Origin: Apostichopus japonicus
Taxonomy: Eukaryota; Echinodermata; Holothuroidea; Aspidochirotida; Stichopodidae
Reading direction: 5' to 3'
DNA: 64,000 bases
Assembly: GCF_037975245.1 (NCBI RefSeq)
Contig: NC_092571.1
Coordinates: 3,615,001-3,679,000, forward strand
Position numbers and translations under genes: made by a program
The notes under the pieces: generated by a model
What the model was told of the DNA's origin: nothing
The model's input: only the letters and a program-made list of their open reading frames with translations
The model's database searches: none
Part shown: piece by piece, positions 1-64,000 of the stretch
Position numbering within the stretch: the first letter of the stretch is position 1
Layout: each line of letters starts with the position of its first letter

Positions 1-555
1 TATTATTTTTAACAGGGTTAAGAATTCCCTCTAGATTGCTGTCATCACAACTGTGTACCTACTGTAATTCTGTTCCGGCCGTCGACCAGATTATAAGAAC
101 TTATGTATAGTAAGTTGTTATTGGTTATACGAGTAAGCGCGTCACACACACAAACAACACTCGACAACAGTGAAACATAACAATCAGCTATAACTTGTGA
201 GTCGTGATGTCCACCTTGTGAATAATATGCGTGTTCATATGGATATCGTTAGCAGTTTTTATAGCATCGTGTATATGATTATTATTATCATCGTGTATCT
301 TCCTAATATTATCTCGGACTTTAACATGATCACCATGTAAAATATTATCATAATCATGAAAAATGAGTATTTTCTGCAAATTAACAATAAATTTATATTA
401 TAATTATGATATAATTAATATTATTATGATATAATAACATAATGATTGTAATCATGATATAAAATCACGTTACCACATCATTTGTGTACCATTTGGCGTT
501 CCATAGTGAACTGAGTACCTCAGTACGGTTACCCGAAACTCGGTTAGATAATTCT
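1..555. other. AT-rich non-coding stretch
   Basis: I see no gene here. The stretch is AT-rich with low-complexity runs (ATAATTATGATATAATTAATATT around 390-460). The short open frames look like chance. Confidence 0.5.
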
Positions 556-1160
556 ATCACGCTTCTCGGCCATTTGGCTAAAGTCGTGTGCAAACGGTAC
601 ACGATAGATCGCTCACCAACCTTTGACCTGATCATGTGTAGCAAGGGCGTAGGAACCGGGGGGCTGGGGGGGGGGGGGGGCGCCAGCCCCCCCCAGTGAA
701 AAACATGGAGGGGCGGAAGTATCATTCCGCCCCCCCCCCCGCTTCGCAAGTCAAAAAACCCCTTTTTCATTTCCAAATGAGAAAAAAATCTCATTTGGAG
801 CACCAAATTGCATCTAAGGCCAGGTGAAAATGCAAAATTATATACAAAATGGAGTGGGTGGGTTGAAGTGTGCTATATTGCACCAAATTGCATCTGAGGC
901 CACCTGGAAATGCAAAAAAAATCCAAAGGGGAGGGGGACACCCCCTCCCCTTAGACCCCTCCCCCAGGCCGGCCATCAGTCTTCAGCCCCCCCCACTCAA
1001 AAGTACCTTCCTACGCCACTGATGTGTAGTATCTATTCCCTTTTTCCAAGGAACTTGTGATACTCACTTAATGTAGCGTCGTTATGACCATACGGTTACA
1101 GTTCCGATTGGGGGTTGAGAGCGGACCAAGTTGTTTGGGATTCGTGGCTCAATACATCAA
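556..1160 (+). mobile_element. U2 snRNA-headed SINE-like repeat, copy 1, split by a hAT-like MITE
   Basis: Bases 561-580 read GCTTCTCGGCCATTTGGCTA, nearly identical to the 5' end of metazoan U2 snRNA (known start AUCGCUUCUCGGCCUUUUGG). A second, diverged U2-like head follows at about 609-641 (TCGCTCACCAACCTTTGACC, then GATCATGTGTAG). It continues after the inserted MITE as TATCTATTCCC at 1030, matching U2 GTGTAGTATCTGTTC. The body to about 1150 contains the shared GGGGGTTGAGAGCGGA module. The likely origin is a SINE whose promoter and head derive from a U2 gene, possibly dimeric. A diverged U2 pseudogene pair is the alternative, but the same head and body recur elsewhere in the window. Confidence 0.6.
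642..1021. mobile_element. hAT-like MITE, copy 1 (380 bp)
   Basis: The element starts CAAGGGCGTAGGAACC and ends TTCCTACGCCACTG, giving imperfect terminal inverted repeats around GGCGTAGGAA. It is flanked by a perfect 8-bp direct repeat, ATGTGTAG, at 634-641 and 1022-1029. An 8-bp duplication with a CA..GGCGTA end is the signature of the hAT superfamily. There is no transposase frame, so it is non-autonomous. Inside are G-runs and C-runs near each end and a roughly 60-bp internal direct repeat (GCACCAAATTGCATCTRAGG). Confidence 0.85.
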
Positions 1161-1299
1161 GTTATACAAATATAACTTAACAAAAAACTCAAAGTCACTG
1201 CTATGTTGTCTTCAGTATTTTTCATTTTGTTTATGTCTGTTATATTTTCAAATCCCGTCCACTCAAAACAACCACAATGAGAGCAGATACTTGCATGAC

Positions 1300-1485
1300 C
1301 AGCATATCTGTGTAGTATCTGTTCCCTTTCAAGAGGAATGGTGATACACCCGACGATGATCACACAGTCACAGTCCCGATGCAAGAGGACTGGGGTCGAG
1401 AGCGGATCAGTCGTTCGGTAGTTTTTCGTGCCTAGGTTCTTTCCTGGTTGACTTTTCTTAAAAAGTATCTGTTCATGAAATACAC
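1300..1485 (+). mobile_element. U2-headed SINE-like repeat, copy 2
   Basis: GTGTAGTATCTGTTCCC at about 1311 matches U2 snRNA GUGUAGUAUCUGUUC. It is followed by the shared body: CACAGTCACAGTCCCGATGC, GACTGGGG, GAGAGCGGATCAGTCGTTCGG, CGTGCC and GGTTCTTTCCTGG. The same body occurs twice, inverted, at 6355-6700. Confidence 0.6.
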
Positions 1486-3560
1486 TTAGGCATAGTATGT
1501 AGTATAATGTCGTGATGTCACTGTATGCCAATTAGCATTGGCACTTTATTTGCACATAGTAAATGTAGGTTACCCTCACATACTTTACATATATGTAAGT
1601 GTGTGTGTGTGTGTTTGTGATATGAGGGGAACACAGCCAAGTGACTGATAAAGTCATAAATAGGACATGTGACATAATCGCCCGGGTGCGTTTTGGCTCT
1701 CTACGGGCCTAACTGGTGTTTGGGGGAGTTCTCGGGCGACCGAATGGAGTTGAGGATCGAATCAATTTCCATTTTCATTCACCTTTTTGACCTTCACATG
1801 ATGAAAATAATTGAAAAAGTATGTCTTACTTCGATCGATTACTATCTCATCTTTAGTCATCTTCGATGGGTCTTGTAAAATTGTTCAAAAACCGCAATAC
1901 CGCTAAGCAATAATGTTGCCAGCCATCCATTGAGCTGGAAGTGTCCAACAACTATAACATCATCACTAGGACATTCCAAAGTCCTCTCCGTCTTTACAGC
2001 ACGCCGCACTGCATTTTATAACCCCAAGAGGGATTTTCTTTTCCCTCTTTCTCACGCCCCCCCCTCCGCCCCTACCAATCTACCCCACACCTCCAGCCTC
2101 CATCAAACCTTCGTCCTGCAACACCAATCAGTTAATGTCGCTTCAGCCGACAGAGCAGAGACATCCCCCTCCCTCATAAGCACACACACATCACCACCAC
2201 CAACAGTAGGGAGGGGATGTTGTGTGCTTCCATGCATGGTAGGTCAGTGTGTTCATTTGTATCAGAGATTTTTGGATGAGAATGTTCTTTGGTTGAGTTA
2301 TTAGAAGTCCTAAAACAATTATGGACTTGCATTAACAGAAGTAACAGAAAACTGAAGTGATGTTACGACGCTATCTTTAATTTGGAGGTATGTGCAGAAA
2401 CATGGCCGTTTGGAACAGAGATATTTATAGAAATATTAGTAGCACTCAACAACCAAACAACCAATAGGGTGCAACGTACATAATATCGTGTCGCAACATT
2501 AGTTTTTCAAACAGCAGTGATCATGTCAACGGAATCTATGAGAGGCGACTCAAATACCTTTTTTTTCAAATCGATAGGAGGAGGAAACTTATTTTTTTCC
2601 CGTTCGTTTATTTCTTTGTTATATAGATATAAGATACAATTTTCATGTTCAATAACGTATCGGCAAAAGGAGAGGGGGAGGGGGCGGCGGTGAAGGGAGA
2701 GTAGCTATGACATTGAAAGGGATGCTACTGCCTCCTATAACTTTATAGACTTTATAGAGATTTTAGCTGCTGATAGGGTCGACCATGTCAGAATGTTGAC
2801 AAAATGAATTGCACATATAAAAGCTATAAAAACATCCAAACCCCGTCCTCGTCACCGTCCCTTCCTCATTACCATTCAGTCTTTCAAAGAACAAGATGAT
2901 CAAGTTGGCTGATTATAGATCAAACTTTGATATTTATAAAGATGATTCTAATATTTTGTATTAAACTAAATACACACTTCTACATGTGTGTGGAACACAA
3001 GGGGGGAGGGGGTGCAAACACGCAAATGCCGCAGTTTCAGAGGATCAATAAACACATCAAGTCACTGCGGACTAAACAAGTCTTGTAGTTGAAGAATTCC
3101 CGATCCCCGTGTTTCCCAAATTTACTTGCATAAACTCAAAACCATATGAATCCTATTTCAGGTTTCGAAATACTGTGCTATTTCCAGCCATTCAGATCCC
3201 TAAATAAGATTAGTCACATGTTTATATTTAACGTGTTTGACTTAATTAGTATGGTCCCTTCCTCATTCAAAAAGGTCTTGAAATGTGAATAGGTATTGTT
3301 TGTTGAAATTTCAGGCTTAATCCCAGTTCACGATCTGCCTATTGTACATTTACGTCTTGAAAGGAAGCGACATTCATACTGCTTGCTGCAATGTAAACAA
3401 AGACATTGAAGCGTGAGCTTCTTGTTAATAAAGATATTAAGATCCGTCGTTCTAAATGAGAGTAAAACAGGATGAAAAGAGAGCTCGTTGAAGGCAGTGT
3501 CATTTACTGTTACCAATAGATTATATCCAACCAATAATACCAATTTAAGCTCGTTAAAAA
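1486..3560. other. Non-coding, no gene recognised
   Basis: The stretch holds a short GT microsatellite at about 1600-1618 and a pyrimidine-rich block at about 2040-2110. None of the open frames shows domain or exon signals. Confidence 0.45.
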
Positions 3561-3563
3561 TTA

Positions 3564-3650
3564 ACTTGTCAAATGGCTCAGAGGGTAGAGCAGTGGACTG
3601 GTAACTTGATGAAACTGAGTTCGACGCCATCAATGGTTGGTTATACACGT
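3564..3650 (+). repeat. tRNA-like SINE head or decayed tRNA
   Basis: TGGCTCAGAGGGTAGAGCAG resembles a tRNA D-arm/A box and GAGTTCGACGCC a T-arm/B box at normal spacing. The anticodon and acceptor stems do not pair well, so this is more likely a tRNA-derived SINE head than a working tRNA. Confidence 0.4.
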
Positions 3651-3729
3651 TTAAAATTTATTTTTCCCTATCAGTAGTCGACGCTGAAGTCTTGATATAT
3701 TAATTCAACCATATAATTTACTAGCTGAT

Positions 3730-4080
3730 GTGATAGCCGATGCTGTTAAGAGGGTGACGAAAGACTCATTCCTCGTCGGTCGTGTAAATCGTGGCTAGGG
3801 TTCAAGAACGGCCTGAGGCGATAATACCTCTTGCTGTGGCATGGTGCTTTTTGTAGCCTAGGATCCCGTACCATGTCTCCCTTGTTGTCGCAAAAGAACC
3901 CGGGAGGATGCGCAGAGGGTCGGTCAAATCGACCAGAAGCGTACAAGTTGGCGTGTGTGAATCCTTGTCTTTGGCCAGAGTGCGAGACACTCTCTGCGAC
4001 CGGCATGCGTGCAGCCACCGTCCACTGAATAAGTGGCCTGGTGAGGCGCTATTCTTCCAAAAGTGAGTCTACGGATGCCT
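3730..4080. other. GC-rich island of unknown nature
   Basis: This roughly 350-bp block is clearly more GC-rich than its AT-rich surroundings and has open frames on both strands (minus 3746-4018, plus 3831-4028). Neither translation matches a family I recognise. It could be an old transposon fragment or a regulatory CpG-rich segment. Confidence 0.3.
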
Positions 4081-5309
4081 TTAAAAGCCATATCATTATT
4101 TTATATTAAAAAACACCCTGTTTCAAACTAGCGTCATCGAATTCCTTAAAAGCCGTTTTTTTTTCTTGTCACTCTGAAGGTGAATGGATTTTATGAGTTG
4201 TTTGTGGTAAGCCAAGCAACGCATTCAGACAGTCATGGGGTTAACAAGGGTTTGCAGGAACTTAATTAAACTCATTGTTTGACATAAATGTGTTGGTAAA
4301 GATTTACTAACAAAACCTACACCAAAACAAGCATTTTATTCGTTGCAATGCCAGAGACATCGAACCCAGCGAGACCATGAGATAACATTTTAATATACAT
4401 AGAATTCATTCTATATCACTTCTGGAAGAAAGCCAAAGTGTACCAGTGTCAATATGGTCCCATTCTAAGCCACAGTGTTGTAGCAAATTCTCATACCGGA
4501 TAGGTAGTTTCGGAAACTAAGTGATTCTTAAGAAATTTGTTTAAGATTCACAGAGAAATACCCCGTATTGTGTTTTGATAACTTCAGGAACAAAAATAAC
4601 TTTGTTATGCCATGGACCGTTAAGAAACACTGCTCTCAGTCTTGCTAGGGTTGTATTCCTATAGCACATTTACTTATTTTTTTAGAATGACTCTTTAAAC
4701 AGTTGAGGTTCACTAGTTTAAGTGACTGGACCTTTTAGTTTAGTACACAGCCCATCAGACTAGTCCCTCGGTTGCACTACAACACTCAATGGGAAAAATT
4801 AAGATGACATGTTTATAATTTATTACAAATTTGTTGAGGAAAAATGATGTTGAATGCCATCCAAGGGTGCTCTGTTGCTTATATGAAAATTAAAGTATTT
4901 AAAAAGTATATCGATACATATCTTGAAAAATACTGGAATAGCTACAGAAACATTATGGGGCTCAAAGTTGTCTGTTTTCTTTGTATTATAATATATTAAG
5001 ACTAAAATCAAGGGCGTAGGAACCGGGGGGCTGGGGGGGGGCGCCAGCCCCCCATTGAAAAATGTGGGGGGCGGAAGTATCATTCCGCCCCCCGCTTCGC
5101 AGGTCAGAAAACCCCTTTTTCATTTCCATATGAGAAAAAAAATCTCATTTGGAGCACGAAATTGCATCTAAGGCCAGGTGAAAATACAAAATTAAGTTTA
5201 CAAAATGGAGTGGGTATTGAAGTGTGCTATATTGTACCAAATTGCATCTGAGGCCACCTGGAAATGGAAAAAATTCCAAAGGGGAGAGGGACACCCCCTC
5301 CCCTTAGAC

Positions 5310-5409
5310 TCATAGGCGTACGAGGCGGGGGCAGACTGCCCCCCTGAATTTCCAGAGGACAAGAAATTCGGGCAAAAGTCCTGAAAATTTCGGGCAGCCT
5401 AAGAGGAGA

Positions 5410-5486
<77 letters not shown>

Positions 5487-6205
5487 GTAGCTTGCCCGGA
5501 TCTTTCTCAAATTTTTGCCCGACATTTCCATGTTTACTTTATTTAGCATCATGATGCCCGAATACTTCCGTGTAACACCACTGTAAGCGCAGCTCATCTG
5601 GGCTACCACGCTTTTTGCACGATCAATTTTTTTTAACTAGTCAACTGTTCACCTGGACATTTCCGACATAAGAGTATATAAGAAATATTTTGATGGTAAG
5701 GGGAGGGGGTGCCTACAAGCCTAGAAGTTCAGGTTTATCATATTCTTTGTTATATATATATTTTTTTTTTGTGAGACAAATTGCAGTCTCACCCGACACA
5801 GCGACATTATCTCGCCTACGTGTCGTTGAACAATGTATGTTTTTCTGGAGGTTGCTGAATACTGTGTTAAAATAATAAATACGGTAACTAAATAGGAGCT
5901 TAAAAAATATACTGTCCTATTTTTCCCCTTCGAGGTGATGTTACCAATTTTCTTCTTCTAATTTACCAAATTTTTGGGGAAGTGTAAATTTCTAAAACAT
6001 GAGATTATAAATAAAGAATGTTTAGATGCAACTTGCAAGGCCTCAGAAGTGCCGTTTTCCGGCAATCTCAGAGGCATTTCTTGCCAAAAATTTTCTTGTA
6101 CGCTACGCGCCAACCGATGGTGGCGCTCCGCTTAGAAAGTGTCACGGGAACTTTCGGGCACAAAAACTTCTGCCCCCAAACCGAAATGGTCCCATACGCC
6201 TAAGT
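5310..6205. mobile_element. Second TIR element nested in the MITE (~0.9 kb)
   Basis: TTAGAC is present on both sides of the insert (5304-5309 and 6206-6211) but only once in the uninterrupted copy at 642-1021, so it is a target duplication. The ends are inverted: TCATAGGCGTA on the left, TACGCCTAAGT on the right. G-rich and C-rich blocks near each end resemble other hAT-like elements. An 8-bp duplication with two later mutations is possible. No transposase is present; a TA microsatellite fills part of it. Confidence 0.75.
5412..5483. repeat. TA dinucleotide microsatellite
   Basis: About 35 uninterrupted TA units inside the nested element. Confidence 0.98.
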
Positions 6206-6354
6206 TTAGACCCCTCCCCCAGACCGGCCATCAGTCTTCAGCCCCCCCACTCAAAAGTACCTTCCTACGCCACTGACTAAAATTCTGCCTTATTCATTAT
6301 TTAATTATTTAAGCTAGTTACCAAGTTACAGCAAAATCTATCTGTCGATCATTT

Positions 6355-6700
6355 TTCCATGATTGAATACCGGGAATACTTTTTAAGAAAAGTGACCCAG
6401 GAAAGAACCTGGGCACGAAAATCAAACTGCCGAACGACTGATCCGCTCTCAACCCCAGTCCCCTCGCATCGGGACTGTGACTGTGTGATCATCGTCAGGT
6501 GTTTATCACCATTTCCCTCGAAAGGGAACAGTTACTTTTTAAAAAAAGGCGCCCAGGAAAGAACCTGGGCACGTAAACCAAACTACCGAACGACTGATCC
6601 GCTCTCAACCCCAGTCCCCTTGCATCGGGACTGTGACTGTGTGATCATCGTCGGGTGTGCATCACTATTCCCCTTGAAAGGGAACAGATACTACACATGA
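6355..6700 (-). mobile_element. U2-headed SINE-like repeat, tandem dimer
   Basis: Two ~165-bp units lie head to tail on the minus strand. Each reads AGTAWCTGTTCCCTTTC, then the module CACAGTCACAGTCCCGATGC, GAGAGCGGATCAGTCGTTCGG, CGTGCCCAGG and TTCTTTCCTGGG. CCCAGGTTCTTTCCTGGG can fold as a hairpin. The first unit on the minus strand starts GTGTAGTATCTGTTCCC like U2 snRNA. A plus-strand frame runs through both units but is a by-product of the repeat. Confidence 0.6.
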
Positions 6701-7206
6701 TCTTCGAGGATGTCTTCAACTCTTCGGTCTATCCGTTCGTTGTACACGTCTCAGGATAAAACTATTTTGATATCGGAAGAATGTTATCCGATTCCTTGTT
6801 CTTTATTCTATTTGTTTTACAAGTCAATGGACTACATTCGGATGAACAAAGAACAGATGAAGAACACTGCCATTACTGGAATACCAAGTAGTCCTCGTTA
6901 TGTCCAACACGTAACACACTAATGGAACCACATCTTCCTTATTCAAAACAAGTTTATAACAACAGAGAGAGATTTATGCCATTCAAGTGGTGCATTTATT
7001 TTCATATTACCGAAACCTGTGCGACAAGATGTTTACGCTTTATGCAGCAGTCCAGAATTCACAGTTAACGTTTAGCGTTTTCATCGGCTACCGGTAACAC
7101 GTATCAAGCATTCAATTGATGACTGTATAACGACGAAAAGACATTACGCACATGGATTTTAATATCCTCTTACTTGAGGTACGTAAGTGAGGCTAATTTG
7201 CATTCA

Positions 7207-7405
7207 TTATTATCAGGAGTTTTAGCTCAGTGGTTAACGCCGGTGTCTTCCAATCAAAAGGTAAACGGTTCGAGTCACTCCATGTCGTCCAGTATTTTTA
7301 TAATCAGGAACGTTAAATATGAATGTAAGAGACTAAATTTGGTCAGCTTGCGGCTTTGATAAGCCAATGAGGGTTCTTCGCAAGTTCCTTCTTGCAGGAG
7401 GATCA
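7207..7405 (+). mobile_element. tRNA-derived SINE, full head
   Basis: The head reads TTTTAGCTCAGTGGTTAACG (A box) and GGTTCGAGTCACTCC (B box). The body ends GCTTTGATAAGCCAATGAGG, then CTTGCAGGAGGATC and AAAATTA. The same body and tail occur at about 59925-60115, so it is a dispersed family with pol III promoter boxes. Confidence 0.75.
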
Positions 7406-8122
7406 ACAAAAATTACACACATCGTTTGCTGAAAAATAAACTTTGCTACCATTCTTTTGCAATCTGGGAAATCAGTCTCTTCGAGGAAACTTAAGGTCCC
7501 TGAAAAAGCACCGTGTAATGGTATCCCCTCGGTAGGACCAGGGACGATTATATTAGAAAACCCCTTTGACGACTTCTTCTTCATCGTTTGGAGACATGAA
7601 CATAGTTGCAGAATTGGTTTTTTTGGTTAACGGTTTCCATTAGCCCTATTGTGTATTTCAGAGGACAACGAAGGACAAATATTTGCAAAATAGCTGTTAA
7701 AAGCATTGGAAATTGTATAAGGATCAGTAGTGTCACCATTTTAAAGAGCTTTGAAACAATGTTGCAGAATGTTCGACTGTTTGGGTTGTACCGCATTGTT
7801 ATATATTTATGTAATATTCTGTCTGCCATCAAGGGGGGGGGGGGCTAACCCGAGTGATTTATACAAAATCCTCCCAGAAGTATGTGTCGTTACGCCTGAA
7901 TTACGCACGTGTACCATGAGTACGGTCTGGAGTTAACTGCTTTCATATCATCTGACATAATTTGGATAACGTGTTAGCATCAGAGCCTGTGATCGTCCGA
8001 ACGCAATGTGCTAATGAGGAGTCTTACCTTCGTTTCTTAAGTGTGGAAGAGGTGGAGTGGATAAGGGAGTTACGATTAAAGTTCGCTTTCGCTCAGTAAT
8101 TTATATAATCTTTTTTTTCCAG
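7406..8122. other. Non-coding, no gene recognised
   Basis: Only chance open frames and one poly-G run near 7835 were seen. Confidence 0.4.
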
Positions 8123-9319
8123 CTGTTATCAATGCTCATAGGATTTGCCCTCATTCGAAAAGTGGAACCAGTTACGTGAACTGGGGCCACACCGACTGCA
8201 ACTACAATTCGGAATTAGTGCACAGTGGTATGTGTAAGGAAAATATAAACGCGTGGTGATTAATGAGCTTAAGTGGAATGATAGCACAGCTTCAAAACCG
8301 GTGCAGCATTCGGTCCGAGGCGCCGAAGGCACCGTTATTCGTCTGGTCGTGAAAGTCATAGCTTTTTCAGTTGTGTCAAAAGGATTGCTTGGTTTCAGAT
8401 GAGAGAGCGCCATCGGTTTGACCAGTAAGCAGGTAGCAAGGCTCCGGTCCGTCTTTGGTTTCTTGATTACACTAGACGAATTATACCTCTAAGATCCCGA
8501 CACTTTGCAAAAATGGCAATTCAAACAGTTATGAGGGTTCAGGAAGTTCTCTTCGATAGGAGGAAAGGGTTAGACAAGTGGTAGGATTCGGTGTCGTGAT
8601 ATTAGATGGCAAGAACTGAGTATTTCGTTTTTTCTGATTTATTTTTAAAATAAATTGCATAGATGTGTGAGTTTATGATTTCCATATTTCCGGAACAGAA
8701 ACCAAAATAGATTTAAAAAATTAATTAAAACCTTGTTTGGCTTTTCTCATATGACCTTTATAACTTCATGACACAGACACTATGATATCTTTATCTTTAC
8801 TTCGTTTTCCTTGCTTCTTTCACAAAATATATTGGCACAGTCTCTAATCTCTAGTTATTCACAAAGAAGTACGTTTGTTCTCAGAGTTTGTACAGTATTA
8901 TATATCTCAAATCGGATCTGTATATCTTCAGGATTCGCCGCCGGTTCGAGGCACCGAGACCTTCCCGGTGCAGGTTCTAATGTTCTCTGTGTCCCGACTG
9001 ATCATGAATTTGATAATCCTGTTGCTGATGAGGGAGGCGTCTGAGCATTCCTCTACAGTGTGGAATATCAGATCTCTGACTTCCCACTTTACCAATGTTT
9101 CAACTTTTATATATAACAGTTTATAAAGCCACTGGCCGATTCTCCCACCTTATGGTCCCAGGGAAGCAAACATGCCCCTCTGATGAGTGGAATCTTGAAT
9201 ACGAAGACTACTTGATGGCTGAACGGTCCCATGGTGTCCACCGCAAGTTTCAGTTCTTGTGTTTGGATAAAGACTTCCAACCCATGGCAGGATCTGAAAC
9301 ATTAATAGTGGTCGACTAA
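8123..9319 (+). pseudogene. Short-chain collagen C4-like pseudogene (partial)
   Basis: Two exon-like blocks carry the C-terminal module of the intact gene at 14555-25377. Block 1 (8123-8227) follows a polypyrimidine-CAG acceptor, encodes SGTSYVNWGHTDC (compare ATYIRWGRTTCP in the intact gene), and ends at GGTATGT in phase 1. Block 2 (8932-9319) also enters in phase 1 and encodes GFAAGSRH, NVLCVPTDHEFDNP and YSVEYQI. A second frame then encodes ATGRFSHLMVPGKQTCP, EWNLEYEDYLMAERSHG and FLCLDKDFQPMAG. An in-frame TGA follows GGV, the frame shifts near 9120, the PCAVC motif is missing and the C-terminus is lost. No signal peptide or collagen exon was found. I infer a decayed tandem paralogue. Confidence 0.75.
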
Positions 9320-11038
9320 CAGTGGTAGAGGCGAGGTGCTCTCACATTGGAGGGGCCTAACCGTGCGAAACGTACACCAGCGGAAATGAACTTATCTGCA
9401 CACTCTGGTGAAACATATGGACTAGACAGTTTACTATTTTCAGATTGGGACCTAACAATCGCATGAGTTTATAGACGATCACTGCAATATCAAATAAATG
9501 TAAACGTTTTAAGTTATATTACAATGATGATGAGAAACTTGTGTACTGCTTTACTGCTTTAGTAACCCAGAGTTTAAACATTTATTCGGACGATTTATTC
9601 GGAACGGATATGTTGATCATCGTTAAGTATGAAATCACAGTAAATCACAGATAAGCCTGGCTCGACTTAGCAATATTTGAATTTCCGCCCTCTTTATGTG
9701 TAAGTGATTAGATTGTCATCATCGCGTATTCCAAACCCTAATAAAACAGCAATTTCAATTCATGTCTCACACATTTTTACGATCGTCCTACTTTAAAGCA
9801 GCATACCGACGGAGCCAAAAAAGGTCAACATCTCCGTTTGGGGGTGGGTGGGGGGAGGTGGTATGAAAGTATTCATTTATACTAATACGTCGGTAATCAA
9901 CAGTGGTGAAGTATCTGTAACTTATAGAGCCAAGTTACTTAAAAAAGCATCTCTCAAGAAAGGACGAAACTGGTCATGATGTGGAAACCACATTCAACAC
10001 ATTAAGTCAATTACATGTCCAATGCCTAACGGAATTTGACTGGATATTATAAACCAATTGCAAATATGTTAACGTATTCCTTTACCATTATAGTTCATTC
10101 CTCTAGTATGCCCGTCGCCACCCTTAAGGTGTTCCACGCGTAAGCCACGAAAGTTATAATATAACTACTGTTCTGTGTGCTTTGGTTCAATACATAGTAC
10201 AGTGTAGCGGAACACAGCCTATATCAACCTATATAGTGATACCAGAAGCTGAACTCAATTTTGAAATTCAATACTCTCAAAATGTTCAAAAGTGGAAAGT
10301 ATATTCTAGGCTGTTGGGATACTTGTCATCAGTTGCATCTTGATCATATCACATAAAGACAAATTGAAGGGTATTTTTGTTTCTGGTTTTCCTTAAAAAC
10401 GACTGCGAAAATGTTAGATTATGCTGTAATAGTTTCCGAAATATTAAGTTGCAAATCATAAATATATAGTCAGTATAAATTAAGCTGAGAGACAAAAGTA
10501 ATAAAGAAAAGTACTTTCTCTCAAACCAGGATGGTTATAGACTACTATGCATTAAAAAACATAGATAAAGGATGGCCAAGATAATTATAGGAACTGAGCA
10601 AAATATTGATTTCAAGTGGGAACTATCCTCAACTTTCCCGAACTTTAAGCTTCCTTCTATGTTGATCGATTTTCTTTGTGCCAAAATTCTTTTCGGAAAA
10701 ATCTCCCACCTGTTGTGCCGAGTGATTACATTCAATCTGATTTTGTTTTGACACGTTTAAATTTCACTTCGAGGTTTGGTAGTGGGGCTGCTGTTTTTTC
10801 CCTGTGAAGTACGTGTTGGTGACGTCAGTGTTAATCCTTCTGAAATCCTTAATCTTGATGTTATTTTGTTTTATATAATAACTATGTAGCCCTAATATCC
10901 GCTCTTGTAGCGTTCGACAGTTTTTTCTTCGTAACAAAGCGACTGTTCAAAAACCAAATTCTTACATCGCTATGAGCTGTCTGTTTGGTCCAGTGATTGC
11001 CAAATGCAGTTCATATTACTCTTGTTTTACGATACGAT
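9320..11038. other. Non-coding, no gene recognised
   Basis: Unique-looking AT-rich sequence between the collagen-like pseudogene and the foldback element. No domain or exon signature was seen on either strand. Confidence 0.4.
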
Positions 11039-11059
11039 TATGGCAAGCCAATTTCTCAA

Positions 11060-11660
11060 TAAATCGAAAAAAACATGGATTATCGGTCAAGAAACCATGT
11101 TTATCGACCAATAAACCATGTTTTTCGAGCAAAAAACCATGTGTATCGACCGATAAACATGGATTTTTGGTTGATAAACACTGTTTATCTGCGAGAAACC
11201 ATGTTTATTGCTTGAAAAACATGGATTATTGCTGATAAACATGTTTTTTTCGGCGATAAACATGGTTTTTGAGTCGAAAAACAAGGTTTATCGGCCACAA
11301 ACTGTGTTTTCAAGCAATAAACATGGTTTATCTGTGACAATCCATGTTTATCTGCAATAATTCATGTTTATCTGCAATAATCCATGTTTTTCAAGAGATA
11401 AACATGGTTTTACGAGCGATAAACATGGTTTATCGCCGATAAACCATTTTTATCTGTCAAAAAACATGGTTTATCGTCGATAAACATGGTTTATTGCCGA
11501 TAAACCATGTTTATCGTCGATAAAACCATGTTAAAAACCAAGTTTATCGGCGATAAACATGGATTTTCGAGAGATAAACTTGGATTATCGATAAAAAACT
11601 TGGAATATCTAATGAAAATCTTTGTTTATCGTTCGATAAACCATTTTACTCAGAAAAAAT
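11060..11660. repeat. Array of short palindromic repeats (CCATGTTTATCG / CGATAAACATGG)
   Basis: About 25 roughly 20-bp half-units alternate in orientation, so adjacent units can form hairpins. A smaller array continues at 11985-12130 on the far side of the nested segment. Spacing is nearly regular but units differ by substitutions, so this is neither a clean satellite nor a CRISPR array. Confidence 0.85.
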
Positions 11661-11725
11661 ATGTTCATTCATACTTAGTAAAGATTCCTAAATCCTATTG
11701 GTCCATTCAGGTCAGCTGACCGTGG

Positions 11726-11977
11726 TTAATCCTGTGAGTAACGCACGGTAAAATTACGGGGCATCACTTGAATAAATCTTTGGTTATATGTAACCAAAAA
11801 TGTTTTGTTTTATGATTTTTTCCCCACACAAATGGTAGTGTATGAATGAACGGGGCTAATCAACGGTCTAGCGTGCGTTACTCACAGGATTAATGCACGA
11901 TCCGGGGATAATGCAAGCGATGCACGAGGGCGGAGCCCGAGTGCATCCAGCGATAGCATTATTGATTAACCCCTTAT
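11726..11977. mobile_element. Nested hairpin-forming segment
   Basis: TTAATCCTGTGAGTAACGCA (from 11726) and its exact complement at 11873-11893 form a 21-bp perfect inverted repeat. A second structure at about 11850-11975 has ends GGGGCTAATCAA and TTGATTAACCCC and a GC-rich inner stem (GATGCACGAGGGC / GCCCGAGTGCATC). This looks like a small MITE inserted in the foldback element. Its target duplication is not resolved. Confidence 0.5.
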
Positions 11978-12154
11978 TTATCTGCCCATAATTATGGTTT
12001 TTCGGTGACAAATCATGTTTATTGGTCAATAAACATGGTTTTTCTGTCGATAAACATAGTTTTCGAGTGATAAACATGGTTTATCGTTCGACAAACATTG
12101 TTTTTCGACCGAAAAGCCATGTTTTTCGATTTATTGAGCATTTGGCTTGCCATA

Positions 12155-13247
12155 TACGACATGCGTAAACAAGCATATGTTGACGGTAGATGAAATCGTT
12201 AGGAGTGGCGGGCACGGCATTTCAAAGGTGGTTAGGGGGAGATGAACAATTCTAAAAATAAGACGTCACGTGGTGCATTCTGAGGCATATTTGGGCCATA
12301 AAATAATGAGCTCTAATCTAAGTTTGTGTTTATTAGATACACTTGAGTTTGTGTGTGTGCTTTGAAAAAAGGTACAAACACCCGAATCAGTGGTCTAATT
12401 CTTCCCCCTGCAAAAAGATAAATAGTTACTTGGCTGTATGTAGTCAGTAACAGATACTAGCAGACATTAACCGTGGTATGGTTACATATGGAATGATTTC
12501 CATGAACGTAAACATCCCCATAGACGCGCGACTGCCATTTATTTTATAACTGTACATAATTGATACACAGTAATCGAATTTCCTACATGCCAAGTGATTG
12601 CGCAATTCAAATTAGTTGGTGACGATAGTGCGCATGACTCATAACTACCAGCAGCTAGCGACAAAAACAAGGAGATCTTGTTGGGTATCATGTGGGATTA
12701 ACATAACCTCGGTTGACCACAAAGTAAAGCAAAACAAACTTTAACTTATGATTTTGTATTTTTCCTTGATAATAATGCGGTAATGTCATTCTTTGTAGTT
12801 AGGGATGAGAAGGGGAGGGGTGTGGTGGGGGGGGCAGGTGAATTCTAAATCCAGGGGGTACAAGTTTAATCGAGATCGATTATATCACAGGTGGTTGAGA
12901 AGTGCTCTTGTCAAATATCCTTAATTAACAGAATGTTTATCTATGACTACAGACACAAGCGCTACAATACAACCTATATATTTAGTACTTGTATTTACGT
13001 CATTCTTATTCCTATCCAAAACTCTACAAGCCGTCTTTGACTGAAAATTGTGTAAGTTGATATTTGAAAAGACAAATATGACAGAGTGAAAGCTCTAAAA
13101 TTAGACATTCATCCCACACCCTCACCCACCTTATCCCCTCGGCATCCCGGGTAAGGTGTAAGGAGTACGTTCACCATTGTGCAATTATTTTCTATGAAGA
13201 TAGTTGCGATTATCTCCAAAAGTAACACGAAGAAGGATCAATTTTGT
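12155..13247. other. Non-coding, no gene recognised
   Basis: AT-rich sequence with a G-rich run near 12810-12840. No open frame with family resemblance was seen. Confidence 0.4.
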
Positions 13248-14480
13248 GGTCTATTGTCAAGCAAGTATAGTAACCATTATTGATGTTACGTTACTGATGC
13301 TATACCATAGTTTATCATGATAAATTATACAACGAAGGCTTAGTGCGCACAGAGCATTGCTAAAACTGAAAACAAAAATGTGGCATATCGTGTTACACGG
13401 ACAAAGAAATAGGTTTATGTTTAGTAAGATTATAGTACAAATGAAAGTGATCTGGCATCCTCATGTTTCATGATCTTATTTGTCTGATTTGTTTTTCTAA
13501 GTCTGATCTCTGTTTTTGCAACAAGATACCAACAAGATTCTAAACCAGAAATTGATCAGGTTTGTTGGTTTTTGGTCCATTGACAAGCAGGTTATAAGCG
13601 TAATAGATGATACGTCACCGCTGCTATACCGTAGTTAATCATGCCAAGCTTTACAATGTAGGCCTGGTACGCACATAGCATTGCTAAAACTGACAACAAA
13701 AATGTTGCATATCATGTGACACGGACAAAGAACATGGCGTTATTTCTGCCCTACGCTAATGGGGCACACGTCCAACCCGACCATTTGTGCCGAGGCAGTC
13801 GGGTCCAAACGTATTAGATACACCGTCTGAACATTTTTCCGCCCGCCCCGCCAGGCCTAGCTAAGTTGATCCGCCCTTTATCTTCGCGATATCACTTTCG
13901 ATTTGCCCGAGGTAATTGTGCACCGTGTATCATCCATCAGATATGACCTCGCGGGGTTGTGCAAGTCCATTTGAGTTCCCTAGACTGTGCTGTAGGCCTA
14001 ATATATATAAATACTAGCAGCACTAGTATCGCAAAAGTTCTTGTTTCTTCGACAGTTCTTAAAGTTCAAAGTGATAGTAAGTTAATAGCTTCACAGTAAT
14101 TTCTCACTATTGCAATAAAAAAACAGTTCTACAAGGAGAACCTCCTTGGTTGCACAAGCTTCACAATTTATTTACACTTCATTGATTCCAGACAATAGAT
14201 CCAAGAATATCTATGTAGAGATTTCATCTTGTGCTCAATAGGGAGGATAATCACGTAACTATCTGTGAGAGTCTGTCGTCAGAGTGGGGGACATGAGGGG
14301 TATTGATGCCATCTAGTTGTGCCCCAGATTTTCTATGAAATACTTTTATGGAGTAAGATTATAGTACCAATGAAATTTATCCGCCATCATCATGTTTTAT
14401 GAACTTGTTTGTCTGATGTGTTTTTCTGTTTTGTGTTTCTTTGTTTTTGTAAAACAAGATACCAGCAAGATTCTAAAGGT
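13248..14480 (+). repeat. Duplicated upstream block of the collagen-like gene, second copy interrupted
   Basis: Block X (13248-13415) recurs at 13570-13735, sharing for example GCATTGCTAAAACTGA and ACACGGACAAAGAA. Block Y (13418-13548) recurs at 14345-14480, sharing AGTAAGATTATAGTAC and CAAGATACCARCAAGATTCT. The order is X-Y-X-insert-Y, so an X+Y unit was duplicated and about 600 bp later entered the second copy (13740-14340). The last Y ends about 75 bp before the start codon at 14555, so the duplicated block probably includes promoter or 5' UTR sequence. Confidence 0.75.
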
Positions 14481-14554
14481 TCCAAATATTTAACAATACT
14501 TGGGTAACCATCAAAGGAGGAGTTTAGAAGCCATTCTATAGCCAAGCAGCCAAG

Positions 14555-14638
14555 ATGATATCTTCTTACTTCGTGCTAGCTGTGTGTCTCTTAGTGTGTG
14601 TGGACTTAGCAAAGTGTGATGCCTTGGAAAAGCACAAG
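14555..14638 (+). CDS. Collagen C4-like exon 1: signal peptide
   Basis: Starts at the first ATG after CAGCCAAG and ends AAG|GTAAGT in phase 0. It encodes a 28-residue segment with a hydrophobic core (YFVLAVCLLVCV). Confidence 0.85.
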
Positions 14639-17600
14639 GTAAGTAGACAACAAAGTCAAGACATTGGCGTTTATTAATTTATAAATTTAAGGAGGTAATG
14701 CAGAATATTGTTGAGATGCTTTTTTCTTCTCAATGGGGTTAGTAGAGGTGAGTAAGAGTCAGTGTTTCACGATCCACCAATTTCGTAACTTTATTTTCAC
14801 GACCATTGGGTAAAGGGTGTATGTGACACAGTTCGGATGATCTAAAAGCTATCCCCCTCCCCGCTCCCACCCTGGCAATTAAGGAACATTTCTATGGTAA
14901 CCCTTTTGCCGTTGAGGCCGTTTGTAAGCAAGAGTGCATGCAATCAGTGAAGGCATGCTGTTGTCAAGTGGTTTAGCTTATTTCCGGTGCGACCGGCCGG
15001 TGTATAGGGAGTGAGAGACGTCCGCTGGTCTTGGGAGGGTGCAGTAGAGGAAACGTCATCCACTGCAGGCCACAACATGCATGCTACCGCGGATCTTGTC
15101 TTCACACATGCTCACTGTATTTTACATGCCCGAGGATCTGTCCGATACAAACGACTTGGACGTTCCTCCAAAGAAGGGCGTGAATTTATGCAAACCACAA
15201 ATCTGTATTCATATTTAAGTAAGTAAGTAAGTAAGCAAGACTTTATTATTCAAAAAAGGAAATTTGTGTACTCGCACTACAAAACAATAAGACGGATATC
15301 TAATGTAAATATATCATATGTAAATATGTGGGTATATACAGATGATACGACAAGGAGGATTAGAAAAATCAACGTAACAGAGTATAATTAAATGGTTTCA
15401 TTGCACGAGGGATAAAGGAATCCCGGTATCTGTTGGTTTTTAGTCTCTTGCCATTTGACTGTCATGCAGTTGATCATCGAGAGGGTGGATTCATCCCATA
15501 TAAAGTCTAATATAGACTGAAGAAGAAAATGGTAGACCGAATCAAATGAAGGCAGAGACTCTCTGCTCTCTTAATAAGGCTATTGATATGATTTTGTCTG
15601 TATTATTAACGTTACCACCCCAACAGACCAAGCAGTATCGCCAAACCCCACAAATGGTAGCACTATAAAATAATTTTAAGATTTCCGGACGCATATTAAA
15701 GTTGGACATTTCCTAAGAGAGTATAATAAAGTTTAACGACGGAAATCAATTTACATTTCTTTCGTCTTGAAAACATTTAATTCAAGAAAATTTGTATCAC
15801 AATAATTTACTAACGATTGCAGCTAACTAAGGTACGTACTATCATCAATATCATTAATTAGACCAATCATGGCGGTATCATCAGCAAATTTAATGAGTGG
15901 GCATCCTTCCTCCGAAGATCTGTAATCATATGTGTATAATGCAAAAAGGAATGGTGCTAGCACTGTCCCTTGAGGGTCTTCCTTATTAGAACAAATTTAA
16001 TCAGAACGACAAGTAGGGCTAAGTTTAAAAAAATGTGTTCTGTTTGTAAGATAATTAATGAACCAGAGAATTATGCCATTGGGAACCATCATTTTTATAA
16101 GTTTGTCGACCAATATATAGGTTTTAATGGTATTAAAGGCGGATGAAAAATCAAAGAATAAAACACGGGCAAACTTCCCACGACAGGAATGTTCAAAGGT
16201 GGGAAAAAATCCTTTCAAGGATGGTATCTTTACAACTATGACTCGATTGGTATGCAACTGAAAATGATCTAAAAAGGGAACTACAAATGGTTTAAAACGT
16301 TCTAAAAATAAACGTTCATAAATGTTCATAATAATACAATTCATGTATTACCCATGGTAGCTTCCATGATATAATGTATACCGTCACTGGCCCGTGAAGA
16401 TATGTTCCATGCATATCCTGCATGACATTCAAAGCCATAATGGACATCTTTCAGCTGCTCAGTGCATTTTCTGTATCCCTTTCTTTTTTATTGTTAGACC
16501 ATTCCTTTTGATGTTGTCTTAATGTTACTGGCCACATCAGAGTGAACGATTTCATCAAAGCAAAAGCTTTGTTTTGTTTTTCATTATTATGTTTAACTCA
16601 TTTATTTGCTCTCGATATAAACAACTACTGGCCTGTCAAAAAAAGCTGGGAAGCGCGAGATTGTTGTTATATTACATTTTAAATTCCGTGGTATAGACAC
16701 AGTTTACATGCTAGTTTTAAGGATATTCCGGTGGCAAGTTACATACTCTGAAAGATAAACTAATTCTCGCTGTAAGTTGGAACCCCTATCTCCATAACTT
16801 GTATATCTAAATCGATCGACCCGCGGAATGATTGTTCCCTATTTTGACATTACTCCAGGAAGTGTATCACAGTAGAAGGTCTGTTATGTCATCATGACAT
16901 GGCGGTGTTCTTCAATAGCTTTACTTTTGTATTGTCATGTTCTTGTGGATTTATCCTTCATATGTGATGCATATGGAAAATGTACTTAGTTGTGAATTTC
17001 ATCAAAATGCAACTGTTTTTCTTGAGAAATGTATTACTTTCCTTTATGACTGAGTGACTTTTACATTATACAAAATTTAAACAAGCAATTGCCACAAACA
17101 GTTCGACAACATCACCAAATTTGAAAAAAAAAAGTCTTGATCAGATGCATTATATTCCCACGATTTGTTAAACCATCAACCTTAGCCACCACTGTTAATT
17201 GTTGACAGTGGTAGGTGATTTGATCATTCAGTACATTTTGATATCGTCGCAATAAAATTGTTCCTCTTTTTTTCATTTTTTTTTTCATTTATTGAAACCA
17301 GTATAAATATAGCATATTTATAAAAAGGAGCACACATGTCACACTCAAAAATAAATAAATATGAAAACCATGATAGATAAGATGTTCAAAAGATTGCACA
17401 ACAAGAATGCGTTAAAACTATGTACATTACTAGAACTAGGTGAAACAATTAAAGAATATGAAAACCGTGATAGATAAGATGTTCAAAGATTGTACATCAA
17501 GAAAGCGTTAAAACTATATACATTACTAGAACTAGTTGAAACAATGAGTAAAATTAAATGAAAGGTTCCAAAATACCAAATTGAATGTAAATTGCAGCAC

Positions 17601-20600
17601 GGTAGATGAAAGAGTTCTTATAAAGTTGAATTCTATATTTTGGCAAGATATGAGGGTTCCTAAGATTCCTGGTAGCTTTCACCAACAGACAATTAAGTGG
17701 CCCATGTAGTGGGTGATCTTTGTCATCTCTAATTTTATTTGTCATCCTTACAAATTCATTCTTTGCAGCTGTGTTTACTTGATCCTTCAGTAATAACTTG
17801 CTTACATTCAATATACGTGAAGTGTACTTAAGGAATCTCATCAGTCTATGCTTGTCAGAAGATGATATAAAGTGATACCATACAGGAACATCTTAGAGTA
17901 AGTGTGGCAGAATAAAGGAGCTGAACACATTTTTCCTTGCACCTTCATTAAAGAATGACACAATATAGGCAAGACTTGAAACAAAATAATACACTTTATT
18001 TCAAGATTTTCGAGATATGCGACGTGAACGTTAGATTATCATCAATGCATACTCCTAGGTATTCAGTTCTTGATGTTCGTTCTACCTCAGATTCATAATG
18101 GTGACACCTTGTGATTTTGCAGACAGAAGACCTTGATGTTTTATATTGATGTTAGCAAAGCACATTTCCTTCGACTTCTTAGCATTTAGCAACAAATTCT
18201 TTCTATCACATGTTGAAACCACGTCGTTGACTGATTGCTGATAGTTCAGCTGATCATTGACACATGAACTCTTGGATTTTTTGCATAATATTGCAGTGTC
18301 ATCGGCATATTTTGTGATTGAGATATGACCACCAGACTTGATTTCATCCGTATATAATGTGAAGAGTAAAGCAGACAATGGACCACCCTGAGGTACTCCA
18401 GCTTTAATCTCTGACCTATCTGACAACCCATTCTCCAATTTAACGTGTCTTGTCTCCAGTGTAGGAGCCATGGTTCAGTGATGAAACCTGACAGATATGT
18501 GATTAATTGATTTGGTAGGACGGTATTGAAAGCACTTGCGAAATCTAAGAAAAGCATCTTTGCTATTGTGGTTTCCTTGCAATTTAATTCTGACACAACC
18601 TCGTGGATAAGTAACAGCACAGCATCTACACATGATACACCTTTTCTGTAGGCGAATTGACCCTTGTCCCCAAATTGATTGATACTGTCAGTTAGTCGTG
18701 GCAGGAGGATCCTTTGCATGCTGTTAAGAGCAATACTTGCTAGGTCAATTGGTCTAAAATCATTCACATCTTTGGGATTCGCCACTTTTGGTACAGGTGA
18801 TGTTAGTGCTGTTTTCCACAGGTTAGGGATCTGACTATGTTGTTAGCTTTCTTGGAAGAGTGATGTGTTTATTGGAGCTAATTCAAAAGAAAAGAATTTA
18901 AAAACCCACCACGGAATTTTATCTGACCCACAAGCAACACCCCTTTTGACCTTCCCAAACTGTTTCCTTACCACATTGACATCAAGTTCATGACAACCCT
19001 CATTCTTCTCAGGTAGGTATAACGGTATATCTTTACTGATTGAGTCATTAAACCGTCCAAAATAGTCGGATAGTTCCTTCCCAAAATCTGCATCAACCCG
19101 CCTAGGCTGGTCATCTTTAGTAGGGTCTCTTATGGATTTGACGACATCCCAGAATGCACGAGAGTTTCCTTTTATTCCTCCAAAGGTGTCACTTCGCAGA
19201 TATTTTACGTGCTTATTGATTTCCCTCTGCATCCTGTTCCTGGAGATGTTGTCTTTGTCCTCGATGGCCTTCTGTTTTTCCTTTTCCAGTTGTTTGATCT
19301 TGTTGTCTGGGGGGATTCGCTTCATCATCTCAGCAGGTGTTATTTGCTTCACTGGTATGCATACATTGCTGACGAATCCAATGTAACTTGAAATGACGTC
19401 AGTTAATTCGTCTGGGTCATCGCAGCCTTCACGAAATACATTCCAGTCGGTCGTTTGAAGCATCTCTTGCATGCTCCTGACGTTATCAAATGACAAGTCC
19501 TTCTGTGATCTACTTCGTCGTTGCTTCTTAGCACGATGCTTCTCTGTGTACTTCGGGATGAGTAGGACACTGCTGTGGTCGGATGTGGATATCGGGTGGG
19601 ATTTCTTTACATGGTAGACGTCACCCGTGACATACACGGCGTCCAGGACAGAATTGGACGAAGGGAAAGTAGCAAAATTCACCAGATTCTTGAAACCCAT
19701 TGTCTCAATACATGCGATGCTTTCTCGATTGACATTGCTGTATATACTAATATCCCACAGTTTTATAAAGTTCTTCAGTGTAATGCTCTTGTTCTTTGCA
19801 GCGTAATGGACTCATTACATCACCCGAATCCGATGACAGTCTGCCGTCAAATGGTGGTAAGTACCTGTCTGACTTGGAATGACTCCGTATTCATCCTCAC
19901 ATCACAACACGGTTGCAATGTAATTGTACTATCCTTCATGGATGTGTACCCATAAGCTACTCTATGCATGTTGGAAACCTAGTTTATATATAAAGGCAAG
20001 CTTTAATTACTTGCACTGTATCATAACCAAAGGTGAATACCACTCATAGGCTACGCTGCGAGTGCGCACGATTTTGAAAGCCTACGTGTTGTATGTGTGG
20101 TATCTACTGGGGCATTTTGACCAGGGATTACAAAAGGAAGTCGCATTTTGAAACGAAACAGCTGTACACTATATTCTATACTTTAAATATATATTTTCTA
20201 ATGAATGATGTTTTAAATGATAACATTACACTACAATAAGCATACCCCATCCGCTCCAACACAAATAATCTCACAAATATGCAACCAAACACAGACGCAC
20301 ACATCCACAAATTGACCTCAAAGCAAAAGAACTGACATATAATAATTATGCCTTTCGCAGGTTCAACTTTCCTTCCAGCCAACATGCAGGCATCTTATTT
20401 TCTCGGTCAATGCGTAATGTGTCCACCAGGTGACCCAGGACCTAGAGGGGCCCCAGGGTCCCAAGGATTGCCGGGACGAGACGGTCGTGATGCCATCCTT
20501 TTTAGTAAGTACAGATTTTGTTATTCATTTGATCCTCTGTGTATTGGCAATTACTAAGAATGAACCTTTCACACGCCGTGTGCAACTGACAGTAGTTCAG

Positions 20601-23600
20601 GTGATGAGAAACGTGGAACCGCAATCTGCTACTCTACTAAAACCTTTAATGGTCTACATATCGACTTTAACTTTAGCCAGTACCAGGAATCATGTTTTGG
20701 TTTTGTTCTATTTTCACATATTCCGATTCTATTCGGAGAATGCTCTAAACTAGAGGAAATTCTCTGAATGAGATTCTGTCCCAGCTTTAATCTTCCTTTT
20801 TTTTGAGGAGATTCTGTTCTGGTGTTAAATGAGTGTTGCTGAGTGTTGCTAAGGTTTCGCCTAAGTGTTGTACTTTCATTCTAAGTATTGAGACATACCA
20901 TGACAACATTCCAGTAATTGTTTCCTCCCTGGCGGTATACATATGATCACACTTAGAAATTTAACACTAAATTAGGATATCCCGGGACAGAATATTCTGT
21001 GTTGCCTCACAGTCAAACGTCCCGTTAATTGCCTAATCACAAACAACTGTTAATCTCTTTCCGTCATCGGGGAAAATGGAAGATAATTATGATCATAACA
21101 CTATGAACATCAAGAGCCATCGCTCACATTCTTTATATTATGAAAGCCCATTTTATCATTATGATGTCATTTTCCTACTTTAAGTATATATAGTTCAATT
21201 TGTAAAAGAAAAGTCCAGGCGCTTTGAGAGGAGAAGAACTCGGGGGGGGGGGGGGTGGGATAAGGTCAATATAAAAAAGCATAGGCTCTCTATGTCCCAA
21301 GGCATGAATGTCAGGTGGTATCTATCACGTGTTTATCATATTACACAAGGTATCCACTCTTTTTTTTTCTACGTGGACATTACTTTGCGGTTATTTTCAT
21401 GTAGATCCAGTTGATGGTCCGCCTCCTAAACCACAACCTCCAATACCACCACCTCCACCCGGTAATGGTCCATTACCGGGTGCGACGTACATCAGATGGG
21501 GCAGAACAACTTGTCCTACAAATGATAGGAAAATTTATGAAGGTAAGATATCCCCTTTGGAGAAGACTAGGTAATGTGTTTAACAATTTTGGTATGTTTA
21601 TTTTACCCATCCGATCCCACCTCATATTCCCACACATACACCGTGAAGACCACATTCTTCCAAGTGAAGGCATGTAAATGCACGCACTGGCGAGGAATGT
21701 TGTTTCGAGATTTCAACGGCAATATTTAAACCCCTCACACCCCTCCCATTCATATTCAGAAAATGGAACAATATACTATGATATAATCAGTTGTAGCAAA
21801 CAAGTGACAATATTCTCCTCATTCTGCATGACTGTTCGATTGACAATTGTTTGAATAAATTTTTATAGAGAGTATTAATTAACGTAAGAAAAAGGCAAAG
21901 GTCAGTGAAGTTCAAGGTTAATATACTTCAAACGTGGAAGGTATGCGATGATTAATTGATGACATTTCAGACTGATAACATCATATTGGTCATACACAGA
22001 AATTTGGGATGTGATCTAACACAAAATGGGTTGCCAACTTGTTGTCTTGAAAATTGCTAAAATGGAACACAAATATCTGTATATGCTAATCCTTCTGGGG
22101 TTACCCTGCCTCTCCCCTTCACCCAGTAAATGATTGTTAGAAATGCTCATTCCAAACAAATTTCAAGAATAATTCAGTTATTTCTGTTGACAACATTTGA
22201 TTACATTATGTTTGCAAATCTCTAATAGGGAACAAAACATATTTGAAATTGCTTCAGCGCCATTTGACCCACAAAGTATTTGCCATCTTTTCGGCACCCT
22301 GCACTCCAGCCAATAATAATGTACCCACTTCAGAATACCCTCATATACCACTGAAAATGCATTATCAAGAGATTCAAAGATCCATTTTGAATTGCACTCC
22401 TTCCCACTTGATCCCTCACATGTGATTATTTTAAAAGCCTATGTCAACTAAATACTCCGGTATAGAGTAATGGGAGGAGAAGATATGCGGAGGATGGAAT
22501 TTAGAAGTGTGATATTGAGATATGGTACTTCACTCATAGTCCTGACACGCAGGTGGCCCTAGGCGATTTTTGGACTCGGACTTGTAATGGCTGGATTCAG
22601 ACTTGACTCAACTACAGCCCTAGAAAATAAAACTATGACTGAAGAAGACCATAATCATATTTCTTTGCAGAAAATATATATTGTCGTCAAGACAAACAGC
22701 TACTGATGAGATATTGCAGATGTCATTAACGTTTGTTAAATTACTAATATAAGAGGACCTATATGAACTTGATAACTGGGCCGCTACTCAGGCAAATGAC
22801 CATGGCGAAATCATATGGTTCCGTTTACTACAAAATTGCATGGCTAATTCGGAAGGGAATTGAACCAAGTTGCCTCAGTGTAACAAATCGTGGGTGATAT
22901 CACTAAAGTGCGCCCTTCTTGTTTAGTTATCTGTGGAAACAAGACTTTATTACTTCTAATTTTCTAATGAATAAAACAATATTAGTGTAAATGTATAGTG
23001 TTTCTTCTTACAGGTGTAACGGCTTCAAGCCATTACGCTCACAAAGGGTCAGGCAGTAATTTTCTCTGTTTGCCGATGAATCCCATATTGAGCCCACACT
23101 CTAACCATCATCGCCGCTCGTACATAGAACCCCGCGGATGGCCAAGTCCCGCTGCATCCCCTACCGTCATCAATGCGCCTATTTATGGAACGGAATACAA
23201 CGAAGCTCTTCCGAATAGTCCGAACATTCTGAACTCTGAAGCTCCATGTGCCGTTTGTCAGGCAACCGGACGACAGAGTGTTGTGATGATTCCGGGATCT
23301 GTTGAGTGCTTTGGCGAAGGTGGGTGTCCCCCCCTACCCTATTCTCAGTATTTTCCATTGTTTTCTTGAAGTATAATAAGAAGCCAGCAATGGTCACAAT
23401 AAGTGTCTTTATGTGGATTTTGGCAATATGAAAGCACTGATACACAAAACGGTTTATGTTCAGTTACCAGTTTCGACTACCTTCCAGAAAGGTATGTTGG
23501 ATGTTGATGTTGGATTATTTCCCATACTTGGTTTGACTTCATTACAAGGATTATTGCACATACTTTTGCTAGGAAGGCATGTGTTGGATTACTTTCTCTT

Positions 23601-25377
23601 TTCCTCCCTGTATTTTACATTGCCGTTGTGCTCATTATTTCCTTAAACTTGTATATGTTTTACTCTTGTTATTTCAACGCATTTCCGCATGTCCCAGCTC
23701 GTGTCTATGTCGTCACCCGATTCCTTGATCATGTACTTGTTATTGGCTTAGTACATGTTATTGACAATGCCCATGCTATTGACCAGGTACTTGTTATTGA
23801 CCATGTAGCCTACTTGTTATTGACCATGTAACCTACTTGTTATTGACCATGTAGCCTACTTATTATTGAACAGGTAGCCTACTTGTTATTGGTCAGGTCC
23901 TTGTTATTGACTATGTTCTTTTTATTGACCATGTCCTTGTTATTGACGATGTCCTTTTCATTGACCATTTCCTTTCTATTGACCATGATCCTGCTCCTCT
24001 CTACATTCTTCATCTTGTACTTGTTATTTCTCATGTCCTTTGTCTTTGTTTATCTTTGCTCCAGATGCTTTCTTGCTTTTCACTTTCATTGCTCTTTGCA
24101 GTTACAAGAATCTCTTCCTCTGACCAATTTCATTGCTTTTGCTTAAATCTTTGCTGTTATCTGTTCACCTTTGTTGATGCTTTTGCTCGTGTCATGAACA
24201 AGACAAAAAGATAGGATCAGGTCATGGAGAAGGGAGTGGAAAAGAAATGCGACACGAGCAAACTCTTTCTGTAGCTCATATTATGCTTCATTATGTTGCT
24301 CGTGTTCTTGCTGTTGTTACTCGTACCTTCTTTATGAAATATTCGTAAACATGGTCATGATTTATTATGACAGTTGTCATAGCAAAAGGTGCCATGGTTA
24401 AGATAATGTTCATTAGTAATGAGTCTTGGCGGTAGGGAAGGGAGAGGGGGGGGGGGATTCTTGGTTAGTTGAACGAGGGTGACACGAAGACCACATCGTG
24501 GAGGGTGTGTGCTTGGGTATATATTTATATGTTAAATCTACACCTTTGTGCTAACAAAAACCAAACGACCTATCAGATTTTCTCCACACGTGGTAGAAGG
24601 TATAAAAAAAACTTACACTATGATATGAACTTATGTGTTCTCAGTCTTCATATGAACAGTCATACTAGGTCTAATTAGGCAACTGTAACTGTTCTTCCAG
24701 AACTCCAAGGACAAGCATTTAAACTGAGGTCAACGATCAAGGGTTTAATAGTCAAAATTTACTTGTCCAATATTCTCCTAGTGGGAAGATGTCATCTGTA
24801 GGTAACGTGTCAATTGCAGACCATTAGAACGTAAAATGAAGCACAAAGTTAGTAATTAAAGTAAAACGTGATTTTTGCTGTAAGTCTAACTCCAAGGGGA
24901 AATATTAAATTGTGTTAAGAAAACTGACTGTGGTAACTGATGTCAAGTGTATTATGGTACGCTAATAACTGTGAAAATTCTTCACCACTCTACCAATATT
25001 CTCAAAATTTTGCCGTGATAACATGCATCGTGATAACGACTTGTGCCTTGAACACCTTCAGAACCAAATATCAGAGGTCAAAGACATGACGACAAATGTT
25101 GACTAGACGTGCATTTTCTTACATGATATTTTCGTATTGATTTGTAGGGTGGACTCTTGAGTATCGGGGATACATGATGTCATCTATCTATACTGCTTAC
25201 AAATCTGAATTCATTTGCGTCGATAACTTCGCAGAGGCAATTCATCGTAGCGGAGCGAGCAATGAAGAGTCGACAATTGTTCCAGTGCACGTTAAATGTA
25301 GTGCAAATGGTGGAGGTCTCCCGTGTGCTCCTTACGCTGATGGCCAAGACTTACCTTGCGTTGTGTGTACCCAGTAA
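14555..25377 (+). CDS. Short-chain collagen C4-like secreted protein (six exons, complete)
   Basis: The exons are 14555-14638, 19802-19856, 20361-20504, 21405-21542, 23014-23319 and 25148-25377. They join in frame (first junction phase 0, all later ones phase 1) to 957 nt: 318 codons plus TAA. In order the protein has a signal peptide (MISSYFVLAVCLLVCVDLAK), a short linker, a CPPGDPGPRGAPGSQGLPGR collagen stretch of about seven Gly-X-Y triplets, a Pro-rich hinge (PPPKPQPPIPPPPPG), and the Cys-rich C-terminal module with ATYIRWGRTTCP, GSNFLCLP, YGTEYN, APCAVCQATGR, EFICVDN, LPCAPYADG and LPCVVCTQ. This module is known from sponge short-chain collagen C4 and many echinoderm and cnidarian secreted proteins; its function is unsettled (matrix or lectin-like). 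The insert around RRSYIEPRGWPSPAA is longer than I expect for the family. The pseudogene at 8123-9319 is a relative. Confidence 0.88.
15240..16345 (-). mobile_element. Non-LTR retrotransposon (LINE) fragment 1, reverse transcriptase
   Basis: Minus-strand reading in broken frames shows reverse-transcriptase motifs: FARVLFFDFSSAFNTI and WFINYLTNRTHF (16344-15997), then PQGTVLAPFLFALYT, LIKFADDTA (about 15990-15850) and the C-terminal RYRDSFIPRA (about 15400). The order fits a CR1/Rex/jockey-like LINE. The 5' half and endonuclease are missing and there are several frameshifts, so it is dead. It lies antisense in intron 1 of the collagen-like gene. Confidence 0.85.
17554..17841 (-). pseudogene. 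LINE ORF2 C-terminal tail
   Basis: A 95-codon frame begins MRFLKYTSRILNVSKLL and ends with a KNSFIYRAAI stretch, typical of the end of CR1/jockey-like ORF2. Confidence 0.6.
18082..18785 (-). pseudogene. LINE reverse transcriptase core (two frames)
   Basis: Two overlapping frames (18785-18246 and 18471-18082) together contain RT motifs A (FLDFASAF), B (AGVPQGGPLSALLF) and C (YADD). The change of frame near 18480 shows one indel, so no full-length RT is encoded. Confidence 0.8.
18843..19796 (-). pseudogene. LINE endonuclease C-terminal part and linker (broken)
   Basis: The reading frame is open through the endonuclease SDHSS catalytic-site region (SDH is the conserved terminal motif of APE-like nucleases) and a long charged linker with KKQRRSRSQKDL. 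It ends at the border with the RT block, where the frame shifts. Confidence 0.75.
19802..19856 (+). CDS. Collagen C4-like exon 2: linker
   Basis: Acceptor TTGTTCTTTGCAG, donor GTAAGT, 55 nt, phase 0 to 1. It encodes RNGLITSPESDDSLPSNG. It is required to join exon 1 (phase 0) to exon 3 (phase 1). It abuts the 5' end of an antisense LINE. Confidence 0.7.
20361..20504 (+). CDS. Collagen C4-like exon 3: Gly-X-Y repeat
   Basis: Acceptor TTTCGCAG, donor GTAAGT, phase 1 to 1. It contains CVMCPPGDPGPRGAPGSQGL and the following PGRDGRD. The Cys pair before the triplets probably takes part in chain assembly (inference). Confidence 0.88.
21239..21257. repeat. Poly-G run in intron 3
   Basis: About 15 consecutive G. 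Similar runs at 7836, 24447, 31576 and 40730 suggest a genome-wide taste for G homopolymers, often at transposon ends. Confidence 0.9.
21405..21542 (+). CDS. Collagen C4-like exon 4: Pro-rich hinge and module start
   Basis: Acceptor TTTTCATGTAG, donor GTAAGA, phase 1 to 1. PPPKPQPPIPPPPPGNG is followed by GATYIRWGRTTCP, the conserved start of the C-terminal module. Confidence 0.88.
23014..23319 (+). CDS. Collagen C4-like exon 5: central Cys-rich module
   Basis: Acceptor TTTCTTCTTACAG, donor GTGGGT, phase 1 to 1. It encodes GSGSNFLCLP, IYGTEYN, APCAVCQATGRQSVVMIPG and ECFGEG. Confidence 0.9.
23685..24000 (+). repeat. Minisatellite TTGTTATTGACCATGT in intron 5
   Basis: Imperfect tandem units of roughly 21-24 bp (CTTGTTATTGACCATGTAGC and variants), about 13 copies. 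The open frames across it (for example 23883-24146) come from the repeat. Confidence 0.85.
25148..25377 (+). CDS. Collagen C4-like exon 6: C-terminus
   Basis: Acceptor TTGATTTGTAG. It begins by completing the G of EG|W and encodes WTLEYRGYMMSS, EFICVDN, LPCAPYADGQDLPCVVCTQ and TAA. The pattern of paired Cys matches the family end. Confidence 0.9.
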
Positions 25378-26081
25378 TGAACACTGGCAGTATCAGCGTA
25401 CAAAACCCTCAAGACAAATTGTTGACTGCATAATTGATATTTCAGTGACATTCAATGTTCATTTTTTATTTCTTACCTATATATAGACGAATTAACATTT
25501 AACAGTGATTCGTATCCCTGCCGCAACAGCAGTGATCGATGGTTAGGTAAATTACACGATGAATTTCGAGAAATAAGAGTGACAAAGTGACCCTCAACTG
25601 GGTTCACTTATAAACTCAAATAACAGTTTTTTTAGGTCAAGAAATGAAAGCGCACAGATAACAGGTGTATGCATATTGGTAGCACACATTTAGTAAAAGT
25701 TGCATTTCATACGGTGAAGGGCTCATATTGAACTATATCAATAAATCAAGAACGCAGCAGACTTTGTCTCCTCCAGCTTTTCTGGAACCGACGACGGTGA
25801 CTGTCCGAGGACGGTTTCGACAAAAAGCAACACGAGCAGCAAATGATTTATAACTACGGCTACACTACTCAAAGACGTAGGAGAGAATTTCTGATTGTGT
25901 ACACTGTTTGGCTGTGAGTGTATACGGTGAGAGAGAGGAGGTTCTGCGAAACCCCAGGAAGCATCATCATTTGCAACAGTTCTTATTCTCAGGTTTTTGT
26001 ATAAGGTAGTACGTGTCAGAAAAGAGCCCCTCAGCCCTAGACTTGTGGGGGAATAGGGATGGGGCATGAGCAAAATTGTAA

Positions 26082-26992
26082 GTGTAAGTTCATCACATTC
26101 AGTTGTCGTATGCTGAGCTCCATTATTGATAGTCTCAGTTTTGACCGTCGTTTAATCCTCTACCAGCCTATCTCTTTCATCTTACCCCTCTCTCTCTATT
26201 CTGTCTAATTTTGCTATTTTTCATTATTCTATTGTACAATTTAGCTGTATGTTCATCTGTCCCTTATATATGTGACCATAGTCTGTTCTTGAGAGAATGA
26301 AAAATATAGTCACTTAACGAGAGTTGTCATGTAGTCATATTACACAATTTTACAATGTCTTTTCCAATAATTAAGCAATTTCATGCAATAAATAGAACAA
26401 AAGCAAAGGGAATATATGCCATGAAAGTCTGATTAGGCAAACACATATTATTAACCACATGCAAAAAACAAAGCCGAAATCCAGGCAAGATTTATTTACT
26501 TTTTACTCAACTGTTTGAAAGGAAATTTGATAAGGTAATATACTGAAATTCATTATTTTGGGCGTCCGTTGGCGTAGGAGGCGGGGGCGACAATATATTT
26601 CTGTGAAATATGATGATATTGTTTTGGTCACCCCTTTTTTAAAACATGCAATGTTAATTAACACTATAACTGCCAATTCTGTAAACATGATAATGTTGAC
26701 GTAACACTACAGCAAACGTTATACCAACATCAATCGCTAGTCGCAAACTAACAGTCGAATACAGGAAAAAGGAAATTTGTTCAAACCGTTGTGTGTGACA
26801 CCAGTTCTTTAACCTTTGTCTCAATTGTCTGCATGTAAAATTATTACTGCACGCTATTTCTGACTTTTTTGTATTAAACATATGCTCCAACAGTTTTTTA
26901 TGGCCGTGTTAGTTAGATGATGTATCAGGAGTCCCTTCAAATGGAACAGATGCCGCGGACGGTGTTCATCAAAGGTTTGTGAGCGACTAAAA
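26082..26992 (-). repeat. Dispersed repeat, copy A (~0.9 kb)
   Basis: The reverse complement of this segment matches 51048-52087 in long stretches, with a gap. One outer edge is GTGATGAACTTACACT in both. Its other edge starts TAGTCGCTCACAAACC, as at 52566, and resembles a diverged U2-type head. Part of it (about 26568-26640, TTGGCGTAGGAGGCGGGGGC) looks like a hAT-type end. No coding capacity is seen. The class is undetermined. Confidence 0.8.
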
Positions 26993-26999
26993 ATGACAT

Positions 27000-29900
27000 A
27001 AAATATCATGGTTTCTTTGTTCTCATATGCAGCAACTTAATCATCACGATTATAATCGTACCGGACACGTCACACATGTATTTCCTTTGTCTTCGACGCT
27101 GAGACACGTTTATAATCTAAGGCAGCTGTTCAATCAGTTCAAAGTAGCTTTGTCAATATACTGCACTTGAGCGGTTTTCTTTCTTTTTTTCTTCTTATTG
27201 TCTCTGGTTGTAATATTAGCGCTAGCTTAATCACACAATAGCAAACCAGAAAAAGTAGGGGAAAGGTCCAAACTTCAAATTTTAAGTACCAAGCATATTT
27301 TAACGCGAGAATCAGTAGCAAGGGCGTTGGTCATGGGTATATCTACCAAGCCTTAAAAGTCACAATAAATTAAAGCTTGAAACAGACCCGATCAAAATAC
27401 AGTAAGGATGATCTAACGTACCACGCATTTGCTATTATACTTAAATTAACGTCAATATGCACGACAGTTATACCAATATACGTGCGTGGCTTCAGTTATT
27501 CCGCCACATCAGAATTTAAGATTAAAAGCTCCAGAATCGAAGAAGTTGTTGAAGTGTTGCAAAACGATAAAAGAGAAACTTAAGTTAAATGTTATTCCTT
27601 GTCTTCAATATTTTTCTAGATAAGTTTTTCCAATACAGAATATGTTCATCTTTTGGTTGCGTTAACGTTAACACAAGCTTCGAACTGGATTCATGAACAT
27701 TTCTCAGATTCTAAAAGGAGGAAATACAAAGTACCTCAATAAATCATCATAAAGGAGCGTTAGTAAGGTCACTCGTAGATATCTCTATCGAACAGGATGT
27801 TAAAGTCACAATTTAGTCAATAATACACCAGGCACGTAAAAAATATACGCACTTAAACTTAATCCTCAGTTTTGTCTTTAATTACGACTGACGCAAATTG
27901 ACTTACATGGGTAATAGTTAGAATCTGCCACATGGTTCAAGTTATTTCACCATTTTAGAATATTTTACACCAACGTTATGAAACAGCACGAAACGTCGAC
28001 AACAACATATAAAACGTTGCTAAAGTTTTATTTCTTTTATAATGTGTTTTGCTAGATATTTTATTTTATTGCAATGCATATAGTGTATACATTGCCCTTA
28101 CGGACGAACTTTAAACAGGATTCTTGAAAACGCTTTTATCCTTATTTGTTCTTAAATATACGCGATTATCCTGCTACCCTGTCACGTGTAAACCTCATTG
28201 GATATTCTGATTAAGAACAGTTAAATAGTTGTTCAAGGGCACGATTGATGCCAGAGAGGATCCGTGGTTTTGAAAGGAGAGAATCCAACGTGCATCGAGT
28301 CGTTGAATGCGATTCCAGTTGAGAGGGCTCTGAATAAAATTGAATATCAGCTGTGGATATAGGCATGCTAGGGCATATTCACGCTATGAATGAGGCCCAT
28401 AGTTAGATCTACACGTAGTGTGTGGTGCATATAACTATTGAAATGTTTTTTATGTGTGGTTGAATGTGAGGAATATTCAACTCACACATCCCAGCTACTG
28501 AATGCCACCGTATTGTAAATATCTACATAAAGACGATCAGCCATTTATGCCCGATAGTGGTTTCAGAATTTGCGACTCCAAATTATATAGTACACAATAA
28601 TGAGCCTATGTTATTATCCATCTGATGTGGCTGATGGTTTGGTTCGTCAAGGTACAAGCAAGTTCCATATCATAACTGTTTAGATTTTGAGCTACAAGAT
28701 GTGTGAAGTGAACATAGTATATAACCTCCGCCTCTTGCGTTTAAATCTTCCCATCATGTTTCGTCCAAGATAATCACCCTTGACACACATTTAGTGTAAA
28801 GGAAACTGCAATGGTGATGGGGTTTGTTTGATTGCTGCAATAGCCTTCACAGCTTTGTATATGCGTTTTGCAACTGCGCTTTTGTTTTTATATCGGGTTA
28901 TGGGGCAGGAGGGTTGGGGTCTTCAGGTTTTTTTCAAACAATAACAGGTGTATAGAATAAAATATGTGATGTTGCTTTTGCGGGATATGGTACATCCGAT
29001 CTAGCAGGTTCTTTCGGTGGTGAATAATGACTTGCGGCTTCAAATTGAGGCGGATTTGTAACGTTTTGCCGTGACGTGTTATTTCGGGCCGTTGTTATTT
29101 AGGGAGCCGATGGGCATATGTGCTAGCTAACCCTTTACAACTTGAAGTTTGTTTAGGCGTTGTGTGGAAATGGGAAATGATTGTTGCTAGGATTTTAGTT
29201 TCTGTGGGGATCAGGTTTAGCTTGTACCGCTGTTTTGGCTGTGACGTTTTGGGTTCTGCTAGTGGGCGGGTCGCCCTCTTATTAAAGTTTACATTTAACA
29301 ACACACCAAAACAGCCAACTGATAGGATAAATGTATTTGTTAATATGTTAAGCTTGATGTACAATTTAATTTTGTTGAACAAAATGAATCACATTACACA
29401 GATATTAGAATAAACTCATCGATACATACTGTTTCAATAAGGAAGTGACGAGTTGATTTACAACAGACACTGAAAAACGATTTCCTCATAGTGGAAATGC
29501 AACATAGTACCTATTAAATTTAGACGTTCGATGAAACATAAAGCAGGAACTTTAAACATGTCAGCCACATCGTTACGGTACTAATTGCCAGTCACAATAT
29601 TCGTAGGCCGTAGGTTAAGAAAGATATTGTCAGCAAAGATAAAACCCTGGCGAATATGCCAATGTACCCAAAATTAACACTAGTAGTTGTTGAAGGAAAT
29701 ATATATAGTGTAAATAGTATATGTGATCTTTTCAAGACTCCGTTGTTTCTTATTTAAACGACAAACGGATGATTGAACCAAACCAGTTCTAAACATTGAT
29801 TTTTACATGAAAACGCTTTTGTCTTTTCTAGCGATGCTACCACTACATGGAATATATTTTCAGTCCCCGTTGTAATTATTAGCCCCACTCTCCACATCTA

Positions 29901-30735
29901 GAGTGAAATATTGTACCTTGCCAACGAGGTCATTGTCGCCTTCGGTATCCTGCGATAGGTATGAATTTTAATATAATTTTTTGGTTAATGCCATGTTAAC
30001 ACCTTTAAAAAAATGAAATTGTGGGTTTTCATGTGTTAGAATGGTTTATCTACAATATTACAACACCACCCATTCACTACTTTCCGTAAATGCAGCTGCA
30101 AAAGCCAGAAATTCGCTGTCGAAGTATTCCCCTCAGACATCCCGAGCTGACTCTCCTGAAAAAAAACACAAAGCTTCCCAATGCAGTTCATATGACGTCA
30201 GAAAAGCGACAGTTTCAGCCAAAGCCGACTCCCCAATTGTTACTGTTACTGCGTCATACAGTTTACTACGCACAGGTAACTACAAGACACCCTCCTCTTC
30301 AACTGAAAGTTTTCTCCCGAATCTTTCGATTCTGAGGAAATTGGCCTTCACCTCTCAGAACTTTCGTAAGCTTTGACGAAAATTATTTTCTTCCCTACTT
30401 CTAACCTTTTTTTGTAAAGCCATTGAAAGCAATTAAAAATTTGCAATCAGCAGATTTTGGATTTAGTAATCTCTTTCTATAGACAACTGGAACACTTAAA
30501 CAAATAGTGGTATTAGTGCAGTTAACCATATTCCTTCCCTCTAGCTTTGTTTTATTTTCTGTTTGAATATGTTGGAGAAAGGACGGTTTCAATACTCCAA
30601 AACTCATAGACAGCCTAAATGTCTTGCTTTTTTTACCAATCATTGTTATGAATGAAGTATGTCTTGCTCAATGAGGCTGGAATAAAATGATTCTAAGATT
30701 ATGTCAAAGAGAAACAAAATTGATTGCATCCTTAC
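27000..30735. other. Long stretch without a recognised gene
   Basis: Frames up to 111 codons exist (for example 30041-30376 plus), but none shows a domain, exon signals or repeat partners within the window. Confidence 0.4.
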
Positions 30736-30740
30736 CTGTC

Positions 30741-30840
30741 CTATTTCATGAAAGGAAGAGCAAGTAGGGATTTGGCAACCTCATGTACTGACGGTCGCTT
30801 CTCTTCCGACGCATCCCATGACTGAAGCATCTTACAGAAT
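30741..30840 (-). CDS. Receptor last coding exon: kinase C-terminus
   Basis: Acceptor GGTGGGGGATAG. It encodes FCKMLQSWDASEEKRPSVHE and VAKSLLALPFMK, then TAG. The CW..(E)KRPS pattern is the conserved end of tyrosine-kinase domains. A GTAAGG follows 4 nt after the stop, so the 3' UTR may be spliced. Confidence 0.65.
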
Positions 30841-33800
30841 CTATCCCCCACCCAAAAAGCAAATAGGAAGAGTAAAGAAATGAAAACAAGGACATTCATC
30901 TAGGCTGATATGGTTTCAGCCAAGGAAATCTACGTATTGTTATCTGCTTTACTTATACAAGGCTGTCAATAAAAACAATGCTCGAATTGTAATGTTCTTC
31001 TAATATTTTTAGAACCCAGCTAAACATATATACACGCAATGACCCATGTGTACTGATTCATTGCTTACAGTTGACCAAACAACTTTATTGACAAGTACAT
31101 GTAATATGGTTTCTAAACAGGTACTTCATTACCTGCGTAATGATTTACAAGTAAAGTTGAAAGGATATCATCACGGAACTGAACACGGAAATAATTTTGC
31201 GACAAAGCAACTACAAACAGGAAACTATATGCAACATTTGATTATGTGTTAAAGGTTTAAAATGACTGTTTTAAACCGAGTTGAAGCTGGCAAACGTTGT
31301 ACAGTAGTTCTATTAGGCATTTGTTTTGTAGAGTATTCAAAATCATACGAAGTTTTGTACAGTGGAGTATGAGTATCGTGAGAAGCAATTTCTCAAAGTT
31401 GCAAGGAAAATGTGGTAAATTTGTCTGATTAAAGGTCAATTTTGACTGAAATTTTTAGGTCATTCACAATCACAAGAAAATATAAATAGGCCTAGGTAAA
31501 TTAGGGTGCGACAGTCGGAAATTCCGACTCTACCACTCAAATTTTCCAACTATAGTCAGATTTACCAAGATTTGGGGGGGGGGGGGGGGTGAGACACCCA
31601 CACCCCCCTATAGCGACGTCCCGCCAAGAAGGGAAATATCGAAAAGGGAGGCTGTCTTCAATTTGTCTGCAAAAAGTTATGTATATTAATTGTGTATAAG
31701 ACACTTACACAATGGAGATCCCTTCACCTAGACCATTTCATATCACCACGAATCCCCTTACGAGTTACTTTTAATAAATAAAATGTTGTCATATGGTCAT
31801 GATCATATGGTTACATCTCGATGAAACCGGGGATTGGGGTTGAGAGGTTTTCAAATTGTTTTGGTTTTCGTGCCCAGGCCCTGTAGGCCATCAGCTGAAG
31901 GTCAAAATTCGCTTGTTTCGTTCCAGCAACTGCGGGTCTAAAATTTCTCTACAGCATTGAATACATAAATTAATTAAGATTAATGATCCAAAAGTTCTCC
32001 ATGTACTTTCCTGCAGTTTTTTTGCAATTCCGCTCGAAAGATCGAACTATATTTTTTATTGCGTATGTTAAGAAACTTGCCGTTTTACGTTCAAAAGTTG
32101 TGCGCCAGTGAGATATCTGTACCATGTGATATGAATTGTCCAATGAGCCATGAGTTCTGTGTGCAATCTTTGTAGAAAACAACAAACATGGCGGCTCCCA
32201 CGGGCGCTAGTCAGTCTCCGACACACGGAAATCTACAGTGCTCAGTGCACATTGAATCTGTAAAATTTGAAGCATTCAAGGCACTGACGAATAAACGATG
32301 GACTAAAGTTACTTCCTGCGCTAAAGATTGGCTTAATCTCAGCGGCGGAGACAGTGATATCGCCGTACTACTGATTACTCCATGGCCTACTACGATCAAG
32401 CGTGTGTTCAACAGCATAGTATGATGGGGTTCCACGATAAGTGTTACAGGCGGTTCATTGATAGCAAGCACATTGCTGCAAGAAAACGGACAGTTCCAGA
32501 GGAGACCCCATATGATTTTAAACGAAGAATTGACGGAAAAGATCGAGGAAACCAAGCAGAAGCTCTGGTGTATTGCCTGTTCAATTTATTATATGTGGGA
32601 AAAGAAACAATACATTACTAGGCGTTGCAAACGGGACAAGCTGCAGCAGGCAGAGACTTTCGATGGAGGTAAGCCTAAGCATACTACACGACTCTACTTG
32701 TACTTCTGTGGCATAGTTGAAGTGTTAAGAGAAGTTGCATAATGCAAGATCAGTAGCTCTTAAGGGATATAATCCAAGTGAAAGGGCACAGTGTTGGACC
32801 TGAACATAATATAATTAGTGGCATGGTCATCTGATTTGTTTTGTTATATGGTGGTAGGAACTGAAATTTGTTTCAAATTCTCCATCTGGGCACTAGCCTA
32901 AGTGTTAAATACAGGCTTCATAGTTTTCTTACTGTGGCCCTTTATTTGAATGATAGAGATATTATATTAGTTAGAAAAATAAGTGTAACAAAGGTGCAAT
33001 AAGGTTAGGTTTGCAAGGTCTTATGGTCAGCCTGTCTAGCTTTACCAAAATGAACAAGTATCTGTCTCCTTTATTATTAGTAACAGATATAATCTACCAT
33101 TGTATAATTTAAACCATAACATTAAGAGATAATGTACTGTACTGTCAAAAAAAGCCTGTTTTAATTCTTTTTTGCATGACACTGGTTTGCAAAATTTGAA
33201 TGTGTCTTTGTTTGTCCATAGAAGATGAGCAGATCACATGGTATATAAATAAAATTGTCTTAGTTCTTATTTGTTCAAACTTACATTTTGATCAACAGAA
33301 AATGCAAAACAATTTGCTTTTTTTATTTCATTTTATTAAGGTATTGCTTCGACAAGCAGCAGAGCGGAAAAAAGATGAGCCCAGATTTTATGAATATTAG
33401 AGGAAAAGACCGTGTTGCCATTGAAGTGAGGTACCACTCTCTATGTTGAAGAAACTAGATACAATTCTTGACAAGGAAGACATACAGATCTTGAAAGGTA
33501 AAGTACTCTCTCTCCAATGTGTGGTTCATTGAGTGTTCAGGGGTGGATCTAGGACTTTTGGAATATGGGGGTCCTCCCCCAAGGAAAATTAAAAAATTCT
33601 CTAAACGCTTTGAGATGCAATATCAGGTTAATCTTTCCATTGAAATTATTAAAGTAATTTGCAACATATTTCTAGCTGAATTGTAATTATATTGGTACCC
33701 CATCATAAAATGTGAGACTCAAAAATATCGAATTTCATGGTACAAGGTCTTCTGTTCATCTCCTCCTCAGAGCAGAGTTTACCACCAACAAAAGATGCTC

Positions 33801-36800
33801 TGATCCAGCATGTTAAGCGCTGCACCAACCAGGCTGCTATTCACAGTAGGGCATTGCAGCAAAGGATTGATGCACTCTCACCAGAGGGACATGGATGGAA
33901 ACTTGAAAATGATGACCTTATAATCACTTGGATGACAAAGCCACCTGACCCAGATGTTTTGCTTCAGTGTGTCAGCAGTAGCTGTAGAGTCGGCAAATGT
34001 CTTAAAGGAAGATGTTCCTGAATGAATGCACAACTACCGTGTACAGACCTATGTAAATATAGAAATTGCAACAACTTCCAAGAAGATGTTGAGATTGTTG
34101 ATGCAGGGGAAGATGATTTGGAGGATGAACTGTGATGGTGTTAAATCTTGATATCTTAGTCTGAAATTTTAATCAAGTTTGAAGTTTGTGAAAAGGTTAA
34201 CTTTTTCAAAGTCATGTTGTCATTATTTTGTTCCCCAGAGTTTAAAGGAACCAGAAAACATGATCTTATTCATATATTCATTTTAGCTATTAGTAGTTTT
34301 ACGTAGATTACCCTACCAACCAGACACCTTTGATAAATATCCACATTTTCTTCAAATCACACTTTTTTTTGAGAGGGGAGGGGAGGGGGGAGGAGGGTGT
34401 TATGGGCATGCTTTACCTCTTGCATATTCACAACTACATTTACTGATGACGATGACGCAAATACCGCGTCCTGAAACCAGTCAAAGGTTTATATACTGTT
34501 GTTGGGGAACCATCGCCCCTGACCCTGTTCCAATATCACGGTTCTTTATTGTTTGCCGTAACATTTCGTTACCTGTTTTATTCATATTGTTAATATGTTC
34601 TGTGCATCTGTTCAAGTTTTGACTGAAGGATATTCAAGTCTTTAGTGACTTTTATTTCATCTAATTATCTTCACCTCTACTACAGAATAGACTTTCCCTT
34701 TTCCATACCATATCTGACTTCCATGCAGTGAATTGAAGTGGATACTGTTAAGACTAGTACAACTGTCCTTGGATGAACTTTTAATCACTTATTAATTCCG
34801 CGCCGCGCCTTTTGATGAAGAACCTGTATCTTGAATCATCGCAAAGGCCCAGCTCTACTACACCATTGAGTGTATCGACCCAGTCTTAATAGATACATTA
34901 TTTCTTTCTATCTGGGGCTTAAGTTACCTGTCTTTGTTATTCACTTATTTGTACCATTCACCTTTATTATTCATATTATTTGTAGAATATAGAACTATTA
35001 TCATTCAAAATACCATTCGAAACCTTGTCGATCTCTTCTTTTATACGTTAACTCCCTTGGAACCTCTTTTTGCAGGAATACGAATTATAAACATGTCGTT
35101 TCAGTAACAAGGAGAGAGTACCTAGTTTTGTAGAAGACTGTGGAAAGAGTACTAAGGTAACGGATATATACCGACTATAACTTTATTTCACATCTACGAT
35201 ATGCCATGACGTCTTAGTGTGCCAACTTATATATTGATTTATACAAAAGAAATAGCTCACTGGTCTTGGGGCATTGGTACATCTCATTGTAACTAGGGAT
35301 TTAGCTACATGTAAAGTAGAGGGGGAGGGGGTCGCATTTGTAAAACAGTTTGGATGGGGAGTGTAACAATTATGGAGAGGAACTTTTCATTATATGTGTA
35401 TATTTACGCATACATGCACAGACGAAATGCATTCATAACATAGGGGGAAAATCTAAAAATATTTGATTTATTACAAAGCATTATATCTGAGTTTATTAAA
35501 AGTGGTACATTTTTATAATTAAAACCCTTAAGTTATAATGTGCAAAAATTGTATTTCATATTTCAAAGTTGAAAATGTGATTTTTTACCATTTTGGCGAA
35601 AATGGAGGGGGGGGGGCACAACTTGTAATGCCTGAAAACAACCCTCACTGACCCTTAGACCAGAATTCTCTTCCACCATTCTTGTAACCCTGACCCAACT
35701 ATTTAAAAAAAAATATATATATCAGTCGTAATTTAACATATAAGAAAAGAGTGGTATGTATGCACCACTGTACCAAATCTAACGTTAGCACATGTGTTCC
35801 TAATACATAGCATCGTAGCACGTAATGTCTACATTACATACCCAATTTCAAGGGTTTCTTACAAAAATACTGCAGGAAATTTTTTGGAGAACTTTTGATA
35901 TAATGTTTGTGATGCATTAAACTACCCAAAAATGCATTAAAAGTCTAGACCCGTTGTTGCTGGAACGAAACTGATTTTACAGCCACATTTTGAGCTTCAG
36001 CTGATGGCCTACTGATTTGGTTGCCTTTTCTTACACAAAAGTGTTTAAATACCGTGGCCCTTGTTAGGTTAGTATGTACGTAATGCTTTCACTTTAATAT
36101 TTAAAGAATGAACAATCAGAACGTTTACATACATTTGTGTCCTGAATTTATAAGTGAACTGTAATATAAGTTGATTAAATATTGTATTGAATGACATAAA
36201 GCTGTGTTCTTGCCATTGAATTCGAAGTGCCTTAGAAAGTACTGACAAAACCGTTCTTAAGTTATTCAGTGCTGACAACTTTAAGGGATTCCATTAAACC
36301 TATACATGATTTTAGTAGATATAAAAGCAAAGCTGTACTAATACCTTTTCTAGCACATGATAGATTCTCTTCTTTGTTACTTTCTCTGGCCAGAAATCAT
36401 ATACTTTGCAATTTTCAGTTTCGGTTAGAGTATTTTCCCAGACGTTAACTCAGGATGTTGATACTGTTACATTAAAAAGAAAGTGAAAAAGGTTTGAATT
36501 TAGTTACTGTAATTACTTCCTGATTGTAAGCGGGACTCACACTTCGAAGGAAAGTGGGACATTGGACATTGAAAAAGCAGCCAGGGAAACCCCTCAAAAC
36601 TGTCCTGACGAAACAGGTCATCCATGTATTCTGTAGCACTACTTTTTAGTTTTGAATGTAATTCAACGACTTTTAAATGACTGTTTCAACTAATTTGTGA
36701 CATGGGTTGTCGTCTCTGGTCTAATTTATAAATTAATTTTTATAAACTGAAGTAACATGTAATATCTTCAGTATCTTATCTTTTTTCATTGGTCTAGTAT

Positions 36801-39800
36801 GTTGCCACCCATCAGATTATGGAAAACTACACTCAACATATAAGTCTCAGCTTGTCTTGCAAATCAAACTCCGTGTATTTCAATGCAATGCAAAACGTAT
36901 AAAAACTATTTTTTATAACAGTTTTGTAATATCAGTCCACGTTATTTTGAAATTGCTTGACAAAGCCAAAAGAGAAAAAATTGCATATTGGAATAGACTG
37001 CTACGCAGTATAGGTATTCCGTTTATTATAGGTGTTGTGATGATGTGTATTTAATGTAGCATAGTAAAATGTGATAATCTTCGTTTGTGATTAACAAAGT
37101 TAAACTAGATATATTAAACCATTACGTTTTTTTTCTGTCAAAAAGGCCAAAGCATATGTTATTTCAGATGCTCGCTTTGTCAAATATTTCACATCAACAG
37201 ACCAAGTCGAATTATATTCAGTAACCCGAGAAATCCCAATTTGTTGACAATTACGAAGCAAAAAGTCTCTAAAGATGCCATTCGGGCAGAATTCTTGATA
37301 TATATAGTGTGGAACTGTGGATAAAAATCAGCAACATAGGTTACATATAAATTGTCTTGAGACGCGAACTTGAAAATGCTTTTGTAGTTGCAGTATGGAG
37401 ATATCTTTAGACCGTAATATTAAGAAATAAACAAGTCACAACTAAACTAGGATTAAAGTTATTTAACCATCAGTTTTCTGTATGAGGCAATATTTTTTCT
37501 TTTAATGAAAGTCAATGGCTCGGAAGGAAACGATGTAATTCGTTAATCAATATCATAAGTTTAAACTTAAAGATTTTATTCCTTTTAAAAATATAAATAA
37601 GTTATCAACACACACATAATACATGTAAGAGCTTATTGTACTCATGACACAGTAAATGAATAAGATACACGTTTACAGCTCCAGTAAGGTCAAAGTATTA
37701 GTAGTACTCTGACGAGTTAGCAAGTATCACCTAAGTGACAGTCATTACACCTTCATGGTTGACTGTGGAATAATTAGCGACGTAAGCTAAGGTCAGAGTA
37801 TCAATTGACAAGAGCAGACCATATGTGAATATATGGTCAACAGACATCATTAATACCAACTAGGAAGTCCACATATTCATTTCAATTTCGTTGTAAACTA
37901 CGCAATTTCGAAATGGAACACTATTGTCCATATTCTCTTTGAAGAGTCCAGCAGGCCAGACACGATTGTTATTCCGGCATCGTGATGTACTATAACAAGT
38001 TGAACTCTGATGGTGATGTTTCAACAACAGGTTATTTCGTATGTAACATTCTTTTCCAGTAAATATTCTTCAATGTGATCGTCATCAACATAATATAAAC
38101 CTTAGTGACCGTAATTATTGCTTTCATCTTTAACTCGAAGAACCCAGAAAGTGACTGAACATAACGATGTTAAATTATAAAGTGGTGACATCTTACCAAT
38201 TGACAAATACAGAGACAATAAAAAGTCATGACATTTCTATTTTTGATTTCAACACGTACTTTGAACAACTGCAATATGTAACGAGGTTACCAAATGCAAA
38301 TGGTCGCTCATCAGTTTCAAACTGTGCGCTAAGTCTCTGAAAGTGTAAATATCTTGTACCTGTGGAGCATCTGTAGGACAGGAGAGAGGGGTGAAGTAAT
38401 ATACAAGAAATGTTAATTGATAATATTGTATTATTTTGTTATATGTACTGACATCATTAATACTTATTTTTGTAGAGCATGAGCTTCAATTGGAAATCTA
38501 AACATATGTGTAGAGAAGGGCAGGGGACAGAGCCATCTACCCCTTCCAGCGAGTGGGACATATTATCGTCTAACGAACTCCATTTGAGGGAATCGATTAA
38601 ATAGGCAGTAAATGTTGTGATTTTGGCTGATTTTCAAGGTCGAGGCAAACATGTCTGAACTTATACCAATAAAATTAATAATAAAATTAGGTAAGTGGAT
38701 AGACGTAGGAAGCGGAACGAGGGGATTGGTGTGTTTATTGTCATTCTCCGTGTCTAAGATGTGATGAAGTTTGTCCCTCAACACCCGTTATAGGTTAACA
38801 GCTGTCTGGACGTTTAGTCCATAGACATCGATGATGTTGCTCAGATTACTTATTATACATCTGGCCAAACTATCTTGCGTGTCACAACTAAAACATAAGG
38901 AAGAACATTTCTAGAACACATCACCATTGAAGGATTATTTTTAGATTAAACATGCATCAATGTGAAAGCTACTTCCTGCATATTCATCAACTTAGTTGCC
39001 CCCAAAATATGTTACTTGATGTATAATAATTTACCTGATAAGGTTTTGGCGATGATATTGAAACCATTATATGGTTGATCAGAAAGGGTTGCCTTGTAGT
39101 ACCTAAACATTTCTCTGCCTAGTAATTCACATACCAGATGTTCATCTTCCGTAATAAATTTAGGGAGACTCGGCATGGAATCAGCTTCCATTTGAGGTAC
39201 AATTCCTTGCATTTGAACTAATTCAAGGACAAAAGATTCTACAAGTTTAAGCGACACAGTTCATTGATTAATGCATAATGTGATCAACATTTAAAAGGCC
39301 TATCTTGAGTGTGATGGTCTGCTGTCCATTTGCGTGGTTTCTTGGTCGCCCCTTATAGTGGTGGTATATTAAAGAAACGACTAAAATCATCCAATTTGCT
39401 GACATAATTTGAAGCTGATGTTGGTTTACATAGTATGGAAGGTCAAAAGTCTAAAGTAAAATGTAATAACTTAAAAATTATGTAATATGTGAACGAATGT
39501 GCTGCTTGTTCGGGGTGATTTCATAATATCATTATAATGCGTGTTTTCTATAGCGCTTTTCAAATATATGATGTTTGTTCCTGGTCAGTTGTGAATATAA
39601 CATCACTTCTCAAACCTGTTCGTTTTGTAGAATTCACACCAACAATAGATTACCGTGCATCGAGTCATAAAACACAGCATATGTAGGAACCTCTGCAAAA
39701 GTGTCTGAAATTAATGACAGGCTCCTACAGAAAGGGTACATATAATAAACGCCATCAAACAACAGACAAGCTTTTACAGAGATGGTACATATACTTAACG

Positions 39801-42800
39801 CCATCAAACAACAGACAGGCTCCTACAGTGATGGTACATATACTAAACGTCATCAAACAACATACAGGCTTCTACAGTGATGGTACATATACTAAACGTC
39901 ATCAAACAACAGACTGGCTCCTACAGTGATGGTGCATATAATAAACGCCATCAAACAACAGACAGGCTCCTACAGTGATGGTACATATACTAAACGCCAT
40001 CAAACAACAGACAGGCTTTTACAATGATGGTACATATACTAGGCGCAATCAAACAACAGGCCGGCTTCTACAGTGATGGCACATATAACAAACGCCATTA
40101 AACAACATACAGGATCTTGCAGTGATGGTACATATAACAAACGCCATCAAACAACAGACAGGCATCTACAGTGATGGTACATATACTAAGCACAATCAAA
40201 CAACAGACAAGCATCTACAGTGATGGTACATATACTTAACGCCATCAAACAACAGACAGGCATCTACAGTGATGATACATATAATAAACGCCATCAAACA
40301 ACAGACAGGCTCCTAGAGTGATGGTACATATACTTAACGCCATCAAACAACATACAGGCTCCTACAGTGATGGTACATATACTTAACGCCATCAAAGAAC
40401 AGACATGCTCCTACAGTGATGGTTCCTATACTAAACGCCATCACATAACAGACAGGCATCTACAGTGATGGTACATATACTTAACGCCATCAGACAACAG
40501 ACAGGCATCTACAGTGATGGTACATATAATAAACGCCATCAAACAACACACAGGTTCCTGCAATGATGGTACATATACTAAACGTCATCAAACAACAGAG
40601 AGGCTTACACAGTGATGGTACATATAATAAACGCCATCAAACATCAGACAGGCTCCTACAGTGATGGTACATCCAATAAACGACATCAAAAAAGATCATA
40701 AGCATAGGCGTAGGTGCCTCATTTGATTGGGGGGGGGGGGGGCTGTAACGACTTGCCCGAAAAATATAACCAGAATTTTTCGCGCGCTCCGCGCGCAATC
40801 CACATGTTACTGTGCGTATCATATAGGCATTCATCGATTATTACACCACATGCCAATAACATAATATCATTTTTCGTGTTATTACCCTTCCATATTGGTT
40901 AGAATTATTGGGGAAGTTGTTGCAACAATAATGATATTAACAATAATATAAGTTTAACCGTTAAAAAACACAGTGCAAATTTATCTTCTTCTTCTTGGTC
41001 AGGGGGAGAGAATGGTCTGTAGGGGCGCTTTCGACACTATCCACCACAGGTTGGCGCGGAGCGTACAGAAAATTTTTGCGTAAAGATACTCCCTAGATCG
41101 CCGGAAATGACCCTTTCCAGGCCTTGCTAATTTGCAGATAAACGAAGAATAAATAGGTGTCATCGCCATTTGTCAGAAAATTGCACCAACAAAATGTGAC
41201 AAATGTCAATAGGTTTTTGAGAGCGCAATAAACAAGTCAATAATCGCGAATAAGTAAAGAGTGGTAAAAAGCTGAAAGGGCGCCAGCAGTCCATTTGAGT
41301 CCGTCAGGGGGGAACGCCCCCCTCTAACTGTATGGACGCTCCGCCACTCAGCATATTGCCCAAATTTTCACTAAAAAAATTGAAAAACACAGTGCAAATT
41401 ATTCTTTTTCCAGTAGGTGCCCGAAAAATTCTCAGCATCTTGCCCGAATTTTTCACCAAAAAAATGGTTGGGGGGGCTACAGCCACACCCCCCTCCTCCT
41501 ATACTATGGACATAAGTAACACATATTGTAAATTATTAGATGTATAGTGTTCTATCTTATAAATAGACTAACAAACAAAAGAACATAAAAAACTCATAAT
41601 GTAAGTCATTAGATGTATATTGTTCTATCCTAAAACGTGAAAATCACTAAGATCATGGTTCGGTCCAAGTATTGAAACGGAATTGTATATTAACAACGGA
41701 GCACAATATGACATTTTAACGGACATGCTTTTAACACGGAAGTGGTTACAGACTAACGTCAAACGCCTTCTCCAATAAAATGATATACTATAAAATCGTA
41801 AATATGTTGAATGTTAACGAAGCTTGTGCGTGTAACTGGTTAGTATATAACATCAAATATATATATTATTAAATAAGTATTCGTTTTGCAACTTTCGTCT
41901 CAATTATAGATGATCGTGCATCGAATAATAAATCACAAATTGCAATAATTAGTTAATGTACACAAGGTTTGTATGGAGAATATATTGGTTGAAATACTCA
42001 CTGACTCTCAACGTCAAAACATAACTCTGCAACAAAAATTAAGAGAAATTTGTGGCCAGTAATCTCTCTAATCTATAATATTTAATGCATCTCTTGATCG
42101 GTTTCTTGGAGGTAAATATACATTACGACTTCAGTATAATGTGATATTTTCACGTAACACATACAAATAAGAAGCGTTAATGTTTGAACTTACTAATTTT
42201 ATGACAATAGTAACCAAAGATGCATGCGAACGACATCGTGAAGGAAGCTGCACATGTTACTATGATTAAGAGCAACATCGATACACCGGATATATTTCGG
42301 TCTTTGTCCTGCCGCATGGGAACTGTCGGATGATTACTATCATCCTTCTCGGATGTATTTGTCAGGAAGCTACTGGTAGTACTATTGTGCTCAGTGTAAT
42401 TTGTTTCGCAGTTCTTGCCACCTGTGGAGGAAGTACCAACACCAAGTGCAATATCACTCTAAAGTCATAACATATATTTGACAATATTGCTGGTTCAAAT
42501 CTAAAAACCAATTCACCGACTGGTTTTTGTTAAAGTGTCAGTGGACCAGTGATAATGTTTCGATTTGTTTCCAACATAACACATATATAACAGTACAGTT
42601 TCAAGTTAACCAGTGGTCTACTTTGAGGGATAGTGCAAGTTAGTCGTACTTCTTGGTTGTTTTCAACGTATATCGTGTCATCATTGATGGAATTTGCTTG
42701 AATGAGGACTGCAGGAGTCACTGGCGATACAACAGAACATACTTAAAAGAACACTCTTTGACGTGTGAAATGAAGCACTAATATGTCAATTTTTTACTAG

Positions 42801-44377
42801 CTTGGATGTTTTCACTATAGAGTGGATTTATTAGATGTAACAAGTTACAATAACTTTTAAAGATTGCTTCTTAACCTTCTTCATATTATTATTAACAACG
42901 TTAATTTGTTTGGAAAGTTGTTTTCTACGTTAAACCAGTCAACATCAATTTTGAACATCGAAGCGGAATAAAGTCTGATTTGGAAATGTAACATGTTTCT
43001 GTGCAGTTATTTAAGATGTGCAATAGATATTTACTCTAGCGAGCAATCTACAAAATGAAACGCAGTCCCAATGATAACCCCTCCCCAAATGAATGTCCCC
43101 GTTACTCGCCCAACACATCCATTTATTCTGTGTGTTGAGAAGTATATCAAACGGACACTTTTTGTCATGGGTTTTGTAGTCATAAATATACGATATCTAC
43201 TCATAATCAATGTTATAAATATAGGACCGTCAGTCATTGAGCGCACTTCACGTTCACTTGTCACTATCATATGGAAATGTTATTTTATTGGTAAAGCAGC
43301 TTCACATTTCTTTATACTAAATATTAACTTTGTATTTTATGTTGATTTTTTGTTGCTAAATACTAGTGGGACAATGATATATGTGTAACTTCAATGACGC
43401 GGCCCTTGTCCGTTATTTCGCAGGTAAGATTGACTGACAGCTCAGTTCTTTTCAAACAATCATAATTTGAAAAGCACGACTTTCCATAGCTTCAAGGCTG
43501 GTAGCCCACTAACATCCGAAGCACCATGTACTGTTAAGAATCTTGCTATTATGCATTAGACAAACAGGAAACGTATTTACATATTTATTACTGTTCATTA
43601 CAGTTCTTAAAATTTCTTTCCTGTAACCACCAAACTGAGAATTGAATTGATATCCTGCCCTTAATGGAGTTAGCCAGAGATTGTCATATCAGGGACTTTA
43701 GAGTTGTGAAATATTTAATATTTCTCACCAAATGCAAAGCATACGTGGTTGTGTTTTAAATCTTTGCGAAACAAAATCTCAAAGTACAAGTTTCAGAGTT
43801 TAATTTTTTACTAGTGAATTTTCGTAGCGTTTGTCTTGCCTGTATGGTTTGCTTAATTTCCTAATATACTCAGTAACTGTTCAAGCTGACATACAACTAA
43901 CTTTAAACTTGATTACTTTTGTGCAAAACGCACATCATGAAACCAACGTTATGTAACTCAAACTTAAAATATATTTTCGTCCAACTTACCTTCCACTTGT
44001 ATCACGTATGGTATTTCTGTTCCATTTGTTCCATTTCGTTTGCAAGTAAAGTTTCCTTCGTGACAAAGTGATACATTTTTAATATGGAGTGTGTTGTTCT
44101 CGTAAATTTCAACGGTGTTATTACATGGATATTCGACATAAACAAAGTTTTCTATTATAAGTTGTCCATTGTGTAACCATTTGCTAATCTCTCCATCAGA
44201 CAGTGCACACGGAAGTTCAATGGATGATGAAGTAGGTACGTAGCACACATGTGTGCAGTTGTCCAATACGGTAATATTCGATGCAATTAGACTGTAACTA
44301 TTCAGGAAAACGAGCATGAAAATTCTCCAAAGTCTAGTCGAGGATACAGTTAAAGTAGCAGTAATCTTTGCTGCCAT
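30741..44377 (-). CDS. Ig-domain transmembrane receptor with pseudokinase-like tyrosine-kinase domain
   Basis: Minus-strand exons: 44377-43990 (signal peptide, Ig1), 42720 to about 42530 (Ig2, end unclear), 42421-42194 (stalk and membrane helix), 39238-39035 (glycine loop and beta3), 38370-38260 (alphaC), 37314-37126 (hinge), 36463-36345 (catalytic and DFG region), 30840-30741 (last alpha helices, stop). Junctions among the 39-37 kb exons are all phase 1 and give a continuous kinase fold. Key residues are changed: LGREMFRYYKA replaces LGxGxFGxVYKA, HPELTS replaces HRDLAA, and DFW replaces DFG; the beta3 Lys (IIAKTLS) remains. Such a receptor could signal only as a pseudokinase. A one-base problem in an A8 run (37127-37134) and another near 36430, plus missing juxtamembrane and APE-to-alphaG exons, mean it may be a pseudogene or have assembly errors. 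Confidence 0.7.
31770..31883 (+). mobile_element. U2-headed SINE-like repeat fragment
   Basis: GATTGGGGTTGAGAGG and TTGGTTTTCGTGCCCAGG match the body of the family at 1300-1485 and 6355-6700. The neighbouring TIR element begins where this fragment stops. Confidence 0.5.
32188..34135 (+). pseudogene. Decayed gene of the HxxC / Cys-rich tail family (transposon-associated?)
   Basis: Exons: about 32188-32666 (MAAPTGASQSPTHGNLQC at the start; GFHDKCYRRFID and WCIACSIYYM in other frames), about 33341-33498 (VLLRQAAERKKDE, then GKDRVAIEVRYHSLC one frame over) and 33771-34135 (LPPTKDALIQHVKRC, PEGHGWKLENDDLI, LLQCVSSSCRVGKC, then PCTDLCKYRNCNN). The last part resembles a Cys-rich C-terminal motif seen in large uncharacterised invertebrate proteins, many repetitive. 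A TGA sits where that motif should have a Cys (34019-34021), and at least three frameshifts are present, so it is dead. The function is unknown to me. Confidence 0.65.
33737..34021 (+). pseudogene. Last exon of the Cys-rich decayed gene (part)
   Basis: The exon starts after the acceptor CATCTCCTCCTCAG at 33771. The frame is open to GRCS-stop; after the TGA the same frame continues in the family pattern to a natural stop at 34135 through an acidic tail (EDVEIVDAGEDDLEDEL). Confidence 0.65.
36345..36463 (-). CDS. Receptor exon: catalytic-loop and DFG region, degenerate
   Basis: Acceptor TAATGTAACAG. YQHPELTSGKIL occupies the HRDLAARNVL position. After a one-base frame slip, TETENCKVYDFWPEKV occupies the DFG region. 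Donor GAAAAG|GTATTA. The catalytic Asp, the metal-binding Asn and the DFG Gly are all substituted. Confidence 0.65.
37126..37314 (-). CDS. Receptor exon: kinase hinge, alphaD and alphaE
   Basis: Acceptor TTTTATCCACAG, phase 1. PHYIYQEFCPNGIFRDFLLR fits beta5, hinge and alphaD of receptor tyrosine kinases; KYLTKRASEITYALAFLTEK fits alphaE. It ends in a run of eight A before C|GTAAT. Seven A would fit the next exon's frame. Confidence 0.7.
38260..38370 (-). CDS. Receptor exon: kinase alphaC and beta4
   Basis: Acceptor TGTCCTACAG, donor CAAA|GTACGT, phase 1 to 1. It encodes APQVQDIYTFRDLAHSLKLM and SDHLHLVTSLHIAVVQ. The alphaC Glu position appears to be Asp. Confidence 0.7.
39035..39238 (-). 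CDS. Receptor exon: kinase N-lobe, glycine loop and beta3
   Basis: Acceptor CTTAAACTTGTAG, donor TCAG|GTAAAT, phase 1 to 1. EHLVCELLGREMFRYYKATL aligns with the nucleotide-binding loop, but the second and third Gly are Glu and Arg. NIIAKTLS carries the beta3 Lys. Confidence 0.7.
39700..40690 (+). repeat. 49-bp minisatellite, about 20 copies
   Basis: The unit is roughly ACAGTGATGGTACATATACT, AAACGCCATCAAACAACAGA, CAGGCTCCT, with scattered substitutions. It lies in the receptor gene, between the membrane-span and kinase exons. Units adjoin with no unique spacers. Confidence 0.95.
40704..41508. mobile_element. hAT-like element, probable
   Basis: The left end CATAGGCGTAGGTGCC resembles the end of the nested element at 5310. 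The right end CCTCCTATACTATG is a degenerate inverse of it. CATAAG occurs just outside both ends. Poly-G and poly-C blocks lie next to the ends, as in the other hAT-like elements here. The border is approximate. Confidence 0.45.
42194..42421 (-). CDS. Receptor exon: Ser/Thr-rich stalk and transmembrane helix
   Basis: Acceptor CTTCCTCCACAG and donor ATTA|GTAAGT, both phase 1. It encodes NYTEHNSTTSSFLTNTS (stalk), then VSMLLLIIVTCAASF and TMSFACIFGYYC, one membrane span followed by HKI. Confidence 0.75.
42530..42720 (-). CDS. Receptor exon: second Ig-like domain start (3' border uncertain)
   Basis: Acceptor TGTATCGCCAG, phase 1. It encodes VTPAVLIQANSI and EVRLTCTIPQSRP, the first half of an Ig fold. 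The second Cys strand is not visible before a stop, so the exon is either very short or damaged. Confidence 0.5.
43990..44377 (-). CDS. Receptor exon: signal peptide and first Ig domain
   Basis: ATG at 44377. A hydrophobic stretch LWRIFMLVFLNSYSLIAS is followed by an Ig V-like domain with SIELPC, the core Trp in ISKWLHNG, LHIKNVSLCHEGNFTC (the Ig Cys-Cys pair) and several N-glycosylation sites (NCT, NNT, NVS, NGT). Donor GAAG|GTAAGT, phase 1. Confidence 0.75.
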
Positions 44378-45499
44378 TGCTTGTGAATCCTCAACAAATC
44401 AAGGGATAACTTACTGGTGTCAGACTCATGTATTGAATTGAGCAGACATTTGTCGCTGTCATCCCTGCTGTTGCTTCCTTGTCAGTCTTTCTCAGAATGA
44501 AGATGACTAAAGCGTGTGTAGTGTTGTTTCCATGTGAAACTAATAGTGAAGGGTGTATGTAACGAAAGGGAATCCGTGCTTTCTCACTTTTGTGAAAAAT
44601 ACCCTATATAGGCTACACACCATGGCCACATTCGGAACACTGTTTTTTAACCCTTGGTAGTGTTTAAGGATCAACTGTCACCTAAAATTCACTTTTGTAA
44701 CCTGCATATGGCGAAAAGCGCCTTTAAACACAGCATATTAAGCATCATAGCATTGCCCGAGCACAATTTAGTACATCACAATCAGAGAACATGAGGCGCT
44801 CTGGCTGAATTAACTTTTGAGATACGTTAGTATAAGTAGTTATCCTGTCGGAACAATAGTAGTATAGAGTAAACACTTCAGACCCCTCCATTCCTATTTT
44901 TCTCGAGGTGTGAAGTTCTTTTGTCTTCAAGGGGAATCCCTGGGAATCCTGGGAATTCTGGGAATCCCTGTGAATACCTTTATGGTTTGGGCAGGGAACT
45001 TTTTGTTTCATGTTAGCCTTCCTGTTAGGAAATCTGGACATCTTCCTGAGAGCGGCCTCAGAATCACTCACTGTTGTCGAAACGTGCAGCATAACTTTGA
45101 TCTAACATACGAATCCTTTTTGTTTTATGTTCGAATCTGATACAGATTGTCATTAGGGTATTTGCCTTCTTAAATAGATTGCCATTAGGCTGTCTTGGTA
45201 TCCTAAAGGTAATAAGGTGTGGATAATCCATCCTGCCGAGCCGTCTTTTGTTTGGTTGTAGACTATTGTAAATACATTTCCGTCTGATAATACAGGTTGG
45301 GGAGGCTGTTGTTGATTTTTTACTTCTCACTTTAGTGGAATACATAGCATAGTCCGAACGACAAGAATGAAGGACAGAACACAGAGGATAAGTTTAGAGA
45401 AAGTTTATTCATAAGTACATGTTTCCAAACGGTGTATTCATAAATGACATGTGCATAAGTAGTAAATACAAGAATATTTTACAGATATCACAACAACTT
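44378..45499. other. Non-coding upstream of the receptor
   Basis: The receptor promoter should lie just above 44377, but I see no clear TATA box. At 44920-44970 there is a short GGGAATCC-type tandem repeat (GGGAATCCTGGGAATTCTGG). Confidence 0.4.
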
Positions 45500-46385
45500 T
45501 ACACGTCTAAGGGTGTAGTAGATACCCCATCCTTCGCTACTTTCCGTTCAATGTATAAACACGACAGCGCGGTATTTTCCTGAACATAGGTCTGCATTTG
45601 ACCACTCTTCATTTTAAAACCTCTATTAGTTGCCTGCACAGAGCATTTGTTTTGGATTACTTTTCTTTCGTGACGGTAGCAGAATTCCTGTTGACCCCCC
45701 TGCATCTAACTTTCTCTTTACCTGAACCAAAACAGCAATAACATTTACTGTTTATAGAGACGATACCGTCTCCTTCCCACTCCAGTTCGTCTCCTTCCCA
45801 CTCCAGTTTGAATAAGCCCGGTGTACGTTTATCGTACTTTTTGTGTTCGGGAGTATCGGAGCGAGGAAACCACAAGTGTCTCTCTTGTTCAAGTAAGGAT
45901 CGCATTAGCGGTTTAATGATATCTTCCAACGATGACCCAGAATTGGTAAATAAGCAGAATCTGTATCCATCTCACAGTACTCTAAGTCAGCCCTGTCTAC
46001 AAATTTTAACATGAACTGTAACATTCTCAACGTGGCATATTGTTAGACGAAGAAACCAATTTGAATGGGGAGATCTAATTCTACAACACGCTTAAGAAGA
46101 TCGGTTTCATACATGCCGTCTCCTAACGGTGATAAACTTCTGACAAAAGGGATTATTGACGGACTGAAATACAGTGTCATCATTACACACAGAGACGTCA
46201 ACATGTTTTTCTTTGTTAGTAACTGTTTTACCGTAGCCAGAGTTTCCAATCAGTTTCATGGTATCAGCTAGAATACTTTAAGTGGGATCTTCATCACCTT
46301 TGCGCCTAGCGTCACTGACCTCATCCCCAAACTGACGGAATACGGCATTTGGTATGAATTGGCATAATTGATAAATTGTGGTTAC
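45500..46385 (-). pseudogene. Family B DNA polymerase fragment, Polinton/Maverick-like, broken
   Basis: Minus strand. The order of motifs is that of the palm and thumb of family B DNA polymerases: FGDEVSDARRKGDE and MKLIGNSGYGK (motif B, K..N..YG) at about 46340-46230, YCEMDTDSAY (motif C) at about 45970, then TPGLFKLEWEGD and a C-terminal KVAKDGVSTTPLDV ending near 45510. In-frame stops and at least three frameshifts break it. The exonuclease domain, motif A and all other element genes are missing. The GD.....SK.Y....KGV pattern after motif C is what I know from protein-primed polymerases of Polinton-type elements. Family-level assignment is firm; Polinton is inferred. Confidence 0.75.
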
Positions 46386-47560
46386 CACGAGTGTCACATT
46401 AGAATAGTAGAATTTAGTTAAGTTGAATTTATGACTGAATAAGTCAATCTGTCAACTGTTTATTTTAGAAAGTTCGACAAGTAACTTTTTAGTCAAACCC
46501 TGGTTGTTGGTGATAGAGATTGATGTCCAGGATGTAGGACGATTTACATAAACCCTAATCCCTCTATTCATTATACAAAGGTACAGGGTAGCTTACTCTT
46601 GGGATAGCTAGTGTACACAAAAGAAACACTACCAGGTCAGGGCTTAGTCAAGAAGACAATGTATTGTATTGCCAGGTGATACTAATTGTTGCACTAGTAA
46701 TTATGCGAGATATCACATCCAGCAAGTGAGTGTTGGATAAGATCTCTCCAAAACACCACCATCGGATCGAGTCATTCTATGTTTTTAGCTAAAAAAAGCA
46801 GAGCTAGAATATTTTGATTTTTCATATCATGGGACACAGGATCCTAAATGATACCTGTATTGAAGCCTGGGCTAGTATACTGTAATTTATGACTGGTATT
46901 TAACTGTGAAACTGAAAACACAATTATTTCCTGGAGAATCCAGATTCATACAGTATGTAATGTTCTGGATAGGGCAGCTTGTCGGCGGAGTTGGGATGGA
47001 GGAACATCACCTGACCGGACAAAATATTGGCTGTATTGCGGAGCTCGTCTAGCAGTTTAAGAAACTTTTCAGGAGTTAGATTAAATTTAGATTTATGTCA
47101 CTATCGGGTAAAGATTGCTCCAAAGCAATACGTTGTATCTAAGTATTCAAATTCATATATGTCCTTATGCAGTAATGTAATGAAGCAATATTGCAGTTGT
47201 AACCTTAATTTTCTCCTTTTTTCCTTTTAAGGAGAAATTTCCTCCTAAATAAATACATGGCCAATTAAGACGTTGAACTTGTTCTGTGTCATTAGTTGGT
47301 TGGAGTATTTTCACACATTGCATATTACTTTTGGATATCCGCTACGCGAATGTGTCACATTGCCACATGCTACTCTTGTGGGTGACAACGAGACCATGTT
47401 CAATGTACCATTTTTGCAGTGGTGTCGCTATTATTATTTTGCGTCCGAATAGGCTACCAATCAATGTCCTCTGGGTTGTTGGAGAAGATCTTTCGACGCG
47501 GCATACTCAGCCATGTGTTCTGCAATATCTTTCAAGGCAACTACACTATTCTTGAATATT
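46386..47560. other. Non-coding, no gene recognised
   Basis: No domain was seen on either strand. The palindrome-like AAGGAGAAAATTAAGG / CCTTTTAAGGAGAAAT near 47220 is probably chance. Confidence 0.4.
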
Positions 47561-47574
47561 GGGGGCATTTCCGC

Positions 47575-47790
47575 GAACGTTACTCATAATTGGAAAAAAA
47601 GGTTCGTTATTCATGATTGGAAAAAAGGTTCGTTATTCATAATCGAAAAAAGTTCGTTATTCATAATTTAAAAGAAAAAGTTTGTTTCTCATAATTGGCA
47701 AAAAGGCTCGTTTTTCATAATTGATAAAAAAGGTTCCTTATTCCTAATCAGAAATAGGGTTCGCTATTCATAATCAGTCGAATTTCTCGA
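47575..47790 (+). repeat. ~31-bp tandem repeat GGTTCGTTATTCATAATTGG
   Basis: About seven degenerate units. Inverted, shortened units (AACGTTATGAATGACGAACC type, CCTTATGAAC) appear at 50280-50345, beyond the 63-bp minisatellite, so the two short arrays bracket it head to head. Confidence 0.85.
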
Positions 47791-47884
47791 TATTATTAAT
47801 ATAAGTTATAGTTTTCTTGAAGGAGTAGTAAGTGGAATCATTTCACTGTATGTAAAACGGGTACGCACTAGTATGAAACGCCAA

Positions 47885-50255
47885 AAGGACCACAATATAT
47901 GAAGATGATGTTACAACACACGATGATATACTTACTTCACATGATGATGTACTTTCATATGAAAATGATGCTACAACACACGATGATATACTAACTTCAC
48001 ATGATGTTGTACTACTTTCATATGAAAATGATGCTACAACACACGATGATATACTAACTTCACATGATGATGTACTACTTTCATATCAAGATGATGCTAC
48101 AACACACGATGATATACTAACTTCACATGATGATGTACTACTTTCATATGAAGATGATGCTACAACACACGATGATATACTAACTTCACATGATGATGTA
48201 CTACTTTCATATGAAGATGATGCTACAACACACGATGATATACTAACTTCACATGATGATGTACTACTTTCATATGAAGATGATGTACAACACACAATGA
48301 TATACTAACTTCACACGATAATGTACTACTTTCATATGAAAATGATGTTACAACACACAATGATATACTAACTTCACATGATGATTTACTACTTTCATAT
48401 TAAGATGATGTACAATAAACGTTGATATACTAACTTCACATGATAATGTACCACTTTCATATGAAAATGATGTTACAACACACGATGATATACTAACTTC
48501 ACATGATAATGTACTACTTTCATATGAAAATGATGTTGCAACACACGATGATATACTAACTTCACATGATAATGTACTACTTTCATATCAAGATGATGCT
48601 ACAACACACGATGATATACTAACTTCACATGATGATGTACTACTTTCATATCAAGATGATGTACAACACATGATGATATACTAACTTCACATGATAATGT
48701 ACTACTTTCATATGAAAATGATGTTGCAACACACGATGATATACTAACTTCACATGATAATGTACCACTTTCATATGAAGATGATGTTACAACACACGAT
48801 GATATACTAACTTCACATGATGATGTACTACTTTCATATGAAGATGATGTACAAAACACGATGATATACTAACTTCACATGATAATGTACTACTTTCATA
48901 TGAAGATGATGTTACAACACACGTTGATATACTAACTTCACATGATGATGTACTACTTTCATATGAAGATGATGTACAACACACGGTGATATACTAACTT
49001 CACATGATAATGTACTACCTTCATATGAAGATGATGCTACAACACACGATGATATACTAACTTCACATGATGATGTACTACTTTCATATCAAGATGATGT
49101 ACAACACACGATGATATACTAACTTCACATGATGATGTACTACTTTCATATGAAAATGATGTTGCAACACACGATGATATACTAACTTCACATGATAATG
49201 TACTACTTTCATATGAAGATGATGTTACAACACACGATGATATACTAACTTCACATGATGATGTACTACTTTCATATCAAGATGATGTACAACACACGAT
49301 GATATACTAACTTCACATGATAATGTACTACTTTCATATGAAGATGATGTACAACACACGTTGATATACTAACTTCACATGATGATGTACTACTTTCATA
49401 TGAAGATGATGTACAACACACGGTGATATACTAACTTCACATGATAATGTACTACTTTCATATCAAGATGATGTTACAACACACGATGATATACTAACTT
49501 CATATGATGATGTACTACTTTCATATGAAGATGATGTTACAACACACGATGATATACTAACTTCACATGATGATGTACTACTTTCATAGGAAGATGATGT
49601 TACAACACACGATGATATACTAACTTCACATGATGATATGCTACTTTCATATGAAGATGATGTAACAACACACGATGATATACTAACTTCACATGATGAT
49701 GTACCACTTTCATATGAAGATGATGTTACAACACACGATGATATACTTACTTCACATGATGATGTACCACTTTCACATGAAGATGATGTTACAACACACG
49801 ATGATATACTAACTTCACATGATGATATGCTACTTTCATATGAAGATGATGTAACAACACACGATGATATACTAACTTCACATGATGATGTACCACTTTC
49901 ATATGAAGATGATGTTACAACACACGATGATATACTAACTTCACATGATAATGTACTACCTTCATATGAAGATGATGTTACAACACACGATGATATACTT
50001 ACTTCACATGATGATGTACCACTTTCACATGAAGATGATGTTACAACACACGATGATATACTAACTTCACATGATGATATGCTACTTTCATATGAAGATG
50101 ATGTAACAACACACGATGATATACTAACTTCACATGATGATGTACCACTTTCATATGAAGATGATGTTACAACACACGATGATATACTAACTTCACATGA
50201 TGATGTACCACTTTCATATGAAGATGATGTTACAACACACGATGATATACTAAGT
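47885..50255. repeat. 63-bp minisatellite, about 37 copies, open on both strands
   Basis: The unit is GATGATGTTACAACACACGA, TGATATACTAACTTCACATG, ATGATGTACTACTTTCATAT, GAA. The left two thirds contains many 60-bp units (GTACAACACAC), which break the frame. From about 49640 units are 63 bp and keep a frame: plus strand DDVTTHDDILTSHDDVPLSY (21-residue period) and minus strand SSSYESGTSSCEVSISSCVV. Variants (ATATGCTACTTTCATAT, GTACCACTTTCATAT, GTACCACTTTCACAT) recur in order, so there is a higher-order period of three or four units. Nothing suggests it is a gene. Confidence 0.93.
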
Positions 50256-51047
50256 GGATTATGGATAACTTTTTTTCGAAAAAAATGCACGTTATGAATG
50301 ACGAACCTTATGAACAATGACCCTTATGACTAATGGTTCCTTATGAACATCGGGCTGACCCCACGTGTAGAACCCCTGTGACAAATATAACTCGATACGG
50401 ACTAATCAAGTCACTCATCCGGAGTCTATGCATGCTGAGTTCTTCAATACTGCCCTTATTTCATTGGGTGTTACATTTCATACTGTAGTTTTGATTTTTC
50501 ATCTTACTCGTAAACCTTTCTTCATTTAAAATATTTTTAATGATATATTTCCAGGTAAGGGGTTTCCGCTTTCTCTTTAATTTCGGTGACTGTGTTAACC
50601 TTCACAATACTACCTTCTGATCACATTGATACAAGTCACGAAGTAAGGGCACGTGAATTTTCCATTCCAATAGGTTAAGCTAAGGTTGGAAACTTGGGCA
50701 GGCAAAACAACAAAAGAAACCCTTCCGCAGCAGTCGCATTGATTATTTGCTTGCTAAATCTAGGAATCCCTGTTTGTAGTAAACTTGTAATATCAAACAA
50801 CCATATCGTTCCTTCGTTTACTACGCACTTAAAGTAGCGTGTGATATCATAGTGGAAGTTATTTAATTGAAGCAGGCTTGATTGGCTTCTTTAAACAGAG
50901 TTAAATTGATAAATATTTTGTATCACATACTATCGATATTTTATACTTTGTCGTTATTTTGATATATATGTTTGCTCGGAAAGTATTAGACAGGATTCCT
51001 TGCCGAAGTTTCTTTACTTACCTTAATTTTTGGAGAGACTTCTTAAT

Positions 51048-52087
51048 TAAAGAACTGGTGTCATACACAGCTATTTAAACAAATTTCTTTTTTCCTGTAT
51101 TCGACTGTTAGTTTTCGACTAGCGAGGGGTGTTGGTATAACGTTTGTTGTAGTGTTACGTCCATAACATCATGTTTACAGAACTGGCAGTTAGTGTTAAT
51201 TAACGATGTATCTTATAAGAACAAATATGTCACCTGTCATAATAGCGGTGTGATCACGGGGGACGATTTGCCCAAAAGATGTGACCCGTATGGAAGGGCG
51301 TACTGGTAAGATCTTCCTCACCTTTCAAATTCGAGTTCGATATTAGGAATGATGACATTTATACATATCAGAACATCGTCTTGGACAGAGAAGGGAAGCG
51401 TGGACTGCGAGTTGTGTCAGATAACTCGGATAAGCTTAGCATGTTAGTCTTTTTACCTCAGGCTGCATTTTTTGAAACGGAATTACTGACTATCATCTAA
51501 CTGATTGCAGTTTCTTCGGAGGGGGAGGGGGAGGGGATGGGGTGACCAAAACAATATCAGCATATTTCACGGAAATACATTGTCGCCCCTTCGGACGTGC
51601 AAAACAATGCAGTTCTGTATATTACCTTATCAAATTTCATTTCAAACAGTTGAGTTAAAAGTAAACAAATCTTGCCTGGATTTCGGCTTTGTCCTTTGCA
51701 TGTGGTTACTAATATTGTTTTGCCTAAGCAGACTCTTATGGCATATATATCCCCTTTGCTTTTGTTCTATTTATAGCATGAAATTGCTTAACTATTGGAA
51801 AAGACATTGCAAATTCGTGTAATATGACTACATGACAATTCTCGTTAAGTGACTATATTTGTCATTCTCTCAAGAACAGACTATGGTCACATATAGAAGG
51901 GACAGGTGGACGTACAGCTTAATTGTACAATAGAATAATGAAAAATAGCAAATTTAGACAGAATAGAGAGAGAGGGGTGAGATGAAAGATGAAAGAGGCT
52001 TGTAAAGGATTAAACGACGGCAAAACTGAGACTATCAATAATGGAGCTCAGCCGGCATACGACAACTGAATGTGATGAACTTACACT
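51048..52087 (+). repeat. Dispersed repeat, copy B
   Basis: Matches copy A (26082-26992, inverted) in two segments: 51048-51215 and 51524-52087. It carries about 300 bp of extra sequence between them and lacks the first ~200 bp. The end GTGATGAACTTACACT is shared exactly. Confidence 0.85.
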
Positions 52088-52565
52088 CCAGTATTTGTGT
52101 GCGTGTGTTGAAATGCGCTTTAGTAAAGTACAAGAAATACATGAAATTTGACAGCTTTCGTGAACTACCCCTAACCTTTTCCCTTGAGTTAAACTGGGGG
52201 CGCCTTCCCCATTTCAGCTGGCTTTTACTCCAGTTAATAACAGTGTCCCAACCGCTCCAAGGTCATACCTTCAGAATTGCAGGTGGGGCACCCCTGTGCA
52301 AATCCAAAATTGATACCAAGTCGGTCAAAACTCGGAGCCGAAGTCAGCGAGGTTTCACATCTATGGACGTAAAAATTATAGACTAGAAATGAAAACAAAG
52401 TCGTTCTTTCTGTTTCCTGGTACGTGATGATTAAGTTGTTGAGAAACTAACAAAGAAACTGCTATGGTATTTACTGTCACTACGAAGTGTAATCATTCCT
52501 GTTATTGGACCATCTAGCTTACCTCATGTGAAGTTTCTGTTCTTTCAGTTGTACAGTACACAGTT

Positions 52566-52873
52566 AGTCGCTCACAAACCTTTGACGAACACCATGTGTT
52601 GCATCTGTTCCCTACGAAGGGACTCCTGGTACATCATCTAACTATAACACCGCAATAACAAACTGTTGGAACCTATGATTGGCACAAGTGGGTCAGAAAT
52701 AACATGTAGGAATAAGTGTACATGCAGACAACGGTTAAAGAACTGGTGCCACACACAACTGTTAAAACAAATTTCTCTCTTCATGTATTCAACTGTTGAT
52801 ATGACGTTTATTGTACTATTACGTCCAGAACTGTACAGAACTGGCAGTTAGTGTTAACTAACGATTTATCTTA
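52566..52873 (+). repeat. Dispersed repeat, copy C (5' part only)
   Basis: Starts TAGTCGCTCACAAACCTTTG, then GTTGCATCTGTTCCC, a pattern resembling a diverged U2 5' end. It continues through AAAGAACTGGTGCCACACAC to GGCAGTTAGTGTTAACTAAC, as in copies A and B. It ends where B departs from A. Confidence 0.85.
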
Positions 52874-54985
52874 ACCCATATTGGACGCAGATATTTCATA
52901 ACTTCATTCGAGGGTTCAGCTAAACGTTTACTAACCAATCATCACACCTCTTTATTATTTTTTACATGTAATGGTACACTAACCAAAGTAATCTAAGCCC
53001 GTTACATGCCTTCTATGTACTTGTATCATGACTGACCCATTATCAATATAAACATTTGCATGGCCAAATCTCTCATATTCACACACAATTACTGGTTTCT
53101 AAGTACTAATGTAAGTACAATTCGTCACACAAAAGCTCAATTTCGTAATGAATATAATCATAACCGCTGACGTAGAAATTTGGGTCTAAATTTGCGAGCG
53201 TGTTGTTATATTAAAATTGAAGTTACCACATACGTTCGTAATTGATGTCTCTCGCTCTGTAAAACTTGGCTTCCTTCTTTGTTTCCGCTATTCTCTGGCT
53301 TTTGCTTGTACTCAATTTGTTACAGGTTGTATGCTTTCTTTTCTAAAGCCAGCGAGATTTTGACGCCGTCAAAAGTGTTTTGGACATGGCTTCTCTCTTT
53401 ATATAAAAATCCACTTAAATGTCATTTAACGTCAACTAATTGTACATATTCATACAACTCTACCCAGCATAACATGATTTTAGTTAATCAATGTTATCAC
53501 GTGCACATACATTAACAGTTTATCCGCGATGTGGTACGCCGCTTTAACTTTTAAGTATTATTGGGTCAATTTAATCCCTGACATTTGTGTCAGTCCACGT
53601 TTCTGTTTGTTTACCGATAAAAAAGAAAGGGGATACAGTTATGAATGCAACCACACCTGCCCACTCGAATGTATAATTGCCAAGAATGTTTTCGTTTCCC
53701 CCTTTCCTTCTCCTGTAAGTTCCCGGTAAACCCCTGTTCCCCTCCCTCGTCACTCCCGTTGTTTCTTCCCTTCCCCTTTTCTCTGCCCCACCCCTACCGA
53801 TCGGTTTGAAGTTGTTCAGTAGGTTCAGAATAAACCCAAAAGAGAAAAGTGAAATCTAAGTAATAGTTGCTGAAACCTCCAGTTCACGAAAGGGTATTCC
53901 ATACATCGTTATGTGATCAATTTCACATTAACTTAAATAGATCCTTTATATAATAAAGATGAGACATGTGCAATTTAAAAAAGATTCCGATGCAATCTTC
54001 TCCAAACAGTCGTTTTGTGTGTGCTGGTTCCCCTAGCTTTCGACTCTATTGTACGCATAAAGCGTTTAGTTAGTCATGATGTGTGTGGTTTTTGTTAGTT
54101 TCTTGCAATAATAAGCTTTCATATTGGAATGTATAGTTTATATTATATGGACGTATATAAAAACGATAGTTAATCGAAACAATGTAGGCTTCCTAAAGCG
54201 TTCAAGTACGGCAGATTTTCAACCCCGCATGTAACAAAATAACAATAGCGAATCAATTTGAGCATAGACACTATGATGATAAATATTGCCACAACATAAT
54301 TGCTCTTCGAGTACATGGTGTGCAGATTACCGCCATGAGTTGGGGTTTCTGAGCTTCAACTGGGGATCGAATAACAAAAATTCATGCAGTAATCTAAACC
54401 AGAAGTAAACAAGGCATGAACGAATTGATGATTCTCATTGAGTGTAGGAAAGTACGATTTTGTAAACGGCCAATTAATGATGCGAAATAATACTATATCC
54501 ATTCTAAAAAAATAAAGCCAAGATTTAAGCCCTCAAAAGAAAAACAGCAAGAAAACTGCAATTGCAAAGTGTCCGTTTGTTGAAAAACATACTTTCAAAA
54601 TTCTTTCCACAATTAGTTGATGGAGTACCTGCAGCAGTTCTAATTCTAATTTCCTAGCTGGACTGGCAGGACGACCTCTTCTCAATCGAATATACTTACT
54701 GGACTGGGATTGATATTGAAGAAGGGGAGGGAGCTGTTTAAATTATAATTTGTGGCTAACTATATGCTTTCGGCGTCGGTAGAATTTTGATTTTTGAAAT
54801 GTGATCTATTCTTGTTTAAAATCTAAAATATCATCGTGGTAACATTTGAGTGTACCGTGGTAGTCCAAGCAATCAGCTATCACATTTTGCGGGTAGGACA
54901 TGTCAGTTGAAAACTTCTTACTATGCTCTAGCGGCATTGTAATGTGACAAATTCAGTGTGTAAAATGGACAGGAGCAGTTAATTG
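52874..54985. other. Non-coding, no gene recognised
   Basis: AT-rich, with a pyrimidine-rich tract at 53690-53800. No supported exon was seen. Confidence 0.4.
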
Positions 54986-54989
54986 TGGT

Positions 54990-55420
54990 ACGATTGCTAC
55001 ATATCTGTAATACATTAACCCTAAAGAAACCCATCATTGCTAGAGGTAACTGTCATGAACAATTGAAAACAGCTAATAACATCTTAGGTAAATGTCTGTA
55101 ATACATGAACCAACACAAACTCAACCATTTCTAGAGATAACTGTCATGAACAATGGTAAACAGCTAATAACATCTTAGCTACATGTCTGTAATACATGAA
55201 CTCAACACAATCCCAATCATTGCTAAAGAGGTAACTGCCATAAACAATGGAAAACAGCTATTAACATCTTAGCTACATGTCTGTAATACATGAACCCAAC
55301 ACATACCCAATCATTGCTAGAGATAACTGTCATAAACAATGGAAAACAGCAAATAACATCTTAGCTACATGTCTTTAATATATACATTGAACCCAACACA
55401 AATCCAATCAGAGATGACTG
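54990..55420 (+). repeat. ~92-bp tandem repeat, about 4.5 copies
   Basis: TGTCTGTAATACATGAACCC, AATCATTGCTAGAGATAACT, GTCATAAACAATGGAAAACA and GCTAATAACATCTTAGCTAC recur every 90-94 bp. Confidence 0.92.
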
Positions 55421-56082
55421 TAATGATACTGATCTCATATCTGACGGAACTTCATCCTGATCCGCCCAGCATGAATGGGAGCTTAACATATAATTTATGT
55501 CACCATTAAGTAGCATTTATTAATTCCCGACTTTTGTCCACTACTGCCACCATATTCGTGATCGGTGGTCAAATAGCATTTGTCGGGTCAACCAATTGAA
55601 AAAAATAGTAAGATTATTTTACACACTAAGGTCATCGGAATCATAACATTATCCGGGCCTTTGACGTTTTGCAGCTTTTTATGATGTAATGTTCCATGAT
55701 CCTCTACTTTCTTTCGGTCTTTTTTAACTATTCCGACCACTATCCAGATCAATGCCTTCATGCGTGTTCAAAACGATCTCTGTGCAACTTCTGTATATCC
55801 GTTTGGGTCATCCGATAATGGAATTAAGGATTGCATCGCAAACCAAGATGTAGACACTTTGGTGCCATGTGTGTGTTAATGAATATAAGACCAATGTTCA
55901 TTGAGTCACAGAAAAATGATCTACATCCGGTAGGGTCCAGTTTCTATTAATATCAAACAAACGAGGTCAGTTAAATTCAAGGCTCATGTATACCTCAAAC
56001 TTTGTGAGTCACAGTGATGACCTCAAACAACCCAATTTTGTGGTCTGCAACTCCATGGAATGCCTACTTGTTCTCTCTTTAG

Positions 56083-56181
56083 GGTTTTGCATTGACTGCA
56101 CTGGTAACGGTATTGTCTTCAGATCTCAGATATGTAATCTTCAATGTGATTGTACATCGAATGACGACGAAGTAGGCTGTG
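56083..56181 (+). CDS. LDL-receptor class A domain exon (orphan)
   Basis: Acceptor TGTTCTCTCTTTAG, then 99 nt in symmetric phase 1-1, ending at TGTG|GTTAGT. It encodes FCIDCTGNGIVFRSQICNLQ, then CDCTSNDDEVGC: six Cys and the Ca-binding D-C..(N)DDE end typical of LDLa modules (about 35 residues). Symmetric phase-1 exons are the usual carriers of this shuffled module. No neighbouring exon was found, so the parent gene is unknown. The SDE motif reads NDDE, so calcium binding is plausible. Confidence 0.65.
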
Positions 56182-57128
56182 GTTAGTAAGACTTTCGGCT
56201 AGTAGCTTATATGAGAACATTTGAACTCTATAGCAGACCGATATGTGAATATTTACCTATAACCTGGTTTCCTTCTACAAAGAACGTCTGATTATATATG
56301 AGTTGATCACCTGAACATGGATGTTGAAACATCTAAACAGCGACTATACATCGATGTCACTCTTTTGGATGAATATTCAGAAAGTTGATGGTCACATCTT
56401 CTTTTAGAAGTTATATAGCCAAAGCTAGCCTCAGCCCAATCAGCAATCTTGAACAGGAAGTATAACGTACTCTAACATCCCTCATGTGAATTGCTCACTC
56501 GCCGTTTGACCTTATCTCAACCATATATTATAACATACCTTCTTTATTGTTTTCATTCTTACATAATAGTACTTTTTCCGTATTGGATATCACTCTCGCA
56601 AAGTATAGGACACATTAGGCACATAAAGGTTTCCAAGTATTGGCATGTTAGCATGTCACAGTTTATGGGGAGAAAACGAGTGTTCGATCTGTTACAATTT
56701 GGGAAAGGATAACGTGTAAGACTGGATGATATGTCTTCAATATCATTAACATAAAAAGTAACAATACAACAGCCGTGATTTTAATCATTGGTTTTAATTG
56801 TTATTTATTCCAGATTTTAGGTGAAGTAAAACATACTACTCTAAGAAATATAAAGTAATAGAAAAGTTTTTTATTGAAGTGAAGAAATAGTTCCGTATGG
56901 GATATTATGTTACAAAGTATGTCGAAAATGCTGCGGGCCATAGACAGAGTTTGTTAGATTACTTGTTTCTTGTTTCTGCCATCGAACTGACACTATTAGT
57001 CAGCTTTTTAATTCGTCCTTTAAATCGCTGTATCATGCATGTTTCATGAAAACTAAAACGCTTTGATATGAGGAGAGGTACGAGTTACATTGCATTAAGG
57101 CCAATTACATATACAATTGGTGAGAGGG

Positions 57129-57711
57129 TTACAGCAAGGATGTATTGTTCAATACATCATCCATTAATGGGGGCGCTCTGATTATAGTCTCTTCGTGTTG
57201 CTCAATCAGTGTTTCTATATCATCTAATAGCTCCTTAAACAGAGTAGAATCTAAGGGAAATGATTCGGTGGGGTCGGACAGCAATTCGAAAATTAGAGGA
57301 GGGTCGTGGTAAACTACGCACTCCAGAGAGATATTTTTTCGTCGCAATAGAAAGATGGAGTCATTGGATAGACAAAAGGTTGGCAAAGACGTCCAAAATA
57401 TTGAACCGGTCGGTCATCCTGGGTAAGGAAATGAACCTTGTAATTACCAAATCGTACTGCGAATAGAATATCCCGATTATAAAACATGATAAAGTCACGT
57501 GATGATAGGCCCTTGCCCAGGAGAGCGTTGACATTATTCATTCCGTCATATTCTCTATCATCGGCTAGACGTCCTCCAGCCAGGTCAATGAATGTCGGAA
57601 GTAAGTCCAGGGCGCTGAATATTTCATGAGACACACCTGGTTCTACTACACCTGGCCAGTATGATATCAGTGGAACACGGTAACCTCCCTCAAAAGAGTT
57701 GGTCTTTCCTC
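57129..57711 (-). CDS. Arylsulfatase last exon (one-base frameshift)
   Basis: Acceptor TGTCTGTTTTAG, phase 1. It holds the FEGGYRVP motif and the C-terminal subdomain. Two frames, 57711-57314 and about 57340-57129, abut at the A6 run. Confidence 0.8.
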
Positions 57712-60361
57712 CTAAAACAGACAATAAAACAGTATCATAATCAATTTGATCCATGAATAGAGTTCGAAGTATTTCTCTATTCATTTAAGAAGTAATATTT
57801 AGGTTGATAAAAATTGTTATAGTGAATATGAATGTGACGAAATGTAGAAAGTGTAAATCCTGACATATAGTAATTCAAAAGCGAATCTTAGCCATAATGT
57901 AGGCCTATATGTTTGAACACGAATGTTCAACGTGTTTCTCTTCGTTATAAACTTCTGTAAAGTAGATGGGTCGATATTGGAAGGGTTAATGGTGGGCTGG
58001 ATAGTGTACTCCCATCGTATCCGTCATTAACCATCCCGACTTCTTGATTTTAAATCACTGAGAATCACATATTACTTTGAGTTTCGTAGATCAGTGCACT
58101 CTCAGTCCAACTCAAGAGTCCTACTCCGGACTATCAGCTCTAAATGATCAATACTGCTATTTCACTCCAGAACCATAACATAGGATCACATATAATAGCT
58201 GAGGTGTTCAGTTTCACTGAGTATAGGCGTGGTCAAGGCATGATAACCCTTTTAGCTTGAATAGTTAATAGAGTCCTGGTGAATTTCGTCTACATTTATC
58301 TCTATTCCCTTCAATACTATTTTTTGAGGTACATGTATTGTACCAGGCTACGATATTGTTATGAATTACAGTGTTTTACGTGTTTCATGTAGCCTACAGG
58401 AAAATACTTGAATAAATACTTTACTATTCATATCCATTAATCAATTCAACATTGCCATCAATTTCATTTTCATTGCTCAAATATTTAATAATCTGAGATT
58501 TACGGTATTTTTTTTTATACAAAACTGCACAATATTTATGTAAAATTACTAATCAAAGCCTTCAGTTTCGATTTAAGGAACAACTCGCTCCTCCATCTTC
58601 ATAGATGGTAGTGGTAGTTCAGTCCTGCACTAAATGCAATCTTGCAGGGAAATTGACAGAACTGTTTGCACAGGGTAAGTACCCAAGATGGTTACTCTTT
58701 CTTAGTATAGTCTTTGGCGATCTCTTTACCCTTTCTATGGCGCGATCGCACGTAACTGGAGCAAATATTCTGTAAACGTATATGGTAGGCCGCATGGGAA
58801 ATAATTGCTGAGTTATGTCCGACATAATTGCTGAATTATGTCCGACATAAATCCGATTTATGTACCACGTAAATACGAATTATGTCGGACATAAATCGAC
58901 CAATCATGTGAGCGCATCTCGATGATTATTTATGTGGTACATTAATCGTATTTATGTACCGCATAAATCCGAATTATGTACCGCATAAATCGTATATGTA
59001 CACATAAATCTGGTTTCAGGAGTCTTCGAAGCTCGCATAGCGTTATGCTCTTCGAAGATTAACAAACCGGTTCAAAGCATTGCGAACAAACATCGGATTA
59101 TGCGGATTGGGAGTCAACATTTGTCAATAACCTATATCGTTCGCTGCTCGACGAAAATCACGCAGATGTTTTACTTTGTCTATCATGCGTGCCATTGCGT
59201 TGTACTTTGCTTTATACAGCAGAAATAACTGCGCTGCTTTCACGCCACAGCAAGATGGATTACATTAGCTCAGAGCATGATAACAGCTTCAAAATTCGCT
59301 AATGTGATTGGTCTATTTGATGCCGGTATTAATTATATTTAATGCCGGTATTAATTATATTTAATGCCGGTATTAATTATATATAATGCCGGTATTAATT
59401 ATATGTAATGCCGGTATTAATTCTATTTAATGCCAGTATTAATTATATTGAATACCATCATATGTAGCTACATGGTGATTGGCTGTGAATTATTGCCGGT
59501 ATTAAATAGAATTATTACCGGTAATATTTTTAGTTCATACGGACATTAAATCAGCAATTATTTCCCATATGGCCTACCATAAACGTAACATTTATTTGCC
59601 TTAGCAATAAATTACAGATTGGAGCGGAAAGTTATAACACTGCAGTCTGACAGGTTAAGTAATGAATAAGAATAATATAAATGGAATGAAAAGAAACGAG
59701 GCCGCTTGTTTTGGGGAAGAGTTTTGTCGCGATGTTTGACATTGCAGCGGACTATCCTTTATTGAAACTACCTATTGAACAGTGGCGTGTACAAGGGATT
59801 GCGGGTGGGGGGGGGGTCACTTAATGATACAAGGGTTAATTCTTCTCTTTCTTCATGTTATGTATAAACCACTACAATAATGTGTTTTTGAAGTTTTCAT
59901 CATCGGTATTATGCTTGGATTAGTTCCGAGTTCAAGTCACTCCAAGATCAATGTATGTCGTCCAGGAACAGAGTTTGTTGACAATTGACAATTCATAATC
60001 ATGGACGTTAATTAATGAATCTAAGAGACTGACTTTGGCCAGCCTGCGGCCTTGATAAGCCAATGAGGCTTCTTCGCGAGTTCCTGCTTGCAGGAGGATC
60101 TAAAATTACCTTCCTACATACATACATACATACACCCATACACACGTACTTACACTCATACACTCACACATACATAAATATCAAGTAACTAATTACCTCG
60201 AAAGATTCCCGGATCGCCTCCTTCGATGCAATACTCCAGCTGTGGACCGTTGTCGGACATGAACACGATAAGTGTGTTGTGTTCGATTCCTTGGGCGCGA
60301 ACTTCATCAACGATACTCTGTACTTCCCAGCTGAGTTCATTTATACCATCCCCATAAGCAC
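57129..60361 (-). CDS. Arylsulfatase, C-terminal two exons (partial, frameshifted)
   Basis: Exon 60361-60197 (phase 1 in and out) encodes AYGDGINELSWEVQSIVDEV and NTLIVFMSDNGPQLEY, the conserved DNG region of sulfatases. The last exon, 57711-57129, encodes GGKTNSFEGGYRVPLISYWP, DLLPTFIDLAGG, SSRDFIMFYN and FAVRFGNYKVHF. The join reads FRGGKTNSFEGG, as in arylsulfatase A. The enzyme family removes sulfate esters from glycans or lipids in lysosomes or outside the cell. The N-terminal exons with the CxPxR formylglycine site are not found in this window. A one-base slip in an A6 run (57334-57339) takes the frame to an early stop at about 57314; the following frame continues with NISLECVVYHDPPLIFELL to a stop at 57129. 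This is either a sequence error or a broken gene. Confidence 0.8.
58781..59581. mobile_element. Foldback element, copy 2 (801 bp)
   Basis: Starts TATGGTAGGCCGCATGGGAA and ends, inverted, TATGGTAGGCCATATGGGAA, with about 30 bp of terminal inverted repeat (to AATAATTGCTGA). It is flanked by a perfect 6-bp duplication AACGTA (58775-58780, 59582-59587). The interior has palindromic units ATTATGTCCGACATAA (58810-58990) and a 23-bp tandem ATGCCGGTATTAATTATATT (59318-59460). No frame is present. It lies in the sulfatase intron. Confidence 0.85.
59318..59460 (+). repeat. 23-bp tandem repeat ATGCCGGTATTAATTATATT
   Basis: Six near-perfect units inside the foldback element; ATTGCCGGTATTAAAT at 59493 is a further diverged copy. 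Confidence 0.93.
59925..60115 (+). mobile_element. tRNA-derived SINE, 5'-truncated copy
   Basis: Starts within the B box (GAGTTCAAGTCACTCC), then ATGTCGTCCAG, AAGAGACTGACTTTGGCCAG, CTTGATAAGCCAATGAGG, and ends CTTGCAGGAGGATCTAAAAT. It matches 7207-7405. An ATAC-rich microsatellite (CATACATACATACATAC) follows the tail. Confidence 0.75.
60197..60361 (-). CDS. Arylsulfatase exon with the SDNGP motif
   Basis: Acceptor TTCTATTTAAG, donor CGAG|GTAATT, 165 nt, phase 1 to 1. It encodes YGDGINELSWEV, NTLIVFMSDNGP and EGGDPGIFR. Confidence 0.85.
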
Positions 60362-61190
60362 CTTAAATAGAAGTAAACACAATAGAAAAAACTCCAAGTA
60401 CTCTCAATCCATTGTGATAAGAAAATCAATCAAGTCCTAACATTTATCCTCTCTGTCCCTTTCCTCTTCTCTCTGTTAATGCTACCATTACTCAGGCAAT
60501 TATTTCCAAACTACGCCCCCAGTCCTGCTGTCCTGACTTCAACAACTATTTCTAGGGATTAGTTTGCTAAGTTTCAATGTATATCGAGTTTTAATAGTAC
60601 GAAACATAGCATTATCTAACTAAACGGCTATATTTTATAGGGGAATAACACGTACAGTGTTGCCATCAATACCTAAAACTAGATTCACAAGTGAACAACC
60701 TGCTAAAACAAACTATCACAAACAACTGAGACAACTGTGGCTGGACTGAAAGTAGAACGATGTGACCCCTGTGACTCCATACCCAACCTACAGGCTTTCA
60801 ATCTTAGAGTAGAAAGGACACTGAATTATTAATAGGTGTAATTTACAAATCTACTAAAGGGCATGACAACAGCCAAATGTGTTTCACCGTTGTATGAAAC
60901 ACAAGCAACTGATCTGGCCAATAAACACGTAACATGTTGGAATATGATATAAGACAGCCAAAACTTGTTCAACAGACTTATGCAAGCTTGTTCTCAAAAC
61001 AAATCCACCGGCGAACAATCTTTGTCAACAATAATATATATCTTATGATTTGTTTGATATATAGAAGTATACATTTTATTTTTATGTTATTACATAAATA
61101 TTTAATGATGTTACTTTTTATTTTATATAAATATTTTATGTTTTTGTTTATCCCTGTGCCGAGGTTTCTATGCTTGGCGTTCCATGGGGT
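60362..61190. other. Intron or upstream of the sulfatase exon, no exon seen
   Basis: The previous sulfatase exon should lie upstream on the minus strand. I scanned for the CxPxR and HVP motifs and saw none here. Confidence 0.4.
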
Positions 61191-61194
61191 ATGC

Positions 61195-61695
61195 CCTGGT
61201 AGAAATTCCAGTAGAACCCAGTTAAAAAATCAACTAGGTTCTACTAGGGCCTACTATGTCTAACTGGTTTTTAACTGTATTTAACTGGGTCTTACTGGGT
61301 TCCAACTGGGCTATGCTGAACATGAGCTAGGTTCAACTGGGTTTACACAATGTTCAACTGGGTTTGTTCAGACCCAACTGAGTTTGAACTATGTTTGAAC
61401 TGATCCAGTTGGGCTTCAACTATGTTTCACTGGTTTTTGCACTAGCCCAACTGGGTTTGAACTATGTTGACTGGTGAACTTGCCCTGTTGGGATTGAACT
61501 GGGTTTCAACTGGTTTTGCACTGGCCCAACTGGGTTTGGATTATTGGCTGGTGAACTGACCCAGCTGGGGTTTAAACTGGGTTTCACTGGTTTGCACAAG
61601 CCCAACTGTGTTTGAACTATGTTTACTGGTGAGCTTGCCCAGTTGGGGTTGAACTAGGTTTCCCACTGGCCCAACTGGGTTTGGACTATGTTGAC
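61195..61695 (+). repeat. Degenerate array AACTGGGTTTGAACTATGTT
   Basis: About 15 units of roughly 20-35 bp. The complementary array (AAACATAGTTGAACCCAGT) is at 63750-64000, so the two face each other across about 2 kb. Confidence 0.9.
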
Positions 61696-63109
61696 TGCTT
61701 TTATTTTAGGCGTAATTATCAAGAATATTATAATGTAAGTTCGTAAGCAGTAACCGTATCGTGATAAATTGAAAATGCTAAATTAGCCAACTTATGAGGG
61801 GTGTACAATAAATCTTTGTCATATTTATCACAGTTATGATTAAACGATTACGTTTTTGTACCGCAATGATTAAAAATACGAAATATTTACCATATAATAA
61901 ATTTGAAAAAAATATGTTATACTTTGTTCGTCGATTTGAACAATTGGTAGGCAAAATGCCTTCCTAGTGCAAAATAGTATGATCCGACTAAATTTGAACT
62001 TTGACATTTGTCCCTTGCGTTAGCGCTAAATTTATAAATTCCGAATCCGCAAACCACATACGCCAACAGAAGCTTCGCAGAATAATCGCATTTGTAACCG
62101 ATTTTGCCAACAATTTTAAATTATTACCGCGGCTAAGTTCCCTCTTTTGTGATCTTGCAGTATCTTTATATTATTGACACATACTTGTAACATTATAGTT
62201 GATTGTAAACGTGCTCTTTATCATAAATATTTGAATTGAACAGAAACTTTATATATATCGACCTAGGACTATAGTATAGGCTAGGCCTAACAAACCGGTT
62301 CCCTACTAGGTATACCACATGGTACAATTGCTAACGTTAGACATATCCTAACGTTATAGTTGCCTAGCTTATAGGGGCCTTACCTAGTTGTACTCAAGTT
62401 AACACCTATATTTAGCCGCATGATTTTAGGAAAGTTATCGTCAACTAGCAAACATTATAGCAATTTTCAAAATTTACGCAATTGCCTTGATTGTTGCTTC
62501 AAACATGAAGTGTCCTATTGCTGGCATAATAACATACTTTGCAAAAGTCATTAGCCTAGTGAAGTTCAAAGCATACACGTATATGCTACAAATGTGAGGA
62601 TGCCCTACACTGAACATTATGAAGATATGATTAAACTATCAATCTAATTTAAAGTGAGGCTTCATTTGTACAGTGTAAGATGGTCAGCTCTTACATAAAG
62701 TTTTGTTTTGTACCATAGTTTTACTTATTTATTAGTGCAGTGCTCACTGTACAGAGGGCTATACATTTGTACAGTATATTTGTATGTTGTCTTGTGGCAG
62801 CATAAGGGTTGATTTAATAACAAAGTTCTGTCTCTCTTCTGGGTTGCTAGGCAACTATCTTGTTCTTCCTGGAAATTAGCCCTCACAGGAAATGGGGTCT
62901 GTGTGTTTATATTTTAGGAACAAAGGAGTTAAGTGAGGGTAAAGGGATTTGGCAGTTGGCTATGAGAATCTGAGCAAGGCAGTTGTAAAAGAAGAGAAAT
63001 ATAGTTTAATGGCTGGATAGTTTCTTTTAAACCTTAATTTACATAGTTCAGTTTACTGTAGTCCTAATTATTTTATGGAAGTTGTGATATTCAACTGACA
63101 GTCTGGGAC

Positions 63110-63275
63110 ACTATTTATTATAAAGGATACTATTTACTATAAAGGATATTATTTTACAATAAAGGATATTCCAGGACACCATCACTTATAAAGGACATTA
63201 TTTTACTACAAAGGATATTGACATTATTTTACTGAAAGGATACCCTGGAACACATATAAATTAAAGGATACTTTT
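63110..63275 (+). repeat. Tandem repeat TATAAAGGATATTATTTTAC
   Basis: Six or seven imperfect units of about 20-30 bp. Confidence 0.8.
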
Positions 63276-63749
63276 TTTGATGGGATCGGACATTCATAAT
63301 ACCATTTATTGGGTTCAACTATACTGATGTCGTAGAATATCTGATGTCGTGGAAGATCTGAGGTCGTAGAATACTTCAATGTCACCAGCAGGCCAACTCA
63401 CCAGAACAGACTTTTAAATTAAATGTATTTCTTTACATTTTGGGTGCACACCTCATGACTGTAAGTTGTTTCATTTAATTCTTTGACGGGGCCCAGATCA
63501 GCTGTAAACTGTTTGTTATTCATAATTATTATTTCTTTTGATCCAATCCAGTTGATTTCTCCATTTTTTATGTGTCTTGTTCTGTGTTAGGTCATCACAC
63601 CAAACCCAGAGTTCTCTGATCAAGAACAAACATTTATTTTCAGTGGCTAACACCCTCACATACAGTATAGATGTACTGTTAAAAAATGAAAAAAAAAGTT
63701 AAAAAATCTACTGTTAAAAAACTTCTTATAGTGTGGTGTTACTGTTATA

Positions 63750-64000
63750 TAAGTGTAGATAACACCAGTTGAGAAACCCAGTTCAAACTACTTAAAAATA
63801 TAAGCAGTAAAACATAGTTCACCCAGTTTAACCTAGCAAAATATAGTTGACCCAGTTGAACCCAGTAAAACATAGTGGACCCAGTAAAACATAGTTGAAC
63901 CCAGTAAAATATAGTTGACCCAGTAAAACATAGTTGAACCAGTTGGACCCAGTAAAACATAGTTGAACCCAGTAAAACATAGTTGGACCCAGTAAGCATA
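63750..64000 (-). repeat. Degenerate array, inverted partner of 61195-61695
   Basis: Units read AACCCAGTAAAACATAGTTG on the plus strand, about 20-26 bp apart, running off the window. The minus-strand frame at 63745-63999 comes from the repeat. Confidence 0.9.

Follow-up and report, generated by a model that had tools for sequence, protein, structure and literature searches.

We asked what kind of sequence occupies positions 58781-59581 of the window (the whole stretch of 64,000 nucleotides of Apostichopus japonicus DNA that was analysed), and why copies with nearly the same tips carry different palindromic arrays. The sequence is an 801-bp transposon copy, non-coding, with a perfect 6-bp duplication, AACGTA, on both flanks. 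Its tips are TATGG..CCATA, it is one of many copies, and this genome also holds transposase-bearing relatives with the same tip, target-site duplication (TSD) length and array layout. We regard it with good confidence as an IS3EU-kind DNA transposon, non-autonomous and of the MITE/foldback type, moved and read as proposed below.

The window element and its copies

The original prediction of an element with a perfect AACGTA duplication at this place was exact in its coordinates, and both of the palindromic or tandem cores that it named are present, as ATTATGTCCGACATAA units at about 58810-59000 in the left array and as a 22-bp tandem unit with TGCCGGTATTAATTATA at 59314-59453 in the right array. 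The features of this element and of a second copy in the window are:

58775-58780, no strand: left target-site duplication AACGTA, which fits the NACGTN preference
58781-58811, plus strand: left terminal inverted repeat, 31 bp, TATGGTAGGCC-GCA-TGGGAAATAATTGCTGA
58812-59010, plus strand: left subterminal array (module LA), 22-bp units
59011-59313, plus strand: middle module (MID), about 300 bp
59314-59550, plus strand: right subterminal array (module RA)
59551-59581, minus strand: right terminal inverted repeat, 31 bp, TATGGTAGGCC-ATA-TGGGAAATAATTGCTGA read on the minus strand
59582-59587, no strand: right target-site duplication AACGTA
11039-12154, plus strand: second member of the tip family (lineage B), with TATGGCAAGCC tips and a AACCATGTTTATCG-unit array
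11653-11978, no strand: unrelated repeat of about 300 bp nested in the lineage-B copy (query 615-940)

The exact tip TATGGTAGGCC stands at 58781-58791 (+) and 59571-59581 (-); the element starts with TATGGTAGGCCGCATGGGAAATAATTGCTGA, and the inverted sequence is found at the other end with ATA in place of GCA. The outer arms are 90% complementary over 40 nt, and the two arrays differ, the inverted repeat between the ends being limited to about 40 nt. Each array is itself a foldback around a short spacer (two inverted pairs, I1 and I2): LA units have arms TTATGT..ACATAA, with the second half inverted about a CCAAT-holding spacer, and RA consists of 6.4 copies of a 22-bp unit containing ATGCCGGTATTAATT (93% matches), followed by a second half in inverted orientation. 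Among open frames that touch the element, the longest are one of 79 aa within MID and one of 86 aa that crosses the left border of MID. With its 801 bp of non-coding sequence, inverted ends, TSD and many copies (229 related ends), the element has the properties by which MITEs are recognised. Four exact tips within the window form two inverted pairs, and with one mismatch allowed there are seven tip matches against a mean of 2.2.

The window locus is duplicated about 210 kb away, and because identity is 99.7% across 2801 bp of both loci, the window copy and its duplicate represent one insertion. A query made of its joined flanks gave 11 matches, of which four are flanks of the two filled copies and one lies off the junction; the other six, all in C22, align at 77-86% straight across the target junction, which lies after base 200 of the query (alignments run from base 180 or 185 to 233-270). 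These six places look like unoccupied relatives of the target, with a left reach of only 16-21 bases, 6-mer included.

Kinship with the copy at 11039-12154 had also been proposed, and the same tip motif with a different array is indeed found there; the duplication, taken to be of the same length, is imperfect (TACGAT/TACGAC). The repeat nested in that copy, whose coordinates are approximate, has copies elsewhere that are 91-98% identical, and judged by eye it holds an inverted TTAATCCTGTGAGTAACGCACG-like sequence. The window also contains two large tandem arrays, at 47897-50253 (63-bp unit × 37.6, 94% matches) and at 39716-40690 (49-bp unit × 19.9, 86% matches).

Similarity of the ends exceeds chance by a wide margin, as had been expected: the tip motif TATGGYARGCC behind ACGTN (ACGTNTATGGYARGCC) occurs at 433 places in the genome against two for the reversed pattern, and the longer tip TATGGYARGCCNNNTGGGAAATAATTG, with up to two mismatches, occurs 229 times against none in the reversed control. 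Among 300 listed ends of the 433, there are 74 convergent pairs less than 5 kb apart, compared with 0.2 expected at random, and 49 of these 74 are 400-594 bp long. We examined TSDs in elements from 39 loci not chosen by flank (L001-L020, L049-L066, L068). Twenty-one of these loci yielded 22 elements, not all independent (L001 duplicates the window copy, and L004 and L005 share flanks), with a perfect TSD in 14, a TSD with one mismatch in four and none in four. The left flank has central CG in 22/22 and ACGT in 11/22 of them. In the remaining 18 loci the fetched stretch held no partner tip at up to two mismatches. We disregarded one cross-pair in L017 as well as L067, which came from a flank-selected list, and 20 further loci chosen for ACGT flanks did not enter the count.

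At three junctions among the listed ends (C3:270320, C6:3486128 and C15:3601583) and in locus L017, two elements share one 6-mer, as would result from insertion of one element into the duplicated target of another that was there first; L035 and L045 show such neighbours too. At C1:1251161-1313380 lie eight lineage-A ends, all pointing the same way and mostly about 7.65 kb apart, which looks like a tandem array of a unit containing the lineage-A end. Two single ends with tip and ACGT flank (L079 and L086), whose starts are unlike those of any lineage, were set aside as probably due to chance; the reversed-pattern control leads one to expect two such ends.

A transposase-bearing sister lineage

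We searched the genome with the profile of Pfam family rva_4, which we take to be the IS3EU transposase, and obtained 143 matches, compared with matches in 0/14 control genomes (a weak control, the named controls being prokaryotes). One of the six rva_4 loci fetched (L093) begins inside a 21-bp palindromic array, and its neighbourhood and two further copies carry the tip TATGGCAAGCCGTTTTACTTTTTATTCG. Three transposase loci sit in elements starting with TATGGCAAGCCGTTTTAC. The C16 and C12 copies align from precisely this tip onward, and the C16 and C17 copies from four bases before it, where the flanks agree.

The end of this sister lineage (lineage G) occurs 245 times against 0 in the control, and the 100 of these ends that were listed form 36 pairs. 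Two pairs span 0.44-0.47 kb, 22 span 2.4-3.3 kb, two 5.4-6.8 kb, five 8.9-9.5 kb and one 16.2 kb; the four largest (20.4-26.0 kb; one each on C16 and C17, two on C12) all enclose rva_4 matches. Identical 6-bp TSDs were found in 12/12 sister pairs examined, which were chosen among ends without mismatch. These TSDs read CGNNCG in 6/12 and have at least three of those four bases in 12/12, with central CG in 0/12. The target rules thus differ between the two lineages: central CG in all 22 window-type copies, and CGNNCG-like sites without central CG in all 12 sister copies.

The C16 element (C16:29793053-29813839, 20,787 bp, loci L097, L093, L098 and L103) has palindromic arrays with a period of about 21 bp at both ends, about 500-600 bp per end. 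Its frames include an HTH_7 domain, two parts of rva_4 and, on the opposite strand, a HECT ubiquitin-ligase-like ORF of 364 aa. The only NCBIfam match of the transposase core is IS3 transposase, and it is weak (17.8 bits, cut-off 160); comparison of the core with solved structures gave no useful match. A 3.1-kb sister copy (L104) retains arrays of about 500 bp at both ends.

No ends were found for four of the six rva_4 loci fetched. One rva_4 locus, L091 (C17:3916300-3922300), has different ends (ATGTGGCACTT) with a 6-bp duplication, ACAGTA, in one copy, and may represent another end type for the rva_4 transposase family. Among the loci examined, no rva_4 or other transposase with the window lineage's own ends (TAGGCC...GGGAAATAATTGCTGA) was found. 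A search with the IS481 model scored 68 places, none of which passed the cut-off; their long reading frames, together with inspection by eye, point mainly to retrotransposon integrases. Twelve loci from this search and its follow-up contained no tip pair with a duplication, L028 (TATATA) and L072 being the only, and weak, candidates for terminal repeats with a TSD. Several other candidates were rejected. L025, a 184-aa fragment (Pfam rve), had itself as its sole strong match. L020, 8.2 kb between two lineage-A ends whose flanks do not match, contains a retrotransposon-like ORF that we read as BEL/Pao. Six long lineage-B copies (2.0-3.4 kb) showed no transposase by eye, and L073-L075, which are such copies, have reverse-transcriptase-like frames. 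L009 and L013 carry an additional 1.3-1.5 kb, part of it shared repeat DNA, and no transposase was recognised there.

Constant tips and changing arrays

The ends fall into six lineages:

Lineage A (the window lineage): TAGGCC..GGGAAATAATTGCTGA
Lineage B: CAAGCCAATTGCTCAATAAATCG
Lineage C: CAAGCCATGTGGGACAAACAC
Lineage D: CAAGCCACATGTGCAATAATTCG
Lineage G: CAAGCCGTTTTACTTTTTATTCG
Lineage H (a second enzyme-bearing lineage; one locus, left end only; no right end found in the 6.4 kb fetched): AAAGCCATTTTAACATTTAATCGG

With one representative per lineage, the tips agree at 9-11 of 11 positions and the next 25 bases at only 4-17 of 25, which bears out the expectation that ends would be conserved and cores variable across copies. 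An array stands just inside the tip in every lineage, and 21-22 bp is the best period in eight of the nine arrays tested (in lineage D, 21 came second to 40). Palindromes were defined by arms of 7, one mismatch and a spacer of up to 4, and one copy per lineage was measured. They exceeded the highest value from 100 dinucleotide shuffles in both arrays of A, in both of G and in those of B and D; in the arrays of C (two pieces) and H they did not. Lineages B and D have common arms (ATAAAC..GTTTAT) and differing centres.

The length of RA varies mostly in 22-bp steps. In lineage A, 41 of 49 RA segments (26 loci, L001 left out) have inner edges that begin in residue classes 1-4 modulo 22, where chance gives 4/22, and 27/33 do so without full-length segments. 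Such 22-bp steps are what one would see if palindromic units expanded by slippage or hairpins in replication or repair and had no role, and the lack of palindrome enrichment in the C and H arrays points the same way. We nevertheless consider neutral expansion rather unlikely, given that arrays with a period near 21-22 bp lie next to the tip in seven types of end (left and right A, B, C, D, G and, at one end only, H) and that B and D keep their arms while the centres vary.

The arrays might alternatively act as brakes, subterminal repeats titrating transposase and damping transposition by analogy with piggyBat, whose activity is described as rising once a subterminal inhibitory sequence is removed. 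The long arrays (about 500-600 bp per end) of the one enzyme-bearing element measured at both ends would suit such a role. The 3.1-kb L104, however, keeps its arrays, so loss of arrays is not the rule among the commoner small copies, and we think a braking function unlikely.

The lineage-A copies fetched have three main architectures: LA-MID-RA (the window copy, L001-L009 and L013), RA-...-MID-RA (e.g., L010-L012, L014, L016, L018 and L019) and LA-...-LA (L015 and the second element of L017). Long inverted ends with internal tandem repeats, a foldback trait, are present in the RA-MID-RA and LA-LA copies. L010, L011, L012 and L014 have a common 150-bp segment between the left RA and MID. In L001-L008, MID begins at about the same base as in these four copies but follows LA immediately; in L009 and L013 long inserts separate LA from MID. 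This arrangement indicates that one whole end array was exchanged with the tip kept, through one breakpoint (L001-L008) that was then inherited; either direction of exchange is possible. L067 has LA followed by inverted RA, and the first element of L017 has an RA body with one LA-type tip, mixed arrangements which imply that the tip region itself also recombines.

The suggestion that the family keeps its ends and swaps in new arrays therefore holds for one exchange of the left array in one sublineage; repeated swapping was not borne out, a single breakpoint being seen. Array capture, in which tips are kept and unrelated palindromic or tandem arrays are taken up from elsewhere in the genome, gains something from arrays that vary by lineage next to a tip with 9-11 of its 11 positions identical, and from lineage A, whose left end consists of LA in some copies and of X plus inverted RA in others, both meeting the same MID at about one base position. 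We judge it improbable. Only one replacement event is visible, unit length is common across lineages, and the shared arms and different centres of B and D suggest drift; arrays of 20-22-bp units also stand just inside both ends of the 20-kb transposase-bearing relative, which speaks against uptake of outside arrays and makes the arrays look ancestral and lineage specific, that is, inherited subterminal DNA rather than captured cores. Array-bearing places all had the tip except one (C4:3275127), a weak test of whether arrays occur elsewhere, as only 40 whole-element candidates were scored.

Polinton and Dada are superfamilies with 6-bp duplications, but it is very improbable that another such superfamily moves the window lineage and that its tip resembles rva_4 elements by convergence. 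In favor of this stand the different target rules (central CG against CGNNCG) and the failure to find an enzyme-bearing copy with the end of the window lineage; against it, the 11-bp tip is identical at 9-11 positions, TSD length and array architecture are the same, and weak likeness extends into bases 12-36.

Proposed mechanism and known systems

The reading that we favor is that of an IS3EU-kind element moved in trans. An integrase-type (rva_4, IS3-like) transposase of a related element would pair the two tips, cut the copy out and join it with a 6-bp stagger to a palindromic CpG-containing target, NACGTN for the window lineage. Units of 20-22 bp correspond to about two turns of DNA and would face one side of the helix. 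The subterminal arrays are most likely lineage-specific docking sites for the helix-turn-helix domain of the transposase, and the constant tip would be read by its catalytic part. Reading of the array by the helix-turn-helix part would explain why arrays and targets differ by lineage; since target preference differs, the transposase of the known 20-kb elements may not be the partner of the window lineage. The different ends of L091 and the C and H arrays without excess palindromes also count against this reading, as does the lack of a transposase-bearing copy with the window lineage's ends among the loci examined. Arrays would change by gain and loss of units; in one instance an entire end array was replaced while the tip remained, probably through recombination within the shared tip. 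Ends therefore look constant and cores look swapped.

IS3EU is, in our judgement, a little-studied superfamily. We suggest, tentatively, that recognition in this IS3EU group rests on three modules that can be separated: the tip, which is frozen, the subterminal array and the target site. It is likewise conceivable, though doubtful, that the lineages changed their array (left and right A, B, C, D, G and H) as well as their target rule (NACGTN in the small lineages, CGNNCG in the 20-kb transposase-bearing one), possibly via the DNA-binding domain of the transposase. If the modules are separable, one could predict from its array which enzyme moves a given non-autonomous copy, and hybrids such as the LA-MID-RA copy in the window would be natural tests of cross-recognition. 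The window element is not categorically new, constant tips and changing arrays being common to its enzyme-bearing relatives as well. Its value lies in the coexistence, within one genome, of large enzyme-bearing elements, several small lineages that have the tip in common and each their own array, with a spacing of about two helical turns, and two palindromic CpG-containing target rules, which makes testable what reads what in an integrase-type transposase. The tip together with a 6-bp duplication containing CG is also a practical handle for annotating such repeats.

Among the closest known systems is the IS3EU superfamily (with GingerRoot), whose elements are described as having TA..TA termini and usually a 6-bp TSD (Kojima 2023, PMC10045372), and those of rust fungi as having TAYGG..CCRTA ends, terminal inverted repeats over 30 bp, a 6-bp TSD and extra genes (Kojima 2025, PMC12730594). 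The sea cucumber elements agree in the TATGG..CCATA termini of the window copy and related families, in the 6-bp duplication of the window copy and the sister lineage, and in an integrase-type transposase, here in the sister lineage with the same tip motif. As described, the TET-bearing fungal IS3EU families have an alpha-kinase gene on the strand opposite the transposase (PMC12730594); the extra gene in that position here is the HECT-like ORF. Within the collection of papers searched, none has both IS3EU and HECT. Our elements differ from IS3EU as described in these accounts by lineage-specific subterminal arrays of 20-22-bp units, two target rules, a size of 20-26 kb and the HECT-like ORF.

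Two further comparisons, again as far as the cited accounts describe the systems, concern architecture and target. Tetris has 8-10-bp duplications and repeats of about 220 bp, and the internal repeats of Galileo hold extra transposase-binding sites (PMC4079207). The window family resembles both in being non-autonomous and modular, with tandem repeats in inverted ends (in its RA-MID-RA and LA-LA copies), rearranged forms and an autonomous partner that is hard to find; unlike Tetris, it has a 6-bp duplication and units of 20-22 bp. A bacterial IS481-family element inserts at NCTAGN and duplicates a palindromic 6-mer (PMC2516522). Duplication of a palindromic 6-mer on insertion is common to that element and ours; ours is a eukaryotic, non-coding copy whose target core resembles ACGT, or CGNNCG in the case of the sister lineage.
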